A stretch of 64,000 nt of DNA from Bacteroidales bacterium (GTDB lineage: Bacteria > Bacteroidota > Bacteroidia > Bacteroidales > UBA932), in NCBI GenBank assembly GCA_017554305.1, contig JAFZIN010000012.1, positions 59,102 to 123,101 of the forward strand, written 5' to 3'. Position numbers and translations under genes: made by a program. The notes below the pieces were generated by a model that ran no database searches, was not told the origin of the DNA, and was given only the letters and a program-made list of their open reading frames with translations. Positions within the stretch are counted from its first letter, which is position 1. Each line of letters begins with the position of its first letter. This document shows, one piece after another, positions 1 through 64,000 of this stretch.

Positions 1-350
1 GACTTTCCTGTAGTGCCCGTGGTAAAGAGAATGTCTGCAACCTCTTCCGGTATTGAACTGGAAGATATCATCTCAGATATCTCTTTAAACCTGCTCTCCG
101 GAATATCTTTCTCCAGCGGTGCAGCAATTGCACCTGCCTGATGTATAGCAAAATAGGTAATCAGAAACTCAATATCCTGAGATGAGCGGAAGGCTACCAC
201 CTCTCCCTTTTTGAACTGTGCGGATCTCTCTAAAACCTTTGCATAGAGCTTTTTGTAAGTTATCTTCTCACTTCCCGCAATTGCGGCAATCTTTTCCGGA
301 TAGATTTCCGCATCTCTCTTAAGATAATCTACAAGTTTAGTAAACGCCAT
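1..350 (-). CDS. AMP-dependent acyl ligase, partial (N-terminal 116 residues)
   Basis: Only the beginning of the protein is present; the rest lies beyond the left edge. The visible part starts MAFTKLVDYL and runs to LFTTGTTGK near the window edge, which is the Ser/Thr/Gly-rich ATP/AMP-binding signature of the acyl-adenylate-forming family (acyl-CoA and acyl-ACP ligases). Established for the family: a carboxylic acid is activated as an adenylate, then passed to CoA or to the phosphopantetheine of a carrier protein. The next gene upstream, 4 bp away, is an acyl carrier protein, so loading of that carrier is the natural inference. The ATG at 348-350 follows the ACP stop closely, as expected in an operon. 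The substrate cannot be told from this fragment. Confidence 0.8.
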   Translation of the reverse strand, partial: MAFTKLVDYLKRDAEIYPEKIAAIAGSEKITYKKLYAKVLERSAQFKKGEVVAFRSSQDIEFLITYFAIHQAGAIAAPLEKDIPESRFKEISEMISSSSIPEEVADILFTTGTTGK

Positions 351-354
351 AGTC

Positions 355-579
355 TCAGTTCTTTGCAAGTTTGTTCTCTACAAGGGCAACAAGAGAATCT
401 AAAGATTTCAGGTTCTTTGGAGTTGCATCCTTTGCATCCAACTTTATGTGATACTCCTCGCTCAAAGTCATAAGGATTGTTGTAACACCCAGTGAATCAA
501 GCTCCCTAAAGAGGAAGTCCGAATCAAAGTCTACCAGCGGCAGCGCATCCTCCAACAGTTGTCTAATTCTCTCTTTCAT
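355..579 (-). CDS. Acyl carrier protein
   Basis: A 74-residue acidic protein with the carrier-protein signature FRELDSLGVT around residue 30; the Ser of DSL is the expected attachment site for 4'-phosphopantetheine. The length is typical of a free-standing acyl carrier protein. It lies between a ketosynthase (8 bp upstream) and an acyl ligase (4 bp downstream) on the same strand, so it is a dedicated carrier for a small fatty-acid or polyketide-like pathway rather than the housekeeping acpP, which in Bacteroidales usually sits next to fabF. The pathway assignment is inference from the neighbours. Confidence 0.88.
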   Translation of the reverse strand: MKERIRQLLEDALPLVDFDSDFLFRELDSLGVTTILMTLSEEYHIKLDAKDATPKNLKSLDSLVALVENKLAKN

Positions 580-587
580 ATTTTTCT

Positions 588-2525
588 CTAATTTTTATTC
601 TTTTTGTCAATAATTGAGATGTCTGCAACAAACTCATTCTCACCGGTATAATCCAGCCAGCCCGTAATCATTCTCTTTGTCTTCCTGTCCAAAAATGAAG
701 CCTTCTGCACCTGTTGCATTAACTCTTCATCTCTGCTGTTCAGTATATAAAATGACGTCTCTCCGTTGAATTTGTTGCGTATTGCAATCTCTCCCGTCAC
801 AATGTTCGGCAGTGTGTACACAAACAGAGCCGGTGAAGGAAAGTAATTATTTTCCTCCGCGATAGTTCCTAAGTAGTGAAGGTCCGTTGCCAAAGATGAC
901 GAGTGGTTGAATAGTATAACCGCCGTTGCATCAGCGCGTTCTCTTTCCTCCGCGCAATTATTTGCACCCCAACAATCAATCCCGTCTTCCGATTTGTTTT
1001 CTTCTTTTAGAAGTAACTCGGAGGCAATAAAGCCCAAACGGCTCAGCATATCCATCTTGTAATACTGCGGATAATCTCCAATTCGGCTCTTGTAAATCTG
1101 AGTCAGCATCTCCTTGCAACCAGCAGGCCTGCTGATTGTTGTGCAGTTGTTCTCTGCAGGAGTTCCTTCAGTTGAAGATATACTGCCTGCATAGATGGTT
1201 TTACCGTCCAAGACAATTCCTTTTGGAGAGATTTGAACGTTGTGTTTTATTACCAAATCATCATCTCTCAAAGTGCTGACTATCTTGCATTTATCTATTG
1301 GGTCAGAGGTGAAAGTAGATCCTGTTCTAACATCTGCTGCTGAAGTTATATTTGAATGTGCGGCCTCTGAAGGTGCCTCCTTGCTTGCAAACAGAGCGGC
1401 ATTTGCACCGCCAAAACCGGAAACCAGTTTTATGAAACTCTTCTTGTCTGTCTTTTTGTTCTCTTTACAAATCTCTATTTTCCCGGATACCCCTAACTCT
1501 TCAAACCCTCTGGTTTTAAGCACAATGCCGTCATCTACAGACTGCATGGTAAGAACGGTCTCCAGCACTCCGGCCGCTCCCAGAGTATGACCAAAATATC
1601 CCTTGAGGCTGTTAACCGGAACCTTGCCCAGCCCTGCTCTTTCCAGCGCAACAGACTCCATCTGGTCCATAAACATTGTTGCGGTTCCGTGGGCATTCAC
1701 CAATGCCAACTTCTGTGAATATGCATCCGTACTGCCGGTTTCTGCAGCAGGAGCAATAGCTTCAAGTGCCTCTTTAAGAGCTAGATATGCACCCTCTCCC
1801 TCCTTTGAAGGGGCTGTAATGTTGTAGGCATCATTTCTTACCGTGCCGCCTGAGATCCACCACTCTGAACTCTCTTTCTTCTCTGCAGATAGTATGATTG
1901 TTGCGGCTGCCTCACCCAGGTTCATTCCGTAACGCTCCAAATCAAACGGACGGCACTCTTCCTCTGAAAGTGTCTTTAATGATTGGAATCCTGATAGTAT
2001 GAACTTACTTAAAACATCCGCTCCGCAAACTATCGCATACTTGTAGAATCCCGCCTCCAACATTTTGGCTGCCAACACAATAGAGGAGAGGCCGGAGATG
2101 CAGGCATTGCAAACTACAATAGGGGAAGTGGTTATTCCAAGGTGAGAGGAGATTCGTTTTGCGCACTCTCCGGGGTAGAGGATATGACCCTCTTTACTAT
2201 CGGGAGAAAGAAGGTCTACATTTGCTTTGGTAGTTCCAAGAACAAAAAGAACATTCTTGGCAGTGAGGTCAAATTTCTCTGAAGGGGCAATGCCGGCCAG
2301 GGCTCCCTTAACGGATCTAACTACCAGAGATTCAAACTTTGTAAGATTCTCCTCTGAAAAGTTGCAGAGCTGTTCCTTGCTGAAAAGGGAGGCGAATACT
2401 CCCTCCTGCAACCCTTTTGGAGTATAAGAAGCCAAAGCACTCTTACCCGCCTTAATCTGCTGATAATTATGCTTTGAACCCTCTCCCAGCGGAGAAACTA
2501 TATTGTCTGCAATCTTGTAAACCAA
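588..2525 (-). CDS. Beta-ketoacyl-ACP synthase with a second, degenerate ketosynthase-like domain
   Basis: A 645-residue protein, about 230 longer than FabF. Residues 1-390 form a KAS II-type ketosynthase with all three catalytic residues visible: Cys in VVCNACISG, His in NAHGTATMF and His in KGYFGHTLGA. It would condense an acyl-ACP with malonyl-ACP. The C-terminal part (about 420-640) contains FNHSSSLATDLHYLGT and LPNIVTGEIAIRNKF, resembling the short ketosynthase-like domain (Pfam Ketoacyl-synt_2) of aryl-polyene and flexirubin clusters, and has no obvious catalytic Cys. It starts with TTG at 2523-2525, since no in-frame ATG lies between the preceding gene's stop and this point. It is part of the ligase/ACP/KS operon. 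The domain call for the C-terminus is from memory of the family. Confidence 0.82.
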   Translation of the reverse strand: MVYKIADNIVSPLGEGSKHNYQQIKAGKSALASYTPKGLQEGVFASLFSKEQLCNFSEENLTKFESLVVRSVKGALAGIAPSEKFDLTAKNVLFVLGTTKANVDLLSPDSKEGHILYPGECAKRISSHLGITTSPIVVCNACISGLSSIVLAAKMLEAGFYKYAIVCGADVLSKFILSGFQSLKTLSEEECRPFDLERYGMNLGEAAATIILSAEKKESSEWWISGGTVRNDAYNITAPSKEGEGAYLALKEALEAIAPAAETGSTDAYSQKLALVNAHGTATMFMDQMESVALERAGLGKVPVNSLKGYFGHTLGAAGVLETVLTMQSVDDGIVLKTRGFEELGVSGKIEICKENKKTDKKSFIKLVSGFGGANAALFASKEAPSEAAHSNITSAADVRTGSTFTSDPIDKCKIVSTLRDDDLVIKHNVQISPKGIVLDGKTIYAGSISSTEGTPAENNCTTISRPAGCKEMLTQIYKSRIGDYPQYYKMDMLSRLGFIASELLLKEENKSEDGIDCWGANNCAEERERADATAVILFNHSSSLATDLHYLGTIAEENNYFPSPALFVYTLPNIVTGEIAIRNKFNGETSFYILNSRDEELMQQVQKASFLDRKTKRMITGWLDYTGENEFVADISIIDKKNKN

Positions 2526-2536
2526 CTTTATAAATT

Positions 2537-3037
2537 CTAAAGCGCCTCAATTTTTACAGATGGAGCCAACGCTGGTTCCTTGTAAAAAACATCTTTTAAC
2601 ATCTTCCTAAAACAATGATCGGTTGCTCGATAGCCATTCCAGTGAGTGCCATTAGCTTTAGTCATTTGTCCCCTCCATTTTAACTCTCCTGTTTTTGTGA
2701 GAATTTCTGGAGTAAGCCAGCAGTATGGAGTGCCAACTTTTCTTCTCTTAGTCTCAAAGATCTTAAGAACGAAATCAGCCTCTTCTTTGCTATCTACTGG
2801 TATCCATTTCGTGTAGCCTTTTGTAAGACGTTTCATATCCCCAGACTCATCATCCCAAGAGCCAATGTTTTCCCATACTATGAAAACTTTGTTTCCTGGA
2901 GCAGCTAACTCTGAAAGTCCAGAAGAATTAATCTGGGATTTCGTTAGATATGCAGAATGTGATGCGTTACCACAACCTGATATTACAAATACTACTGTTG
3001 CAAAAGCAACTATAAGTAGGAATAGATTTCTTTTCAT
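2537..3037 (-). CDS. Hypothetical lipoprotein
   Basis: A 166-residue protein with a clear lipoprotein signal: MKRN, a hydrophobic stretch, then the lipobox VISGCG with Cys at about residue 22, so it should be lipidated and placed in the cell envelope. The mature part is a small mixed alpha/beta domain with KVFIVWENIGSW and ADFVLKIFETKRRK; I do not recognise the family. It ends 11 bp in front of the ketosynthase start and could be the first gene of that operon. A weak promoter-like TATATTTA lies just upstream of its ATG. Confidence 0.7.
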   Translation of the reverse strand: MKRNLFLLIVAFATVVFVISGCGNASHSAYLTKSQINSSGLSELAAPGNKVFIVWENIGSWDDESGDMKRLTKGYTKWIPVDSKEEADFVLKIFETKRRKVGTPYCWLTPEILTKTGELKWRGQMTKANGTHWNGYRATDHCFRKMLKDVFYKEPALAPSVKIEAL

Positions 3038-3131
3038 GATGTAAATATAACTATATATCCTTATTCTTTGATTATATAAGGGATAAAGCGGTTTTACCTA
3101 AATTATTTCTGTATTTGAAATCAAAGGCATA

Positions 3132-3716
3132 CTAATACTCTCTGTTGAGCAATCTGTTAAAGCCCTCCTTCAAATCGTATGCAAGGCGCTGGGTGAAGAC
3201 ATCATCCATCTCTCTGCCTCCCTTTATGATTTCCGTAATGAGACCATCCTTTCCCCAGTAGTAACGGGTCTCCTCTTTTACCGTTTCCTTGCCGGTATCC
3301 GTAACTTTCTGACAGAAATAGAATACCAGATTCAAATCATCGTCATAGAGGAACTCTTCATAGTATGTAGAGATGGTTCTTACGTACTTGCGGGATATGA
3401 AATAGAGGAAGTAGTAGGGCTCTCCTGTATCTTCATCGTGACCGTTGTGGTAGTAATAGTTAATCTCTTCCTTAATCTCTCCCGCACCCGGCGCAATGTA
3501 GTGAGAATTAACGGTTGTGATATTCAGAGGCATCTCCGGCGGATTCTCCGGATCTCCCTTCTCAAGCATAGTCTTGGTGTTGGCATAGAGCTTACGAATC
3601 TTTGCCAGTTCCTCATTTTTCTGCGTCTGGTTCTGTGCCTTATTCTGCACGTTGTTCTGTGCCTGCGCTCCTACCGCAAAGAGTAAAAGAAGGGCCGCTA
3701 TTGCTATCTTTTTCAT
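3132..3716 (-). CDS. Hypothetical secreted protein
   Basis: A 194-residue protein with a signal peptide (MKKIAIAALLLLFAVGAQAQ, cleavage expected after AQA), so it is exported to the periplasm. The mature protein opens with a short Asn/Gln-rich stretch, followed by Tyr-rich strands such as YYYHNGHDEDTGEPYYFLYF and LVFYFCQK, typical of a small beta-rich envelope protein. No family recognised. It stands alone between the lipoprotein at 2537 and a toxin-antitoxin pair, all on the minus strand. Confidence 0.65.
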   Translation of the reverse strand: MKKIAIAALLLLFAVGAQAQNNVQNKAQNQTQKNEELAKIRKLYANTKTMLEKGDPENPPEMPLNITTVNSHYIAPGAGEIKEEINYYYHNGHDEDTGEPYYFLYFISRKYVRTISTYYEEFLYDDDLNLVFYFCQKVTDTGKETVKEETRYYWGKDGLITEIIKGGREMDDVFTQRLAYDLKEGFNRLLNREY

Positions 3717-3766
3717 ATATGTCTGCTTTTAATCTGCTTTTAAACTACCGCAAGTTACAAAAAATC

Positions 3767-4216
3767 CTAACTATTTTTCAGTGCAATACAAATCTCCACC
3801 ATCTCTTTTGGCGTAATGACAAAAGGTTTTTGTGGAAAGTGTTTTTTGTTGCCTGTTACAAGATAAGAGTCACTTTTACTTAGTTTTACTTCATAGAAAA
3901 CGATATCCTTGGAATCCGGGAACACCTCATCAGTTATCTCTGTGCGCTGAACGTTTACACCAACTGATTTGAAAAAACTCATTGTTTGTTCTATATCCTG
4001 TTGATTCAGATTAAACTTACTTCTGGATAAAACCTCCTGGTATTCAGCTAATATTTCATTGTTGAAGACCGGTGTGATTACTCCCGTAAACACATAAGCC
4101 ACAACCATTAGTGGATACGATTCTACTTTTGTTGCAATAAGCGCAGAAACAAGAACGTTTGTGTCTATAACTGCAAATATTTTATTTTCGATTTCTGGTT
4201 TCATTAATAATGGCAT
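3767..4216 (-). CDS. PIN-domain toxin of a toxin-antitoxin pair
   Basis: A 149-residue PIN-domain protein, the ribonuclease toxin fold. The first catalytic acid is in FAVIDTNVLVSALI, further acids are in NEILAEYQEVL and in DSKDIVFYEV/SDSYLVTGNKKHF, which is the usual PIN spacing. Such toxins cleave RNA with Mg2+ when released from the antitoxin. It overlaps the end of the RelB-like antitoxin gene by about 35 bp, the standard antitoxin-first arrangement with translational coupling. An internal ATG at 4204 (MKPEIEN) is an equally good start and would shorten the overlap to 23 bp. PIN toxins are more usually paired with VapB-like antitoxins; RelB partners do occur. Confidence 0.85.
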   Translation of the reverse strand: MPLLMKPEIENKIFAVIDTNVLVSALIATKVESYPLMVVAYVFTGVITPVFNNEILAEYQEVLSRSKFNLNQQDIEQTMSFFKSVGVNVQRTEITDEVFPDSKDIVFYEVKLSKSDSYLVTGNKKHFPQKPFVITPKEMVEICIALKNS

Positions 4217-4469
4217 TTATTTCATCAAGGCTCATATCACCCGCCCCATTTGCTATTGCCTGTTCTCTCATCCTTTGAAATGCCTCCCAACCTTTTTGTC
4301 TGATTTCTGTCTCAGATTCCGCTTTAATCTCAAACGGAATCTTACGCTCTCTTACAACGGCCTTCATAAAAAGATTGAAGGCAGCGCTGTTACTGAGACC
4401 GAACTGATCACACATCTGATCAAAGCTTTTCTTCAGTTGTTCATCAACCCTAAAAGATACTAATGTCAT
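4182..4469 (-). CDS. RelB/DinJ-family antitoxin
   Basis: A 95-residue protein starting MTLVSFRVDEQLKKSFDQMC, a ribbon-helix-helix N-terminus of the RelB/DinJ type (FRVDEQLK strand, then LSNSAAFNLFMKAV helices), followed by a charged helical C-terminal half that would wrap around and inhibit the toxin. It probably also binds its own promoter, as in related pairs. The toxin gene begins inside its 3' end. The start is the only ATG that preserves the DNA-binding strand. Confidence 0.83.
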   Translation of the reverse strand: MTLVSFRVDEQLKKSFDQMCDQFGLSNSAAFNLFMKAVVRERKIPFEIKAESETEIRQKGWEAFQRMREQAIANGAGDMSLDEINAIINETRNRK

Positions 4470-4554
4470 ATATCTGAACGCTTTTATTTATACTGCAAAG
4501 ATATATAATGATTATGTATAAACAATATATTTTAAGCCCATCGGGAGGCAAAGT

Positions 4555-4962
4555 TTACAACAGTGAAACGGAAAGCAGTTGCCGTCCTATTTGATGAAGA
4601 GCATTTTCTATCTTCAAAACTTGCTTCTGGGAGATATAGTAATCTCCCTTCTTGTAGTGCCTTAACAAAGAGGCGTTTATTCCGGAGATTTTTGAAAACT
4701 TTGATATGTTTATGTAATCCAACTCAGTAAAGATTGAAGCAACGTCATACTTGTACTCAAATGTTGGATTGATAAGTTCTTTAGGAACAGCTATTTTCTC
4801 ACTCTCATAACATTCCACAACCTCTTTAAAGCTGTTGTCAAAATCTGTTTTAGCATCTTCAATAGTCTTTCCTTCTCCCCAGATAACACTGCTTTTCAGG
4901 TTGTTGGCAAACATTCCAAACTTTCCGTCTTTCCCTTTTTCTATTACTACAATAATCTTCAT
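4555..4962 (-). CDS. HicB-like antitoxin/regulator without a HicA partner
   Basis: A 135-residue protein. Residues 1-60 (KIIVVIEKGKDGKFGMFANN, then GEGKTIEDAKTDFDNSFKE) match the HicB partial RNase-H fold; residues 85-135 form a helix-turn-helix (ISKFSKISGINASLLRHYKK) that would bind DNA. HicB antitoxins normally follow a 60-residue HicA RNase gene; none is present on either side, so this is an orphan. The ATG at 4960-4962 is preferred over an in-frame TTG 27 bp upstream, because the promoter -7 box lies immediately before that TTG. Confidence 0.72.
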   Translation of the reverse strand: MKIIVVIEKGKDGKFGMFANNLKSSVIWGEGKTIEDAKTDFDNSFKEVVECYESEKIAVPKELINPTFEYKYDVASIFTELDYINISKFSKISGINASLLRHYKKGDYYISQKQVLKIENALHQIGRQLLSVSLL

Positions 4963-4993
4963 TTTGTGGACCACTTCATATCTTTTCAACGTT

Positions 4994-5001
4994 CAAATAT
5001 A
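4994..5001 (-). promoter_or_regulatory. -7 box of the HicB-like gene
   Basis: On the minus strand this reads TATATTTG, a perfect match to the Bacteroidota -7 consensus TAnnTTTG, about 30 bp before the ATG at 4962. A clear -33 TTTG is not seen at the right distance, so confidence is moderate. Confidence 0.5.
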
Positions 5002-5029
5002 TTACAAAATCGTGATATAACCAAGAGTC

Positions 5030-6613
5030 CTAAAAGAGCTCGTCTTTGTCTGGGCAACGGAACTGAACGGCCTCTGCAAGGTGATTCATAGTTATGGAAT
5101 CAGAACGGGCAAGGTCTGCAATGGTGCGGGCAATCTTTAAGATTCTGGTGTAGCCTCTGGCGGAAATCTTATGCTTGTTAATGACCGCCTCCATAAAGAG
5201 TTCCTCTTTCTTGCCCAGGGCGCAATATCTTTTTAATCCCGATGAAGATATAGCAGCATTAGTGAAGAACGATTCGTTGTTTGCGGAGTATCTCTTCCTT
5301 TGCAACTCTCTGGCCTCCCTCACTCTCTCTGCAATTACTCTGCTTGGTTCCGCTTTGGAATCTTCTCCAAAAATCAGATCCGATGCCGCTACTTGTTTGA
5401 TTATTAGATTAATATCAATTCTGTCATAAACGGGACCGGACACCTTAACCCTGTATCTCTGAATGGCAGCAGAGGAACATTGGCACTCTCCAACTCCGTC
5501 ATACAGATGTCCGCAAGGGCAAGGATTCATTGCTGCAACCAGCATGAAACGGGCGGGGTAGTAATTTTTGGAACGCACTCTACTTATCTGAACCACACCA
5601 TCTTCCAGCGGCTGTCGGAGCACCTCTATAGAGCGTCTGTCAAACTCGGCAAACTCATCACAAAAGAGCACTCCGTTATGGGCAAGAGAAATTTCTCCGG
5701 GCATTCCCTTGTTGCCGCCTCCAATAAGAGCGGGAACTGTAATGGTGTGATGCGGAGCACGGAACGGACGTTGACGGATTAATCCTCCGGTATGGTTCTC
5801 GTTGTTTGTCATCATTTGCAAAAGACCTGCAACAGAGTAAATTTTACTCGTCTCAATTGCCTCCTCCTTTGACAGAGGCGGAAGGATTCCAGGTAAACAC
5901 TTTGCCATGAATGTTTTACCGCTGCCGGGAGAGCCGGTTAAGACAATGTTGTGTCCTCCTGCCGCAGCAATCTCCAATCCTCTCTTTGCCTTTTGCTGTC
6001 CTTTAACTAAAGCAAAGTCATAGTTGTTTTTTTCTGCAGAGACTTTCCTCTTTATGGAAATATTCTTGGATGAGACAATCAAATTTTTGCAGGACTCCTG
6101 ATGGGAGAGAATGTCTACAACATCTTTGAAGTTATTTGCTCCGTAGATTGTAATGCCGTCTATCTCAGCCCCTTCCAATGCAGAGTTGCGAGGAAGAATA
6201 CAGGCAGAAAAGCCCTGATTCATGGCGTGAATAATTATTGGAAGAGCACCGGGTATTTCCCTCAGCGTTCCGTCCAATGCAAGTTCACCAAGTATGATAA
6301 ACGAACTCAAACGGTTAGTAATGTCTTCCTCCAATTGCTTTGATGCACAGAGGATTCCAATGGCAAGAGGCACATCAAATGAAGAGCCCTCCTTTCTTAT
6401 ATTCGCCGGAGCCAGATTGATAGTCAGCTTCTTGCCAGGCAGTCGGTATCCATTGCAAGTGAGCGCACTGTCTATCCTTTGCTGGCTCTCCTTAATGGCA
6501 CTGTCCGGCAATCCAACCAAACGGTACTGGATACCTATAGATACGGAAACCTCCACTGTAATTGTAGTGACTTCCAGCCCGTTACAACAGGCACAATAAA
6601 CTTTACATAACAT
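5030..6613 (-). CDS. comM: YifB/ComM-family Mg-chelatase-like AAA+ ATPase
   Basis: A 527-residue protein of the usual length. The N-terminal third is the Lon-protease-like domain 5 fold (LEVTTITVEVSVSIG, GLPDSAIKES); the centre is an AAA+ module with Walker A GSPGSGKTF and Walker B LFCDEFAEF; a Cys-rich insert PCPCGH with a second CQCS follows; the C-terminus is the Mg-chelatase helical domain. In Haemophilus and Vibrio, ComM is a hexameric helicase that drives branch migration during natural transformation; in Bacteroidota the role is untested. It is transcribed alone, away from a plus-strand promoter just upstream. Confidence 0.9.
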   Translation of the reverse strand: MLCKVYCACCNGLEVTTITVEVSVSIGIQYRLVGLPDSAIKESQQRIDSALTCNGYRLPGKKLTINLAPANIRKEGSSFDVPLAIGILCASKQLEEDITNRLSSFIILGELALDGTLREIPGALPIIIHAMNQGFSACILPRNSALEGAEIDGITIYGANNFKDVVDILSHQESCKNLIVSSKNISIKRKVSAEKNNYDFALVKGQQKAKRGLEIAAAGGHNIVLTGSPGSGKTFMAKCLPGILPPLSKEEAIETSKIYSVAGLLQMMTNNENHTGGLIRQRPFRAPHHTITVPALIGGGNKGMPGEISLAHNGVLFCDEFAEFDRRSIEVLRQPLEDGVVQISRVRSKNYYPARFMLVAAMNPCPCGHLYDGVGECQCSSAAIQRYRVKVSGPVYDRIDINLIIKQVAASDLIFGEDSKAEPSRVIAERVREARELQRKRYSANNESFFTNAAISSSGLKRYCALGKKEELFMEAVINKHKISARGYTRILKIARTIADLARSDSITMNHLAEAVQFRCPDKDELF

Positions 6614-6632
6614 ATCTTTTTCTTTTTAATTG

Positions 6633-6663
6633 TTTGTTTCTTTCAAAATGTTTCCTACCTTTG
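6633..6663 (+). promoter_or_regulatory. Plus-strand Bacteroidota promoter, no gene of its own
   Basis: TTTG at 6633-6636 and TACCTTTG at 6656-6663 are separated by 19 bp, the consensus spacing of Bacteroidota primary sigma factor promoters. Transcription would begin near 6670 and run rightwards through the hairpin at 6689-6733 and then antisense to the gene at 6725-7186. No plus-strand open reading frame of note follows, so the product would be a small or antisense RNA. Prediction only. Confidence 0.55.
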
Positions 6664-6688
6664 CACTGTCAGGTAATTCCTGATGTAA

Positions 6689-6733
6689 GAGCCATAGGCA
6701 AGCCGGGGTGCTACCCGGAACTCCCTATGGCTC
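6689..6733. terminator. Long two-part hairpin
   Basis: GAGCCATAGG (6689-6698) pairs perfectly with CCTATGGCTC (6724-6733); inside it CCGGG (6703-6707) pairs with CCCGG (6714-6718) around a six-base loop. The stop codon of the minus-strand gene lies in the right arm. On the minus strand it could end that gene's transcript, although no T-run follows; on the plus strand it would be the first structure of a transcript from the promoter at 6633-6663. Role uncertain. Confidence 0.5.
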
Positions 6734-7186
6734 TGATATTTTGTCAACTATAGAGTATAACTCATACAAGCCACTTCTTGTTTGCTTATCAACTTTGAAG
6801 AATATTCCAATCCCATCTGTATCCTTGTATGTAAACCAAAGATATCGTCCATCTTCTCGAGAATGATTTGAGATATGAACTGTTGGGATATAACTTGATC
6901 TTGAAAGTATCGTATCCACGCTTTTAAGTGATTCCTCAGTAAAGTACTTCCCACTTAATGTCAGCATTACATCGTTGCAAAAATGATTTATTCCACTTCT
7001 TGTAAAATGAATCTCTATCTTGGCATTATTGTCAATAACTTGATTTACAGTTCTTTCCTTCAGTAACAGGTAAATCTCTTTTGCTAACTTTCTTTTCTTT
7101 TTCTTTACGGCATTCTTCTCCTCTTCAGATAAATCATGGTATTCCAGTCGAATACCTTCTCTTAGATATAATTCTTCAATACTCAT
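6725..7186 (-). CDS. Hypothetical protein, possible BECR-fold nuclease-like domain
   Basis: A 153-residue protein from the ATG at 7184-7186 (MSIEELYLREG); an upstream ATG-like start would add 17 residues of poor character. It begins with a Lys-rich helix (EEEKNAVKKKKRKLAKE), followed by a compact domain with HFTRSGINHFCNDV, HISNHSREDGRYLWFTYK and a final SGLYELYSIV. The conserved-looking His, Arg and Ser residues recall the phage-borne Barnase/EndoU/ColicinE5-type polyvalent domains, but I cannot confirm this. No signal peptide. It is a single gene, possibly covered by an antisense transcript. Confidence 0.55.
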   Translation of the reverse strand: MSIEELYLREGIRLEYHDLSEEEKNAVKKKKRKLAKEIYLLLKERTVNQVIDNNAKIEIHFTRSGINHFCNDVMLTLSGKYFTEESLKSVDTILSRSSYIPTVHISNHSREDGRYLWFTYKDTDGIGIFFKVDKQTRSGLYELYSIVDKISEP

Positions 7187-7241
7187 AATAGTTTTTTGGT
7201 GATAAAGATATATGTGTAAGTGGCTGATACAAAGCATTCGC

Positions 7242-7275
7242 GTAAAAACTTTCAGTGTCTGTGAAAAGTTTTTAC
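7242..7275. repeat. Perfect 11-bp inverted repeat
   Basis: GTAAAAACTTT (7242-7252) and AAAGTTTTTAC (7265-7275) are perfect inverted copies around a 12-bp spacer. They lie upstream of the minus-strand gene ending at 6725, where an operator could sit, or form a transcript hairpin. No function can be assigned. Confidence 0.5.
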
Positions 7276-7282
7276 CCGGTTT

Positions 7283-7316
7283 ATTTTGGAGGATAAATTT
7301 TACTCCAAAATTTTTG
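7283..7316 (+). terminator. Candidate plus-strand terminator
   Basis: ATTTTGGAG (7283-7291) and CTCCAAAAT (7303-7311) form a perfect 9-bp stem, and the plus strand continues with TTTTTG. This would terminate a rightward transcript such as one from the promoter at 6633-6663. A-T rich, so moderate. Confidence 0.45.
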
Positions 7317-7370
7317 AATTACTTGAAAATCCTAAACCTCTGATGTTGTTTGGTTTGGGGTCTCTTTAAC

Positions 7371-7425
7371 TTTGATTTACTTTGACTATCTTTGATTGAC
7401 TTTGAATTTATTTGAGTATCTTTGA
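7371..7425 (+). repeat. Six TTTGA units at exact 10-bp spacing, overlapping promoter -7 boxes
   Basis: TTTGA starts at 7371, 7381, 7391, 7401, 7411 and 7421, a perfect 10-bp period. Two of the units complete a -7 consensus TATCTTTG (7387-7394 and 7417-7424). The downstream one is 28 bp before the ATG of the gene at 7452, so this array is most likely part of that gene's promoter. Gain or loss of units by slippage would move the promoter elements. Confidence 0.7.
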
Positions 7426-7451
7426 AAAACACATAGTATAGGAGGTCTTTT

Positions 7452-9053
7452 ATGAAAACACGTTCTTTCTTCTTGATAATTCTTTTTGGGGCTATACTGA
7501 TGACTGTATCTGCTTCATTTGACAGGGGGCAAGAGGCTAAGGCTCAGACAGCTATGGATGCTTTTAAGAGCATGCTGGGAACAGCCCCGGTTACAATTCC
7601 ACCGGTAAGTGATCCGGTATGCGTTTACTGCGGAGCCAATAGAAGTGACTCTCCAAGACGTGAGCCTCACAGACAAGGATGCCGTTATTATGAAGGTCAG
7701 TCAAATCAAAGTTACAATGTTCCAAGGAGCGTAAACGGTACTAACTCAGACGATAACTATAACTCCACCAGCGGAAACTACTCTCATGTGACTTATAATC
7801 AGCCTAAAACAGTGTATGTTCCGCCAACACCAATAAGAGATACTCCGGAGGGTAAGGCAATACTACAGGCTGTAGAAGGGCTTGGTTATGCTGTTGGCTC
7901 TCTAGCCGCTGAGGCGTTGTGTGATTTTGTTTCATGGTCTTATAAACAGATATTCTCATCAAAGGGCAAGGTTTATCACTCTGATAATCCTTTAAAAGGT
8001 TGGGGAATAACGCAAGTTGTGAAGAAGGATGGAAAGGAGGGTATTTGGAACAATGGCACCCATAAATGGGATGTGAAACCTGGCATGTACTATGACATTC
8101 AACTCCCGGGACCTGCAGAGGGCGTGGCTAGGAGCGTAAAAAACAATAAATGGGGAGTTTTTGACGTTTCTGAAAAAGGTGCTGTCCTTGTTCCGTTTGT
8201 ATTTGACGAGGTTCAGTTTTACACAAGAGGTGGAAATGGAACGCCTATGGCATTCGGAGCCAAAGATGAGAATGGAAATATGCACTGGATGATAGGACGT
8301 ATTGTTCTGGAGGGACGAGATTTCAAATTTGTTCCTTTCCCTGGAGACTGGAGCAACGTTGAACTTACCAGCATGCCTACCCCAGATGATGACGGCTATA
8401 CCGCTATTGTTGCGAAAGATTATAAAACAGGGAAAACCAAGATTTTAGACCACTTTGGCAATAACTATTTCGGCCATCATTCAGAAGATAGATATGATGA
8501 TATTATAATGACCGGTATGGTTACTAAAGGTCAAACTCTTTCTGGGACATCTCGTAGCAAGCCAATGGATACCTACTATGATTTTTACAAGGTGAAAAAC
8601 AACGGTAAGATGGGTTATGTTTTTGCTCATCACACAGCAGATATGAAACGTCAATTGGATTCATATCAGATGTTACCTTGTGAATATGATGATGTTACAC
8701 CAGTAGCTTCTATTGTGGGCGGAGCAGAGGTGAAAACCACCCATACAATGAAAGGAAAGGAGGTTGTCATCACTAGAAAAGACAACAAGTTTGGCATAGG
8801 CCCGTATTATAGAGATGAGGTTAAAAATCCTCAGTATAAGGATATTGCACATCTATGGATGCTTGATAATAATGGTAAGGAGCGCCCTGTTTTTATAGTT
8901 CAGGAGCAGAGCGGAAGATATATAGCAAAGAGAGCTGACGGTACAGATCTTCATTTCCAAAGATATTCCCAAGTTGTTGCTGCAGACGATTTTATAGATA
9001 TGGTAAACATCCTGAAGGAGCACATTCAGATGTATCCCGATCAGTGGAAGTAG
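7452..9053 (+). CDS. Secreted WG-repeat-like protein
   Basis: A 533-residue exported protein: signal peptide over residues 1-32 ending AKAQ, then a Cys-containing segment CVYCGANRSDSPRREPHRQG with one more Cys, recalling a zinc-ribbon-like motif, an Asn/Ser-rich linker, and a C-terminal two thirds built of repeated beta strands. Units such as NNKWGVFDVSEKGAVLVPF and DNKFGIGPYYRDE resemble WG repeats (KWGLID-type), a beta-propeller-like surface module of unknown ligand. It abuts the convergent tsaE gene with no gap. The function is unknown. Confidence 0.75.
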   Translation: MKTRSFFLIILFGAILMTVSASFDRGQEAKAQTAMDAFKSMLGTAPVTIPPVSDPVCVYCGANRSDSPRREPHRQGCRYYEGQSNQSYNVPRSVNGTNSDDNYNSTSGNYSHVTYNQPKTVYVPPTPIRDTPEGKAILQAVEGLGYAVGSLAAEALCDFVSWSYKQIFSSKGKVYHSDNPLKGWGITQVVKKDGKEGIWNNGTHKWDVKPGMYYDIQLPGPAEGVARSVKNNKWGVFDVSEKGAVLVPFVFDEVQFYTRGGNGTPMAFGAKDENGNMHWMIGRIVLEGRDFKFVPFPGDWSNVELTSMPTPDDDGYTAIVAKDYKTGKTKILDHFGNNYFGHHSEDRYDDIIMTGMVTKGQTLSGTSRSKPMDTYYDFYKVKNNGKMGYVFAHHTADMKRQLDSYQMLPCEYDDVTPVASIVGGAEVKTTHTMKGKEVVITRKDNKFGIGPYYRDEVKNPQYKDIAHLWMLDNNGKERPVFIVQEQSGRYIAKRADGTDLHFQRYSQVVAADDFIDMVNILKEHIQMYPDQWK

Positions 9054-9491
9054 TTACTGAAGGATGACGGTGCGGGAGAGGTCCTGGTTGGTGGTGATGG
9101 TCACTTTGATTACATCCTCCGGCAGGATCTCTTCTATCTTTTCCGGCCACTCTATTAGGCAGAGACCGCTGCCGGCAAAGTACTCCTCCGCTCCAATGTC
9201 GTATGCTTCAGAGAGCTTGTTAATGCGGTAAAAATCAAAGTGGTATACTGGGAATCCTCTGCTGCTTGAGTACTCATTTATAAGCGTGAAAGTGGGGGAG
9301 TTCACGTTGTCTTTTACACCCAATGCGTTGCAGATGGCTTTGATGAATGTGGTTTTTCCCGCCCCCATTTTTCCGTAGAAAGCAAAGATGTTGCTCGTTA
9401 AGTCAGACTCCGATATGTACTGAACAAACTGCTCAGCCACAGAGTCTATCTCCTCCAAGTTCCTTATTATGAATTCTTTCTTGCTGTCCAT
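9054..9491 (-). CDS. tsaE: tRNA threonylcarbamoyladenosine biosynthesis ATPase TsaE
   Basis: A 145-residue ATPase with Walker A GKMGAGKTTF at about residue 42, NSPTFTLINEY and YHFDFYRI, and the terminal LIEWPE motif, all hallmarks of TsaE (YjeE). It works with TsaB and TsaD to place threonylcarbamoyl on A37 of ANN-decoding tRNAs in the cytoplasm, using the adenylate made by TsaC, which is encoded 4.4 kb away at 13935. The stop codon directly adjoins the stop of the convergent gene at 9053. Confidence 0.95.
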   Translation of the reverse strand: MDSKKEFIIRNLEEIDSVAEQFVQYISESDLTSNIFAFYGKMGAGKTTFIKAICNALGVKDNVNSPTFTLINEYSSSRGFPVYHFDFYRINKLSEAYDIGAEEYFAGSGLCLIEWPEKIEEILPEDVIKVTITTNQDLSRTVILQ

Positions 9492-9520
9492 CTTTTTCCT
9501 CCGCGATAGATTAACTTACA

Positions 9521-9772
9521 TCACTTCCCCTCTGACTGCATCTGCTCTTCCGTTATGATTGTGATCTTCCCCTCCAAATCTTTTGCAATCCAGTCTCCCT
9601 CATTGCATTGCACAATTCCCTCATCTGTCATAATGAAGAGATAGAGAAATCCCATACAGAGATGTGGCTGCATAAGGCGCTCCTTCACCATCTCCTTCAC
9701 CTCTTCAATGTTCACGCCGTCCCATCGTAAGGCGTTCACCATCTTGCCGTTATGCAGAAGCATCTTTTTCAT
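9521..9772 (-). CDS. Small conserved hypothetical protein
   Basis: An 83-residue protein from the ATG at 9770-9772 (MKKMLLHNGK). A longer reading upstream would run into the preceding acyltransferase gene and has no resemblance to a protein start. It contains MVNALRWDG near the N-terminus and GDWIAKDLEGKITIIT near the C-terminus, a layout like the short phage-type proteins that read AIQWTG and GDWIVKG. Function unknown. It lies 14 bp after the acyltransferase gene and 29 bp before tsaE, so it is probably co-transcribed. Confidence 0.65.
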   Translation of the reverse strand: MKKMLLHNGKMVNALRWDGVNIEEVKEMVKERLMQPHLCMGFLYLFIMTDEGIVQCNEGDWIAKDLEGKITIITEEQMQSEGK

Positions 9773-9786
9773 CAGCCGGTAATTTT

Positions 9787-11025
9787 TTATATCTTGATAA
9801 CAATCTTCTTTCTGTAAAGAACGTATGCCATCAGAGTGAATACCAGCACATAAATGATTGCATACATAAGGGAGGCGTACTCGTTGTTGCCTCCGAATAC
9901 CGGCTGGCATATATGCTGGTAGAACCAGCTGAGTGCAGAGTAACTCTTCTCTCCCATTGTTCCGTCATCCTGGAGAGCAGGAACGGTCCAGCGAATCATT
10001 CCGCCAAGAATCTTGGAGAAGAGGCCCGCCATAACAAATGCAAAGAGCGGGTTCATACCCAGCGCTTTAAACGGAGTGAAGAATTTCTCCTTGCCCTTCA
10101 CATCTATGAAGTAGATGAAGAAGGCTAGCATAAGAATTGCCCAACCGCCTGCGTATAAGACGTATGAACCGGTCCAGATCTTCTTGACTATCGGGACCCA
10201 GATACTTGCAATCATTCCCAAGCCAAGGCAGAACATTCCAATTACAAAGAGTTTTGCAACAGAGGTAGTTTTGTCTGTGCTGGTGCGGCAGATGTTGCCA
10301 ACAAGGAAGCCGAGCAGAACGGTGCAGCTGCCGGAGAGCACGCCTATAAGTCCTTCAGGATCAAAAGCAAAGCCCTCTCCGTGGTAAACGTGGTTATCTC
10401 CAATCAGGCCGAGTGAGTTAAAGAGATTTACATCAAATGCTCCGGATGCTCTGCCGGCCATTGTATCCTTTACGGTCTCTCCAAAGAGGAAAGCCCCCTC
10501 TCCGTCTCTCAACAGCCAGAGTACCAGAATCTCCAGCAGAGAGAGAATGACCATTGCCGTTACAATTTTCTTTGGCTTTTTAAGCAGCAGCGCAAAGAAT
10601 CCGCCAAATATGTAGCAGAGCGCAATCCTCTGAAGCACTCCAAAAATCCTCAGATGTTCAAACTTGTATGCCACGCTTCCCCAGAATCCAAGATCCTGGT
10701 CTACAGGGAATTTAATGAACGGGAAGGCGTTAAGCAGAAGACCTACCAGAAAGATGAGACAGCCTCTCTTTACAAGTTTTTTAATGCTGGCTCCGGAAAG
10801 AGACTCGTTGTACTTTGCAAAGGAGAAAGCCATTGCGGCTCCCACAACAAAGAGGAAGAAGGGGAACACCAGATCTGTAGGAGTACAGCCGGCCCAGGAG
10901 GCGTGCCTTAACGGTTTGAAAATGTGGCCCCAGCTGCCGGGGTTGTTAACCAGAATCATTCCCGCCACGGTCATTCCTCTGAGTACGTCCAGAGCAACAT
11001 AGCGGGTGCTCTTTGCTTGTCCCAT
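9787..11025 (-). CDS. NagX-like / DUF5009 membrane acyltransferase
   Basis: A 412-residue integral membrane protein with about ten hydrophobic segments. It opens with RYVALDVLRGMTVAGMILVN and PTDLVFPFFLFVVGAAMAF, the signature of the family related to lysosomal heparan-alpha-glucosaminide N-acetyltransferase, called NagX in Bacteroidota. Family members are thought to transfer acetyl groups across the membrane onto glucosamine-type sugars; the bacterial substrate is not established. It is probably the first gene of an operon with the 83-residue protein and tsaE. Confidence 0.85.
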   Translation of the reverse strand: MGQAKSTRYVALDVLRGMTVAGMILVNNPGSWGHIFKPLRHASWAGCTPTDLVFPFFLFVVGAAMAFSFAKYNESLSGASIKKLVKRGCLIFLVGLLLNAFPFIKFPVDQDLGFWGSVAYKFEHLRIFGVLQRIALCYIFGGFFALLLKKPKKIVTAMVILSLLEILVLWLLRDGEGAFLFGETVKDTMAGRASGAFDVNLFNSLGLIGDNHVYHGEGFAFDPEGLIGVLSGSCTVLLGFLVGNICRTSTDKTTSVAKLFVIGMFCLGLGMIASIWVPIVKKIWTGSYVLYAGGWAILMLAFFIYFIDVKGKEKFFTPFKALGMNPLFAFVMAGLFSKILGGMIRWTVPALQDDGTMGEKSYSALSWFYQHICQPVFGGNNEYASLMYAIIYVLVFTLMAYVLYRKKIVIKI

Positions 11026-11095
11026 AATAGATAGGTTTTGGTTTATACTAGTGCAAAATTAACTAAATAATGTTATTTTCGCCATTATAAAAGAG

Positions 11096-11848
11096 ATGGG
11101 TATGGAATTGTTTTTCTCCACGGAAATAGGCAAAGAGAGGCTCACTTTAAGGGGCAAGGAGGCAGAACACTGCGCCAAGGTGCTCCGTCATAAAGTTGGC
11201 GATACCCTCTTTGTCATTGACGGACGAGGCTCTCTGTACCGCTGCCAAATCTCTGAAATCACTCTTGCAAAGAAGGGAGAGCCAAAGGTAGAGTGCTCAA
11301 TAGAAGAGCGTTCCGTTGGCGTAGGGGGCAGAAACTATTCACTCACTATGGCCGTCTGCCCAACTAAAAATATGGAGCGTTTTGAATGGTTTGTGGAGAA
11401 GGCAACCGAACTAGGTGTAGACACTATTATCCCGATAGTTTCTGACCACTCCATTCGCACCTCCATCAAAAAGGAGAGAGTGGAGGCAGTGGCACTCTCT
11501 GCCACCAAACAGTCTTTAAAGTCCTATCTGCCTCAGATAGAAGAGTGTGTGAGTGTTGAGGAGTTTATCTGTCGTGATTATGAAGATACGCTTAAACTCA
11601 TTGCGCACTGTGAAGAGGGTGAAAAAAAGAGCATACGTGAAAGGCTTGCAGAAGTCTCTGCGGCAGCAAGTTCCAGGGGGCGGAAGGTTGTTGTGATGAT
11701 TGGGCCGGAGGGAGACTTCTCAGAAAAAGAGATAGCCCTCGCACTGAGCAAGGGCTATAAACCTGTAACACTGGGTCCTTCAAGACTTAGGGTAGAAACC
11801 GCCGCGCTTGCTGCAGTGAGCGAAATCTACTTTGCCTCAATAGATTAA
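11096..11848 (+). CDS. rsmE: 16S rRNA m3U1498 methyltransferase RsmE
   Basis: A 250-residue SPOUT methyltransferase. The N-terminal PUA-like domain includes HCAKVLRHKVGD; the C-terminal knot carries MIGPEGDFSEKEI and LGPSRLRVETAALAA, the SAM-binding loops diagnostic of RsmE, which N3-methylates U1498 of 16S rRNA. The start may be either ATG, two codons apart (11096 or 11102). It is transcribed away from the acyltransferase gene and its stop overlaps the stop of the convergent gene by 4 bp. Confidence 0.94.
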   Translation: MGMELFFSTEIGKERLTLRGKEAEHCAKVLRHKVGDTLFVIDGRGSLYRCQISEITLAKKGEPKVECSIEERSVGVGGRNYSLTMAVCPTKNMERFEWFVEKATELGVDTIIPIVSDHSIRTSIKKERVEAVALSATKQSLKSYLPQIEECVSVEEFICRDYEDTLKLIAHCEEGEKKSIRERLAEVSAAASSRGRKVVVMIGPEGDFSEKEIALALSKGYKPVTLGPSRLRVETAALAAVSEIYFASID

Positions 11849-13224
11849 TTCTTTCCTCCAAACAGGTAGTTCACTCCAAAGGTGATGTGTGTATTGCACT
11901 CATTTACAGGAATAAACTGCGGAGTCATCTTGGTGTAGTAGTTATCTGTTCCAATGTGGAAACTGAACTTCTTTGCATAAACGTTGGCCATCATTCCGTA
12001 CTCCCAGCCGTATGTTGAGTAGGCTGTACTTGCAGAGAGGCTCAGCCACTTTAATGGGGCAACGTTCAGAGAAACTCTGCCCTCATGGAAAGGAACCATG
12101 TGGTTGTAAATCTGAGTTCCCAGAACACCAATAGACATCTTCTCATAGAAAGGCATCTTGAACTCCGCTCCCACCATTGCGGTGTAGGTAATCAGAGACG
12201 GCTTAACGTTCTTTTTCCTTGGCTCAAACTCGTAAATACCCTTAACATGGTCTACCAGATGGTTAAGAACCTCTTTAAGGCTGGAAGACTCCTCAATGTC
12301 TATAAGCTCTTCACCGTCAAACTTCCAGGTGTGATCTTTTGCAACTCCGGATGCCTTGTTGAACCACCAGATTGCTCCCACATCATTTATTGCAGCGGAA
12401 ACATTTATATACTCGTTAACCTCATATTTAGCACCCAGGTCAACGCCCAATCCCAATCCTCCGAATCCGAAAGGTTTGAATTTAATTCCCGATAGATCAC
12501 ATACTTCTGTGCCTTTTGAAGGGGAAATCTTCATCCTTCTGGAGATTCCGCCTCCTGCTGCATCAAAAGATGCGTTGGAGTACATAGCCCACATATCCTT
12601 GCTGAGGCTTGCGTACATATCAGTTACTTTCATCCTTATGGCGTTCATACCAATGAGGACTTTTCCCCTTGCTCCCAAAGAGAGTCTGCCAAACTTGCGT
12701 GAAGAGCCAAACGCCAGCTCAATGTAGGTGTTTGTGAAGGCCTTAACGTTGGAGAGATCATAGAAGAAATCTTCCGGAGCATCTCCCTTAAGGAATTCAA
12801 AAAGACCTTTTGGAATGTTGGCAGATGTCTGGTTTATGTAGTTGACTTCTATAGTATTGAAGTAATCGTGCCCGTTATGTTTTTTCCAGAATCCGTAGGA
12901 GAGAACGTTCTCATGAATGTTTACGTTAATCTTGTTTTTCTCTCTGATTCTAGAAAGGAATTCATCTGAATCAACGCTTTTGTGCATAAAGGTAACCAGT
13001 TCGCCATCGTAAGGCCAGAAGAATGTGCTGAGTGCCATATTACTCTGAGTACCGGCACTTATGTTGAGAATACCGCCCACAAAGTTTTTATCTGTTTGGA
13101 AAGAGGGGTTCAGACGGTAGTTGTGGGTGTAGTGATCAATAAAGTATGCACCTCTGAGTTCCTGAGCAAAAAGGGAGTATGCAGAGGTCAAAAGTATAAT
13201 TGCTGTTATAGTTATCTTTTTCAT
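11845..13224 (-). CDS. DUF5723-family outer-membrane protein
   Basis: A 459-residue protein with a signal peptide (MKKITITAIILLTSAYSLFA, cut before QELRGAYF) and a long series of amphipathic strands ending in aromatic residues, as in a PorV/FadL-like beta barrel. LRGAYFIDHYTHNYRLNPSF is the recognisable start of the DUF5723 family of Bacteroidota. The ATG at 13222-13224 is preferred over the TTG two codons upstream. It follows a lipoprotein gene by 25 bp; the two probably form an outer-membrane pair. Role unknown. Confidence 0.8.
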   Translation of the reverse strand: MKKITITAIILLTSAYSLFAQELRGAYFIDHYTHNYRLNPSFQTDKNFVGGILNISAGTQSNMALSTFFWPYDGELVTFMHKSVDSDEFLSRIREKNKINVNIHENVLSYGFWKKHNGHDYFNTIEVNYINQTSANIPKGLFEFLKGDAPEDFFYDLSNVKAFTNTYIELAFGSSRKFGRLSLGARGKVLIGMNAIRMKVTDMYASLSKDMWAMYSNASFDAAGGGISRRMKISPSKGTEVCDLSGIKFKPFGFGGLGLGVDLGAKYEVNEYINVSAAINDVGAIWWFNKASGVAKDHTWKFDGEELIDIEESSSLKEVLNHLVDHVKGIYEFEPRKKNVKPSLITYTAMVGAEFKMPFYEKMSIGVLGTQIYNHMVPFHEGRVSLNVAPLKWLSLSASTAYSTYGWEYGMMANVYAKKFSFHIGTDNYYTKMTPQFIPVNECNTHITFGVNYLFGGKN

Positions 13225-13249
13225 AGTCAAGTCTTTTAAGGGTTTAAGA

Positions 13250-13921
13250 TTAATTGTCAGAATTGTTGTTCTTTTTCTTAACCCTGAGGTTTATACCCTC
13301 CGGCAGCTGAAGACTAACTTTATTGATGCTGATTCCCAGGTGGTGCTCAATGAGCATGGAACTGCTTGGCATTGTGGGCGCTACAAACTTAATGCAGATT
13401 CCGTCAAATCCGGTTCCGTCTGCAGTCTGGCTTCTGGTAATGTGAAGCGTGGCATCCGTTAGACCCGGCTCCTCTGCCGTTCCTGCAGGAAGAGTTGCGG
13501 AAAGGAAGGTCTCAACATTCGGAATCTGGTTGCCGTTAGTGTCTATAACGTAAGCACTTACGGAGTATTGGAACGGGAGAGTGTTCTTGAGAGTAAGGAA
13601 GAATTTCATCTCCGGAATACCAAAGTCATTGAGGTTTATGAATGAGATGCCGTTAATCTTGTAGTATCCGAATATGAAATTGGTAAGTTTCTCACCCTTA
13701 GGATCAAAAATCCAATCATCATTTTCGTCTTTGGTAAAGTAGTTCTTTGCCTCCTTGGAGAGCAAAGCCTTAATGCGCAGGTGTCCAATGTCTCCAATAG
13801 GCACCTGAATCTGTTTACCTACGTTCATCTCGTAGTTGATGTCTTTTTTAAGGTTGTACCTCTTGTCTACAGAACAGCTTAAAAATAAGACGGTTGATAA
13901 AATAAGTAAGACGTATTTCAT
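13250..13921 (-). CDS. Hypothetical lipoprotein next to the DUF5723 gene
   Basis: A 223-residue protein from the ATG at 13919-13921 (MKYVLLILSTVLFLSCS), giving a good lipoprotein signal with Cys at residue 17. A longer frame starting at 13960 would overlap the end of tsaC and disrupt the signal. The mature part has strands such as IQVPIGDIGHLRIKALL and a Thr/Ala-rich middle; it looks like a beta-sandwich envelope protein. Co-transcribed with tsaC upstream (13 bp) and the DUF5723 gene downstream. Function unknown. Confidence 0.7.
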   Translation of the reverse strand: MKYVLLILSTVLFLSCSVDKRYNLKKDINYEMNVGKQIQVPIGDIGHLRIKALLSKEAKNYFTKDENDDWIFDPKGEKLTNFIFGYYKINGISFINLNDFGIPEMKFFLTLKNTLPFQYSVSAYVIDTNGNQIPNVETFLSATLPAGTAEEPGLTDATLHITRSQTADGTGFDGICIKFVAPTMPSSSMLIEHHLGISINKVSLQLPEGINLRVKKKNNNSDN

Positions 13922-13934
13922 AACTGTACAGTTT

Positions 13935-14537
13935 TTATTTTCTGATAATTTCAATCTCACCCCTCATTCCAACCTTAATAATCTGAGATGCTTTGTGCGT
14001 GGAGTCTTTCTCCTCCATTGCGGGTGATACCACATAATCTACCGCCTCCTTTATGCTCTGCTCAATTTCTTTAAATCCTTTAGGAGGTTTTTCTCCCGAT
14101 AGATTTGCACTTGTAGAAACTATTGGCCTTTTCAGCCTGAAACAGAGCTGCTTGCAGAACTCATTGAACGGAATTCTGATGCCTGCGCTGCCGTCTTCCG
14201 CAACAACATTTTCTGCAAGATGGCAGGCGTTGGGATAGATAATTGTCATTGGAGAATCGTTCACTTCAATCAAATCCAATGCTGCCTGAGGAATCTCTTT
14301 AACGTAACGGGCCAGCATATCCAAATCACAGACAAGGGTTACCAGAGATTTGCTCTCCTCTCTTTTCTTTATTGCAAAGACCTTTGCAACCGCCTCTTTA
14401 TCAGTGGCGTCACAGCCAATGCCCCAGATTGTATCCGTAGGGTAGAGTATGGTTCCGCCGTTCTTCAGAACCTCTGCAGCCCTGGCTACCTGAATCTCCA
14501 TCTTGGGATCCATTTTGTATGCTCTCTTTCCTCCCAT
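13935..14537 (-). CDS. tsaC: Threonylcarbamoyl-AMP synthase (TsaC/Sua5/YciO family)
   Basis: A 200-residue cytoplasmic enzyme with GGTILYPTDTIWGIGCDA near the N-terminus, the KREESKSL loop, and RPIVSTSANLSGEKPP, the nucleotide- and carbonate-binding motifs of the TsaC family. It makes threonylcarbamoyl-adenylate from threonine, bicarbonate and ATP for the tRNA t6A modification. The ATG at 14535-14537 (MGGKRAYK) sits 2 bp after the upstream stop; an ATG at 14513 (MDPKMEI) is also possible. The Sua5-specific C-terminal domain is absent. Confidence 0.92.
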   Translation of the reverse strand: MGGKRAYKMDPKMEIQVARAAEVLKNGGTILYPTDTIWGIGCDATDKEAVAKVFAIKKREESKSLVTLVCDLDMLARYVKEIPQAALDLIEVNDSPMTIIYPNACHLAENVVAEDGSAGIRIPFNEFCKQLCFRLKRPIVSTSANLSGEKPPKGFKEIEQSIKEAVDYVVSPAMEEKDSTHKASQIIKVGMRGEIEIIRK

Positions 14538-14539
14538 AG

Positions 14540-15637
14540 TTATTTTATAATAGCGAACTCTGTAACCACCGGGTAATGGTCTGAGAAATCGCACTTTATG
14601 GTCTTGTGACTCAACCCCTCAAAACTTTCCGGAATAAATACGTAATCTATTCTGAGCATAGGCCATAGTACGGAATATGTTGCAGCAAAGCCTTTTCCGC
14701 TCTCCTTAAAAGTATCCTTTCTGTTGTATGAAAGTTTGTGGTAAGTGTAAGACATTGGGGTGTCATTAAAATCTCCGCAGATGACAGTTGGATAAGGGCT
14801 CTCTTTTATGATGTTGAAGAGAGCGTTTGCCTGCTGTGACCTTCTTATGACGGCATCTCTAATCTTGTGATTTACACTGAGTATCTCTCCCTTTACCTCC
14901 TCAACGTTTCTCTTGTTTTCTCTTATTTTTTTGATAGATGAAGTAAGAGAAATGCTGTTGGATTCCAGGTGGTTGTTGAAGACTCTAATGGTATCTTTAT
15001 CTACAACTATATCTGCGTAAATACTCAGGTTGGTGCTGTTCTTGAACTTGATTGTTCCTCCTCCAATTATCTTGTGACGGCTGAGGATTATGTTGCCGAA
15101 TACGTCTCCTTTGTTTGGAAACATATAGTTTGTACGGTATTTGTACTGAGGGAGAATGGATGAAGTTTGAGAAAATTCATCCAGCGTAACTTCCTGGAGG
15201 CAAACAATATCCGGATCATCCTCCTTTATCTGTGCAAAGACTCCCGCCTTTGCAGTATCCTTATCAAGATTGTTCTTTGAGAGGCCAAAGTTTCCTACGT
15301 TGTAGGTCTCCAATTTTACAATGGTTCCCTCTATAAGATCACTTTTCTTAAAGCCAAAACGGTAGAACCTGTCTGCAAATAGCAGAGCAGGCAGAATGGC
15401 AACAACTGTAATCCAGGCGCCCTTGCTTCTTAAGATAAGAGCAATAAGCAGAAGAATAAAGTTAACTATCAGGATAGGAATAAAATAGAGGCCAAAGAAA
15501 AGGGGCATCCAGTAGTGAGCCGGGTCAATGTAAGAGGAAATGTATGAGATAATTAGGCACAGTCCGGCAATAACCAGAAGCACTCTGAACGCAACGCTCA
15601 GAAAAATAATAAATCCGTTTCTTCTCTTTGCCGCCAT
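14540..15637 (-). CDS. Membrane-anchored endonuclease/exonuclease/phosphatase-family protein
   Basis: A 365-residue protein: three hydrophobic segments in residues 1-95, then an EEP domain facing the periplasm. Catalytic motifs are visible: LETYNVGNFG, DPDIVCLQEV, NNHLES, CGDFNDTPMS and SDHYPVVTEF, the metal- and phosphate-binding residues of the DNase I / sphingomyelinase fold. The substrate could be a nucleic acid or a phospho-lipid. The ATG at 15635-15637 overlaps the rhomboid stop by one base, so translation is probably coupled. Confidence 0.88.
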   Translation of the reverse strand: MAAKRRNGFIIFLSVAFRVLLVIAGLCLIISYISSYIDPAHYWMPLFFGLYFIPILIVNFILLLIALILRSKGAWITVVAILPALLFADRFYRFGFKKSDLIEGTIVKLETYNVGNFGLSKNNLDKDTAKAGVFAQIKEDDPDIVCLQEVTLDEFSQTSSILPQYKYRTNYMFPNKGDVFGNIILSRHKIIGGGTIKFKNSTNLSIYADIVVDKDTIRVFNNHLESNSISLTSSIKKIRENKRNVEEVKGEILSVNHKIRDAVIRRSQQANALFNIIKESPYPTVICGDFNDTPMSYTYHKLSYNRKDTFKESGKGFAATYSVLWPMLRIDYVFIPESFEGLSHKTIKCDFSDHYPVVTEFAIIK

Positions 15638-16242
15638 CAATATTCAGTATACATTCTGTCTCTTTTTCTCCAAAGAAGCAGTAAGATAAGACCAAAGACC
15701 ATACCTCCCAAATGTGCAAAGTGTGCAACTCCGCTTCCCGTATCAAAGACTCCGCAAACCAGTTCTATTGCTCCGAATATACAAACAAACCACTTTGCCT
15801 TTAGTGTAATAGGAATTGGGAAAACCATTGTAATTCTGTTGTTTGGGAAGAGCATTCCGTAGGCCAGCAGAACTCCGTAAACTGCACCGGAAGCACCAAC
15901 TGTAGGTATAGGATATGTAACTCCCTGCAGGTGCATCACTCCCAGATGGCAGGCCGCAGCACCCAGTCCGGTTAGCATATAGTAGAGCAAAAACTTCTTT
16001 GGACCCCACACCTGTTCCAGCATTATTCCAAAGAAGAACAGGGAATACATGTTAAAGAAGATGTGGAAGAACCCACCGTGCATAAACATGTGAGTGACAA
16101 GCTGATGTATCTTAAAGTAACCGGAGTCTACAGGGAACAGGGCAAACTTCAGATACATTGTATCACCAATAATCAATGTGGCAATGAACATTATCACATT
16201 GATTATAATTATGTTTCTAAGTACTATGGGTATGTTTCTCAT
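15637..16242 (-). CDS. Rhomboid-family intramembrane serine protease
   Basis: A 201-residue six-segment membrane protein. The catalytic Ser is in TVGASGAVYG, the catalytic His in HFAHLGGMVFG, and the supporting HGGFFHIFFNMY loop holds the His and Asn that stabilise the oxyanion. It cleaves transmembrane segments of client proteins within the inner membrane; clients are unknown. Its ATG overlaps the mutL stop as ATGA, and it runs into the EEP gene, so mutL, rhomboid, EEP and tsaC form one tightly packed operon. Confidence 0.92.
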   Translation of the reverse strand: MRNIPIVLRNIIIINVIMFIATLIIGDTMYLKFALFPVDSGYFKIHQLVTHMFMHGGFFHIFFNMYSLFFFGIMLEQVWGPKKFLLYYMLTGLGAAACHLGVMHLQGVTYPIPTVGASGAVYGVLLAYGMLFPNNRITMVFPIPITLKAKWFVCIFGAIELVCGVFDTGSGVAHFAHLGGMVFGLILLLLWRKRDRMYTEY

Positions 16243-18023
16243 AACATTCTCTTTTTAATCTCGTCCGCACCAACTCTGACTACGCAATAGCCTCCGGTTG
16301 GGGAAGTTGCGCTCTCCTTGCATTTGAAGAGTGACTCCACAACCGCCTCCGCTTCTCTCTCTGAAATAGTCTCAGTGTAAGAGAAATAGGTGTGACGAAC
16401 AACCTCAAGTGCAACCTTGCGGAAGAACTCCGTCTCATCTCCGCTTTCCAGGTATTGAGCAATCTCCTCTATGCACTCCTCAATGGAGAATTTCTCTCCC
16501 TTAAAGTCTGCAGGAGTGCCGCTTACAACAATGCTGTCCTTTCCAAACTGACGTATCTCAAAGCCCAGTCTTGCCACCTTCTCTTTGTTATCCATTAATG
16601 TCTTAAAAGTTGCGTGGTCCAGCGTTACGCTCTTAGGGAAGAGTTCCTCCTGAATGGCGCACTCCTTGTTCATAACGGAGTTCAGATACTTCTCGTAAAA
16701 TATTCTCTCTCTGGCTCTTGCAATGTTAATGAGCATTACTCCGCCCTCTCCGTCCTGAGTTGCAACAAGGTCTTTTCCAACCTGAAGATATCTTCTGTAA
16801 GGAGTCTGCTCCTCCATCAGAATATCATCATTAATGGAACTCTCCATGGTTCTATATTCCGGAGCCTCATCCTTCTTCTCTTTGAACGGGTTAAAGAGAG
16901 GATCGTAGTTGATTGAAGGGGCTTTAAACCTCTCTCCCAGGCGCACTCTTTTCTTCTCCGTTTCATCCAACGTAAATCCGTCTCCGGATGTAATCTCCAT
17001 TGGAACTCCCTCTGTATCAAAATCTATGGCGGGAGCAAAGGCGTTCTTTCCAATGGCTTCCTTTACTGCGGCCTCCAGTATCTGGAATATCATCTGCTCC
17101 TCTTCCAGCTTTATCTCTGTCTTGGAAGGGCTGATATTCACGTCCATAGCATCCGGGGCAACCTCCAAAAAGATGAAGTAGTGAGGAGTGTAACCATCCT
17201 GAACAAGGTTGCTGTATCCTTTCACTACAGCCTTGTGAAGCATCGGGGAGCGGAAGAATCTGCCGTTTGCAAAGAGAAATGTGTTTGGCTGATTTTTCTT
17301 TGCGCTCTGCGGCGTTCCAATTACTCCGTATATCTTTACAACGCTGGTATCTGCTTCAATATCAACAATCTGCTTTGCCATTGGGGCACCGCAGATATCT
17401 GCAATTCTCTGTTTGAGATTTCTTCCGGCAGGCAGGGTCATCACCTCTTTTGAGTTGCTGATGAGGCGGAACTCAATATCTAACCTTGTGAGTGCAACTC
17501 TGGTAAATTCAGAAACTATTGCACGGTACTCGCTGCTGTCAGACTTTAAAAACTTTCTTCTTGCCGGTATGTTGTAGAATAGATTTCTGACGGAGAAGTT
17601 GCATCCCTGAGGGCAACCGGCCTCGCTCTTTTCCAGTACTTTAGAGGCTGCAATATGCACCTGCGTTCCGGTCTCTTCTCCCTTTTTGCGTGTTCTTAGG
17701 GTAACATCTGCGCAGGCGGCAATTGAGGCCAAAGCCTCTCCCCTGAATCCAAATGTTGAGAGGTTCTGCAAATCCTCCACGCTATCTATCTTGGATGTAG
17801 CGTGAGAGAGGAAGCAGAGCTCCGCCTCCTCTGAGGTCATTCCCTCTCCGTTATCTATAACCTGAATGAGAGTCTTTCCGTAATCATTGACTACAAGCAT
17901 AATAGAGGTTGCCCCCGCATCTGCGGAGTTCTCCATAAGCTCCTTCACAACAGATGAAGGGCGCTGAATTACCTCGCCTGCAGCAATCAAACTGTATATC
18001 TTTTCCGGAAGAACCTTTAACAT
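16239..18023 (-). CDS. mutL: DNA mismatch repair protein MutL
   Basis: A 594-residue GHKL ATPase with VIDNGEGMTSEEAELC, SHATSKI and FGFRGEALASIAAC, the nucleotide-binding motifs of MutL, followed by the transducer and a C-terminal dimerisation domain. It links MutS mismatch recognition to downstream repair. The endonuclease motif of many MutL proteins (DQHA..E) is degenerate here, reading NIARARER, and the CPHGRP zinc motif reads SPTGGY, so nicking activity is unlikely. First gene of the mutL-rhomboid-EEP-tsaC operon. Confidence 0.95.
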   Translation of the reverse strand: MLKVLPEKIYSLIAAGEVIQRPSSVVKELMENSADAGATSIMLVVNDYGKTLIQVIDNGEGMTSEEAELCFLSHATSKIDSVEDLQNLSTFGFRGEALASIAACADVTLRTRKKGEETGTQVHIAASKVLEKSEAGCPQGCNFSVRNLFYNIPARRKFLKSDSSEYRAIVSEFTRVALTRLDIEFRLISNSKEVMTLPAGRNLKQRIADICGAPMAKQIVDIEADTSVVKIYGVIGTPQSAKKNQPNTFLFANGRFFRSPMLHKAVVKGYSNLVQDGYTPHYFIFLEVAPDAMDVNISPSKTEIKLEEEQMIFQILEAAVKEAIGKNAFAPAIDFDTEGVPMEITSGDGFTLDETEKKRVRLGERFKAPSINYDPLFNPFKEKKDEAPEYRTMESSINDDILMEEQTPYRRYLQVGKDLVATQDGEGGVMLINIARARERIFYEKYLNSVMNKECAIQEELFPKSVTLDHATFKTLMDNKEKVARLGFEIRQFGKDSIVVSGTPADFKGEKFSIEECIEEIAQYLESGDETEFFRKVALEVVRHTYFSYTETISEREAEAVVESLFKCKESATSPTGGYCVVRVGADEIKKRML

Positions 18024-18103
18024 TCTCTGTATGCCTTTTGTTAAGTTATTTGATAATTCTCTTTCTGTTGCCTTCTGCCTGTTGTCTTTTTGAGCATTGG
18101 CTG

Positions 18104-18424
18104 TTATCCTGCTGTGGTCTGGTAAGCGTTAAACAGCAGAGAGAAGACCTTTGCAAAATAGAACAGGGCAACAAGGATTGCTGCAAGAAGGATGTAAACA
18201 ATAACCCTCTTGGCGGTGGAGTAGCCTCCCGTCTTTCTCAGCGGTTCACGGCGAGCCCTTCTGAATCCCTTGGAGACTATGGAGCCGGGTACATAATCCT
18301 CTCCCTGCTTCTGAGCTTCTGCCTCAGCATTTACCCCGTCAAACTTCTCCAGATCCTTGTTGTAGTGCCTTGCAGGGTAGTCAAACACCCTGTGAGAAGG
18401 CAGATGAAAAAACTTAAATCCCAT
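18104..18424 (-). CDS. Small single-span membrane protein of Bacteroidota
   Basis: A 106-residue protein from the ATG at 18422-18424 (MGFKFFHLPSHRVFDYPARH). This N-terminus is a recurrent motif of a small Bacteroidota family often found near mutL. A charged middle part (KGFRRARREPLRK) is followed by one transmembrane segment (VIVYILLAAILVALFYFA). The function is unknown. It lies 80 bp in front of mutL and may be in the same transcript. The longer open frame upstream overlaps the divergent ispF promoter region and was not used. Confidence 0.65.
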   Translation of the reverse strand: MGFKFFHLPSHRVFDYPARHYNKDLEKFDGVNAEAEAQKQGEDYVPGSIVSKGFRRARREPLRKTGGYSTAKRVIVYILLAAILVALFYFAKVFSLLFNAYQTTAG

Positions 18425-18546
18425 TATCTTCAACTCTAGATTTGTACAAAGATAAGAAAAACCATTATTTTTGCGTTGTATGCCGGCCACAATTGACTTT
18501 ACGTACGTGTTCAATTTGGCAGCAATGCAACAGTAGGTTTTGGATT

Positions 18547-19050
18547 ATGAGTTCATTAAGAATAGGAAACGGTTATGATGTTCACCTTCTGGCCCCGGGG
18601 CTTCCTCTGATTCTGGGCGGAGTGAACATTCCTCACACTAAGGGCTGTGTGGCCCATTCAGACGGAGATGTGGCTATCCACGCCCTCTGTGATGCCCTTT
18701 TGGGCACCCTCGCACTTGGAGACATTGGTCATCACTTCCCGGATACCAGCAATGAGTTCAAGGGAATAGACAGCAAGATTCTGCTCCAAAGAACCTACAA
18801 CATGATTTTGGAGAGGGGTTACCGCCTTGTAAATGCAGACATTACAATCCTCCTCCAAAAACCCAAGGTTGCACCTTTCATTGAGAAAATGAGAGAAACC
18901 CTCTCTCAAACCCTTTCCAAGTGCAACAAGGATTACCCTTGCTCCAAGGAAGATATCTCCCTAAAAGCCACCACCACGGAGAAGGCCGGCTTTGTTGGCA
19001 GAGAGGAGGGAGTAGCCGTTTACGCCACCGTTTTGGTGGAGCGAATTTGA
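18547..19050 (+). CDS. ispF: 2-C-methyl-D-erythritol 2,4-cyclodiphosphate synthase
   Basis: A 167-residue enzyme of usual length. RIGNGYDVHLL contains the zinc-binding Asp and His, AHSDGDVAIHALCDALLG the second metal/substrate loop, GDIGHHFPDT the next His, and KATTTEKAGFVGREEG the CDP-binding loop. It cyclises the diphosphocytidyl intermediate in the non-mevalonate isoprenoid pathway. The ATG at 18547 (MSSLRIG) is chosen because the family begins a few residues before RIG; the upstream extension carries no family similarity. Confidence 0.96.
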   Translation: MSSLRIGNGYDVHLLAPGLPLILGGVNIPHTKGCVAHSDGDVAIHALCDALLGTLALGDIGHHFPDTSNEFKGIDSKILLQRTYNMILERGYRLVNADITILLQKPKVAPFIEKMRETLSQTLSKCNKDYPCSKEDISLKATTTEKAGFVGREEGVAVYATVLVERI

Positions 19051-19055
19051 AAAAA

Positions 19056-19086
19056 TTTGCTCTTAAGATAAAAATCATTACTTTTG
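19056..19086 (+). promoter_or_regulatory. Promoter of the tRNA pair
   Basis: TTTG (19056-19059) and TACTTTTG (19079-19086) are separated by 19 bp, a full match to the Bacteroidota promoter. Transcription should start a few bases before tRNA-Gln. The -33 box lies immediately after the ispF stop. Confidence 0.7.
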
Positions 19087-19095
19087 CAACCCCAT

Positions 19096-19166
19096 TGAGA
19101 TATGGTGTAATGGTAGCACAAGAGATTCTGGTCCTCTTAGTCCTGGTTCGAACCCGGGTATCTCAA
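19096..19166 (+). tRNA. tRNA-Gln (anticodon CTG)
   Basis: Cloverleaf read by eye: acceptor TGAGATA pairs with TATCTCA, D-stem GTGT with GCAC, anticodon loop TTCTGGT gives CTG, T-stem CCTGG with CCGGG around TTCGAAC. No CCA is encoded. The innermost anticodon-stem pair (31-39) is A-C, a mismatch, while the other four pairs are normal. The loop sequence is the usual one for bacterial tRNA-Gln. Confidence 0.85.
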
Positions 19167-19172
19167 CAAACG

Positions 19173-19194
19173 GTCCGGATAATCCGGACTTTTT
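19173..19194 (+). terminator. Hairpin with T-run between the two tRNAs
   Basis: GTCCGGA (19173-19179) and TCCGGAC (19183-19189) form a 7-bp stem with a 3-base loop, followed by five T. It looks like an intrinsic terminator, yet the next tRNA begins 3 bp later with no room for its own promoter. It may be a leaky terminator or an RNA-processing signal. Confidence 0.6.
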
Positions 19195-19197
19195 GAT

Positions 19198-19271
19198 GGC
19201 GCGGTAGCTCAGCTGGTTAGAGCGCATGATTCATAATCATGAGGTCGGCGGTTCAAGCCCGCCCCGCGCTA
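19198..19271 (+). tRNA. tRNA-Met (anticodon CAT), elongator or Ile2 type
   Basis: Acceptor GGCGCGG pairs with CCGCGCT (first pair G-T), D-arm AGCTCAGCTGGTTAGAGCG, anticodon stem ATGAT/ATCAT around TTCATAA, T-arm GGCGG-TTCAAGC-CCGCC. CAT can be elongator methionine or, after lysidine modification, isoleucine (ATA). The initiator form is excluded because the three G-C pairs of its anticodon stem are missing. No CCA encoded. Confidence 0.85.
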
Positions 19272-19273
19272 CA

Positions 19274-19307
19274 AAAAAGGAAGGCATTTGCCTTCCTTTT
19301 TTTGTTT
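19274..19307 (+). terminator. Intrinsic terminator after tRNA-Met
   Basis: GGAAGGCA and TGCCTTCC (within 19279-19296) form a strong stem flanked by an A-run and followed by seven T. Because of the A-run it can also work on the minus strand for the gene ending at 19331. Confidence 0.85.
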
Positions 19308-19330
19308 ATGCTGACTCTTACCCTTAGAGT

Positions 19331-20038
19331 TTAGAGTATTATACCAAAAGCAATGTAGGTGATGTCCGGGCCGTACTCCTTCTTAAAGAGACGGTGAGGA
19401 GCAACTCTTAAGTAAAGTTTAATCTCAGGAAATCCCAGTGTAAGACGGTATTCAGGTGTAAACTTCTGAGTCTTCCAATGTTTTCTCTTAATCTTCTCCT
19501 TTGAACTGCCTACCTTGTATTTGGTAACGCTCTTTGCAGAGAAGTTGTAGTTTCCAATAACATCCACTCCAATTTTGAAATCATCAAGAACCTTAAATTC
19601 ATAACCTGCGGAAAGACCAAACTCATAAACATCCAGTCTTGATTTTCTCTTGCTGTGATTCATTGCATCCTCAGAAAGTTCTGTGAAAGAAAGCGGTACA
19701 TAGTATCCACCCTCATTCCAAATAACATTTCTGTGGCGGGTTTTGAAGAATCTTGTTCCAAAGTTTACAGCAAATCTCAGTTCCTGCTCATCTACCGGCT
19801 TATAGGTAAAATTGACAATGTCAAAGCCAAGGTCCCAGGACTTGAAAGCCTTAAGTCCCATATCTTTAGGAGAATCAATAGGGGAGATGGAACCAACATA
19901 GAGGTTCTCCAAAAAATTCACGGATACCGCTGTAGTTTTCTCCTCATCTGAAAGAGGCAGGAAGTTAACATCAACATCCTGAGCACGCACTCCTGCAAAT
20001 GCAAGAGCTGCTGCAATTACCAAAAATAGTTTTTTCAT
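19331..20038 (-). CDS. Hypothetical exported protein, probable small beta barrel
   Basis: A 235-residue protein with signal peptide MKKLFLVIAAALAFAGVRAQ. The remainder shows alternating amphipathic strands (LRFAVNFGTRFFKT, EFGLSAGYEFKV, YRLTLGFPEIKLYLRV) and ends in a short hydrophobic strand, ITYIAFGIIL, as in outer-membrane beta barrels. No family recognised. It sits 13 bp after the SGNH-nitroreductase gene and is probably in that operon. Confidence 0.65.
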   Translation of the reverse strand: MKKLFLVIAAALAFAGVRAQDVDVNFLPLSDEEKTTAVSVNFLENLYVGSISPIDSPKDMGLKAFKSWDLGFDIVNFTYKPVDEQELRFAVNFGTRFFKTRHRNVIWNEGGYYVPLSFTELSEDAMNHSKRKSRLDVYEFGLSAGYEFKVLDDFKIGVDVIGNYNFSAKSVTKYKVGSSKEKIKRKHWKTQKFTPEYRLTLGFPEIKLYLRVAPHRLFKKEYGPDITYIAFGIIL

Positions 20039-20051
20039 AGTATAACTGTGT

Positions 20052-21326
20052 TTATTTTATAATTCTGTAATAGTTCTCTTTACGAGGTTTTGGCGCTCTA
20101 GGTTCTCCCTCCGGATACCCAATGGCAAGTGCCCCAATTCCGGTGAGTCCCTCTTTTATAAGTTTCTCATCTATACCCATTTTGCGCATCAAAGCCTTTC
20201 CCTCATCCGTTGCAAACATCTCCATCTCTCTGTTAATCCAGCAGGTACCCAATCCAAGAGAGTGAGCTGCATTCATCATATTGCCCAAAACCAGTGAGCC
20301 GTCCTGAACGGAGTTTCTCCACTTCTGAGGATCCGAGCCAAATACCAGAATAATGGTAGGGGCACCATAGTAAGGGTCTGAATTTGTGCCCAGTATCTCT
20401 GCATTCATGCGTATGAGTTCCTTCTTAATATCCTCATTCTGAACAGCCACAATCCAGGAATCCTGAATGCCCATTCCGTTAGGCGCAAATGTTCCGGCCT
20501 GCAGAACCGCCAGAAGTTCCTCATCTTTAATCTGTTGCTTTTTGTAACTTCTGATGCTTCTTCTTGTTTTCAATGAGCTTAATACAACGTTATCCATAGC
20601 AAAATCTGTTTTTTCAAAAGTCTCCAGCAGAATCTTCTCCATAATCTTAAACCCCTCAAGCGTAGGATGTACCCCGTCTTTGGCATACTCTTTAGGCATA
20701 CCTCCGTTCTCATCTGTAAGTGCGGAATGGTAATCTATGTAAGGAATTCCAACGCTCACAGCGTACTCTTTAATCATCTTGTTGAGTTCTATAATCTCCT
20801 TAGCCGGAGCAAGATCCTTTCTCCACACAAACCCCGCAGCAGGCGGAACGGAGCAAAGCATTGGGTTGATATTGTGGAATTTGGCAATCTCCACCATAGT
20901 CTTAAGGTTGCCCAAAATGTTCTCCTTTGATATGATTCCGTTGTTCTGAGCAATGTCATTTGTGCCGGCCATAATCACAACAAACTGAGGATGAAGATCC
21001 AGCACATCTTTTCTGAACCTTACAATCATCTCGCTTGTAGTCTGACCGGATATTCCCCTGCCCACAAAGTTGTTATCCTTAAAGAAGGTGGAATCTTTAC
21101 CCCACCAGGTCTCAGTGATGGAATCTCCCATCAATACAGCCTTTATACTGCTCTTATTCCGGCAGTTAGGGCATTTCCCCTCCTTCTGAGCCGCAATTCT
21201 TGCATTATCTTTTTCAAAAACGTAGAACTGCGCCCAATCCTGCTTCTTTGTAACATTCTGCCCCTTAGCAGGTAAGGATGCCATCAGCATCACGATAGTT
21301 AAAACCAGAAATGAAATCTTTCTCAT
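20052..21326 (-). CDS. Fusion of an SGNH hydrolase and a nitroreductase-like domain, exported
   Basis: A 424-residue protein. Residues 1-23 are a signal peptide (MRKISFLVLTIVMLMASLPA). Residues 45-235 are an SGNH/GDSL esterase: VLMGDSITETWW holds the nucleophile Ser, GRGISGQ the Gly, MAGTNDIA the Asn, and DGVHPTLEGF the catalytic Asp-His. Residues 245-424 are a nitroreductase-like flavoprotein domain with TRRSIRSYK, AGTFAPNGMGIQ, LVLGNMMNAAHSLGLGTCWI and GIGALAIGYPEG. The two halves are joined in frame with no gap. Family knowledge: SGNH enzymes remove acyl or acetyl groups from sugars or lipids; nitroreductases bind FMN and are usually cytoplasmic. An exported flavin enzyme fused to an esterase is unusual. 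Confidence 0.85.
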   Translation of the reverse strand: MRKISFLVLTIVMLMASLPAKGQNVTKKQDWAQFYVFEKDNARIAAQKEGKCPNCRNKSSIKAVLMGDSITETWWGKDSTFFKDNNFVGRGISGQTTSEMIVRFRKDVLDLHPQFVVIMAGTNDIAQNNGIISKENILGNLKTMVEIAKFHNINPMLCSVPPAAGFVWRKDLAPAKEIIELNKMIKEYAVSVGIPYIDYHSALTDENGGMPKEYAKDGVHPTLEGFKIMEKILLETFEKTDFAMDNVVLSSLKTRRSIRSYKKQQIKDEELLAVLQAGTFAPNGMGIQDSWIVAVQNEDIKKELIRMNAEILGTNSDPYYGAPTIILVFGSDPQKWRNSVQDGSLVLGNMMNAAHSLGLGTCWINREMEMFATDEGKALMRKMGIDEKLIKEGLTGIGALAIGYPEGEPRAPKPRKENYYRIIK

Positions 21327-21362
21327 ACCACTTCAATTGTTCTGCAATGACAGGGCGGCTAT

Positions 21363-21782
21363 TTAGTTCAGACTGAAGAAGAAGTAAACGCCTGCCCAGG
21401 TCTTGGGGATGCCTCTTGCGGAGCCGATGGAGGCATTGTACTTGTCTCTGACTGTTCCGTCATTATCTATCTTACCAATCTGAGAGTTGTATTTGTCTCT
21501 TACAGTTCCGTCACTGCAAACCTTTCCAACAGTTGAATTGTACTTGTCTCTTATGGTTCCGTCATTATCAATTTTACCAATCTGAGAGTTGTTCTTGTCT
21601 CTGATAACTCCGTTAGACTCAATCTTCCCAACCTGAGCGTTATACTTGTCTCTGATAACTCCGTTTGATTCAATTTTACCAACGGCAGCACCGTATTTGT
21701 CTCTGATAGTCTGAGCGTCTGATTTTGAAGGCATTGCCATCAAAAGGAGAGCTGCTGCAAGAATTACAAATAATCTTTTCAT
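21363..21782 (-). CDS. Exported protein of six 17-residue repeats (beta-flower type)
   Basis: A 139-residue protein: signal peptide of about 23 residues, then six consecutive 17-residue repeats of the form VIRDKYNAQVGKIESNG, the last one degenerate, and a short hydrophobic tail (WAGVYFFF). The repeat pattern matches the small Bacteroidota family named 5-fold beta-flower proteins after a solved structure; the role is unknown. The repeats are also visible at DNA level with a 51-bp period, so copy number could change by recombination. It stands alone, minus strand. Confidence 0.8.
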   Translation of the reverse strand: MKRLFVILAAALLLMAMPSKSDAQTIRDKYGAAVGKIESNGVIRDKYNAQVGKIESNGVIRDKNNSQIGKIDNDGTIRDKYNSTVGKVCSDGTVRDKYNSQIGKIDNDGTVRDKYNASIGSARGIPKTWAGVYFFFSLN

Positions 21783-21837
21783 CTCTATTCTTTTTTAGTC
21801 TCTTTCCACAAAGTTAAGAAAAATAGGGCACTCCGTT

Positions 21838-22917
21838 TTAATCGGTTATGCAATTGCAGGTAAGAGGCCGGAGAGTGTTGGAGCCATCCGTGCCCTTCCA
21901 GTTGTGCATTCCGCCGCCCAGGCAGTCTTTAAAATGTTTGCACTCTTTGCAGATTCCCTGCTTTGCCCAACTCCTGTCTCTGAAGGGTTTAAAGCGGTTT
22001 TCCCATACATCGTAGAAGTTGTCCCGGTAGATATTGCCCTGTGAGAAGAGGTCTCTGTCTACATTAGGGCAGGCTGATATTCTGCCGTCTATAAGCACAG
22101 ATGCTATGTTGATTCCGGCGTGGCAGAAGAACCGCACCGGCCTAACCTTCTCCTCATACTTGCCCAAATAACCCTCGCAACTGAATGAAACATCCATTGT
22201 GCTGTCTGTACTCTTTTTATTTTTCTCCCGACAGTTTTTTATAAACTCCATCAGCTCAACCTTTTCACTCTTTGTAAGGTGCAAGTCTTCCTCTTTCGTT
22301 GCTCTCCCTATAGGTATAATGGTAAAGAGTCTCCACTTCTTAACGCCCACTCCGGAAAGGAGGGAATAAAGCTCTTCCAGTCTCTTTACATTTCTTTTAT
22401 TGATACAGGTAACAACGTCAAAATCAAGGCGTTTGTCTGCTGCTGCAATCTTTATTGCATTGAGTGCCTTACTGAAACTCTGAGGATTTCCTCTCATCCA
22501 GTTGTGATCTTCCTCTGTTCCGTCCAGGCTTATAGTCAGCGCCTTAAGGCCGGCATCCATCAGTTTTTTATGCGTCTCTTCCGTGTAGAGAAATCCGTTG
22601 GATACCATACTCCAATAGAAACCTCTCTGCTTTAGGGCCTCTCCAACCTCCAAAATATCAGGCCGTAGCAGAGGCTCGCCTCCGGTAAGTACAACAATGA
22701 TTCTGTTGCTGGCGTTGTTTAAAGAACGGGGAACCGTATCAAGAGCCCTCAGAAAATCAGCTAAAGGCATATCGGGAGTAAGAGAAGAAGAAAAACAGTC
22801 ACTTCCGCAGTGACGGCAACTCAGATTGCACCTTAAAGTGCACTCCCAAAAGATATAGTTTAGTTCATGAACCCTGGTTTCCAAGTTTCGGAAACGGCGA
22901 AACAGGAAGGGATTCAT
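21838..22917 (-). CDS. Radical SAM/SPASM enzyme of the rSAM/lipoprotein system
   Basis: A 359-residue enzyme. CTLRCNLSCRHC near residue 26 contains the CxxxCxxC motif for the SAM-bound [4Fe-4S] cluster; VVLTGGEPLLRPD and TISLDGTEEDH are the following SAM-binding strands. The C-terminal SPASM region (about 265-355) has ACPNVDRD, GICKECKHFKDCLGG and a final CNC, ligands for extra Fe-S clusters. SPASM enzymes usually modify a peptide. The ATG overlaps the stop of a small lipoprotein gene by one base (TAATG), so the lipoprotein is the likely substrate or partner. The pair corresponds, from memory, to TIGR04133/TIGR04134; its product is uncharacterised. Confidence 0.88.
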   Translation of the reverse strand: MNPFLFRRFRNLETRVHELNYIFWECTLRCNLSCRHCGSDCFSSSLTPDMPLADFLRALDTVPRSLNNASNRIIVVLTGGEPLLRPDILEVGEALKQRGFYWSMVSNGFLYTEETHKKLMDAGLKALTISLDGTEEDHNWMRGNPQSFSKALNAIKIAAADKRLDFDVVTCINKRNVKRLEELYSLLSGVGVKKWRLFTIIPIGRATKEEDLHLTKSEKVELMEFIKNCREKNKKSTDSTMDVSFSCEGYLGKYEEKVRPVRFFCHAGINIASVLIDGRISACPNVDRDLFSQGNIYRDNFYDVWENRFKPFRDRSWAKQGICKECKHFKDCLGGGMHNWKGTDGSNTLRPLTCNCITD

Positions 22918-23153
22918 TATTCAGACTTTTCTTTTCTGTTGGTTGTCTCCTCAGCCTCAAGCATATCTGAAGTGGCTGCAGAGTCTGCACTCTCTATTTC
23001 TGAAGCAGAAGTCTGCAGGGTATCTGTCTGATAGGTCTCTTCTTCAATGTCTGCATTGTAGCCCTGCGGAGTACCGTAACAAGCCTGGAAAATAAACAGA
23101 GCCGTTGTTAAGGAACAACCCTTTAAGAAGTTTCTTAATACCCTGTATTTCAT
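22917..23153 (-). CDS. Small lipoprotein partner of the radical SAM enzyme
   Basis: A 78-residue protein. The N-terminus (MKYRVLRNFLKG, then SLTTALFIFQAC) is a lipoprotein signal with Cys at about residue 25, followed directly by YGTPQ; the CYGxP motif is the conserved feature of lipoproteins that travel with this radical SAM family. The rest is acidic and Ser/Thr-rich without predicted structure. It would be lipidated and carried to the periplasmic or outer face. Translation is coupled to the radical SAM gene (TAATG). Whether the motif is the modification site is inference. Confidence 0.83.
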   Translation of the reverse strand: MKYRVLRNFLKGCSLTTALFIFQACYGTPQGYNADIEEETYQTDTLQTSASEIESADSAATSDMLEAEETTNRKEKSE

Positions 23154-23204
23154 AGCGTCTTTTGTTTTTGATTTCTTAGCCCAAAGTTAACCATTTTCTT
23201 TTAG

Positions 23205-24533
23205 TTAACAACGCACCGTAATAACTTCCTGCAAATTGGTTGTATAGTTGCCGGAGAGATGTTCCCGCCTCATCTCCCACTCCTCTTCACGTGGAGTTAC
23301 TCCATATTCATTGCGCTTCAAATTGTATAGGGCCGAGTTACCCTGTACAGCAAGATGCAGCGCCCCCTTTCCCCATCTTCTGTTTACGTCATCCATAAGC
23401 AGGTCTATGCGTGAGAGTTTATCTGTATTCTGCTCATAGTAAAGATTTTGCTGAATATGACCGTTGGGCACGATTCCGCTTACCAGAACGCCCGCCTTCT
23501 TGTATTTGAAGCCCGGGAGGTAAATTTTATCCAGTGCACTGATGGTTCCCTCCACCAGTTCCAGAGAGGATGAGGTTGCCTGAGGAAACTCCACTACGGA
23601 GCTGTTGAAGTATTGAGGCAAATCTTCTCTAAAGGGATTGGTCATAATGTAAACGGTTGCATAGAGGGCCGCACTGCTCTGAGCCCTAAGCTTTTGGGCA
23701 CAGGAGGTTGCAAAGTTGGATACAGCAGTCTGAAGTTGCTCTATGCTCTCAACCATAGTTCCAAAACTGCGAGATGTGGTTATGCTCTTTTTATCCTTGG
23801 CCTTGCCCAGGGAAATGACGCTGCGTCCGCATAGTTCCTCGTAAACCCTTAAGCCACAGACTCCCATGGTTTTCTTTATCCAATAAGGATGGCGGCAGGT
23901 AAAGTCGTATGCCGTTTTAATTCCCTCAGCATTAAAGCGTTTCATTGTTCGGTATCCAATACCCCAAACATCCTCCGCAGGTATATGTTTAAGTGCGGCC
24001 AACCTCTGCTCCTCCGTAGAGATGAGACAGAACCTTCTGTATCCGGGATACTTTTTTGCAAACTTGTTGGCAACTTTTGCCAGAGTCTTGGTCTTTGCAA
24101 CTCCCACGCATACAGGGATTCCCGTAAAGCGGGCAACCTTCTCTACAATCTCTCTTGATAGCGTTTTTATTCTCTCCAAATCCATACCTCTGAACTCTAT
24201 AAAACTCTCATCTATGGAGTAAACCTCAACCTCTCCCACAATGGAGCGGAGGATTCTCATAACCCTGCGGCTCATATCTGCATAGAGGGTATAATTTGAT
24301 GAACACATCTGAACGTTTATTCCTTTGGAAATATACTCCTGCGCTATCTTAAAGGCGGGCGTTCCCATCTTAATACCCAACGCTTTAGCCTCCTGGCTGC
24401 GGGATACCGCACAGCCGTCATTGTTGGAGAGGACCACTACCGGTTTCCCCTCCAGATTTGGATTGAAAACTCTTTCACAGGAGACAAAAAAGTTGTTGCA
24501 ATCCATCACTCCAAAATATCTTTCTGCACTCAT
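23205..24533 (-). CDS. umuC: Y-family DNA polymerase V catalytic subunit UmuC
   Basis: A 442-residue translesion polymerase. FGVMDCNNFFVSCERVF carries the first catalytic Asp, EVYSIDESFIEF the second Asp-Glu pair, and GIPVCVGVAKTKTLAKVANK the finger region; the C-terminal little-finger and UmuC-specific parts are complete. The ATG at 24531-24533 overlaps the umuD stop as ATGA. An upstream extension of the frame lies inside umuD and was not used. Pol V copies damaged DNA as part of the damage response. Confidence 0.94.
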   Translation of the reverse strand: MSAERYFGVMDCNNFFVSCERVFNPNLEGKPVVVLSNNDGCAVSRSQEAKALGIKMGTPAFKIAQEYISKGINVQMCSSNYTLYADMSRRVMRILRSIVGEVEVYSIDESFIEFRGMDLERIKTLSREIVEKVARFTGIPVCVGVAKTKTLAKVANKFAKKYPGYRRFCLISTEEQRLAALKHIPAEDVWGIGYRTMKRFNAEGIKTAYDFTCRHPYWIKKTMGVCGLRVYEELCGRSVISLGKAKDKKSITTSRSFGTMVESIEQLQTAVSNFATSCAQKLRAQSSAALYATVYIMTNPFREDLPQYFNSSVVEFPQATSSSLELVEGTISALDKIYLPGFKYKKAGVLVSGIVPNGHIQQNLYYEQNTDKLSRIDLLMDDVNRRWGKGALHLAVQGNSALYNLKRNEYGVTPREEEWEMRREHLSGNYTTNLQEVITVRC

Positions 24534-24853
24534 TTTCTCAGTTTTTTTATGGAATAGGTAACAACTCCCCAAAGACGCATCTGTTTCTCTTTTGCCCGTA
24601 TACGCTTTAGAACAAACTCCCCCTCCGTAACGCAAACGGCAAGATCTCCAATCTTGGGAATCAAAGATTTATCCACCACAATGATATCTCCCTCTCCAAC
24701 GCCCAACGCCTCAAAAGAGTTGCCCTTCACTCGGGCATAAAAAGTGGAATTGGGGCTTGAAACAAGCTCCTTGTTGAGGTCTATCACACCCTCAGTGTAA
24801 TCTTGTGCGGGAGATTGAAACCCCGTTATTGCTTCCGAATCCGTTTTACCCAT
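24530..24853 (-). CDS. umuD: UmuD-like S24 peptidase, polymerase V accessory subunit
   Basis: A 107-residue protein from the ATG at 24851-24853 (MGKTDSEA). GFQSPAQDYTEG is the characteristic segment following the self-cleavage site, VKGNSFEALGVGEGD carries the active Ser, and EFVLKRI the active Lys. In the Ser loop the Met usual after the active Ser (SM) is replaced by Phe. It forms Pol V with UmuC after RecA-stimulated self-cleavage. The N-terminus is short, leaving only about ten residues to be removed. Same operon as umuC. Confidence 0.9.
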   Translation of the reverse strand: MGKTDSEAITGFQSPAQDYTEGVIDLNKELVSSPNSTFYARVKGNSFEALGVGEGDIIVVDKSLIPKIGDLAVCVTEGEFVLKRIRAKEKQMRLWGVVTYSIKKLRK

Positions 24854-24880
24854 TGCAAAGACAAAGGTGCCCAATCACTT

Positions 24881-24895
24881 TGACACCTTTTGTCA
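24881..24895. promoter_or_regulatory. Candidate operator of umuDC
   Basis: TGACA and TGTCA face each other across 5 bp, 28 bp before the umuD ATG. On the umuD strand a CACCTTTG close to the -7 consensus lies between this dyad and the ATG, so the dyad falls between the -33 and -7 regions, where a repressor would block transcription. Damage control of this locus is inferred from the gene function. Confidence 0.4.
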
Positions 24896-24904
24896 CAGAG
24901 GGTA

Positions 24905-25825
24905 CTACTGGACCTGGATTACGAGGTACTTGGTGTGTTCCCAGAAGGCGGCTGGGTCTGAGATGGTGATAATTGCTTCACCGTCTACGTTCTCTATGGT
25001 GTAGGTCCCTTTGGTGTGGTTGGAGAGAACCTTGGCCTTTGGAGAGTTGGTGTTGATGGTGGAAATCTCTCTGTAATCTATCTTTATGAAGGCACTCTTT
25101 TCTCCTTGATATGAGACCTTTGAAGATTTGAAGAGCCCGCCTTTGGTGAGGACGCCGGCCTCTACCAGCTCATCTTTTGTACCAATGATGTAGTATGCGG
25201 AATAAAGCGCACGGTCTTGAGTAGCAATGGTTTCCTTCATCTGCTCACCCTGGGTGTTGAGGTTTGAGATGTTCTCTTGGAGGTCTGTAACCTGCCGGCC
25301 GAGGCTGTCTATCTGCTTGTCTTTGCGGATGATAGTCTGGTTCTTCTGCTGAATTTCAGACTGAAGTTTTACAATGGTTTCACTCTTTTCCTCCAGCTCT
25401 TTCTGAATGGCGTTGAGACGCTTTTTGAACTCTACGGATTTAATCTTGTTTTCTTTCTTGAGCTGCTCAATCTTCTCTTTGTATTGAGTAATAGCACCTT
25501 GCAGTGCAGAGATATCTGTTTGCAGACGCTCTTTCTGGCTCTGGGTCATATCATATCCATCCTTGGAACTCTCTACCGTGAGGATATTTTCCTTCTCTCT
25601 TATGGCGCTGAGGCCGGCCTCAACCTCATTCAAGGTTGCAAAGACCTCATCCAACTGATTCTTCTGAGTGCCGTAATTGCCTTGAAGTGAGTCTAATTGA
25701 GCCTGTAACTGTTTATACTTGCGAGATCCTTCAACGCAGGATGATGCAACTGACAGAGCCAGGATGGCTATGGTAAAGTATCTGAGTTTTAGTAATTTGG
25801 AAAGCATACTGCAAACTGTATTCAT
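24905..25825 (-). CDS. Cbp1-family coiled-coil lipoprotein
   Basis: A 306-residue protein: lipoprotein signal ending VASSC (Cys about residue 30), then a long coiled coil (about residues 35-205) rich in Gln, Lys and Glu, and a C-terminal domain with ALYSAYYIIGTKDELVEAG and LTKGGLFKSSKV, ending in KYLVIQVQ. The C-terminal domain matches the family annotated as Cbp1 collagen-binding glycoprotein adhesin in Bacteroidota. It would be anchored to the envelope and reach outwards. The adhesin function is known from a few members and may not hold here. It overlaps the upstream zinc-ribbon gene by 4 bp. Confidence 0.75.
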   Translation of the reverse strand: MNTVCSMLSKLLKLRYFTIAILALSVASSCVEGSRKYKQLQAQLDSLQGNYGTQKNQLDEVFATLNEVEAGLSAIREKENILTVESSKDGYDMTQSQKERLQTDISALQGAITQYKEKIEQLKKENKIKSVEFKKRLNAIQKELEEKSETIVKLQSEIQQKNQTIIRKDKQIDSLGRQVTDLQENISNLNTQGEQMKETIATQDRALYSAYYIIGTKDELVEAGVLTKGGLFKSSKVSYQGEKSAFIKIDYREISTINTNSPKAKVLSNHTKGTYTIENVDGEAIITISDPAAFWEHTKYLVIQVQ

Positions 25826-26091
25826 TGTTTTCTCTTCATAGCGAAGGTACTCATTATTTTAAATAGTTTGCTTAGTCTGCTTATAATTTTGAGAAATTTT
25901 TTGTTTCCGGAGCGGCTGAGGGAGTTTACATTGTCATAAATGTCTTTAATAATAAACCTGTTAGGGTTGGTTTGACGGAACCTTCTGTTGCTGAGGTTAT
26001 GGTACTCCGTACGGCAATCGTCGCAACAGAATTTCTTGTCTGTCCTTCCCAAGACATCCTTTCCGCATACCGGACATTTCCTCTCTTTCAT
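25822..26091 (-). CDS. Small zinc-ribbon protein
   Basis: An 89-residue basic protein starting MKERKCPVCGKDVLGRTDKK, followed by FCCDDCRTEYHN: two Cys pairs forming a treble-clef/zinc ribbon, the DUF2116-like layout seen in many Bacteroidota. The C-terminal half is Lys/Arg-rich and helical. It may bind nucleic acid. Its stop overlaps the start of the adhesin lipoprotein (ATGA), so the two are translated together. Confidence 0.75.
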   Translation of the reverse strand: MKERKCPVCGKDVLGRTDKKFCCDDCRTEYHNLSNRRFRQTNPNRFIIKDIYDNVNSLSRSGNKKFLKIISRLSKLFKIMSTFAMKRKQ

Positions 26092-26396
26092 ATCAAAGAC
26101 TTCGCCTCAAAGTTATCCTATAATGCTCACGGTTATCTTTTGTCTGAAAGAATTCCTTCAGATTTTTGACAATTCCAGAATTGTAACAAGCAAAGAATAA
26201 AATTTACTCAAGATAAAGCACTGGTGTCTTGTCTGTTGCAGCATTTTCTCCGCAGAGTTGTTCAGAATTGTACAACGCATTTCCGTTATCCGTTTTTAAA
26301 CGTTTATAAACGTTTATACCCGTTTAAAATATGGCTATTCTCTCTTTGTGACTCTTTCTTTGTTCTGCATTTATTAACACTCTAAAACAAATTATT
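26092..26396. other. Intergenic region upstream of ssb
   Basis: 305 bp between divergent genes with no reading frame of note. The right half contains the phased CGTTT repeats described separately and, at 26341-26348, TCTCTTTG, one mismatch from the -7 consensus, about 50 bp before the ssb ATG. Nothing recognisable in the left half (26092-26280). Confidence 0.6.
26291..26325 (+). repeat. Four CGTTT repeats at exact 10-bp spacing upstream of ssb
   Basis: CGTTT starts at 26291, 26301, 26311 and 26321; the units read CGTTTTTAAA, CGTTTATAAA, CGTTTATACC and CGTTTAAAAT. Two overlapping AAACGTTT palindromes (26298-26305 and 26308-26315) result. The array ends 16 bp before the probable -7 box, so it covers the position of an operator or activator site for ssb. 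Confidence 0.65.
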
Positions 26397-26732
26397 ATGG
26401 AGAAAACATTAAACAGAGTTGAACTTAAGGGTTATGTGGGCGCAGACCCTAAGATTACTCAAATGGAAGGAGGAGCGAGCATTATACGTTTCTCCGTTGC
26501 TACTCACGAGGCGTACAAGGGTAAAGATGGAGTTTACAAGGAGGAGACAACCTGGCACAACGTTGCAGCCTGGTCTTCCAAGGGGCTTCCGGAATTCTCA
26601 AAGATTAAAAAGGGAGTCTTTGTGGAGGTCATTGGAAAACTGCGCTATTTCAAGTATGTGACCAAGACGGGAGAGGAGCGTTTCAGTTCAGAAATAGTGG
26701 CTTTAAAAATGTCTCTGCCGGAAATTTGTTAA
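26397..26732 (+). CDS. ssb: Single-stranded DNA-binding protein, short form
   Basis: A 111-residue OB-fold protein: LNRVELKGYVGADPKI, FSVATHEAY, TTWHNVAAW and FVEVIGKLRYFKY are the standard SSB strands and DNA-contacting aromatics. The protein ends right after the fold (KMSLPEIC) and lacks the Gly/Pro linker and acidic tip (DDDIPF) that recruits repair and replication partners. It is therefore probably an accessory SSB; the main one would be elsewhere. It is preceded by an unusual phased repeat. Confidence 0.9.
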   Translation: MEKTLNRVELKGYVGADPKITQMEGGASIIRFSVATHEAYKGKDGVYKEETTWHNVAAWSSKGLPEFSKIKKGVFVEVIGKLRYFKYVTKTGEERFSSEIVALKMSLPEIC

Positions 26733-26737
26733 ATTTG
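26730..26737 (+). promoter_or_regulatory. -7 box for cysS
   Basis: TAAATTTG overlaps the ssb stop codon and fits TAnnTTTG. Transcription would begin near 26744, about 28 bp before the cysS ATG. A stem TAGGCC/GGCCTA (26745-26761) followed by six T sits in this leader and may end ssb transcripts. Confidence 0.45.
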
Positions 26738-26771
26738 CTCCCAATAGGCCCTAACGGCCTAGAGATTTTTT

Positions 26772-28280
26772 ATGAGCAGTGAGATAAAAAGGGAGTTTTT
26801 CATTTATGACACCCTCTCCAGAAGAAGCAGAAAGTTGGAGACCATAGTACCGGGAATGGTGGGTCTATACGTTTGCGGACCAACCGTTTACGGAGATCCT
26901 CATCTGGGCCATGCAAGACCGGGAGTAACATTTGACGTTCTGGTAAGGCTACTGAGGAACATAGGATACCGTGTGCGCTATGTGCGTAACATTACAGATG
27001 TTGGTCACCTGGAGCATGACGCTGATGAGGGTGAGGATAAGATAGCAAAGAAGGCACGTTTGGAACAGCTTGAACCTATGGAGGTTGCACAGACTTATAC
27101 GGTTCACTTCCGTCAGAAGATGGCAGAACTTAACGTTCTTCCTCCAAGCATAGAACCAAACGCTTCCGGTCATATAATTGAACAGATAGAGTTCATTAAG
27201 AAGATTCTGGCAAACGGATTTGCATACGAGAGCAACGGTTCCATTTACTTTGACGTTGTAAAGTACAGTAAACAACATAATTACGGTGCTTTGAGCGGAC
27301 GTAACGTTGAGGAACTTCTCTCCAACACCCGTGAGTTGGACGGACAGAGTGACAAGCATCACCCGGCAGATTTTGCTCTCTGGAAGAAGGCTTCTCCGGA
27401 ACACATAATGAAGTGGCCTTCACCGTGGTCTGAGGGTTTCCCAGGCTGGCACCTTGAGTGCTCTGCAATGGGTGAAAAATATCTGGGGGGTGAGTTTGAC
27501 ATTCACGGCGGCGGAATGGATTTGATGTTCCCTCACCACGAATGTGAGATTGCTCAGAATGTTGCAGAGAGAGGTAAATCGGGCGTTAAGTATTGGATGC
27601 ATAACAACCTCATTACCATAGAGGGACGCAAGATGGGCAAGTCTTTGGGCAACTTCATTACGCTTGAGGAACTCTTTACCGGAACCAACCCTAATCTGGA
27701 GCAGGCTTACTCTCCAATGACGGTTCGTTTCTTTATTCTTCAGGCTCATTATAGAGGAACTCTGGACTTTAGCAACTCTGCACTTAAGGCTGCAGAGAAG
27801 GGGCTTAAGAGATTGATGCAGGCTGTTAAGGATGCTGATACTCTGAAGGTTGGAGAGTCTGACGGTTCCGTTGGCAAAGAGGTAGAGAAAATCAGGGAGG
27901 CTATTTTCACTGCTTTATGTGATGACCTCAATACTCCTATTGCAATATCTCACGTTTATGAACTTGTAAAGATTGTAAACAATGCAAAGGAGGGAAGAGT
28001 TGTGGTTTCACAAAAGGAGAAAGAGAGTATTCAGTCACTCTTCAAAGAGGTGGTAAACGATATTCTGGGACTTCTGGATGAAGATAGCGCATCTGCTTCT
28101 GCCTCAGCAGGTTCTGCTAACGTTATTGACGGCCTTATGCAGTTTGTGATTAAGGAGAGAAAAGAGGCAAGAGCCAATAAGGATTGGGCAAAGAGTGATC
28201 AGATTAGAGATGCTCTTAAGGAGTTGGGCATTCAGCTCAAAGATAACAAAGACGGCTCAACCTCGTGGGAGATTAACTAG
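26772..28280 (+). CDS. cysS: Cysteinyl-tRNA synthetase
   Basis: A 502-residue class I synthetase. [18 protein letters not shown] contains a zinc Cys and the HIGH-type motif (HLGH), GWHLECSAM and [10 protein letters not shown] supply the remaining zinc ligands, and [12 protein letters not shown] is the KMSKS loop. The C-terminal DALR and tRNA-binding regions are present; an Ala/Ser-rich insertion ([10 protein letters not shown]) near residue 440 is extra and probably a loop. It charges tRNA-Cys in the cytoplasm. Confidence 0.97.
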
Positions 28281-28311
28281 GAACCTGCCCGTAAGCAAAC
28301 GTGGTTAATAA

Positions 28312-28366
28312 GGCACGTAGTGCCCGGCCGGACAGGCCGTTATACCCCTTGAGGGGTGCCTTCGGC
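28312..28366. repeat. Four short consecutive hairpins downstream of cysS
   Basis: GGCAC/GTGCC (28312-28324), CGGCC/GGCCG (28325-28339), ACCCC/GGGGT (28344-28357) and GCC/GGC (28358-28366) follow one another in 55 bp of G+C-rich sequence, just in front of the terminator at 28382. It could be a structured 3' end or a decayed repeat. No function assigned. Confidence 0.45.
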
Positions 28367-28381
28367 GGGGTGATAAAAGTT

Positions 28382-28414
28382 ATGGGGTGGTGACCTTTAG
28401 ATCACCACCCCATA

Positions 28415-28420
<6 letters not shown>
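28382..28420 (+). terminator. Intrinsic terminator of cysS
   Basis: ATGGGGTGGTGA (28382-28393) pairs perfectly with TCACCACCCCAT (28402-28413) around an 8-base loop. An A-run follows rather than a T-run, so as DNA the element may act chiefly as a strong stem; together with the next hairpin it separates the convergent cysS and eno transcripts. Confidence 0.7.
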
Positions 28421-29776
<1,356 letters not shown>

Positions 29777-29789
29777 TCATTTTCGGGCG

Positions 29790-29797
29790 CAAAGTTA
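29790..29797 (-). promoter_or_regulatory. -7 box of eno
   Basis: Reads TAACTTTG on the minus strand, a match to TAnnTTTG, about 35 bp before the eno ATG. The -33 region is A+T-rich without a clear TTTG. Confidence 0.55.
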
Positions 29798-29880
29798 TAT
29801 TTTTTTAATTGTTATTTGGATTGTTTTTTGCAACTTGCAGTCTGAAACAGGAAAATATCTAACAAAAAACGTATACGATT

Positions 29881-30588
29881 ATGTCAGAATGTAAGTACGA
29901 TTGGAGCAAAATTGTGGCATCTGCCATTATTGCTTTTGGTCTTATCGCATTGGGAATTTCCCTCAAGAGCGGTATTGTAAAATTCAAGTCAATGGAGAGA
30001 ACCGTGGCTGTTAAAGGCTTGGCTGAGAAGCAGGTAAACGCAGACAAGGTTGTTTGGAGAGTCTCCTTTGCAAGAGTAGGCAATGACCTGGTATCCCTCT
30101 ACTCCTCTTTGGACGTTAATGCCAAATATATTAAGGAGTATATAAAGGATAAGGGCATTGATGATTCTGAGATTTTTGAATCTTCTCCTAACGTTTCCAA
30201 CCTTGAGGATCAGTACAGATACTCCAACAACCGTCCGGAGTACAAGTACCAGATTAGCCAGAGTCTCACAATCTCCACCAACAAGGTGGATGCTGTAAAG
30301 CAGCTGGCTAAGACTGCTACCGCAGACATGCTCAAGAGAGGCATCATCATCTCCGATTGGGCTTCTTACGAGTTTACCGGTCTGAACGAACTTAAGCCGG
30401 AAATGATTGCAGAGGCTACGGCTAATGCAAGACAGGCTGCTCAGAAGTTTGCAGAGGACAGCAAGAGTAAACTTGGAAAGATTAAGACTGCAAGCCAGGG
30501 TCAGTTCTCAGTAGATGATCTGGACGAGACTACTGAGTTTGTTAAGAAGGTACGCGTGGTAACAACCATAGTATACTATTTGGACTAA
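29881..30588 (+). CDS. SIMPL-domain (DUF541) protein, membrane-anchored
   Basis: A 235-residue protein with one N-terminal transmembrane segment (VASAIIAFGLIALGISL) and a SIMPL domain facing the periplasm: RTVAVKGLAEKQVNADKVVW, then YKYQISQSLTIST, and Arg/Gln-rich helices near the C-terminus (ATANARQAAQKFAED). SIMPL proteins form ring-shaped oligomers; roles in oxidative stress and surface assembly have been suggested elsewhere. Transcribed away from eno. Confidence 0.88.
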   Translation: MSECKYDWSKIVASAIIAFGLIALGISLKSGIVKFKSMERTVAVKGLAEKQVNADKVVWRVSFARVGNDLVSLYSSLDVNAKYIKEYIKDKGIDDSEIFESSPNVSNLEDQYRYSNNRPEYKYQISQSLTISTNKVDAVKQLAKTATADMLKRGIIISDWASYEFTGLNELKPEMIAEATANARQAAQKFAEDSKSKLGKIKTASQGQFSVDDLDETTEFVKKVRVVTTIVYYLD

Positions 30589-30616
30589 AAGTTGCCTTAC
30601 AGCGACATGCTAAAGG

Positions 30617-30646
30617 GGGGATGGCCGTTGGGCCATCCCCTTTTTT
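30617..30646 (+). terminator. Intrinsic terminator after the SIMPL gene
   Basis: GGGGATGGCC (30617-30626) and GGCCATCCCC (30631-30640) form a perfect 10-bp stem with loop GTTG and a run of six T. It isolates the ribosomal protein operon that follows. Confidence 0.92.
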
Positions 30647-30655
30647 AGTCTTTTT

Positions 30656-30686
30656 TTTGTCAGTTTGATAAATGTTTCTATCTTTG
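30656..30686 (+). promoter_or_regulatory. Promoter of the rplC ribosomal operon
   Basis: TTTG (30656-30659) and TATCTTTG (30679-30686) are 19 bp apart, an ideal Bacteroidota promoter, placed directly after a terminator. This shows the operon starts here with rplC and not further upstream. Confidence 0.75.
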
Positions 30687-30692
30687 CACCCC

Positions 30693-30792
30693 CGCAAAAA
30701 ATGCGAGGAGTTGTACCCAGGTGCGTGCACTGACTGCCAGTGCCTCCGTAAATGGCTATGCAACTGATGTTTAATTAAAACATTTACGTAAA
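30693..30792 (+). promoter_or_regulatory. 5' leader of the rplC operon
   Basis: About 100 bp of untranslated leader with several pairings: GCACTG/CAGTGC (near 30727-30743), GTAAATG/CATTTAC spanning the last 40 bp, and ATGTTT/AAACAT inside it. A ribosomal protein such as L4 often represses this operon by binding the leader; that is known in Proteobacteria only and is an inference here. No rpsJ reading frame is present. Confidence 0.4.
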
Positions 30793-31419
30793 ATGCCAGG
30801 ATTAATCGGCAAAAAAATCGGAATGACTTCCGTATTCGGTGCAGATGGAAAGAACATCCCATGCACTGTAATTGAGGCTGGTCCGTGTGTTGTTACGCAG
30901 ATTCGTACAGAAGAAAAAGATGGTTATGCCGCTGTACAACTTGCCTATGACGAACAAAAAGAGAAACACACCAGCGCGTCTCTTATGGGACATTTCAAAA
31001 AGGCAAATACCACTCCTAAACGTAAGCTCGTAGAGTTTGAAAATGACTTTGAGGGCGAGCTTAAGTTGGGTGATTCTCTCAGTGTTGCAGACGTTTTCAA
31101 AAACGAGGACACTTGGGTTGATGTTACCGGAATTTCTAAAGGTAAAGGCTTCCAGGGCGTTGTTAAGCGTCACGGATTTGGCGGTGTAGGTGGTCAGACT
31201 CACGGACAGGACGACAGACTTCGTGCTCCAGGTTCAATGGGTGCATCATCTTGGCCTTCTAGAGTGTTCAAAGGTAAGAGACTCGCAGGAAGAATGGGCG
31301 GTGATAAGGTTAAGATCCTCAATCTTAAGGTTATCAAGGTCATTCCAGAAAGCAATCTGTTATTGGTAAAAGGTTCTATACCGGGTGCATCCGGTTCATA
31401 CGTAATTGTGGAGGGATAG
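30793..31419 (+). CDS. rplC: 50S ribosomal protein L3
   Basis: A 208-residue protein of the usual length, starting [15 protein letters not shown], with [21 protein letters not shown], the long loop that reaches the peptidyl transferase centre and is methylated on Gln in other bacteria. First gene of a seven-gene ribosomal operon; normally rpsJ precedes it, but here a promoter and terminator take that place. Confidence 0.97.
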
Positions 31420-31423
31420 TATT

Positions 31424-32053
31424 ATGGAATTAGCATTATTGAAAATTGACGGAACAGATACCGGTAAGAAGGTAAATCTGGACGATGCAGTGTTTGGTAT
31501 TGAGCCAAACGACCATGCTATCTATCTGGACGTTAAGCAGTATTTGGCTGCTCACCGCCAGGGCACAAGCAAGACCAAAGACAGAAGCGAAGTTGCTTAC
31601 AGCACCAAGAAGATTATTCGTCAGAAGGGTAGCGGTGGCGCACGTCACGGTTCCATTAAGGCAAATATCTATGTAGGTGGTGGTAGAGCTCACGGTCCAA
31701 GACCAAGAAACTACGACTTCAAACTTAACAAGAAGGTAAAGCAGCTTGCACGTTTCTCTGCCCTTTCATACAAGGCTAAGGAGTCTGCAATTGCCGTAGT
31801 TGAGCCGTTTACAATGGAAGCTCCTAAGACTAAAGAGTTTGCAAAAATCCTTAAGAACATCAAGGTTAATGACCGTTTGGTTCTCTTTGTAGTTCCTGAA
31901 AGAACACAGAACGTTGTTCTCTCTGCACGTAACCTGGAGAACGTAATGGTTTCTACACCTAACAATCTCAATACCTACGACATTATGCGTGCTTATTCCG
32001 TAGTGTTCGTAAACGGTGCCCAGGATTCTCTTAAGGTAGAGTACAAACGTTAA
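31424..32053 (+). CDS. rplD: 50S ribosomal protein L4
   Basis: A 209-residue protein starting MELALLKIDGTDTGKK at the ATG at 31424, 4 bp after the rplC stop. The exit-tunnel loop KGSGGARHGSIKANIYVGGG is present. L4 also acts as translational and transcriptional repressor of the S10 operon in E. coli. Shorter N-terminal readings starting at 31406 overlap rplC and were not used. Confidence 0.96.
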   Translation: MELALLKIDGTDTGKKVNLDDAVFGIEPNDHAIYLDVKQYLAAHRQGTSKTKDRSEVAYSTKKIIRQKGSGGARHGSIKANIYVGGGRAHGPRPRNYDFKLNKKVKQLARFSALSYKAKESAIAVVEPFTMEAPKTKEFAKILKNIKVNDRLVLFVVPERTQNVVLSARNLENVMVSTPNNLNTYDIMRAYSVVFVNGAQDSLKVEYKR

Positions 32054-32065
32054 AATCAGAGAATT

Positions 32066-32356
32066 ATGGGAATTTTAGTAAAACCGATTGTAACTGAGAA
32101 GATGACGGCTGAAGGAGAAAAGAGAGGCCGTTATGGATTCATCGTAGACAGCAGCGCAAACAAGATTGAGATTCGCAAGGCTGTTGAGGAGATGTATGGT
32201 GTAACAGTAAAAGACGTCAACACCGTTAATTATAATGGCAAGGCAAAGAGCCGTTATACTAAGGCAGGTCTTCTTACAGGAAGAACCAACAAGTATAAGA
32301 AGGCTTATGTAACTCTTGCCGGTGATGACAAGATTGATTTCTATAGCAACATTTAG
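32066..32356 (+). CDS. rplW: 50S ribosomal protein L23
   Basis: A 96-residue protein: [40 protein letters not shown] and [16 protein letters not shown] are the conserved L23 strands. It lies at the peptide exit and is the docking site for trigger factor and SRP. 12 bp after rplD. Confidence 0.96.
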
Positions 32357-32358
32357 AG

Positions 32359-33183
<825 letters not shown>

Positions 33184-33201
33184 CGGAATAAATTAAAGAT
33201 T

Positions 33202-33477
33202 ATGAGTCGTTCAATTAAAAAAGGCCCGTACATCGAGGCATCTCTGGAAAAGAGAATTCTTGCCATGAATGAGTCTGGTAAGAAGGAGGTTGTGAAGACT
33301 TGGTCCAGAGCCAGCGTGATTTCACCTGACTTTGTCGGACATACAGTAGCCGTTCACAATGGAAACAAATTTATTCCCGTTTACGTAACTGAAAATATGG
33401 TTGGTCACAAACTCGGTGAGTTTGCTCCTACCCGTACTTTCAAAGGCCACTCAGGTAACCGTAAGGAGAACAAGTAG
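33202..33477 (+). CDS. rpsS: 30S ribosomal protein S19
   Basis: A 91-residue protein: [38 protein letters not shown] and [16 protein letters not shown] are typical of S19, which binds the head of the 30S subunit with S13. 18 bp after rplB. Confidence 0.97.
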
Positions 33478-33511
33478 GCTGTAAAGATTTAACGATTAAA
33501 GAATTACAGAA

Positions 33512-33955
33512 ATGGGAAAAAGAAAAAGAGAAATGGCCGAGCGCCAGAAAGCCATAAAAAAGCAGACAGCTGTAGCAAAGCTGAATGATGTGCCTACTTC
33601 TCCACGTAAAATGCGTTACAGCGCAGATACCATCAGAGGAGTAGAGGTAAACAAAGCTCTTGACATTCTGAAATATTCTAAGAAAGAGGCATCTAACAAG
33701 CTTTACAAGCTCCTCAAGAGTGCTATTGCAAACTGGGAGAGCAAGAATGAAGCAGACCGCAAAGAGCTTGATAACGGTAACGTTATTGTAAAGACCATTA
33801 TGGTAGACGAGGGACGTACACTTAAGAGAATCAGAACAGCTCCTCAGGGAAGAGCTGCAAGAATTCGCAAGCGTTCTAACCACGTAACCATAGTACTGGA
33901 TAAGAAATCAACAAAGCCTGCCGAGAAGGAGGCACCAAAAGCGGAGGAGAAATAA
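33512..33955 (+). CDS. rplV: 50S ribosomal protein L22
   Basis: A 147-residue protein. [17 protein letters not shown] and [13 protein letters not shown] are conserved, as is the tunnel loop [21 protein letters not shown] charged N-terminal extension ([18 protein letters not shown]) and a Lys/Ala/Glu-rich tail make it longer than E. coli L22; both are common in Bacteroidota. Confidence 0.96.
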
Positions 33956-33956
33956 T

Positions 33957-34706
33957 ATGGGACAGAAAACCAATCCAATTAGCAACAGACTTGGAATTAT
34001 CCGCGGATGGGATTCCAACTGGTATGGCGGAACAGATTACGCCGGAAAGATTCTTGAGGATGACAAGATTCGTAAGTATCTGAACGCAAGACTTTCCAAA
34101 GCTAACATCTCTAAGATTGTCATTGAGAGAACTCTTAAGCTTATAACCGTAACTATCCACACTGCAAAGCCGGGTCTTATCATTGGTAAGGGCGGTCAGG
34201 AGGTAGATAAGCTGAAGGTTGAGCTTAACAAGATCTCCAACAAGGATGTTCAGATTAATATCTTTGAGGTTAAGAGACCTGAGGTTGATGCTAACATTAT
34301 TGCAAACAGCATTGCCCGCCAGGTTGAGGGCCGTGTATCTTACAGAAGAGCTATTAAGATGGCCGTTGCATCTGCAATGAGAGCCGGTGCCGAGGGTATC
34401 AAGGTTCTTATCAGCGGACGTTTAGGCGGTGCCGAGATGGCTCGTACTGAGATGTTTAAGGAGGGTAGAACTCCTCTCCACACTTTCCGTGCAAACATTG
34501 ATTATGCTTTGGCTGAGGCAAATACCAAGGTTGGTATTCTCGGTATCAAGGTATGGGTTTGCAACGGTGAGGTTTACGGAAAGAGAGACCTTACTCCTAA
34601 CGCAGGCGTAAATGCTAACGAGCGTGCTCGTTCTGCAGAGGGCAGAGGCGAGAGACGTTCAAGAGGCGGTGCCCGTGGCGGACGCAAGAAAGCTGCTAAC
34701 GCTTAA
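33957..34706 (+). CDS. rpsC: 30S ribosomal protein S3
   Basis: A 249-residue protein with the KH domain ([19 protein letters not shown]) and the C-terminal [18 protein letters not shown]. One base separates it from rplV. The tail is extended and Arg/Gly/Ala-rich ([16 protein letters not shown]). It is the last gene of the operon: instead of rplP and rpmC, two hairpins follow, overlapping the stop codon. Confidence 0.97.
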
Positions 34707-34763
34707 TTTAAAGCTTCGCCTTAAATTAACCGAAAGGGGATGATCAACGATCATCCCCTTTTT
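34704..34763 (+). terminator. Double hairpin terminator after rpsC
   Basis: TTAATTTAA/TTAAATTAA form a first stem that includes the rpsC stop codon, and AAGGGGATGATC (34734-34745) pairs perfectly with GATCATCCCCTT (34749-34760) around AAC, followed by TTT. This firmly ends the operon after S3 and also serves the convergent FadL-type gene. Confidence 0.88.
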
Positions 34764-34778
34764 ATTTCATCCCCGGCT

Positions 34779-36122
34779 TTAGAAGGAGTATTCTACTCCA
34801 ATACCAAAAGCACGGCTTGTACGGCTGTAAGTGGTTGTGCTTACAGTGGTTGTGTTTGTATGATTTCTATAGAAGGTGTGGAAGTAACCGGCGTTGAGTT
34901 TAAGGTTGCTTGTAACGCTGTACTCAAGACCGAATGCTGTAGACCAGGCGCTCATTATAAATGAGAGGTCTGAGAAATTCTCTTTCTCCTGTCTGTAGAA
35001 GGTCTTTTGGAAACCTGCGCTGAGGGTGAGTTTGTCTGTGACGTCATACTCTGTACCAAAGACCATCTCATTGGTATCCTGGAGGAGTGATTTTCCCCAC
35101 TGTCTGGTAGCACGGTCAAAGTAGTGGTTGTATCCCATATCAATGCGGAGTCCTGCTATAGGCTGGATTTCAGTGCCTAAGGCAAGCATGCCCGGCATAT
35201 CTGCCTTGTGCTTTGCACCATCGAGAAATTGCTTGAACGGAGCAAACTGAGGGCTGTCACTGCTTGCAAGGTTGTTAAATGTCTCGCTGTTATTTGACTT
35301 GCTCTTAAGGGTAAGGTGAGAGAGGAACTCGTAACGGGCAGAGAAGTTGACAATGTCACTTGGACGCCAGTCAATGCCTACGATAGGGGCCAAACTTGTT
35401 CCTGTCTGTTTGCAGTCCAACACAATGTTGTTAGGAACGTCAATTATGGTACCGTCTGTTGTTCTGTAGGTTATGTCCTTGATGGTTCCTGTATATTTGT
35501 TGGATCCAAAGATGGCGCGCAGTCCGAAGCTTACGCTCAACTCATCTGTTACTGCTTTGGCTGCTGTAAGTGTGAGACCGTAGTATAAAGACTTTCCCTC
35601 TACGTAGTTGGTTAACGAGTAGCCTCCGAAGTTGGCTCCGAGAGTTGATATACCGTTCTGACCAACAAGGGCTTCCAATACTCCTATTCCGCTGTTGAAT
35701 TTGCACTTTCCGCCGCCGCCCACAACGTTGAATCCGAGTTGGAAGGACCATCCCTGAACGTTATAAGCCATATAAAGTGAAGGCTGGATTGGAACGGCTG
35801 CCTTTCCCTTAAAGAGGCGGCTGAAACTGCCGTCTGCCTCCTGGATTCCAGGATTTTTGTAGTTGGCGCCGAATAGCTGTCCGTATGCAGACTTGGAGTT
35901 TCTTGTCTGAATTGGTACCTGCCAGTTGAACTGAACGTGGAAGCCATCCTTTAAGAAACTTACTCCTGCCGGATTATAATAAACTCCGTCTATACCAATG
36001 GCAGCCTGGCGTGCCGGATTGCGGAGGAATTTGATGCTCTGGTTGGTGTTTGTAAGATAATCTCCTGCAAATGAGCTGATTGAAACAAACAAAATCAGCG
36101 CTGAAATCAGTGTCTTCTTCAT
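34779..36122 (-). CDS. FadL/TodX (OmpP1)-family outer-membrane transporter
   Basis: A 447-residue protein with a signal peptide (MKKTLISALILFVSISSFAG) and a beta-barrel body: RNPARQAAIGIDGVYYNPAG is the family signature in which the N-terminus plugs the pore, later strands end in aromatic residues, and the last strand is AFGIGVEYSF with the C-terminal Phe. FadL-type proteins carry long-chain fatty acids or other hydrophobic compounds across the outer membrane. Stands alone. Confidence 0.88.
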   Translation of the reverse strand: MKKTLISALILFVSISSFAGDYLTNTNQSIKFLRNPARQAAIGIDGVYYNPAGVSFLKDGFHVQFNWQVPIQTRNSKSAYGQLFGANYKNPGIQEADGSFSRLFKGKAAVPIQPSLYMAYNVQGWSFQLGFNVVGGGGKCKFNSGIGVLEALVGQNGISTLGANFGGYSLTNYVEGKSLYYGLTLTAAKAVTDELSVSFGLRAIFGSNKYTGTIKDITYRTTDGTIIDVPNNIVLDCKQTGTSLAPIVGIDWRPSDIVNFSARYEFLSHLTLKSKSNNSETFNNLASSDSPQFAPFKQFLDGAKHKADMPGMLALGTEIQPIAGLRIDMGYNHYFDRATRQWGKSLLQDTNEMVFGTEYDVTDKLTLSAGFQKTFYRQEKENFSDLSFIMSAWSTAFGLEYSVTSNLKLNAGYFHTFYRNHTNTTTVSTTTYSRTSRAFGIGVEYSF

Positions 36123-36165
36123 ATCAATTAGTTTAGGTTGTTGGCAAAAGTGCCAAAAAAGTGGG

Positions 36166-36173
36166 CAAATATA
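36166..36173 (-). promoter_or_regulatory. -7 box of the FadL-type gene
   Basis: TATATTTG on the minus strand, 43 bp before the ATG. No strong -33 element. Confidence 0.5.
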
Positions 36174-36248
36174 CCAATTTTTCTGAAAACATAAATGATT
36201 GTTAAAATTTCTGAATGAGTTTTACTCAGATTGACCGGCACTTTTGTT

Positions 36249-36256
36249 TATATTTG
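36249..36256 (+). promoter_or_regulatory. -7 box of the serine hydrolase gene
   Basis: TATATTTG on the plus strand, 33 bp before the ATG at 36290. The -33 region is unclear. Confidence 0.5.
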
Positions 36257-36289
36257 TGAGGAGATAGAAACAATAAATACAATAGCTAT

Positions 36290-37510
36290 ATGAAGAAATT
36301 CTTTTGTTTGATTTCCCTTCTTCTGGTAGGCTTTTTCTGCTTTGCCCAGGGAACAAGACTCTCCTTTGCAACTCCGGAGAGCATGGGTATGGACTCCGAG
36401 AGGCTGTCCAAGGTAGATGACATTATGAATAAGTCTATTAGAGACACCACCATTCCGGGTGCGGTTGTCTGCGTTGTAAGAGGTGACAAGATTGTTTATC
36501 TGAAGGCTTACGGCAACAAGGCCGTTTATCCTAAGGTTGAGAAGATGACAACCAACACCGTATTTGATTTGGCTTCCTGCAGTAAGTGCGTGGGAACAAC
36601 TCTCAGTTTTATGCAGCTGATTGAGAGCGGAAAGGTTCGTCTGATAGACAGGGTGGATATGTATATTCCGGATTTTCAGCCATACGAGGATGAGAACGGT
36701 AAAAAGACTCATATCAGGGTAATAGACCTTATGACTCACACCAGCGGTCTGCCTGCATACGTTAACCCTTCAGTTATTAAGGAGAAGTACGGCAACACAA
36801 ATCCTGAGTCTCTTTTGGATTGGATTGCCCACTGCAAGAGGGAGTTCCGTCCAACAACCGGATACCGTTACAGCTGCCTCAACTTCATTACATTGCAGAA
36901 CATACTTCAGGTTGTTACAGGAGAGAAGCTCTGTGATTACGCACAGAAGAATGTCTTTGACCGTTTAGGTTTGGAGTTCACTACATATTCTCCTAAACTC
37001 CAGAAAAAGAAGAATATAATGAAGCTCGTTGCTCCTACGGAGAAGCAGGCAGACGGCAAGTGTCTCCTTGGTGAGGTTCATGATCCGCTTGCTAGAGTAT
37101 GCGGTAACGGAAATTCCGGCAATGCGGGAGTCTTCTCAAATGCTGAAGATCTGGCAGTTATATGTGCCGCTCTGCTTAACGGCGGAGAGTATGACGGCAA
37201 GCGCATCCTTGGTCCGCTCACAGTTAAGGCAATGAGAACCGTTCCGTTTGAGGTACGCCGCTTTGGCCGCACCCTTGGATGGGATAACGATGTAATCTAC
37301 TATACTGCAGGAGATTTGCTCTCACCAGAGACATTCGGTCATACAGGTTATACCGGCCCATCTATAGTGATAGATCCGGTTACAAAGACCGCTGTGATTA
37401 TTCTTGCAAACAGAGTTCACCCATACGATACAGGCGGACTGGCACGTGAGAGAGCAACCGTAGCAAGCGTGGTTGCCGGTGCAATTATAAAGGTGGATTT
37501 ATCTAACTAA
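36290..37510 (+). CDS. Exported serine hydrolase (class C beta-lactamase/PBP-like)
   Basis: A 406-residue protein with signal peptide (MKKFFCLISLLLVGFFCFAQ). FDLASCSKCVG contains the SxxK nucleophile motif, the second motif reads YSCLNF where most relatives have YSN or YSD, and FGHTGYTG is the third (HTG). The fold is shared by esterases, D-amino peptidases and class C beta-lactamases; antibiotic hydrolysis cannot be presumed. It ends 12 bp inside the end of the convergent aroC gene. Confidence 0.86.
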   Translation: MKKFFCLISLLLVGFFCFAQGTRLSFATPESMGMDSERLSKVDDIMNKSIRDTTIPGAVVCVVRGDKIVYLKAYGNKAVYPKVEKMTTNTVFDLASCSKCVGTTLSFMQLIESGKVRLIDRVDMYIPDFQPYEDENGKKTHIRVIDLMTHTSGLPAYVNPSVIKEKYGNTNPESLLDWIAHCKREFRPTTGYRYSCLNFITLQNILQVVTGEKLCDYAQKNVFDRLGLEFTTYSPKLQKKKNIMKLVAPTEKQADGKCLLGEVHDPLARVCGNGNSGNAGVFSNAEDLAVICAALLNGGEYDGKRILGPLTVKAMRTVPFEVRRFGRTLGWDNDVIYYTAGDLLSPETFGHTGYTGPSIVIDPVTKTAVIILANRVHPYDTGGLARERATVASVVAGAIIKVDLSN

Positions 37511-38527
37511 CAGGTTATCTGCCAGAACAATAGCCGTTATAGCCTCAATAATTACGGGGCATCTTAGGGCAATAGAGACATCATGTCTTCCCTTAACGGA
37601 AATCTCTTCAACCTCTCCGGTGGAGAGGTTGATTGTTTTCTGCGGTTTAGCAATGCTGGCGGTAGGGCGCAGTGCAACGGAAAAGACAATAGGGTTGGAG
37701 TTTGAAATTCCTCCGTTAATTCCACCGCTGTGATTGGTGGCGCACTTGCCCAATTTGCTGATTATTGGGTCATTATACTCAGACCCCTTGAGCCGTGCAG
37801 AGTTGAAATAATCTTTGCCCTCCACGTCTGAAAAATCTCCAAACTCAATTCCCTTTACCCCCGGAACAGAGAAGGCCAGCTGTGAAATCTGAGACTCCAA
37901 AGAGCAGAAGAACGGTTCTCCCACACCCACCTTAACTCCCTCAGCCACACACCTTATCACACCTCCCAATGAATCACCCTCACTCTTTGCCTCTGAGAGC
38001 ATCTTTGGCCAAAGTGCAGAATTTTTTTCACCTCCTAACTCCGCGATAGATGCCTTAATAGAAATCTTCTCTCCCTTTGCTGCCAGAACTTTTTTTGCCA
38101 CTACACCTGCTGCAACAAGCGCCACAGTCATTCTTCCGGACGATTGTCCTCCGCCTTGTATGTTGCTAAACTCCTTATATTTACAGATGTTGACAAAATC
38201 TGCATGAGAAGGCCTTGGAGTAGTGCGGAACTGAGAGTAATCTTTGCCCTGAACGTTTTTGTTTTCAAAGGAGATAGTAATTGGAGAGCCGTCTGTCTTT
38301 CCGTTTTTTACTCCGGATGTGATTATAGGAATATCCTCCTCCTTTCTGGGTGTTGTTCCAAAGAGAAGAGAGATGTCATCTCCGTTTTTTCTTCTTAAAA
38401 GATCCTCCTTAAAATCCTTTTCACAAATCTCAATTCCCTCTGCACCGCAATCTACAACCACCCCCACCTCCTTTGCGTGAGATGCTCCGAATATACTGAT
38501 TTTAAAATTATTACCGTAGGTGTTCAT
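37499..38527 (-). CDS. aroC: Chorismate synthase
   Basis: A 342-residue enzyme. SIFGASHAKEVGVVVDCGAEG near the N-terminus contains the conserved His, with RPSHADFVNICKYK and GGGQSSGRMTVALVAAG following and VKGRHDVSIALR near the C-terminus. It removes phosphate from EPSP to give chorismate, using reduced FMN. It ends the minus-strand aroB-aroDA-aroC operon, one base after the aroDA stop. The C-terminal 12 bp overlap the convergent hydrolase gene. Confidence 0.96.
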   Translation of the reverse strand: MNTYGNNFKISIFGASHAKEVGVVVDCGAEGIEICEKDFKEDLLRRKNGDDISLLFGTTPRKEEDIPIITSGVKNGKTDGSPITISFENKNVQGKDYSQFRTTPRPSHADFVNICKYKEFSNIQGGGQSSGRMTVALVAAGVVAKKVLAAKGEKISIKASIAELGGEKNSALWPKMLSEAKSEGDSLGGVIRCVAEGVKVGVGEPFFCSLESQISQLAFSVPGVKGIEFGDFSDVEGKDYFNSARLKGSEYNDPIISKLGKCATNHSGGINGGISNSNPIVFSVALRPTASIAKPQKTINLSTGEVEEISVKGRHDVSIALRCPVIIEAITAIVLADNLLVR

Positions 38528-38528
38528 A

Positions 38529-40748
38529 CTACTCCGTTATTTGAAGTCTCTCCATAAAGGTAGGGAAAGATTTATCTATACATTTCAAATTGTCTATCAT
38601 AATCTTGCTTGGCGTATGGTTAAAGAGAGAGCGGAACATTCCGCAAATAACAACAGCCATTGCAATTCTGTGATCGTTATGCGCTGAGCAGTAGATGGCT
38701 GGAAGATTCTCTCCGCCCTCTTTCTCTATCAGAGTCTTTCCTCCCATACCGTTTATTATCATCACATCATCCTCAATCTCAATGCAGTATCCCATTCTGG
38801 AGAACTCCAGAATAATAGCCTCCGCCCTGTTGCTCTCCTTCTTCATAAGCCTGCTTACTCCGTTAATTCTGCTCACACCGTTACAGTAAACTGCAAGCGT
38901 GGCAAGAATAGGGAACAGATCCGGAGAGTTTGTAACATCCACATTGAAAGGCTTTAAGGAGGCTGCCTTAACGGAGACATTATTGAGTTTGTCTGAAAAA
39001 TCTCTTCTGCTGTGGAACCTGTTCTCTGCAACAGGAGCAAACTCTTCACTGTTTGGCTTTTCAAAATCAACCTCCGCACCGCAAGACTCTACCACGGAGA
39101 GAATCTTCTCATCTGCCTGGTCTGACTCCACCTCCATGTTATTGATAGTGAGCGTTTCATCCTGCTCAAAACTCTTTTGTGCAAATGTTGCAATGGCACC
39201 CGCCGCCACAAAATTTGAGGCGCTGCTCCAGTCTGAATCCATAAAGAAATCTACCGGATGATAACTCTGATTGCCCGCAATATTGAAGATGAACTTGTTC
39301 TCTTTCTTTGTAACTCCAATCTTAATTCCAAAACTGCTAAGAACGTCAATGGTCAGATCTATGAACGGAGTGCTCACCGGATTTTCCACCACCATTGTTG
39401 TATCTTGCTTAAGCAGAGGGAGAACCATTAGGAACCCAGATACTGTTTGAGAGCTCTCGTTACCGGATATTGTAAAGTTTTTCTCCGTAATTCCGCCGCC
39501 AATTGTAATAGGCAGAAACTCCCCCTCCATTCTCGGATTCTTTGTGGCCGAGCATACCGCTCCCGATTTTTTAACGGCAGCCACAGCGGAAGACAAATCT
39601 CTCTTAAGCAGAGTCTCCTCTCCCACAAGCGTAATCTTTGATGTAACGGCCGTCTTGTTTCTAATGCTTGATACGTAGGCCATTATAGGCATAAGCAGAC
39701 GGGTGAGCAGGCCAGATTCTCCAACATCTGCAATCTGAAAATATTTCCACTTTGCAATTCCCGCGCTTCTTATTATGAGCATCTTCTCTCCCTTGCTGCT
39801 CTTTCCGTCTCTGCTTATCTTAATGACACAGCCGCATTTACGGGCAAACGTCACTGCAGATTTTATATCTCCGCACGGCTCAAAATTTCTCAGAATAGTC
39901 TGGCCGCTGGCAATGGCCGCCGCCACTATTGCCCTCTGTGCTATGCTTTTAGAGCAAGGAATGGAGATGCTCTTTCCCTTTTTCTTGCGCGCTGTTGGCA
40001 GACTCTTCTGACAGAATCGGGAGAAGAGTTCACTCTTTGAGGCATCTTCCACCTGAGAGAACGAGCCGCTTCCAATAACTCCCAGCAACTCTTTATACAT
40101 CTCAGTAACAGTGTATTGCCCCGTACCGGTAGGACTTCCCACGCTACAGTATGTGAACGGCGCCCCCATACCAATTATTGCAATTCTGGTAAAGCGTCCA
40201 ATCTCTCCCATTGAGAAAGCAATAAGGTGTTCTCTGTCTACACCCAAATCTGTACAGTGGTAGAGCGAGAGCACTCTGGAGGCCTCCGATATGTTGTTTG
40301 CGGTAACTGCAATCTTCACAATATCAGCCCCTTTTCTAACACATTCCGCCACCGCCTCTTTCATCTTTTCCAGAGAAGGAGTCTGGGTGAAGTTGTGATA
40401 AGAAAGAATAAGTTTGCATCTCACCGCCTGAGGTTTTTTATCTATCTCCTCCCTTATTTTTGCAATGAACTCATCATCTGCGCTAACATCCACATCTACA
40501 TACGCCACCCCTTTGTTAATGGCTGCAACCATCTGATTCAAAGCAATCTCCCTGCCGTATTCATCAAACCTGTATGTGAAAATCAGATTCAGATTCTGAG
40601 AAATGAGAGTCTCTATATCCTTGAGAGTCAGAAGACAGATGTCTCCCCTAATCTCCGCAAAGCTATGTTTGGAGGCAAGAGCCATACACTCGGAAAAGTT
40701 CTTCTCCGATATGCACGCACATATTTTCCTTTTTATGCTCTCCTCCAT
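38529..40748 (-). CDS. Fused 3-dehydroquinate dehydratase (type I) and EPSP synthase
   Basis: A 739-residue bifunctional enzyme. Residues 1-235 are a type I dehydroquinase: LIFTYRFDEYGRE, LSYHNFTQTPS with the catalytic His, GADIVKIAVTANN with the Schiff-base Lys, and FTYCSVGSPTGTGQYT. Residues about 250-739 are EPSP synthase: SIPCSKSIAQRAIVAAAIAS, GNESSQTVSGFLMVLPLL, MDSDWSSASNFVAAGAIA and NDHRIAMAVVICG. The two steps (AroD and AroA) flank shikimate dehydrogenase and kinase in the pathway, so the fusion does not join consecutive reactions. Reading is continuous, so it is not an assembly artefact of two frames. Confidence 0.92.
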   Translation of the reverse strand: MEESIKRKICACISEKNFSECMALASKHSFAEIRGDICLLTLKDIETLISQNLNLIFTYRFDEYGREIALNQMVAAINKGVAYVDVDVSADDEFIAKIREEIDKKPQAVRCKLILSYHNFTQTPSLEKMKEAVAECVRKGADIVKIAVTANNISEASRVLSLYHCTDLGVDREHLIAFSMGEIGRFTRIAIIGMGAPFTYCSVGSPTGTGQYTVTEMYKELLGVIGSGSFSQVEDASKSELFSRFCQKSLPTARKKKGKSISIPCSKSIAQRAIVAAAIASGQTILRNFEPCGDIKSAVTFARKCGCVIKISRDGKSSKGEKMLIIRSAGIAKWKYFQIADVGESGLLTRLLMPIMAYVSSIRNKTAVTSKITLVGEETLLKRDLSSAVAAVKKSGAVCSATKNPRMEGEFLPITIGGGITEKNFTISGNESSQTVSGFLMVLPLLKQDTTMVVENPVSTPFIDLTIDVLSSFGIKIGVTKKENKFIFNIAGNQSYHPVDFFMDSDWSSASNFVAAGAIATFAQKSFEQDETLTINNMEVESDQADEKILSVVESCGAEVDFEKPNSEEFAPVAENRFHSRRDFSDKLNNVSVKAASLKPFNVDVTNSPDLFPILATLAVYCNGVSRINGVSRLMKKESNRAEAIILEFSRMGYCIEIEDDVMIINGMGGKTLIEKEGGENLPAIYCSAHNDHRIAMAVVICGMFRSLFNHTPSKIMIDNLKCIDKSFPTFMERLQITE

Positions 40749-40760
40749 ATTGCAGAATGT

Positions 40761-41795
40761 TTACAATTCAATCTCTTTCAGCACTTTTTGCAACTCCTTC
40801 AGCTCTATCTTTTTCTGTATAATCCTCCCGATAGATTTTGGCAGAACCAGTGAGATGCTCTCTCCGCTCCTCTTTTTGTCTGCCTTAATTGCAGAGAAGA
40901 GCTGAGCTGCAGAAGCAGGGCAACTGACAGGAAGTGAGGCCATAATAAGATCATTGCGGAACTCCTTCACAAACTTTTCCGTGCAAAGTGAAAGCTTCTC
41001 CGCCACCTTTGCCGCAATCACCATTCCTATGCTCACTGCCTCTCCGTGCAACATACTGTATACCTCAGTTGTACCGCTTGCTACTGCGGCCTCTATTGCG
41101 TGGGCAAAAGTGTGCCCCAGATTCAGCAGCCTCCTCTTTCCTCTATCTTTCTCATCTTCAGCCACAAGCCGCATCTTCATCTCTCCGCAGAGAGCAATCA
41201 GCCTCTTAAGCTCTTTCTCCTGCCACCCTGCCGGCTTGTTGTTTTTGTAAACGGAGGCAAGAGCCAGCGCCTGACAGTAACTTTCCTTGTCAAAAATCAT
41301 AAAGGTTTTAAGCATCTCTGCAATTCCCTCTCTGAATACTCTCTCATCCAAACTCTTTAGGAAAGCAGAAGTAAGATAGATCCACTCCGGCTGGTTAATG
41401 GTACCTATCATATTTTTATAGCCGGAGAAGTTTACCCCGTTTTTGCCTCCAATTGCAGCATCTATCTGGGCCAGAAGGGTGGTTGGAACAAATCCAAACC
41501 TTACTCCACGCTTGTATGTGGAGGCCAAAAAGCCTGTAATATCCGTGGTAACTCCGCCGCCTACTCCTATTATAAAGCAATCTCTGTCTGCACCAAACTC
41601 CATCAGAGCCTCATAAATGCCGTATATGTACTCCAAACTCTTATTACATTCCTTGGCATCTATAGGTATAAGGTGAAAATTTCTGTTGTTTGGAAAGTAT
41701 TCTGTTACATTCTTATCAATTATTACAAAAACACCGCTGTTTTGAGGGATGTGTTTTGCTAAACAGTTGATATCCTTGTGATTGTAAAGTTGCAT
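40761..41795 (-). CDS. aroB: 3-dehydroquinate synthase
   Basis: A 344-residue NAD- and zinc-dependent enzyme: VGGGVTTDITGFLASTYKRG (NAD loop), TTLLAQIDAAIGGKNGVNF, and LLNLGHTFAHAIEAA with zinc His. It closes DAHP to 3-dehydroquinate. The ATG at 41793-41795 (MQLYNHKDINC) is chosen; the longer frame would begin with a GTG that overlaps the promoter -7 box. First gene of the aro operon, 12 bp before aroDA. Confidence 0.95.
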   Translation of the reverse strand: MQLYNHKDINCLAKHIPQNSGVFVIIDKNVTEYFPNNRNFHLIPIDAKECNKSLEYIYGIYEALMEFGADRDCFIIGVGGGVTTDITGFLASTYKRGVRFGFVPTTLLAQIDAAIGGKNGVNFSGYKNMIGTINQPEWIYLTSAFLKSLDERVFREGIAEMLKTFMIFDKESYCQALALASVYKNNKPAGWQEKELKRLIALCGEMKMRLVAEDEKDRGKRRLLNLGHTFAHAIEAAVASGTTEVYSMLHGEAVSIGMVIAAKVAEKLSLCTEKFVKEFRNDLIMASLPVSCPASAAQLFSAIKADKKRSGESISLVLPKSIGRIIQKKIELKELQKVLKEIEL

Positions 41796-41821
41796 TTTGG
41801 TGCTATTTGTAATTATTAGCA

Positions 41822-41829
41822 CAAATATA
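41822..41829 (-). promoter_or_regulatory. -7 box of the aroB operon
   Basis: TATATTTG on the minus strand, 26 bp upstream of the aroB ATG, leaving a short leader. The -33 element is not obvious. Confidence 0.6.
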
Positions 41830-41900
41830 AGAAAATTTACCCTTAGATTGTGTTGTTTTTGTTAAGGTTTTACTTTTTAAGTAACATTTTTTAGTAACAA

Positions 41901-41932
41901 TTTGCAAAAACTAAAAGCCAAATATATTTTTG
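41901..41932 (+). promoter_or_regulatory. Promoter of the DAHP synthase-chorismate mutase gene
   Basis: TTTG (41901-41904) and TATTTTTG (41925-41932) are 20 bp apart. Transcription starts near 41938, about 250 bp in front of the coding region, leaving a long leader that contains the attenuator. It is divergent from the aroB promoter. Confidence 0.7.
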
Positions 41933-41983
41933 CACATGGAAAGAGAACCGGAAGATACTGGTCGGAGCCCTTTCTGCTGACAA

Positions 41984-42043
41984 ATGAATAAGTTGAATAG
42001 ACATAACAGCCACAATTACTGTTACTCCTGGCAAAAATGCTGA
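41984..42043 (+). CDS. Leader peptide of the aromatic attenuator
   Basis: A 19-residue reading frame, MNKLNRHNSHNYCYSWQKC, lies between promoter and terminator. The sequence Asn-Tyr-Cys-Tyr-Ser-Trp puts two TAC and one TGG codon within five codons, as expected for sensing charged tRNA-Tyr and tRNA-Trp. The stop codon (42041-42043) overlaps the first bases of the antiterminator arm at 42042-42050, so a ribosome finishing the peptide would mask that arm. A second mini-frame (41936-41980, 14 codons, one Phe) precedes it. No ribosome-binding site is expected in this phylum. Confidence 0.7.
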   Translation: MNKLNRHNSHNYCYSWQKC

Positions 42044-42134
42044 GAGCAGGTTACTGTGGCAATTTGGTTAAAGTGTAAAAGTATTTGTTAATGTCTGTCG
42101 GTTTCCTGCTTTCAAAAGAAGCGGGATTTTTTTT
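42009..42134 (+). promoter_or_regulatory. Transcription attenuator (antiterminator and terminator)
   Basis: Arm 1: GCCACA (42009-42014) and CCTG (42027-42030) lie within the leader peptide codons. Arm 2: GAGAGCAGG (42042-42050) and TGTGGC (42055-42060) can pair with them. Arm 3: CCTGCTTTC (42105-42113) pairs fully (one G-T) with GAGAGCAGG, the antiterminator. Arm 4: GAAGCGGGA (42118-42126) pairs with TCCTGCTTT (42104-42112) and is followed by eight T (42127-42134), an intrinsic terminator. This is the trp-type design: stalling at Tyr/Trp codons frees arm 2 and lets transcription continue into the gene at 42189. Confidence 0.72.
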
Positions 42135-42188
42135 ATCCTTGAAAGTGTGCTGAATTTTTCGGAGATTTGCACTAAGAATCGGGAGAAG

Positions 42189-43259
42189 ATGTCAGATATC
42201 AGAAAACCGGAAAGTTCAGCAGGCGTCTCAAGGCCGCTGGTGATTGCAGGCCCTTGCAGTGCGGAGAGCAGAGAACAGTTGCTCTCTACCGCTGTTGCAG
42301 TTGCAGAGGCGGGGGTTAAGATCTTCCGTGCAGGGCTTTGGAAGCCAAGAACTAAACCTGGTGGTTTTGAGGGAGTTGGAGCAGCCGGGCTGGAGTGGCT
42401 CAGGGAGGTGAGAGAGCAAACCGGAATGAAAATTCTCACTGAGGTTGCAACGCCCTCTCACATTGAGCAGGTGATGAAAATCAACCCGGATCTTCTATGG
42501 ATAGGGGCCCGCACAACAACAGATCCGTTTGCAGTTCAAGCCATAGCAGATGCTCTTAAAGGCATCCCAATTCCAATACTGGTTAAAAATCCTCTCAGTG
42601 CTGAGATTGATCTCTGGAGCGGCGCAGTTGAGCGTCTTTCAAATGCGGGAGTGGCTTCAATTGGGCTTATCCACAGAGGTTTCAGCACCTACGAGCACAA
42701 ATCTTACCGTAACGCCCCACTCTGGCACATTCCAATGGAGATGAAGAGAAGGTTCCCATCCATATCTCTCCTTTGTGACCCAAGCCACATGGGAGGCAGC
42801 CGCGCTCTTATTGCTCCAATCTGCCAGCAGGCTATGGATTTGATGTATGACGGCCTTATGATTGAGACCCACATCAATCCCAATGAGGCCCTTTCAGACA
42901 AGGCTCAGCAGATTACGCCGGCGGAGCTGAAACTCATCCTGCAAAATCTCATCATTAGGGAGAACTCCAAAGAGATTGAGGGAATAGGGGCTTTCCGCAG
43001 CGAGATAGACGAACTGGATGACGAACTCTTAAAGGTGCTCTCTCGCAGAATGCAGATTTCCAAAGAAATAGGGGAGTATAAAAAGCAGCACAATATTCCG
43101 GTTTTCCAAAAGGAGCGTTACGGAGAAATTATTCAGAGCGCCCTCTTAAAGGCAAAAGATATGGGATTGGATGAGGAATTTGTCCGCTCAATTATTGAGG
43201 CCATCCACCGGGAGTCCGTCCGCATCCAGCTGCCCCCAGGTGGCCTTAACGTAATCTAA
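42189..43259 (+). CDS. DAHP synthase fused to chorismate mutase
   Basis: A 356-residue bifunctional enzyme. The first 260 residues are a DAHP synthase of the AroA(f)/KDO8P-like group: VIAGPCSAESREQLL, KIFRAGLWKPRTKPGGFEG, WIGARTTTDPFAVQ, LIHRGFSTYEHKSYRN and LLCDPSHMGGSRA supply substrate and metal ligands. From about 270 an AroQ-type chorismate mutase follows (FRSEIDELDDELLKVLSRRM, SKEIGEYKKQ). It condenses PEP with erythrose 4-phosphate and also converts chorismate to prephenate. Start: ATG at 42189 (MSDIRKP), not the GTG at 42147. The 3' end overlaps dus by 72 bp. Confidence 0.92.
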   Translation: MSDIRKPESSAGVSRPLVIAGPCSAESREQLLSTAVAVAEAGVKIFRAGLWKPRTKPGGFEGVGAAGLEWLREVREQTGMKILTEVATPSHIEQVMKINPDLLWIGARTTTDPFAVQAIADALKGIPIPILVKNPLSAEIDLWSGAVERLSNAGVASIGLIHRGFSTYEHKSYRNAPLWHIPMEMKRRFPSISLLCDPSHMGGSRALIAPICQQAMDLMYDGLMIETHINPNEALSDKAQQITPAELKLILQNLIIRENSKEIEGIGAFRSEIDELDDELLKVLSRRMQISKEIGEYKKQHNIPVFQKERYGEIIQSALLKAKDMGLDEEFVRSIIEAIHRESVRIQLPPGGLNVI

Positions 43260-44207
43260 AAGTTCCAGAACCCTCTGCGGATCTGTCTCCGTAACCAGTT
43301 TCATTCGGGTCTCTTTAAAGTTGAAAAGAGATTTGAAGTAGCAGCTCAAGTGGCGTCTCATCTCAAAGACCCCGCGCCTTTCACCCTTCACCTCTATAGA
43401 TTTAAGGAAATGTCTCTTTGCCAGTTCCACCCTCTCTGCCACGCTCATTGGCGGCAGCATCTCTCCCGTATCCAAGTAGTGACGTATCTCACGGAAAATC
43501 CACGGATGGCCGTAAGTGGCTCTGCCAATCATAATTGCATCTACTCCGTAACGGTCAAACTTCTCCTTTGCGCTCTTCTCATCCACCACATCTCCGTTCC
43601 CAATAATAGGAATTTTCATTCTCGGATTCTCCTTCACCTTGCCAATCAGAGTCCAGTCTGCCTCACCCTTGTACATCTGGCAGCGGGTGCGGCCGTGTAT
43701 AGTAAGCGCCTGAATACCCGCATCCTGCAGCCTCTCTGCAAGTTCAACTATGATGAGGGAGTCTTCATCCCATCCCAGGCGCGTCTTTACCGTTACGGGC
43801 AGATTCACCGCCTTCACAACCTTCTCTGTAATCTCTACCATCAAATCGGGAAAGCGCATCATTCCGCTGCCGGCCCCTCTCTTTGCTATCTTGTTTACAG
43901 GACATCCAAAATTTATATCTATCAGCTCCGGATGCTGCTCTTCAGCGAACTTTGCCGCCTCTACCATTGCCTCCGGAATATGGCCGTATATTTGTATCCC
44001 GATAGGTCTTTCGTAGTCAAAGACTTCCATCTTTTTGAAGGACTTTTGAGCGTTGTGCACCAGCCCGTCTGAGGAGACAAACTCCGTGTACATCATATCT
44101 GCGCCGTACTCCTTGCAGATGTACCTGAAAGAGGCGTCTGTAACATCCTCCATAGGTGCCAGAAAGAGCGCCTTGTCCCTGAACTCTATATTGCCTATCT
44201 TGAACAT
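43188..44207 (-). CDS. dusB: tRNA-dihydrouridine synthase (DusB-like)
   Basis: A 339-residue flavoenzyme. LAPMEDVTDASFRYICKEYG opens the TIM barrel, DINFGCPVNKIAKRGAGSGM contains the catalytic Cys, VKTRLGWD, ALTIHGRTRCQMYKG and IGNGDVVDEKSA bind FMN and tRNA. It reduces uridines in tRNA D-loops with NADPH. The ATG at 44205-44207 (MFKIGNIEF) is the family start. Its last 72 bp overlap the coding end of the DAHP synthase gene on the other strand, a longer antisense overlap than usual; the C-terminal residues are not conserved. Confidence 0.92.
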   Translation of the reverse strand: MFKIGNIEFRDKALFLAPMEDVTDASFRYICKEYGADMMYTEFVSSDGLVHNAQKSFKKMEVFDYERPIGIQIYGHIPEAMVEAAKFAEEQHPELIDINFGCPVNKIAKRGAGSGMMRFPDLMVEITEKVVKAVNLPVTVKTRLGWDEDSLIIVELAERLQDAGIQALTIHGRTRCQMYKGEADWTLIGKVKENPRMKIPIIGNGDVVDEKSAKEKFDRYGVDAIMIGRATYGHPWIFREIRHYLDTGEMLPPMSVAERVELAKRHFLKSIEVKGERRGVFEMRRHLSCYFKSLFNFKETRMKLVTETDPQRVLELLDYVKATWGQLDADGLPVDGLNN

Positions 44208-44308
44208 ACATTGCAAAAGTAATGAAAAGTGATGGAAGTAAGAATTAGCCATAGAGAGAGCGGGAACTGTTAAGGACGGAAACTATCGTGAAGAAGAGAG
44301 GGGAAAGA

Positions 44309-44339
44309 TTTGCAGATGGGGAAAAAATAGTTATATTTG
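44309..44339 (+). promoter_or_regulatory. Promoter of the rplM-rpsI-rpsB-tsf operon
   Basis: TTTG (44309-44312) and TATATTTG (44332-44339) with 19-bp spacing, a consensus match. It leaves a leader of about 58 bp before rplM. Confidence 0.75.
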
Positions 44340-44403
44340 CACCCCTTTTTGAAAAGAGGGCTCCGTTTGGTACGGAGAGATTATTAATTTAAAACAACAA
44401 ACA

Positions 44404-44856
44404 GTGGATTACAGAAGTTACAAATCGGTCTTTGTAAACGATCAGACAGCCACAAAAGAGTGGGTTGTGATTGATGCAACAGACCAGGTTTTAGGCCGTC
44501 TTGCTTCTCGCTTGGCTTTACTGCTGAGGGGCAAGAACAAAGCCAACTTCACACCTCACACAGACTGCGGTGACAATGTTATTGTCATCAATGCTGAGAA
44601 GGTGCGCCTTACCGGCAAGAAGTTGACTGACAAGGTGTACGTACGTCACACCGGTTATCCTGGCGGCCAGCGCTTTACAACTCCTAAGGAGTTACTCCAG
44701 CGCAAGCCGGTAGCAGTTATTGAGGAAGCTGTAAGAGGAATGCTTCCTAAGTCAAGACTCGGAGCTCAGATGTTCCGCAACCTGCACGTATATGCAGGAA
44801 GTGAGCATCCTCACGAGGCACAAAAACCAAAAACAATCACTTTAAACGAAATTTAG
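44404..44856 (+). CDS. rplM: 50S ribosomal protein L13
   Basis: A 150-residue protein: [37 protein letters not shown] and [18 protein letters not shown] are hallmarks of L13, an early-assembly 50S protein. The start is GTG (44404), giving MDYRSYKS as in relatives. First gene of rplM-rpsI-rpsB-tsf, the standard order in this phylum. Confidence 0.97.
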
Positions 44857-44859
44857 AGC

Positions 44860-45249
44860 ATGGAGAAAGTTAACGCCCTTGGAAGACGTAAATCAGCTGT
44901 GGCTCGCGTTTATGTGAATGCAGGTAAAGGCAACATTACAATCAACGGTAAGGAACTCTCCGTTTATTTTCCGGATGATTCCCTCAAATACATTGTAATG
45001 CAGCCGCTTACAGTTACCAACACTCAAGGAAACTTTGACATTGATGTTAACCTTGACGGTGGTGGAATTAAGGGACAGGCAGAGGCTCTCCGCCTTGCTA
45101 TCTCTCGCGCACTCTGCAAGATTGATGCTGAGGCTTACCGCTCCGTTCTCAAGAAGGAAGGATTCCTTTCTAGAGATGCAAGAGAGGTTGAGAGAAAGAA
45201 ACCTGGCCAGCCTGGTGCACGCAGACGCTTCCAGTTCAGCAAACGTTAA
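44860..45249 (+). CDS. rpsI: 30S ribosomal protein S9
   Basis: A 129-residue protein: NALGRRKSAVARVYVNAG at the start, GGGIKGQAEALRLAISRAL in the middle and the tail GARRRFQFSKR, whose terminal Lys-Arg touches tRNA in the P site. 3 bp after rplM. Confidence 0.97.
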   Translation: MEKVNALGRRKSAVARVYVNAGKGNITINGKELSVYFPDDSLKYIVMQPLTVTNTQGNFDIDVNLDGGGIKGQAEALRLAISRALCKIDAEAYRSVLKKEGFLSRDAREVERKKPGQPGARRRFQFSKR

Positions 45250-45434
45250 TATTTACGTTGGACAATCAGTGCACAGAAGAGTTGTAAAAGCTGTGGATTC
45301 AATTAGACTACTGCACTTTGCTCTTCTGCGAAAAATCTTCAGGACAGAAACTACCTGAGGGTTGATGAATGAGGCCCGCTCACAAAATGTGACAGGCAAA
45401 AATGAAAAAAGAACAAGCATTAAAAATTGAAAAA
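45250..45434 (+). promoter_or_regulatory. Spacer/leader between rpsI and rpsB
   Basis: 185 bp without a gene. CAGAAGAG (about 45271-45281) can pair with CTCTTCTG (about 45320-45329), forming a long hairpin before rpsB. S2 regulates its own operon through a leader in E. coli; whether this stem does so is inference. A second in-frame ATG at 45402 precedes the chosen rpsB start. Confidence 0.4.
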
Positions 45435-46304
45435 ATGCCAAGAACAAATTTCCAAGAATTATTAGATGCAGGTGCACACTTCGGACACTTGAAGAGGAAA
45501 TGGAATCCTAAGATGGCTCCTTATATCTTTATGGAGAAGAACGGAATCCATATCATTGACCTGCACAAAACCGTGCTTATGATAGATGATGCAGCAGCAA
45601 TGCTGAAGAATCTTGCACGCAGTGGCCGCAGAGTTCTCTTTGTAGCTACTAAAAAACAGGCTAAGGATATTATTGCGGAGAAAGCTCAATCCGTTAATAT
45701 GCCTTACGTTACAGAAAGATGGCCTGGTGGAATGCTTACTAACTTCCCTACAATCCGTAAGGCGGTTAAGAAGATGAACACCATAGATAAAATGAAATCA
45801 GACGGTACATACGAGACTCTTGCAAAGAGAGAGAAACTCCAGATAGACCGTCAGAGAGCAAAATTGGAGAAGAACTTAGGTTCTATAGCAGATATGAGTC
45901 GTCTCCCATCAGCACTGTTTGTTGTTGATGTTCAGAAAGAAGCCAATGCAGTAAAAGAGGCTAAGAGACTGAATATACCTGTAATTGCGATGGTAGATAC
46001 CTGCTGCGACCCAACTCCGATTGATTATGTTATTCCTGCAAATGACGATGCAGCAAAGAGTGTTGCAGTTGTTGTAGGTGCACTTTGCGGCGCTATTGCC
46101 GAGGGTCTTGAGGAGAGAAAACTTGAGAGAGAGAAGCAAGCTGCAGAGGAAGAGAAAAGGGCTAAGGATAAGGAACTTGCAAAGATGGAAGGAGATAAGA
46201 AGGCTTCCGATTCAGTTCCTGAGGGAAAGAAAATCCGCCCAAGAAGAAAGGTAAATACAGAGGATGCAAAGCCTGCTAAGAAGGCAGAGCCTAAAGCAGA
46301 ATAA
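45435..46304 (+). CDS. rpsB: 30S ribosomal protein S2
   Basis: A 289-residue protein with MPRTNFQELLDAGAHFGHLK, the usual Bacteroidota start; the ATG 33 bp upstream would add 11 residues that are not part of the family. MAPYIFMEKNGIHIIDLHKT and FVDV-type strands are standard. The C-terminus is extended by a Lys/Glu-rich tail of about 50 residues (EEEKRAKDKELAKME onwards). Confidence 0.95.
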   Translation: MPRTNFQELLDAGAHFGHLKRKWNPKMAPYIFMEKNGIHIIDLHKTVLMIDDAAAMLKNLARSGRRVLFVATKKQAKDIIAEKAQSVNMPYVTERWPGGMLTNFPTIRKAVKKMNTIDKMKSDGTYETLAKREKLQIDRQRAKLEKNLGSIADMSRLPSALFVVDVQKEANAVKEAKRLNIPVIAMVDTCCDPTPIDYVIPANDDAAKSVAVVVGALCGAIAEGLEERKLEREKQAAEEEKRAKDKELAKMEGDKKASDSVPEGKKIRPRRKVNTEDAKPAKKAEPKAE

Positions 46305-46315
46305 GGAGGAACGTT

Positions 46316-47311
46316 ATGGATATTAAAGCATCAGATGTAATGAAGCTGCGTCAGATGACGCAAGCCGGTATGATGGACTGCAAGAAGGCTCTCATTGAGG
46401 CTGACGGTGACTTTGACAGAGCAAAGGAAATCCTTAGAGAGAAGGGTAAGGTTGTTGCTGCAAAGCGTTCAGACAGAGAGACTACTGAGGGTGCAGTTTT
46501 GGCTCGCACTAACGGTGAAAAGAACAAGGCCGTTATGGTTTGCCTCGGTTGCGAGACAGACTTTGTAGCAAAGACTGACGGATTCCAGGCTCTTGCAAAC
46601 GGAATAGCAGACGCTGCTATGGCTGAGTATCCTGCAGACCTTGATTCTCTTAAGAAATGCAAACTCGGTGACATTACCGTTGACGATGCAATTATGGATC
46701 AGACAGGTAAGAGTGGTGAGAAACACGTTATTGCTTGCTATGAGAAAGTTGAGGCTCCTTACGTTGGCTTCTACGTTCACAGCAACAAGAAGGTGGCTAC
46801 CATTGTAGGATTCAACAAGCAGATTGCAGATGACGCCGTTAAAGAGATTGCAATGCAGATTACTGCAATGGCTCCTATAGCTGTTACCGCAGATGAGATT
46901 CCTCAGGCAAGAAAAGATGAGGAGTTCTCACTTGCAGTTAACAAGACTAAGGAGGAGCTTGTAAAGAAGGCTGTAGACGCAGCACTTTCTAAGGCAGGTC
47001 TCAATCCAAATCACTTTGACAGTGAGGATCATATTGAGAGCAATACTGCAAAGGGCTGGATTACTGCAGAGCAGGCAGAGCAGGGCAGAAAGATTATGAA
47101 GGAGACTGCTGAGCAGAAGGCAGCTTCTCTGCCTGAGGCAATGATTCAGAACATTGCTAACGGTCGTCTTCAGAAGTTCTTCAAAGAGAAGACTCTTAAC
47201 GAGCAGATTCTTGCTCTGGGAGACGGTAAGGAGACAGTTTCTCAGTACCTGAAGAGAGTAGACCCTGAGGTTAAGGTTGTTGCCTTCCACAGATTCTCTC
47301 TGGCAGACTAA
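46316..47311 (+). CDS. tsf: Translation elongation factor Ts
   Basis: A 331-residue protein, nucleotide exchange factor for EF-Tu. LRQMTQAGMMDCKKALIEADG is the conserved N-terminal UBA-like domain, FVAKTDGFQALAN belongs to the EF-Tu-contacting core. It is slightly longer than the 280-residue E. coli protein, with the extra length in the C-terminal half. Last gene of the operon. Confidence 0.97.
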   Translation: MDIKASDVMKLRQMTQAGMMDCKKALIEADGDFDRAKEILREKGKVVAAKRSDRETTEGAVLARTNGEKNKAVMVCLGCETDFVAKTDGFQALANGIADAAMAEYPADLDSLKKCKLGDITVDDAIMDQTGKSGEKHVIACYEKVEAPYVGFYVHSNKKVATIVGFNKQIADDAVKEIAMQITAMAPIAVTADEIPQARKDEEFSLAVNKTKEELVKKAVDAALSKAGLNPNHFDSEDHIESNTAKGWITAEQAEQGRKIMKETAEQKAASLPEAMIQNIANGRLQKFFKEKTLNEQILALGDGKETVSQYLKRVDPEVKVVAFHRFSLAD

Positions 47312-47333
47312 GGAGACATAAAATAAGTCTTTA

Positions 47334-47381
47334 AAAAGGGGTAGACGGAACGATTTTTGGTCTACCCCTTTTGATTTTTTT
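47334..47381 (+). terminator. Terminator of the rplM-tsf operon
   Basis: AAAAGGGGTAGAC (47334-47346) pairs with GTCTACCCCTTTT (47360-47372), a perfect 13-bp stem, followed by GA and seven T. Confidence 0.92.
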
Positions 47382-47408
47382 GTATCTTGCACCCAAATGC
47401 GTTAAAAT

Positions 47409-49952
47409 ATGAAGACAAAACAAACATTTCCGTTCCTTTTAGTTGTTTGCCTTTTGGTTGGTAACACTCTTTTTGCCCAGAGTAAGATAGATGAGAGGTT
47501 CAATGCTTTCTCTCAGCTTCTCTCTCCGGAGAAACTTTATCTTCAGACAGATAAGGAGACCTACTGCGTGGGAGATACCCTCTGGTTTAAAGGTTATCTT
47601 GTAAACAACTCTCTGTTGTCTGAATTCCCGGAGAGTAATTTTATCTATGTAGAACTTTTAACCTACTACTATAACAAGAACGTCTATTCAAACAAAGTTG
47701 AAGAGACAAACCGTATGGTTCAGAGAGTGAAGATTAAGAGGCGTAACGGTGTGCTTCAGGGTTACATTGTTTTAGACGGTGATATGAATACCGGAGTCTC
47801 CATCCTCAGAGCATACACATATTGGGGATTGAACTTCCCGGCAGAGTATATTTTTACTCGGAGAATTACCGTCATAAATCCTATAAAGGATAACTTTGTA
47901 AAAGACCTTGTAGATCATAAGGTTAGAGAAACGGAAGAGTACACCAAGGTTGGTGTTCAGAATCCTTTCAAACGTGAGAAGGTAGAAACTGCAAAGTTAG
48001 ACTGCCAGTTCCTTCCTGAGAGCGGAAGATACTTTGCAAACGTAAAGACAAAAATTGGTGTAAAGAGCATAAATGAAGAGGGTTTTGGAGAGAAGGTAAC
48101 GGGAGAAGTCTTCTCTTCTGACGGTAAGAAAGTTGCTGAGTTTGAGACTAATGATTTGGGTATGGGCTCGTTTGCCTTCACTGCGGAAGCTGGCAAAAAG
48201 TATCATGCCATAGTAAAAGACAACAGAGGTGTTGAGGAGAAAATCAATCTCCCTGCTACCTCTTCTACCGGAGCGCAGATTAACGTTTCCCGCAAGGGAG
48301 ATAACTTCATTGCGGAGCTTTACGCTACTCCTAACCTAAATGCAGATTCTCTCCGTTTCATACTCTCCAACGGCTCTGAAATTTTCTATGACGGAGCATT
48401 TACCCAGTCTACAAAAGTTGCCCTTCCAATACTGAAAATGGCTGAAGGTATTAACGTTGCAACAATTGCAGATAACCAGGGAAATGTTTATGCAAAAAGA
48501 CCTCTGTTTGTTCTTCCTGCAGATGAAGGAGAGGTAGATATAAAGACAGACAAGGAGATTTACTCTCAGAGAGAGCTTGTTACCTGTACAATAGATTTGA
48601 ACAAACCGGTAAGTGGAAACTTCTCTGTTTCCGTTACTGATGACAACCATGCTCCTTATATGGGCGTAGAGAACAACATTATCTCTTACATGCTCTTATC
48701 TTCTGAGATTAAGGGATATGTGGAGAATCCACAACACTATTTTGACCGCTCAGTTCCTGTTGCGGAGAGAGAGAAGGATTTGGATCTTATGATGATGACT
48801 CAGGGTTGGGAGTACTATGACCTTCCTGCAATCTTTAAGGCTCAGTTTGAACTTCCGCAGTTTGGTAAGGAGTATATTCAGACAGTAACAGGAAAGGTTA
48901 GAAAGGCTAATCTGAGACGAGGTAAATCTTCAATTGTCTCTTTTGTAGCACCTTCCATTGGTTTTACAGCAATGGGTCAGTTGGATTCTGCGGGATACTT
49001 TGAACTTAAAGACGTAGATTTCCCAGACTCCACTCTATTTATTGTCAATGCGGTTAGTACGGGCGGCAGAAAGTCTTTCATTCCATCTATTTCAGAGGAT
49101 TCATTTGCCCCAATTATTCAATACAACCGTCACAAACAGAAGGTAAACTACTCAGATGAAGACGCTCAGTATATGATTCAGAACTACTACAATACGGGCG
49201 GAGATAAGGTTTATCAACTTGATCCTGTTTATGTAACCTCTCAAAGAATGGTAAAGGCAAATGACAATCTTTCTCCTTTCCCAATTCAATACTTCAAGCA
49301 GGGTCAGTTAAAGACTGAAGAAGATCTTAAGCCGTTCATTGGATATGATGTAATGACATACGTAATTGAGACTTGCCAGGGTATAAGATTCTCAACAGAT
49401 ACCGTAACCGGAGAGAGAAAGCTTGTCTCAAGAATTACGGGAGTTGCCTCAAATTGGGAGGTGGAAGATATGGCGGAGGTTGTAGTATTCATAAATGGAT
49501 TTCAGGCTCAATCTTCAAATGAACTAGAACATTATAATGTAGATGAACTTGAGGCGTTTGTACACCTTCAGGGTGCAGATGCCGCACCGTTCGTACCAAT
49601 GATAGAGGGCAGCGCTTCTCTCAGAAGAGTGATTATGATAAAGACAAAACCAAGTGCCAAGACCGGTATGCCAAAGAATGTTACAAAGGGCTATCCTCTT
49701 GGTTGGCAGAGGCTTAAAAGGTTCTATTCTCCTGCTTACGATGTTTACGGAAAGGGTTTGGTAAGATACGGAACAGATAAGAGAAGTACCGTTTATTGGA
49801 ATCCGAATATTGAAGTTGAAGATGGAAAGGGAGGTTTCAAGTTTAACACTTCAGACGGCAACTCCAATTATACCGTTATTCTTGAGGGAATTACAAACGA
49901 GGGTGAGTATATCTTCAAGAAGGCATCCATTAAGAGAAAGAGAGATTATTAA
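47409..49952 (+). CDS. MG2-domain and TonB-plug-like surface protein
   Basis: An 847-residue exported protein. Residues 1-24 are a signal peptide; LSPEKLYLQTDKETYCVGDT and LWFKGYLV are typical of the alpha-2-macroglobulin MG2 domain as found in a large Bacteroidota family; further beta-sandwich domains follow; the part around 615-760 (VYVTSQRMVKANDNL, VMTYVIETCQGI) resembles a TonB plug domain without a barrel. Such proteins are thought to be outer-surface components. A near-consensus -7 box, TATCTTGC, precedes the gene. Confidence 0.75.
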   Translation: MKTKQTFPFLLVVCLLVGNTLFAQSKIDERFNAFSQLLSPEKLYLQTDKETYCVGDTLWFKGYLVNNSLLSEFPESNFIYVELLTYYYNKNVYSNKVEETNRMVQRVKIKRRNGVLQGYIVLDGDMNTGVSILRAYTYWGLNFPAEYIFTRRITVINPIKDNFVKDLVDHKVRETEEYTKVGVQNPFKREKVETAKLDCQFLPESGRYFANVKTKIGVKSINEEGFGEKVTGEVFSSDGKKVAEFETNDLGMGSFAFTAEAGKKYHAIVKDNRGVEEKINLPATSSTGAQINVSRKGDNFIAELYATPNLNADSLRFILSNGSEIFYDGAFTQSTKVALPILKMAEGINVATIADNQGNVYAKRPLFVLPADEGEVDIKTDKEIYSQRELVTCTIDLNKPVSGNFSVSVTDDNHAPYMGVENNIISYMLLSSEIKGYVENPQHYFDRSVPVAEREKDLDLMMMTQGWEYYDLPAIFKAQFELPQFGKEYIQTVTGKVRKANLRRGKSSIVSFVAPSIGFTAMGQLDSAGYFELKDVDFPDSTLFIVNAVSTGGRKSFIPSISEDSFAPIIQYNRHKQKVNYSDEDAQYMIQNYYNTGGDKVYQLDPVYVTSQRMVKANDNLSPFPIQYFKQGQLKTEEDLKPFIGYDVMTYVIETCQGIRFSTDTVTGERKLVSRITGVASNWEVEDMAEVVVFINGFQAQSSNELEHYNVDELEAFVHLQGADAAPFVPMIEGSASLRRVIMIKTKPSAKTGMPKNVTKGYPLGWQRLKRFYSPAYDVYGKGLVRYGTDKRSTVYWNPNIEVEDGKGGFKFNTSDGNSNYTVILEGITNEGEYIFKKASIKRKRDY

Positions 49953-49964
49953 AAACTGAATATT

Positions 49965-51506
49965 ATGAAGATTAAATTCTACATGAAAGCAAAAACACTG
50001 CTGCTTGCAGCGGTGATGGTTTCATCAATGCTGCTTGTTGCAAGTTGTGGCGGCGGCGGTTCTAAATCTTTGGATCCAACCCCAACCCCAACTCCAACCC
50101 CAACAGTTTCAAAGCAATGCACACTCTCATCTTTTCAATTTAAGGCAGCGTCAAACGCCGGTCTTGCTACCAGTCCGTCTGCTGTAATTGCAAAGATTCA
50201 GAGCAGAAATCTTGTTTTGATTACTGTTCCGGAGGAGGTAAACTTAACATCACTTATACCAACCTTTGGAATTAGTGATAAGGCTACTGCAACAATTGGC
50301 GGAACGGCTGCTACTTCAGGTGTTACGGCATTTAATTTTACAAACGATATAGATATGGTTGTAACTGCTGAAGACGGAAGGTCTTCAAACAGATATACTA
50401 TTTTGGTAAAGAAGGGAAACAACACAATAGACTCTCAGGTTTACGGTGTAATGTCTAAGTACAACATTCCTGGTATATCCGTTGCTTGCACAAAGAATGA
50501 GAAACTTGTCTTTGCAAACGGTTACGGCTTTGCAAACATAGATTCATCTCCAAAAGTTAAAGTTACCCCTAATCATCTCTTCCGTTTGGCCAGTGTTTCA
50601 AAAGCCCAGACAGCTCTCTGTATAATGACTCTATACGAGGAGGGTCTCCTTTCTCCAGAAGATTATGTTTTTGCCCCAGCCGGAGCAAACGGAGCAGGCA
50701 GCCCTGAGGGAATACTTTACAGTATGTATCCGGGAACTCACGGACTCCGCGTAGATAAAATTAAAGTAAAACACCTTCTTACCCACACTACAGGATGGAA
50801 TTATAATACCACCGGAGGTGAGGATCCTATCTTTACTGGAGACTCCAGATTTTACGGCAAGAGCCTCGTAGACAGAGTTAAATATATGGTAGGAACAAAT
50901 ACCAGCAATGAGCCTGGAACATCATATTCTTACTATAACCTTGGTTTCTGCGTACTGGGTCAGATAATAGAGAAGATTACCGGAAAGTCTTACGAGACTT
51001 ATCTTAGGGAGGTTACTGCAAAGGCCGGTGTAAAGGATATGTGGGTTGCAAGGACAAAGAAGGCGGAAAGACGTGAAAACGAATGCGTATATTACTCACA
51101 AACAGCAGGTAATGACGGTTACGGTAACGATATGACCGTTGTTGCTGCCTGCGGTGCAGTTATAGCTTCCGCACCGGATCTTATGCAGGTTCTTTGTTCT
51201 GAGGATTATGGAACTGTAGTGCCGGATATTCTTAAGAAAGAGACTCTTGATATGATGTACACCAACTGGACGTCCAACTCTCCGGGTGGTTATGGCTATG
51301 GCTGGAGAATAGGGCACTCAACTCTTACTAACTGGGCTTCATACCACGGAGGTAACATTGCAGGTACCGCAACTATTTGGGCAAGAGGAAAGAACGGAGT
51401 TAACGGAGTCCTACTCTGTAATTCCAGAAGCAATATAAGTGACTTTGATACAGCTATCTACGTTGCCCTCAACTCAATAATGGGAACAATTTATTCTTCT
51501 TACTAA
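49965..51506 (+). CDS. Serine hydrolase lipoprotein (beta-lactamase-like)
   Basis: A 513-residue lipoprotein: lipobox LVASCG, then a Pro-Thr linker (PTPTPTPTPT) encoded by a CCAACC-type DNA repeat (50078-50106), a beta-sandwich domain (about 50-145) of the type that precedes secreted enzymes in Bacteroidota, and a class C beta-lactamase-like domain: RLASVSKAQTA with SxxK, SYYNLGFCVLG with the YxN motif, and SYHGGNIAGTAT with HGG. It could be an esterase or peptidase. 12 bp after the MG2 gene and 9 bp before lpxK. Confidence 0.84.
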   Translation: MKIKFYMKAKTLLLAAVMVSSMLLVASCGGGGSKSLDPTPTPTPTPTVSKQCTLSSFQFKAASNAGLATSPSAVIAKIQSRNLVLITVPEEVNLTSLIPTFGISDKATATIGGTAATSGVTAFNFTNDIDMVVTAEDGRSSNRYTILVKKGNNTIDSQVYGVMSKYNIPGISVACTKNEKLVFANGYGFANIDSSPKVKVTPNHLFRLASVSKAQTALCIMTLYEEGLLSPEDYVFAPAGANGAGSPEGILYSMYPGTHGLRVDKIKVKHLLTHTTGWNYNTTGGEDPIFTGDSRFYGKSLVDRVKYMVGTNTSNEPGTSYSYYNLGFCVLGQIIEKITGKSYETYLREVTAKAGVKDMWVARTKKAERRENECVYYSQTAGNDGYGNDMTVVAACGAVIASAPDLMQVLCSEDYGTVVPDILKKETLDMMYTNWTSNSPGGYGYGWRIGHSTLTNWASYHGGNIAGTATIWARGKNGVNGVLLCNSRSNISDFDTAIYVALNSIMGTIYSSY

Positions 51507-51515
51507 AGAAGCTGA

Positions 51516-52610
51516 ATGTCACAACTAGGACTGGCTAGCAGAACACTACTCTTTCCCTATTGGCTTACTTTGGTCATTAGGAACAAGTTATATGATAAGG
51601 GTATACTGAAGGGAGAACGTTTCAGTATACCCGTTATCTCTGTAGGCAACATCACCGTAGGGGGAACCGGCAAGACTCCTCATACGGAGATGCTTGTTAA
51701 TGAACTCAGAGGGAAATATCGTCTGGCGGTAATATCAAGAGGATACAAACGCAAGAGCAAAGGCTTTCACGTTGTGAAGGTTACAGACGATTTTACTCTC
51801 TGCGGAGACGAACCTCTTCAGATAAAAAAGAAATTCCCGGAGATAATTGTTGCCGTCTGCAAAGACCGTAACTACGCTATTCACAAGGTAGTAGAGGAGA
51901 TGGGGGTCAACCTTGTAATTTTGGATGACGCCTACCAGTACAGAAAGGTGATACCATCTTTTAACCTGCTGCTCATCAACTACAACAAAACCATTGTGGG
52001 TGACAATCTCCTCCCGATAGGTCACTTAAGAGACCTTCCGTCACAAACCAAACGTGCAGACGCTGTAATAATTACAAAGTCTCCGGATTTTAGTTTTTTT
52101 GACGGCAACCAGGATGATGAGAAGGGGCTTGAGATAACAACCCAGCAGGAGCAGGTGTGGCGCAAATCGCTTAAACTCAGAGATGAACAGAGGCTTTACT
52201 TTTCCACCTCTCTGTTTGAAGCGGCTCAGCCTGTATTCCCGGGAATCTGCAATGTCAGATATATCTACTCAAAATTTGCAGTGGCCTTTACCGGCATTGC
52301 AGATGACTACCTTTTCCGCTCTCAACTTGGCACCACTCACAAAGTGGAGGAGATACTTAAGTTTAAGGATCATAAAAATTTCAGCCGTTCAAATATCCGC
52401 TCAATAGAGGCAATGGCTCAACGTCAGAAAGAGGCTGCAGTTATTACAACTGAGAAGGACAGCATGAGGCTGAAAAGTAACAAGTATCTCTCCAATCAGC
52501 TGAAAGAGAGGCTGTTCTATTTGCCTATCGGGAGTAAGATAATACCAACCGTAAAGAGAGAAGAGTTTTTCTGTGCGGCGGTTATGACTTCAAATACAGA
52601 GAATAAATAA
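51516..52610 (+). CDS. lpxK: Tetraacyldisaccharide 4'-kinase
   Basis: A 364-residue lipid A biosynthesis kinase: SVGNITVGGTGKTPHTEML is the P-loop, RGYKRKSKGFHVV and LVILDDAYQYRKV the DD(x)Q motif (family DDGxQH, here DDAYQY). It phosphorylates the 4'-position of the lipid A precursor at the inner membrane. An N-terminal hydrophobic helix (LFPYWLTLVI) anchors it. The changes around the DDGFQH motif are common in this phylum. Confidence 0.92.
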   Translation: MSQLGLASRTLLFPYWLTLVIRNKLYDKGILKGERFSIPVISVGNITVGGTGKTPHTEMLVNELRGKYRLAVISRGYKRKSKGFHVVKVTDDFTLCGDEPLQIKKKFPEIIVAVCKDRNYAIHKVVEEMGVNLVILDDAYQYRKVIPSFNLLLINYNKTIVGDNLLPIGHLRDLPSQTKRADAVIITKSPDFSFFDGNQDDEKGLEITTQQEQVWRKSLKLRDEQRLYFSTSLFEAAQPVFPGICNVRYIYSKFAVAFTGIADDYLFRSQLGTTHKVEEILKFKDHKNFSRSNIRSIEAMAQRQKEAAVITTEKDSMRLKSNKYLSNQLKERLFYLPIGSKIIPTVKREEFFCAAVMTSNTENK

Positions 52611-52628
52611 CAGTTAAATAATAGTTTT

Positions 52629-53912
52629 ATGACACAAACAAGGAAACCTAATTATGCAATTCCATTGGCCTGCATAGGATTTATGTTCTTTGCGGTTGGT
52701 TTTGCTCTGGGACTTAACGGATACCTTATTCCGCTTCTTAAGTCCTCTCTAAATGTCTCCGGAGGTGCCTCTTACCTTATTCTTTTTGTAACCTTCTCTT
52801 CCTTCCTCATTTTTGGTTATCCGGCAGGGAGCATCATTAAGAAGATTGGATACAAGAAGACTATGGCCCTCTCGTTTTTGATTTTTACCGCAGCGTTCCT
52901 GCTCTTTGTATGGCCTGCTAAAATTGCAGATGCCAATATGGAGGGTGGCATTGTTGCTGCAAATGTAAGAATCAAATGTCTGGTACTCTTCCTAATTGCC
53001 TCATTCATAAGTGGATTGGGAAACACTGTACTTCAGGCAGCCATTAATCCTTACATTACCATTCTGGGTCCTATGGAAACCGGAGCCAAGAGAATAAGCA
53101 TAATGGGTATCTGCAACAAACTTGCTTATCCTATTGCTACTCTGTTTCTTGCATGGCTTATTGGTAAATCTATAGGTGACGCTCAGGTAGGTGATATCAT
53201 TAAACCGTTCTACGTAATTGCAGCCATCTTCTTTGTTCTTGGCGTTCTGGTTCTCTTTGCTCCGCTTGAGGAGATAAAGGCAAAAGGAGAGGAGGAGGGT
53301 CACGAGGAGGATTGCCCATACGCAGCCGGAAAGACCTCAATCTGGCAGTTCCCTCACCTGGTTTACGGCTGTCTTACACTATTCCTATATGTAGGAGTTG
53401 AGACTTTGGCTCTGCAAACCCCTGTAGATCTGGCAAGTACATTGAATCTGCCTAACCCGGAGCTCTATCCGTGGCTTCCTTCTATAGGTATGGTGATTGG
53501 TTATCTCTGCGGAATTCTGCTCATTCCTAAGAAACTTTCTCAGGAGAGCGCCCTTAAGATTTGCGCCTGGATAGCCGTTGTTGGAACCCTTTGCTCACTC
53601 TTTGTGCCTGCAAGACTTTCTGTCTGGTTCCTCTTCACTATGGCTTTGGCTTGCTCACTTATGTGGCCTGCTATATGGCCTCTGGCAATGGCAGACCTTG
53701 GTAAGTTTACCAAGAAAGGTGCTGGCTTACTGGTAGTTACAATCTTTGGCGGAGCTGTTGTTCCGTTCCTCTTTGGTCTTTTGAAAGACTTCCTTCAGAA
53801 CTCTGCAGGGTTGGAACCGGCTCAGGCAATTCAGTATGCATACCTCATTGCATTGCCATGTTTTTTGGTAATAATGTGGTACGCTTACCGCGGTTATAAG
53901 ATTAGAAAGTAA
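52629..53912 (+). CDS. MFS sugar transporter (FucP/GluP type)
   Basis: A 427-residue protein with twelve transmembrane segments. FFAVGFALGLNGYLIPLLK, FGYPAGSIIKKIGYKKTM and GLGNTVLQAAINPYITILGP resemble the fucose/glucose-galactose permease group of the major facilitator superfamily, H+ symporters of the inner membrane. It lies before a SusC/SusD locus, so it may import a sugar released by that system. Substrate not determinable. Confidence 0.88.
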   Translation: MTQTRKPNYAIPLACIGFMFFAVGFALGLNGYLIPLLKSSLNVSGGASYLILFVTFSSFLIFGYPAGSIIKKIGYKKTMALSFLIFTAAFLLFVWPAKIADANMEGGIVAANVRIKCLVLFLIASFISGLGNTVLQAAINPYITILGPMETGAKRISIMGICNKLAYPIATLFLAWLIGKSIGDAQVGDIIKPFYVIAAIFFVLGVLVLFAPLEEIKAKGEEEGHEEDCPYAAGKTSIWQFPHLVYGCLTLFLYVGVETLALQTPVDLASTLNLPNPELYPWLPSIGMVIGYLCGILLIPKKLSQESALKICAWIAVVGTLCSLFVPARLSVWFLFTMALACSLMWPAIWPLAMADLGKFTKKGAGLLVVTIFGGAVVPFLFGLLKDFLQNSAGLEPAQAIQYAYLIALPCFLVIMWYAYRGYKIRK

Positions 53913-53976
53913 TTAAGGAATGTAACGAAAATTGCATTTTTTGCATCATTTATTATGATTTGTCAGAATTATTATA

Positions 53977-53984
53977 TAATTTTG
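53977..53984 (+). promoter_or_regulatory. -7 box of the susC operon
   Basis: TAATTTTG, matching TAnnTTTG, about 60 bp before the susC ATG. A TTTG at 53959-53962 is 14 bp upstream, closer than usual. Confidence 0.5.
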
Positions 53985-54043
53985 ACCCGTTATTTTTAGA
54001 CCAAAATACTAGAAAAAACACTTTAACCAAATAAAAATTAACT

Positions 54044-57000
54044 ATGTTCAAACAAACAAAAACTAACAGACATTTTCGTCTGGGCGTTGCTTTCCTATTG
54101 GCAGCTATGCTGTCTATCGGTGAGGTAATAGCACAGAACGTAAATGTTAGCGGAAAGGTCACCGATCAAAACGGTGAGCCGGTTGTTGGTGCTGCTGTTC
54201 TCGTAAAGGGCACTAAGACCGGAACAAGTACGAACGTAGACGGCCGCTATAATATCAAGTGTGCCTCTAACGCTGTACTTGTATTCCAATCAATTGGTTA
54301 CACCACTCAGGAAGTGGCAGTAAACAACAGAAGTGTGGTTAACGTAGTCCTCAGAGATGACGCCGTTCAGTTGGACGCAGCTGTCATCACTGCAGAGTAT
54401 GGTATGAAGCGTGTACAGCGTTCCGTAGGATCTGCCGTACAGAACGTTAAGGCTACTGATATTCAGGAGTCTGGACGTGACGCTTTCGTTGCCGCTCTTC
54501 AGGGACGTGTTGCAGGTATGACCGTTACCACCACCAGTGGTGCTCCTGGTGCATCAACCAGCGTAGTGCTGCGTAGTGTAACATCTATTTCCGGTAACAA
54601 CCAGCCTCTGTACGTTATTGATGGTGTGCCAATGAACAACAGCACCTTCGATGCACGTAACGGATTCGCAGTAGATGACCTCGATGCAGGCGGAGTAAAA
54701 TTCTCCAGTTTGTATGAGGACTTCTCCTCAAGAGGAAACGACCTCAACCCGGAGGATATTGAGAGCATGACCATCCTTAAGGGAGCTGCAGCTGCAGTGC
54801 TCTATGGATCAGATGCTTCCAACGGTGCCATTGTTATCACCACCAAGAAAGGTAGTGCAGGCAAAGGAAAGGTTACATACAGTAACAACCTTACCTGGTC
54901 CAAGAGCTACGGTTATCCAAAATCTCAGACCGAGTTTGCCAACGGACAGTATGGTCTTACTAACTACTACTACACCAGCCGTTTCGGAGGCAGATATCCA
55001 ACCGACGGCAGTGTAAAGCTGTATGATAACGTAAAGGCTATTCTTCAGACCGGATTTGCTCACCAGCACAATGTATCTGTTGAGGGCGGTACAGACAAGG
55101 TTACCGTTCGTGGTGCTGCTTCTTATCTTGATCAGAAAGGAACAGTAAAGACTACAGAGTACACCAAGTTGAACATTACCCTTTCCGGTAAGGCACAGGT
55201 AACCAAGTGGCTCAACTTTGACGCCATGATGGGTTACACTGAGACATCCAACAGCAAGGCCCGCAAGGGTAACATCGGTGTTCTTCGCAGAGCTTACATT
55301 TGGCCTATCGTAGACGACATGAGTCAGTATCTTGATGAGGACGGAGTTCAGATGAAACTTCCTGCTTACTATACAGACCATGACCTTTACAACCCGTTGT
55401 ATGACTTGTACAAGAACCGCAACCATGATGCAACAAAGAGATTCTTGACCACTCTGGGTGTAAACATTACCCCAACCAAGAATACCTACATCAGCGCCAA
55501 GTTAGGTTGGGATAACTCCAAGTCTACTTACGAGAACCACTATCATCCTTACTTTGCAAACCGTGACAACGGTGATTACGGCAAGGCAGGAGGTTACAAC
55601 CTCTCCAAGTATGACATGGCAGACAAATCCGTGAACGTACTTGCAGGTTACAACAACCAGTGGGGTGATTTCACATTCCGTGCTCAGGTTGGTTACCACC
55701 AGCAGGAGAACTACACAGAGAGCCTCTCTACATACGGTACCAAGTTTACAGCCGTAGACTTCTACTCTCTGGCAAACTGCGATCCTCAGACAGTTGTAAC
55801 TCGTGAGCATCATGCAAAGAGAAGAATCCAGGGTATTTCCGGATCCATTGAGTTGGGCTGGAAGAACATGGCCTTCTTGAACTTCAGAGGACGTAATGAC
55901 TGGTCTTCAACTCTTCCAAAGGATAACCGTTCATACTTCTATCCTGCAGTTGAGGCTTCCTTCATTGCAACTGAGCTTCCGTTCTTAAAGAACAACGATT
56001 ATCTTTCATATTTGAAACTTAGAGCTTCCTTTGCTGAGGTAGGTAAGGATGCTACTCCTAACGCTATCTATCCTGCTTTGGAGTCTACAGACAACATTGG
56101 CGGTGGTTTCAAATACGGCTACACCGGTCCTAACCCAACCCTGAAGCCGGAGATGAACGATGAGACCGAGATTGGATTTGAGGCACGTCTTTTCAATGAC
56201 CGCGTCAATATGGACTTCTCTTACTACTGGAGAAAGTGTAAGAACCAGTATGTAACAGACTTCCGTCTGTCATACGCAACCGGTTTCGTATTGAATAACA
56301 TGAACGTGGGTACATTTAAGACCTGGGGCTGGGAGTTCCACATTGATGGCGACATCATCCGCAACTCTTCAGGTTGGAGATGGAACGTAGGTTTGAACTT
56401 AGACCACAATGATTCTAAGGTTACCTACCTCCCAGAGAACGTATCTGAGTACTATAACCCTTACACCTGGATCCTTAACGGTATCCGTAACGGTGTGAAG
56501 AAGGGCTATCCTATCTACGCCATGACAGGTTATGATTATGAGCGTAATGACAAGGGTCAGGTTCTGATCAGCGCAACCACCGGTCTTCCTTTGACAAAGT
56601 CTGAGTGGGTTTACATTGGCGACCGTAACCCTAAGTTGAAGTATGGTATCACCTCATCCGTAAGCTGGAAGAACTTCCGCTTCTCCATGTTGTTGGACGG
56701 CCGTTTTGGTGCTTCCATTGTAAACGGAACCAAGTACAACATGATGGTAAACGGAACCAGCAAGGAGTCTGTAGAACTCCGCCAGACCGGAAAGTACATC
56801 TTTAACGGTGTTCTTAAGGACGGCAACGAGAATACAGCTAATCCTACTCCTAACAACATCATTGTTGACTACTCTATCATGCCAAGCTACTTTGCTGGTG
56901 CAGATATTTCATGGTTTGAGAAGCATGTGAACTACCTTCGTCTGAAGGAGTGCCGCTTCCAGTACACTGTACCAAAGAGCTGGCTGCAGAATGCAACTCA

Positions 57001-57190
57001 CAACCTGCTTTCAGCAGCAAGTGTATGGGTTAGTGCAAACGACCTGTTCACCATCACTAACTACTCAGGTATTGATCCTGTAGGTAATGCCAACTCTGCC
57101 GCTCTTGGTGGAACCGGCGGATTCGGAATGGACTGGTGGGGAACTCCTACACCAAGAAGCATTTCCGTAGGTATCAACTTAACCTTCTAA
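54044..57190 (+). CDS. SusC/RagA-family TonB-linked outer-membrane receptor
   Basis: A 1048-residue TonB-dependent transporter: signal peptide, a carboxypeptidase-regulatory-like beta sandwich (NVSGKVTDQNGEPVVGAAVL), the plug (RVAGMTVTTTSGAPGAST, VLRSVTSISGNNQPLYVIDG) with ILKGAAAAVLYGSDASNGAI, and a 22-strand barrel ending in ISVGINLTF with terminal Phe. It takes up a ligand (oligosaccharide or peptide) bound by SusD. No glycoside hydrolase, anti-sigma or sensor gene follows, so the substrate is unknown. Confidence 0.95.
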   Translation: MFKQTKTNRHFRLGVAFLLAAMLSIGEVIAQNVNVSGKVTDQNGEPVVGAAVLVKGTKTGTSTNVDGRYNIKCASNAVLVFQSIGYTTQEVAVNNRSVVNVVLRDDAVQLDAAVITAEYGMKRVQRSVGSAVQNVKATDIQESGRDAFVAALQGRVAGMTVTTTSGAPGASTSVVLRSVTSISGNNQPLYVIDGVPMNNSTFDARNGFAVDDLDAGGVKFSSLYEDFSSRGNDLNPEDIESMTILKGAAAAVLYGSDASNGAIVITTKKGSAGKGKVTYSNNLTWSKSYGYPKSQTEFANGQYGLTNYYYTSRFGGRYPTDGSVKLYDNVKAILQTGFAHQHNVSVEGGTDKVTVRGAASYLDQKGTVKTTEYTKLNITLSGKAQVTKWLNFDAMMGYTETSNSKARKGNIGVLRRAYIWPIVDDMSQYLDEDGVQMKLPAYYTDHDLYNPLYDLYKNRNHDATKRFLTTLGVNITPTKNTYISAKLGWDNSKSTYENHYHPYFANRDNGDYGKAGGYNLSKYDMADKSVNVLAGYNNQWGDFTFRAQVGYHQQENYTESLSTYGTKFTAVDFYSLANCDPQTVVTREHHAKRRIQGISGSIELGWKNMAFLNFRGRNDWSSTLPKDNRSYFYPAVEASFIATELPFLKNNDYLSYLKLRASFAEVGKDATPNAIYPALESTDNIGGGFKYGYTGPNPTLKPEMNDETEIGFEARLFNDRVNMDFSYYWRKCKNQYVTDFRLSYATGFVLNNMNVGTFKTWGWEFHIDGDIIRNSSGWRWNVGLNLDHNDSKVTYLPENVSEYYNPYTWILNGIRNGVKKGYPIYAMTGYDYERNDKGQVLISATTGLPLTKSEWVYIGDRNPKLKYGITSSVSWKNFRFSMLLDGRFGASIVNGTKYNMMVNGTSKESVELRQTGKYIFNGVLKDGNENTANPTPNNIIVDYSIMPSYFAGADISWFEKHVNYLRLKECRFQYTVPKSWLQNATHNLLSAASVWVSANDLFTITNYSGIDPVGNANSAALGGTGGFGMDWWGTPTPRSISVGINLTF

Positions 57191-57203
57191 TAAAGAAAGG
57201 AAT

Positions 57204-59156
57204 ATGAAAAAGATATATACTATAATTCTTATTGCAACACTTGGTTTGTTTACCACAGGTTGTGATCACTATCTGGATGTTAACAAGAACGTTGATGCTC
57301 CGGATGAGCAGCAGGTGGAGGATTACATGTATCTGGCAGGTATTGAGTCTGCACTTCAGGGTCTGTACTGGGATATCCGTGCAACCGGCGTTCTCTCTCA
57401 GATGATGGGTACTTCTTCCTACACAGGATTCTGCAACAACTACTGGACTCCTTCCGATTCCGGTGGAGAAATGTGGAGAGTAACTTACTGGCTCCAGGGT
57501 ATGAACCTTGAGAACCTTATCAAGTATGCTGTTGAGCATGAGCGTTGGACTATGGCCGGTATAGGTTATACTCTGAAGGCTCACTCTTGGGACGTAACCA
57601 CAAAAGAGAACGGAGAAATGCCTCTCCGTCAGGCTTTTGTTCCTGGAGTTCTTGCTTTTGACTATCAGTATCAGGATGAGATTTATGACTCAATTCAGTC
57701 ATGGGCTCGCCGTGCTATTGATTATTTTGAGATGACCGATAATACCAATTATGGCTCTCAGCTGAAGGATTACGATATCATTTACGGCGGCAACAAGACC
57801 AAGTGGCTCCAGTTTGCTCACGGTGTAATCTGCCGTAACCTGGCTTCTCTTACCAGAAAGTCTGACTTCCTTTCCAAGTATGCAGATGAGTTGATTGCTC
57901 ACGGTAAACTCGCTATGCAGAGCGTTGCAGATGACTGCGTTATGCAGACTCCGGGCGGCGGAGCAGATGCTCAGTTTGGTGCATACAACAACTTCTGGTG
58001 CCCAAGAAGAGGTAACCTTTCCAACTCTTACTGGCAGGGTGACTTCATTGTAAAGATTATGACAGGTACCGTTCCTTTGTATGACCACGCAACTGGTGAT
58101 ATCGTTAAGACGGACAAGGATGACAGCCATTCAGACTACTATCCTTACAAGCTTAACCCTAACCAGATTATCTGCGATACCAATGTAGATGTAACAGGTC
58201 ACTATGACCCTCGTGTAGCAGCTAAGCTTGCTACCCGTGATAACATCACTTACGAGGATATTGATAAGGCAGAGGTTGTAAAGTACTACAAGTATTATGG
58301 TGCACAGTTCACCAACTCCGTAGGATATCAGGGATGGACAACTCCTAACTTCTATACAGGAAGAGCCGGATATGCTGCAAACGTTGACGTAGACGGTATC
58401 GGCCGCTGGCTGTACCGTGAGAACGCTCCTTATATCATTATGACTTCTGCTGAGATCCAGTTTGAGATGGCAGAGGCTTACTGGTACAAGGGAGACAAGG
58501 CTAACGCTTTGGCTTGCTGGAAGAGAGGTGTTGAACTGGATATGGAGTTCACTGAGAAATACCTCTATCCTGGTTCAAAGGAAGCAACTTCAACAGGATT
58601 TAAGGACTACGGTTCTCTCCCTGGAGGAGACAAGATTGCTACCAAACTCTTTAACTCTTTGGCTAAGGAATATCTTGCAGGACCGTTCGTTGCAGGAATC
58701 AACACAGGCAACCTCACTCTGTCTCACATTATGATGCAGAAGTATGTTCACCTCTTCCCATGGGGTGCATACGAGGCTTGGGTTGACCTTAGAAAATATC
58801 ATTATGATATTGCTTATACCGGAGATTATCCTTCCAACGGAAACGGCTGGACTGTTACAGCTATTGATCAGAAGTGGGATGAGGACGCTACTAAGGTTTA
58901 TAAGGGATTCTATATGAAACCTGCACAGGTTCAGGGTAGAAGAACTTCATTCAACCAGGATAACCTCGGTTCTCCTGCTTACCGTATGACTCCTCGTTAC
59001 AACTCCGAGTACATGTGGAACAAACCAGCTCTGAAGGCTCTGAAGCCTATACCTGGATTGATTGAAACAGCAACAGGAGATGCTTACAAGAACTACCATA
59101 TCTCTATGCCTTGGTTCGCTTATCCTGGAGATATGCCTGAATCACTTCCTTATTAA
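57204..59156 (+). CDS. SusD/RagB-family surface lipoprotein
   Basis: A 650-residue protein with lipobox LFTTGCDHYLDVNKN, the usual SusD start after lipidation, and tetratricopeptide helices (IQFEMAEAYWYKGDKANALA) that contact SusC. It caps the SusC transporter and binds the ligand at the cell surface. It is larger than the 550-residue typical length. 13 bp after susC; the pair is a standard unit. Confidence 0.94.
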   Translation: MKKIYTIILIATLGLFTTGCDHYLDVNKNVDAPDEQQVEDYMYLAGIESALQGLYWDIRATGVLSQMMGTSSYTGFCNNYWTPSDSGGEMWRVTYWLQGMNLENLIKYAVEHERWTMAGIGYTLKAHSWDVTTKENGEMPLRQAFVPGVLAFDYQYQDEIYDSIQSWARRAIDYFEMTDNTNYGSQLKDYDIIYGGNKTKWLQFAHGVICRNLASLTRKSDFLSKYADELIAHGKLAMQSVADDCVMQTPGGGADAQFGAYNNFWCPRRGNLSNSYWQGDFIVKIMTGTVPLYDHATGDIVKTDKDDSHSDYYPYKLNPNQIICDTNVDVTGHYDPRVAAKLATRDNITYEDIDKAEVVKYYKYYGAQFTNSVGYQGWTTPNFYTGRAGYAANVDVDGIGRWLYRENAPYIIMTSAEIQFEMAEAYWYKGDKANALACWKRGVELDMEFTEKYLYPGSKEATSTGFKDYGSLPGGDKIATKLFNSLAKEYLAGPFVAGINTGNLTLSHIMMQKYVHLFPWGAYEAWVDLRKYHYDIAYTGDYPSNGNGWTVTAIDQKWDEDATKVYKGFYMKPAQVQGRRTSFNQDNLGSPAYRMTPRYNSEYMWNKPALKALKPIPGLIETATGDAYKNYHISMPWFAYPGDMPESLPY

Positions 59157-59159
59157 TAC

Positions 59160-60008
59160 ATGAAAGATATGAAAAAGATATTATTTTCAATATTGGCTAT
59201 AGCTGCTGTCTTTGCTCTGACTTTCTGTACCAAGCATAAGATTGAGTTTGATGCAGAGCCATATAGCGGAAACGAGGCAGAATTCCAGCTTCACTATTTT
59301 GAGCCTATCAATAACGTGGCTGCCAACAATATAGATTCTACCTATATTAACGGCCAGTTGTATGCAAATGTAACAGGTTCAGGTACCCTGTACCCTTACA
59401 ATGGACTTCCTGGTGGCGGTACCGGAAGATTCTATCGTGTTGCTGCCGGACAGGTAAACATTAAGTTGATGAGAAAGGGTGCTGTTGTATATGACAAAAA
59501 CTGTACTCTTACTGTAGGAAAGCAGAACGTGATTATTCACGATCTGAACAAAGAGCCTATAGTTTTGGACAACAAGTATCCTTACTGGGACTATTCTGCT
59601 CCAGCACATGTAGCACAGTGGGGTACTGACTCCGTTTGCAAGGTAATGTTTGTGAACCTCCTTTATGAGACAACAGGCGTTCCTTATCCTGGAAAACTTC
59701 AGTATCAGGGCAAGCGTCAGGGTGAAACCGAGTACTTCAACGTAGGCGAGCCGGTTGGCTTTGGCGAGGCTACAGACAGAGTGGAGATCATTATTCACAA
59801 GAGTGTATTCAACTCTTCTGGTTACCAGAGAATTGACTACAGAATCCTTGACGAAAACGGTAATGTTCTCCAGAAGTGGAACGGTTCCAAGATGGTTAAC
59901 TACACAGACTACTGGAACGGATACATCGGAAGAGTATACACTCACTTCTTCCGTGGTATGAGAACCAAAACGCCTGCTTGTGACGTTAGTCAGTGGACGA
60001 ACCTGTAA
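59160..60008 (+). CDS. Lipoprotein of the SusC/D locus
   Basis: A 282-residue lipoprotein with lipobox FALTFC and beta-rich composition (AEFQLHYFEP, YVNIKLMRKG-like strands); a two-domain layout resembling DUF4397/SusE-type surface proteins. Three bases separate it from the SusD stop, so it belongs to the operon. It may bind the same ligand on the outside. The start could be 59160 or the ATG three codons on. Confidence 0.72.
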   Translation: MKDMKKILFSILAIAAVFALTFCTKHKIEFDAEPYSGNEAEFQLHYFEPINNVAANNIDSTYINGQLYANVTGSGTLYPYNGLPGGGTGRFYRVAAGQVNIKLMRKGAVVYDKNCTLTVGKQNVIIHDLNKEPIVLDNKYPYWDYSAPAHVAQWGTDSVCKVMFVNLLYETTGVPYPGKLQYQGKRQGETEYFNVGEPVGFGEATDRVEIIIHKSVFNSSGYQRIDYRILDENGNVLQKWNGSKMVNYTDYWNGYIGRVYTHFFRGMRTKTPACDVSQWTNL

Positions 60009-60017
60009 TAGTTAGAT

Positions 60018-60046
60018 AATGCTGCGGCAGAATCTGCCGCGGCATT
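60018..60046 (+). terminator. Hairpin after the SusC/D operon
   Basis: AATGCTGCGGCAGA and TCTGCCGCGGCATT form a strong inverted repeat with almost no loop, just after the stop codon at 60008. There is no T-run, so this may be a transcript-stabilising or factor-aided end. Confidence 0.65.
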
Positions 60047-60172
60047 ATTGGCTTATAATCATCCGGAACTGTTTATTTGTCTTGGGTCTTAAATTGGAAC
60101 AATATTTGATTTACCAGACGTAAACAGTTCCGGTTGTATTATGTGGACAGTTAACCTTTAATAATTCAGAAG

Positions 60173-60688
60173 ATGAAAAAGATTTTGATTTTTGCTCTTG
60201 CACTTGTTTTTGCTCTTCCTTCATTTGCTCAGAAGCTCTCAAAAGAGGAGAAGGCTGCACAGCAGAAAGCTCTCTATGAGACTATGGTTAAGGCATTTGA
60301 AGAAAAGGATTGGGCCATTGTTCCATCTTCTTATACAGATGCAGACGGTATTTCAGAGCAGCTCACAGACAACAGCATATTTATCTCATACGAGAAGACA
60401 AATATGTTTATGCAAGGATTCAGAGTTTGCGGGAACTCTTATACCAACGTTGCAGAGGTAAAGGAGTATACAGAAAACAAAGACAAGAAGGGAAACATCA
60501 AGAACATTATTATCAGAGTTCAAGGAAGACATATTCAGGGTACTTACAAAATCTCCTTGCCAAAGGTAGATAACGGTAACATTGTGGATGTAATTTTTAC
60601 TCCTTCTACAGGTACCGTACGTAAGTTCCAGGGTCCTGTAGTACCTTCCAAGGTTGCTGGATTCTATAAGAAATCTAACCCTGAGTAA
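60173..60688 (+). CDS. Exported DUF4251-family protein
   Basis: A 171-residue protein with signal peptide (MKKILIFALALVFALPSFAQ), followed by a charged helix and a beta domain: NSIFISYEKTNMFMQGFR, IRVQGRHIQGTYKISLP and VVDVIF-like strands typical of DUF4251, a small periplasmic Bacteroidota family of unknown role. Single gene behind the SusC/D operon, with its own terminator. Confidence 0.8.
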   Translation: MKKILIFALALVFALPSFAQKLSKEEKAAQQKALYETMVKAFEEKDWAIVPSSYTDADGISEQLTDNSIFISYEKTNMFMQGFRVCGNSYTNVAEVKEYTENKDKKGNIKNIIIRVQGRHIQGTYKISLPKVDNGNIVDVIFTPSTGTVRKFQGPVVPSKVAGFYKKSNPE

Positions 60689-60752
60689 TTCCTATAATTC
60701 AAGCTCTTACGGCCATGCTCAAAAGAGCGGCATAAGAGATCAAAAGAAAAAG

Positions 60753-60788
60753 GAGATGACTAAAACTTTTTTTGGTCATCTCTTTTTT
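60753..60788 (+). terminator. Intrinsic terminator of the DUF4251 gene
   Basis: GAGATGAC (60753-60760) pairs with GTCATCTC (60775-60782), followed by six T. Confidence 0.82.
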
Positions 60789-60827
60789 ACTATACGGCTT
60801 GCCGGTTGTCTATCTGAATTGTGAGCT

Positions 60828-62219
60828 TTAACCTTTCATGGCTGCCTCAACTTCCTTTACTGTAATAGGAAGTCTCTTTGCTCCAAGCAGACGGTTACCT
60901 GTCTTTGTAATGAGAACGTCATCCTCCAGACGGATACCGCCAAAGTCATAATACTCTTTAAGACGTGCAAAGTTTATGAACTGAGCACAGGTTTTCTCCT
61001 TCTTCCATTTCTCAATTAAAGCAGGAATGAAGTAGATACCGGGCTCGTCTGTAATTACGTTACCCTCAACCAGTTTGCGGGCCATGCGTAGAGATCTGTA
61101 ACCAAACTTGCTGCTTCTCTTTGCGGCACTTCCGTAGCCAACGTAATCTTCTCCGTAGTTCTCCATATCGTGAACGTCCAATCCCATATTGTGTCCCAAT
61201 CCGTGAGGCATAAAGAGAGCGGGAGCACCTGCTTCCACAGCCTCCTCTACATCTCCCTTCATAAGACCGAGAGCTTTAAGGCGCTCAGCCATAAGACGGT
61301 ACACTGCAACGTGAACGTCAAAGTATGCTACGCCAGGCTTTGCAAGCTTGAGAGCCAGGTTGTTACAGTCACATACAATCTGATATATCTCCTTCTGCTT
61401 GGTGGTAAATTTTCCGCTGCAAGGCATTGTACGTGTAAAGTCTGAACAGTAGTTGTTATTGTTCTCCGCACCTGCATCTACGGTAAGCAGATTTCCCTTT
61501 GTGATGATTCCGCTATGATCATGATTATGAAGTGTTTCTCCGTGCTGTGAGAGAATGGTTGCAAAGGAGACGCCGGCACCGTTGCTCATTGCAATGCCGT
61601 CCATCATTCCGGCAAGACTCTGCTCTGTTACTCCCGGTTTGCAGTTCTGCATTACAAAGTAGTGCATTGCATAACCAATGTTGCAGGCATGGTCTATCTC
61701 TGCAATCTCATATTTGTCCTTTACAATTCTTTGGCTTACAGCTGCTTTTATGAGTTTAACGGAAGCGTGTTTCTGCAATGCTCCTACAGGAATTCCCAAC
61801 AGTTCTGAGAGGAACAGCTTAACCTGATATCTGTAAGGAGCAATGTAGTGAATCTTTCTTCCGGCCTTAATTGCAGCCTTAATGTATTTGCTCAAATCTG
61901 AGAGTTTCTTTGTCTTTTTAACTCCCACTTCAGCGGCCTTATCTGCAACTGATTTCTGAGGGCCCATCCAAATGATGTCATCTATAGAGACATCGTTTCC
62001 AAAGATTATATCCTCTCCCTTATCTGCATCAATCACACCGGCAAAATCCGGATCCTGAATGCCGAAGAAATAGAGGAATGTGCTGTCCTGGCGGAACTTA
62101 TAAGTGTTATCCTGATAGTTTGCAGGAGCCTCGCTGTTACCCAGCATTAGGATTATCCCGCTCTCAATGTCTTTTGCAAGAATCTGACGTCTTGTCTTAT
62201 ATACGCTCTTTGGAAACAT
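60828..62219 (-). CDS. pepP: Xaa-Pro aminopeptidase (aminopeptidase P)
   Basis: A 463-residue metallopeptidase of family M24B. The N-terminal creatinase-like domain includes YKFRQDSTFLYFFGIQDPDF. Metal ligands: LLTVDAGAENNNNYCSDFTR (two Asp), MPHGLGHNMGLDVHDME (His), NVITDEPGIYF (Glu) and GGIRLEDDVLIT (Glu). It removes the N-terminal residue when Pro is next. Cytoplasmic; isolated gene. Confidence 0.95.
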   Translation of the reverse strand: MFPKSVYKTRRQILAKDIESGIILMLGNSEAPANYQDNTYKFRQDSTFLYFFGIQDPDFAGVIDADKGEDIIFGNDVSIDDIIWMGPQKSVADKAAEVGVKKTKKLSDLSKYIKAAIKAGRKIHYIAPYRYQVKLFLSELLGIPVGALQKHASVKLIKAAVSQRIVKDKYEIAEIDHACNIGYAMHYFVMQNCKPGVTEQSLAGMMDGIAMSNGAGVSFATILSQHGETLHNHDHSGIITKGNLLTVDAGAENNNNYCSDFTRTMPCSGKFTTKQKEIYQIVCDCNNLALKLAKPGVAYFDVHVAVYRLMAERLKALGLMKGDVEEAVEAGAPALFMPHGLGHNMGLDVHDMENYGEDYVGYGSAAKRSSKFGYRSLRMARKLVEGNVITDEPGIYFIPALIEKWKKEKTCAQFINFARLKEYYDFGGIRLEDDVLITKTGNRLLGAKRLPITVKEVEAAMKG

Positions 62220-62337
62220 AATTTTTTGATTTTAGTTTCTCAAAGATACAAAAAAGCACGTTGGTAAGGCGCACAGTAACATAAAAAATCCTAACTTGCA
62301 TAGGCGAAAAAAGCATGTTCCACTAATATTAAACTAT

Positions 62338-63000
62338 ATGAAAAAGGTTATCACTTCAATTTTTCTTCTATGTATTTGTTCCATCTCTTTTGCTCAGACA
62401 GGCAATGGGAGTCTTGGTCTTGTAAGGATAAACGGAACTGTAAATTTTTATAACTCTGTTCATTATTATAATGATAATAAAAATCAGAGAAATGGAACTG
62501 CTGGTTTTTCCACAGAAATTGGAGCAAAGCAATTCCTTGGAAAGAGTCTTTTCTTTCTTGAAGAAACAGCCGGATTTGTATTCTCTGAATTACCACTCCC
62601 TAAATATCCTTTTGTAGTAGGAGTAGGAGGTGGCGATACTTATCCTCTTATAGATAAAGGTAACGAACTAGGTTTTTTGTGTTCTACGGTAATAGGTTAT
62701 CAAATTCCAATAAAAAACAATCTCAGCATTGATGTATTTGCCGGACCGGATTTTCGTTATTTGTTCAAGTATAATGCAAAATTTGGAAACCTAAAACAAG
62801 AATTGCCTCTTTATAAGGCAAATCTGAGGTTGAAGGCGGGAGCCGGCTTAAACATTCAGAATTGGAATGTATCATTATTTGTAAGTCCAGATTTACTTGA
62901 CAGGGGTAAGGGCTATTATAGGTATAGCGGTGATGGTACATTTAGATACAGAACCATTCAAGTAGGTTTTGGAATAACCTATTACTTCAAATGGAATTGA
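62338..63000 (+). CDS. Exported outer-membrane-like protein
   Basis: A 220-residue protein from the ATG at 62338 (MKKVITSIFLLCICSISFAQ, a signal peptide). Strands such as FLEETAGFVFSELPL, SIDVFAGPDFRYLF and KAGAGLNIQNWNVSLFV, ending VGFGITYYFKW, indicate a small beta barrel of the Bacteroidota type. An upstream extension with a basic, non-signal N-terminus was not used. Function unknown. Confidence 0.65.
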   Translation: MKKVITSIFLLCICSISFAQTGNGSLGLVRINGTVNFYNSVHYYNDNKNQRNGTAGFSTEIGAKQFLGKSLFFLEETAGFVFSELPLPKYPFVVGVGGGDTYPLIDKGNELGFLCSTVIGYQIPIKNNLSIDVFAGPDFRYLFKYNAKFGNLKQELPLYKANLRLKAGAGLNIQNWNVSLFVSPDLLDRGKGYYRYSGDGTFRYRTIQVGFGITYYFKWN

Positions 63001-63100
63001 TGGTATCAATGAAAGAAAGCTCCTTCTGGAGCTCGCGCCAGGGGCGCGCGGGGTTTGGGGCTGTGCCCCAATAAAAAAAGAGGCCGTTTGCGGCTTTCAT

Positions 63101-63139
63101 GTACAAAAATAGGCTCCTTTCGGAAGCCTATTTTTGTAC
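63101..63139. repeat. Long inverted repeat
   Basis: GTACAAAAATAGGCT (63101-63115) faces AGCCTATTTTTGTAC (63125-63139) across 9 bp that can extend the stem by one bulge. It could act as a bidirectional terminator, or be the relic of a small mobile element. Confidence 0.6.
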
Positions 63140-63251
63140 CCGGAGCCGTGGTTACATTATTGGTGGCTGTTGTGAGTTGTTTTAAGTAACCGAAGGAATT
63201 GATTTCCCGTGAGTTAAGTCACATAATCGTGAGGTGAAATAATTACCGGAA

Positions 63252-63302
63252 AAGGTGACCGAAAGTGACCGAATTTGCAGCAAGGTGACCAAAAGTGACC
63301 GA
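63252..63302 (+). repeat. 21-bp direct repeat made of GTGACC units at multiples of 10 bp
   Basis: GTGACC starts at 63255, 63265, 63285 and 63295. The two halves (63252-63272 and 63282-63302) agree except for one base and are 30 bp apart. They end 11 bp before the -7 box at 63313-63320, so they occupy the place of an operator. Confidence 0.6.
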
Positions 63303-63355
63303 GAAAAAGTTGTATCTTTGTGTTTGATAAATCGGAATTTACCGGCTTCTTCCCC

Positions 63356-64000
63356 TCAATCAATCGACGCCAATGCAATAAACTTATCTCCCAGCGGGTA
63401 CTGGGGATAGCTACGCTCAGTGTTGACGCGGATGAGCGTGGTATCCGGGAAGGAGGCGGCCATGCGCTCGAAGGGGAAACGGATGATGGTGGGGGTGTTG
63501 AAACCGACACCGTATTCCAGCAGGACCAGTTTCTTGTCCCGGGCTTTCTCCAGGAAGTGGTAATAGTCATTGGCGCGGGCGTGCCAGCGCTCATCTTCTA
63601 CAAAGTATCGGTCTTTGCGTACATTGATTTCCATCGGTCCTCCACAGACGGGACAGACGGGAACCAGTTCTGACGGGATACGACAGTCGTGTTGCTGGGC
63701 TACCATCTGCTTAACCAAACTCTCGTTGCTGTAGCGTATGGGGTGGCATGCGGTGGCGCATTGCATCAAGCCGTAATCACCCTGTACTTCAAAGACCTTT
63801 TCTTCCGGAAAACCAGCTTTGATGAACTGGCCGTCCACGTTGGTGGTAATGACGAAGTACTCCTTGCCCTGAACAAGTTCCAGCAGCCTTTTGTAAAGCG
63901 GAAGTCCCTCCGGGGCGAAGCGGGCATAATCGATATGGCGGGACCAGTAGGCCCACTTCTCTTCTTCGGATTGGAAGGGATAGAAGGACGACGTATAGAG
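63356..64000 (-). CDS. Sir2-family protein, class M-like, partial (C-terminal part)
   Basis: 214 residues of open frame run to the right edge; the N-terminus lies outside. YFVITTNVDGQFIKAGF and VFEVQGDYGLMQC resemble sirtuins of the M class, where the catalytic His of the Sir2 core is replaced by Gln (here in QGD). Two Cys pairs (CATAC and CPVCGG) can bind zinc. Class M sirtuins act as ADP-ribosyltransferases on lipoylated GcvH-like proteins with macrodomain partners in other bacteria. Codon use is richer in CTG, CGC and GGC than in neighbouring genes. The internal GTG at 63838 is not the start. Confidence 0.75.
   Translation of the reverse strand, partial: LYTSSFYPFQSEEEKWAYWSRHIDYARFAPEGLPLYKRLLELVQGKEYFVITTNVDGQFIKAGFPEEKVFEVQGDYGLMQCATACHPIRYSNESLVKQMVAQQHDCRIPSELVPVCPVCGGPMEINVRKDRYFVEDERWHARANDYYHFLEKARDKKLVLLEYGVGFNTPTIIRFPFERMAASFPDTTLIRVNTERSYPQYPLGDKFIALASID

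Follow-up and report, generated by a model that had tools for sequence, protein, structure and literature searches.

Ribosome-mediated attenuators of the trpL and pheL type, known from Proteobacteria, combine a leader open reading frame carrying regulatory codons with mutually exclusive 2:3 and 3:4 hairpins, masking by a ribosome at the stop codon, and a U tract. In the classical attenuation model the antiterminator forms before region 4 is made. Within Bacteroidota, the Bacteroid-trp RNA carries Trp codons. The part of PMC2864571 that concerns this RNA (RF01692) tabulates it as a likely cis-regulatory RNA.

Leaders in front of DAHP synthase genes have been described in other phyla. The aroR leader before aroF of C. 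glutamicum contains Phe-Tyr-Phe codons, and Tyr availability is given as having no effect in a passage of PMC11802643 citing Neshat et al. 2014. Passages of PMC8632094 present Acholeplasma uORFC-13-1, a uORF with Phe codon(s) and a terminator before aroF, as a computational proposal, and point to an earlier hypothesis of attenuation at E. coli aroF. Closer to the present organism, sections of PMC9723704 report a structured 5′ element without an Rfam match before pheA in Flavobacteriaceae, as well as clues to leader-peptide attenuation upstream of amino acid operons, and an excerpt of the B. thetaiotaomicron transcriptome study (PMC7366714) refers to sORFs in long 5′ UTRs as reminiscent of leader peptides. 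The main text of Naville and Gautheret (PMC2965389), the part of that source considered here, holds no word beginning “Bacteroid”.

Here we describe a Tyr/Trp leader (YW leader) in front of a gene for DAHP synthase fused to chorismate mutase (DAHPS-CM). It lies in a 64,000-nucleotide stretch of Bacteroidales DNA, hereafter the window, from a 1.82-Mb draft genome in 32 contigs (G000) of an uncultured gut bacterium. The element has the same layout as trpL/pheL (RF00513, RF01859) and differs in its Tyr plus Trp codons and its DAHPS-CM target; neither family was among the matches to the window region at E values up to 5, and the likeness is one of layout. With the aroR leader, as far as the passage cited above describes it, the window shares aromatic-codon attenuation of DAHP synthase, but aroR has Phe-Tyr-Phe codons and belongs to another phylum; uORFC-13-1 likewise pairs a leader with a terminator at DAHP synthase, but in another phylum and, in the passages cited, with no Tyr-Trp motif. 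Bacteroid-trp has the phylum in common with the window element, and its covariance model does not match the window. The sequence-only reading had proposed a scan for this family; identity with Bacteroid-trp was rejected, as RF01692 was absent from the window-region matches at E up to 5 and had no match in G000, while it matched 37 of 393 genomes of the order at E up to 0.001. The novelty first claimed for the locus therefore holds in part: a leader before DAHP synthase is already in print, reported for C. glutamicum and proposed for Acholeplasma, whereas the Tyr-Trp variant appears to be new. Among the literature matches listed we recognised no paper on a Tyr-Trp leader or on a pheA leader of Bacteroidales, which does not prove that none exists.

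Layout of the leader region

The components of the putative attenuator and its neighbours in the window are as follows.

41901..41932, + strand: Bacteroidota-type promoter, from sequence (TTTG 41901-41904, 20-nt gap, TATTTTTG 41925-41932)
41984..42043, + strand: leader peptide ORF, MNKLNRHNSHNYCYSWQKC then stop (ATG 41984, TGA 42041-42043, 19 codons)
42017..42031, + strand: candidate regulatory codons TAC TGT TAC TCC TGG (codons 12-16: Tyr12, Tyr14, Trp16)
42009..42060, + strand: predicted region 1:2 hairpin, z -2.61 (outer arms GCCACA 42009-42014 and TGTGGC 42055-42060)
42041..42050, + strand: region 2, the antiterminator 5′ arm TGAGAGCAGG, overlapping the leader stop codon
42066..42076, + strand: conserved spacer GGTTAAAGTGT, with the form GGTTATAGTGT in the other YW loci
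42105..42114, + strand: region 3 CCTGCTTTCA, the terminator 5′ arm and pairing partner of region 2
42104..42134, + strand: predicted intrinsic terminator (3:4 hairpin 42104-42126, 9 pairs, loop of 5) and T8 tract 42127-42134
42189..43259, + strand: DAHPS-CM, with Pfam domains PF00793 (DAHP synthase) and PF01817 (chorismate mutase)
37499..41822, - strand: divergent neighbours, by Pfam (aroB 40761-41822, aroD-aroA fusion 38529-40748, aroC 37499-38527)

A promoter with both boxes, a 19-codon leader with TAC-TGT-TAC-TCC-TGG and a 9-bp terminator stem followed by eight T had all been claimed by the sequence-only reading and are found at these positions; the promoter is named Bacteroidota-type from what we take to be the consensus for the phylum. 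Two details of that reading need correction. The antiterminator arm, said to begin at the stop codon, does overlap it, but GAGAGCAGG lies at 42042-42050 and therefore begins one base into the stop codon, TGAGAGCAGG being the same stretch with the preceding T. Its partner, CCTGCTTTC(A) at 42105-42114, was described as perfect, whereas the 9-bp match includes one G-U pair. The region 1:2 hairpin encloses the regulatory codons and region 2, and its outer arms pair imperfectly in loci L003 and L004. DAHPS-CM most likely starts at ATG 42189, with GTG 42147 as an in-frame alternative, and the order aroB, aroDA, aroC beside it recurs in six further YW loci that were displayed, judging by eye from where the proteins begin.

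This arrangement is very probably a ribosome-mediated transcription attenuator of the trp/phe type. From its sequence, conservation, geometry and pairing potential we infer translation of the leader, ribosome stalling and termination in the cell. Transcription would start near 41938, judging from the promoter box, and a ribosome would translate the 19-codon leader. With charged Tyr- or Trp-tRNA in short supply, the ribosome would halt at Tyr12, Tyr14 or Trp16 and open region 1; region 2, left free at the stop codon, would then pair with region 3 as soon as the latter is made, and this 2:3 pairing would block the terminator and let DAHPS-CM be transcribed. A ribosome that reaches the stop codon would instead cover region 2, allowing the 3:4 hairpin to form and transcription to end at about 42134.

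Conservation of the Tyr/Trp leader within the genus

The genus sample comprised 39 genomes, from which DAHPS-CM matches were taken and the upstream DNA of at least 30 loci was read in gene orientation. The YW element was found 5′ of a stand-alone DAHPS-CM in 12 of the 39 genomes, three in the window's sub-clade (A: G000, G021, G035), eight in sub-clade B (G003, G009, G012, G015, G022, G023, G029, G030) and one in G027. All 12 leaders are 19 codons long, with all three stop codons represented at codon 20, and all 12 loci have the terminator hairpin and T tract; a TANNTTTG box begins 15-59 nt 5′ of each leader ATG. The attenuator alignment has a mean column identity of 75%, and the window DAHPS-CM shares no more than 56-58% identity with three proteins of sub-clade B. 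These 12 sequences form one clan and are not independent.

The leader codons, which the sequence-only reading had suggested aligning among relatives, proved to be conserved at the candidate stall site. Tyr14-Ser15-Trp16 occurs in 12 of 12 loci with synonymous changes only (TAC/TAT, TCC/TCT; TGG fixed), and codons 14-16 are the sole invariant sense codons beyond Met1, 14 of the 15 others showing at least three residues. Tyr12 is not conserved, other Tyr codons come and go, and G027 carries a second Trp at codon 18. The bases of codons 14-16 also join the predicted 1:2 pairing, which would suit a reading in which Tyr-Ser-Trp is conserved as RNA, through the pairing of region 1 with region 2, and the regulatory signal is something other than these codons. 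We consider that very unlikely, given the purely synonymous variation within codons 14-16 set against the diversity of nearly all other positions.

On its own the window is weak evidence, because generic scans of 41700-42400 gave counts at chance level (one terminator-like site against 0.7 expected, and one promoter-like site against 0.7 expected) and the folding z was modest (-1.78 for 41936-42140; -2.61 for 42000-42075). Such counts are what a plain terminator of an upstream transcript, lying next to a chance ORF, could offer in its favour; conservation and geometry in 12 loci speak against it, as does the divergent aroB, owing to which no upstream gene reads into the terminator, and we find this explanation barely credible. 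Given its conservation in 12 genomes the predicted element is beyond chance, and comparative sequence data support well a conserved, putatively ribosome-mediated attenuator control with Tyr and Trp as the regulatory codons.

A covariance model built from the 12 YW elements (R1) recovered within the genus its own 12 sequences, as expected by construction, a remnant in G014 and weaker matches. Among the 23 genus genomes without prephenate dehydratase (PF00800), 12 have the YW leader and G014 has the remnant; the other 10 gave no R1 match except G005, whose match is weak (E 0.014) and on a different contig from its DAHPS-CM. Searched with stricter filters against 393 evenly drawn genomes of the order, of which just six including G000 come from its family, R1 matched G000 only.

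Several smaller features accompany the element. The spacer GGTTA(A/T)AGTGT (42066-42076 in the window), between regions 2 and 3, is conserved across sub-clades, and in sub-clade B it could pair by eye with leader codons 7-8 (TATAAC/GTTATA), perhaps as a helix closing the element. Inspection by eye suggests a possible hairpin GGAAAG...CTTTC(C/T) in the 5′ UTR of sub-clade A, ahead of the leader (41937-41975 in the window). In each of the nine remaining YW loci the leader begins some 15 nt past the first base of the -7 box and hence very near the presumed 5′ end.

Predicted alternative pairing of the leader RNA

In every one of the 12 YW loci region 2 begins 0-6 nt past the first base of the leader stop codon, and folding predicts a 2:3 antiterminator and a 3:4 terminator with U tract that are mutually exclusive. 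We folded the nascent RNA up to the end of region 3 under a ribosome mask, with the mask width and the 5′ end being our own choice; under these settings the predicted probability of 2:3 pairing was 1.00 in 12 of 12 YW loci with either Tyr14 or Trp16 in the A site, and at most 0.01 in 12 of 12 with the ribosome at the stop. The geometry put forward in the sequence-only reading, in which a stall frees region 2 and a ribosome at the stop masks it, is thus borne out by this modelling. The switch occurs two or three codons past Trp16. Almost any stall earlier in the leader would likewise leave region 2 free, hence specificity would rest on codon content. Without a ribosome, where the 1:2 hairpin would be the default state, the 2:3 probability was below 0.3 in only 7 of 12 YW loci.

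At full-length equilibrium with a stalled ribosome, the terminator reached a probability of no less than 0.85 in 5 of 12 YW loci when the stall was at Tyr14 and in 7 of 12 when it was at Trp16 (0.98 at both codons in the window); of the Phe/Tyr elements described below, 7 of 11 gave no less than 0.95 whichever codon the ribosome occupied. As the terminator often wins at equilibrium, the antiterminator would have to form first in time, which is what the classical model assumes.

The register of region 2 differs from one sub-clade to another, and for this reason a swap test took the place of base-pair counts on the YW alignment. It compares each element's own region 2/region 3 pairing with swapped pairing over 5000 permutations, which ignore relatedness. 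Own pairing scored 23.3 against 17.4 for swapped pairing in 45 Bacteroidales Phe/Tyr elements, with none of the 5000 permutations as high, and the same was true of all 68 elements (0/5000); the 23 genus elements gave 4/5000. The 12 YW elements alone were less clear (139/5000), although own pairing again beat swapped pairing, and the 11 genus Phe/Tyr elements alone gave no signal (1551/5000).

A second conserved stretch

A second conserved stretch is present in nine YW loci out of 12, the eight of sub-clade B and that of G027. It lies between the terminator and the DAHPS-CM start, at these positions in the extracted loci.

L009: 2500-2649
L011: 2500-2649
L012: 1408-1554
L016: 2500-2645
L021: 2500-2649
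L023: 1371-1518
L030: 1372-1518
L032: 820-970
L035: 2760-2911

Its mean column identity is 85%, and it is predicted to fold as one long hairpin with a conserved loop, ending just 5′ of a T run and the start codon. The folding z was -3.81 in L009 and only -1.22 in L035, and two of 40 predicted pairs are changed on both sides. The stretch was not seen in the window's sub-clade, one locus scanned gave no Rfam match of note, and a short pattern taken from it was unmatched in viral contigs. A further regulatory RNA is one possibility, and a promoter-operator, in which CTGCAA-N9-TTGCAG spans TATATTTG, is another.

Aromatic pathway genes in the YW genomes

The 12 YW genomes lack matches to several enzymes that use prephenate or chorismate. 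Prephenate dehydratase (PF00800) is found in 16 of the 39 genus genomes and in none of the 12, and prephenate dehydrogenase (PF02153) gave no match in them either, a relative's protein used as query reaching a best E of 0.03. There was likewise no match in the 12 genomes to TrpE (TIGR00564), to TrpE/PabB/MenF-type enzymes (PF00425) or to PF02621 (futalosine route, MqnA-type chorismate user). The same searches were positive in other genus genomes, and the family searches also in control genomes. The completeness of the 12 genomes is 73-96%, which makes a shared assembly gap unlikely. Shikimate kinase is present in 38 of 39 genus genomes including all 12 (matched in G000 in two parts within a single 247-aa frame). 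In an 11-protein alignment covering both lineages the residues of the chorismate mutase domain that are presumably catalytic, to go by the E. coli enzyme, are invariant. Across the genus, PF00425 genes (TrpE-type and other chorismate-binding) occur in only three of 39 genomes (G025, G026, G037), a scarcity that reflects broad loss of chorismate-using genes.

These results lend no support to the proposal of the sequence-only reading that Tyr and Trp act as end products in feedback, since with neither TyrA, prephenate dehydratase nor TrpE-type enzymes detectable in the 12 YW genomes, no end product is known through which such feedback could act. There are then two readings: the leader may register scarcity in an auxotroph, or prephenate or chorismate may feed an unrecognised route.

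The first of these, which refines the attenuator explanation and is not a competing mechanism, would have the element sense starvation or uptake in an auxotroph for aromatic amino acids, where a shortage of Tyr or Trp signals scarcity and turns DAHPS-CM up in the service of some other pathway product, not of Tyr or Trp. The absence of PF00800, PF02153, TIGR00564 and PF00425 matches in genomes that yet keep shikimate kinase points this way, as does the aro cluster adjoining DAHPS-CM in the seven YW loci read. No benefiting product was found, however, the 12 genomes having neither a TrpE/PabB/MenF-type enzyme nor PF02621, and we put the chance that this account is right at a little under one half. 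The second would take the retention of a functional attenuator recoded for Tyr/Trp as a pointer to an undiscovered prephenate- or chorismate-consuming route supplying Tyr and perhaps Trp, with the codons naming the product. In the YW genomes the steps tested on the way to chorismate are intact, as is the chorismate mutase domain, which is consistent with such a route, though we hold it to be unlikely.

The leader might also be a relic, having arisen when an ancestor still made Tyr and Trp, and now be decaying. Related genomes do show losses: G014 (L050) keeps the terminator and has lost the leader ORF, G017 (L051) has lost both, and neither is found before DAHPS-CM in G005 and G028. In the 12 YW genomes, however, leader length, Tyr-Ser-Trp and pairing geometry are intact while DAHPS-CM itself has diverged as far as noted above, and we judge decay to be quite improbable as an explanation of the YW leader.

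Phe/Tyr leaders before prephenate dehydratase

A Phe/Tyr-dense leader, e.g. MRQHRFTYCFFYYFYQETR, lies just 5′ of prephenate dehydratase in all 16 genus genomes with PF00800; a strict scan for leader plus terminator found it in 11 of 13 genus operon heads, the exceptions being G038 and G033. Leader type thus matches gene content in the genus, with Phe/Tyr in 16 of 16 genomes with PF00800 and Tyr/Trp in 12 of the 23 without. Furthermore, a Phe/Tyr-dense leader with terminator was detected upstream in 45 of 80 named Bacteroidales DAHPS-CM loci, against 0 of 80 on the opposite strand, a strict count that omits further loci with a weaker terminator. A relaxed terminator rule added loci including Bacteroides fragilis (L109) and B. 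xylanisolvens (L120), and Phocaeicola vulgatus is among the Bacteroidales with such a leader before prephenate dehydratase. The 45 leaders lie 2.2-3.4 kb 5′ of the DAHPS-CM match, and the first ORF past the terminator (picked by rule) is prephenate dehydratase in 44, the remaining one having no PF00800 match.

Scans of the window and of five named Phe/Tyr loci gave no match to an Rfam leader family. The Phe/Tyr element of G024 scored 24.3 bits against RF01859 (gathering 55) and 17.1 against RF00513 (gathering 41), both far below threshold. As described in the sections of PMC9723704 cited above, the Flavobacteriaceae element shares Bacteroidota and pheA with the Bacteroidales Phe/Tyr leader and may be of the same kind.

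Origin of the Tyr/Trp leader

The YW element is probably related to the Phe/Tyr leader before pheA in many Bacteroidales. R1, although built from YW elements only, matched the pheA leader in four of the 16 genomes that have one (G018, G024, G026, G034) at E values of 8e-5 to 1.3e-3, which are rough, per-genome values, modest once 39 genomes are counted, and which for that reason suggest common descent without proving it. At the codon level, descent of YW from Phe/Tyr received weak support, codon-shuffle tests being mostly not significant (p 0.0035-0.72 for 24 pairs, 0.04-0.80 for 12).

In a tree of 36 DAHPS-CM proteins (32 of the 39 genus genomes and four others; without G031, G032, G036, G001, G004, G010 and G034) one change is enough to account for the YW label (support 99/97), and G014, G017, G005 and G028, which have no intact leader, fall among the YW genomes. 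The YW lineage has no Phe codon near the stall site, keeps Tyr and has a Trp codon. A plausible path is that Phe codons were lost, Tyr retained and Trp gained, perhaps in that order, in a lineage without pheA.

The comparison reveals a Phe/Tyr leader before prephenate dehydratase across many Bacteroidales. In the YW lineage, where no known gene for making Tyr or Trp was detected, a Tyr/Trp leader is kept and offers a handle on the purpose of the shikimate pathway that these bacteria retain.
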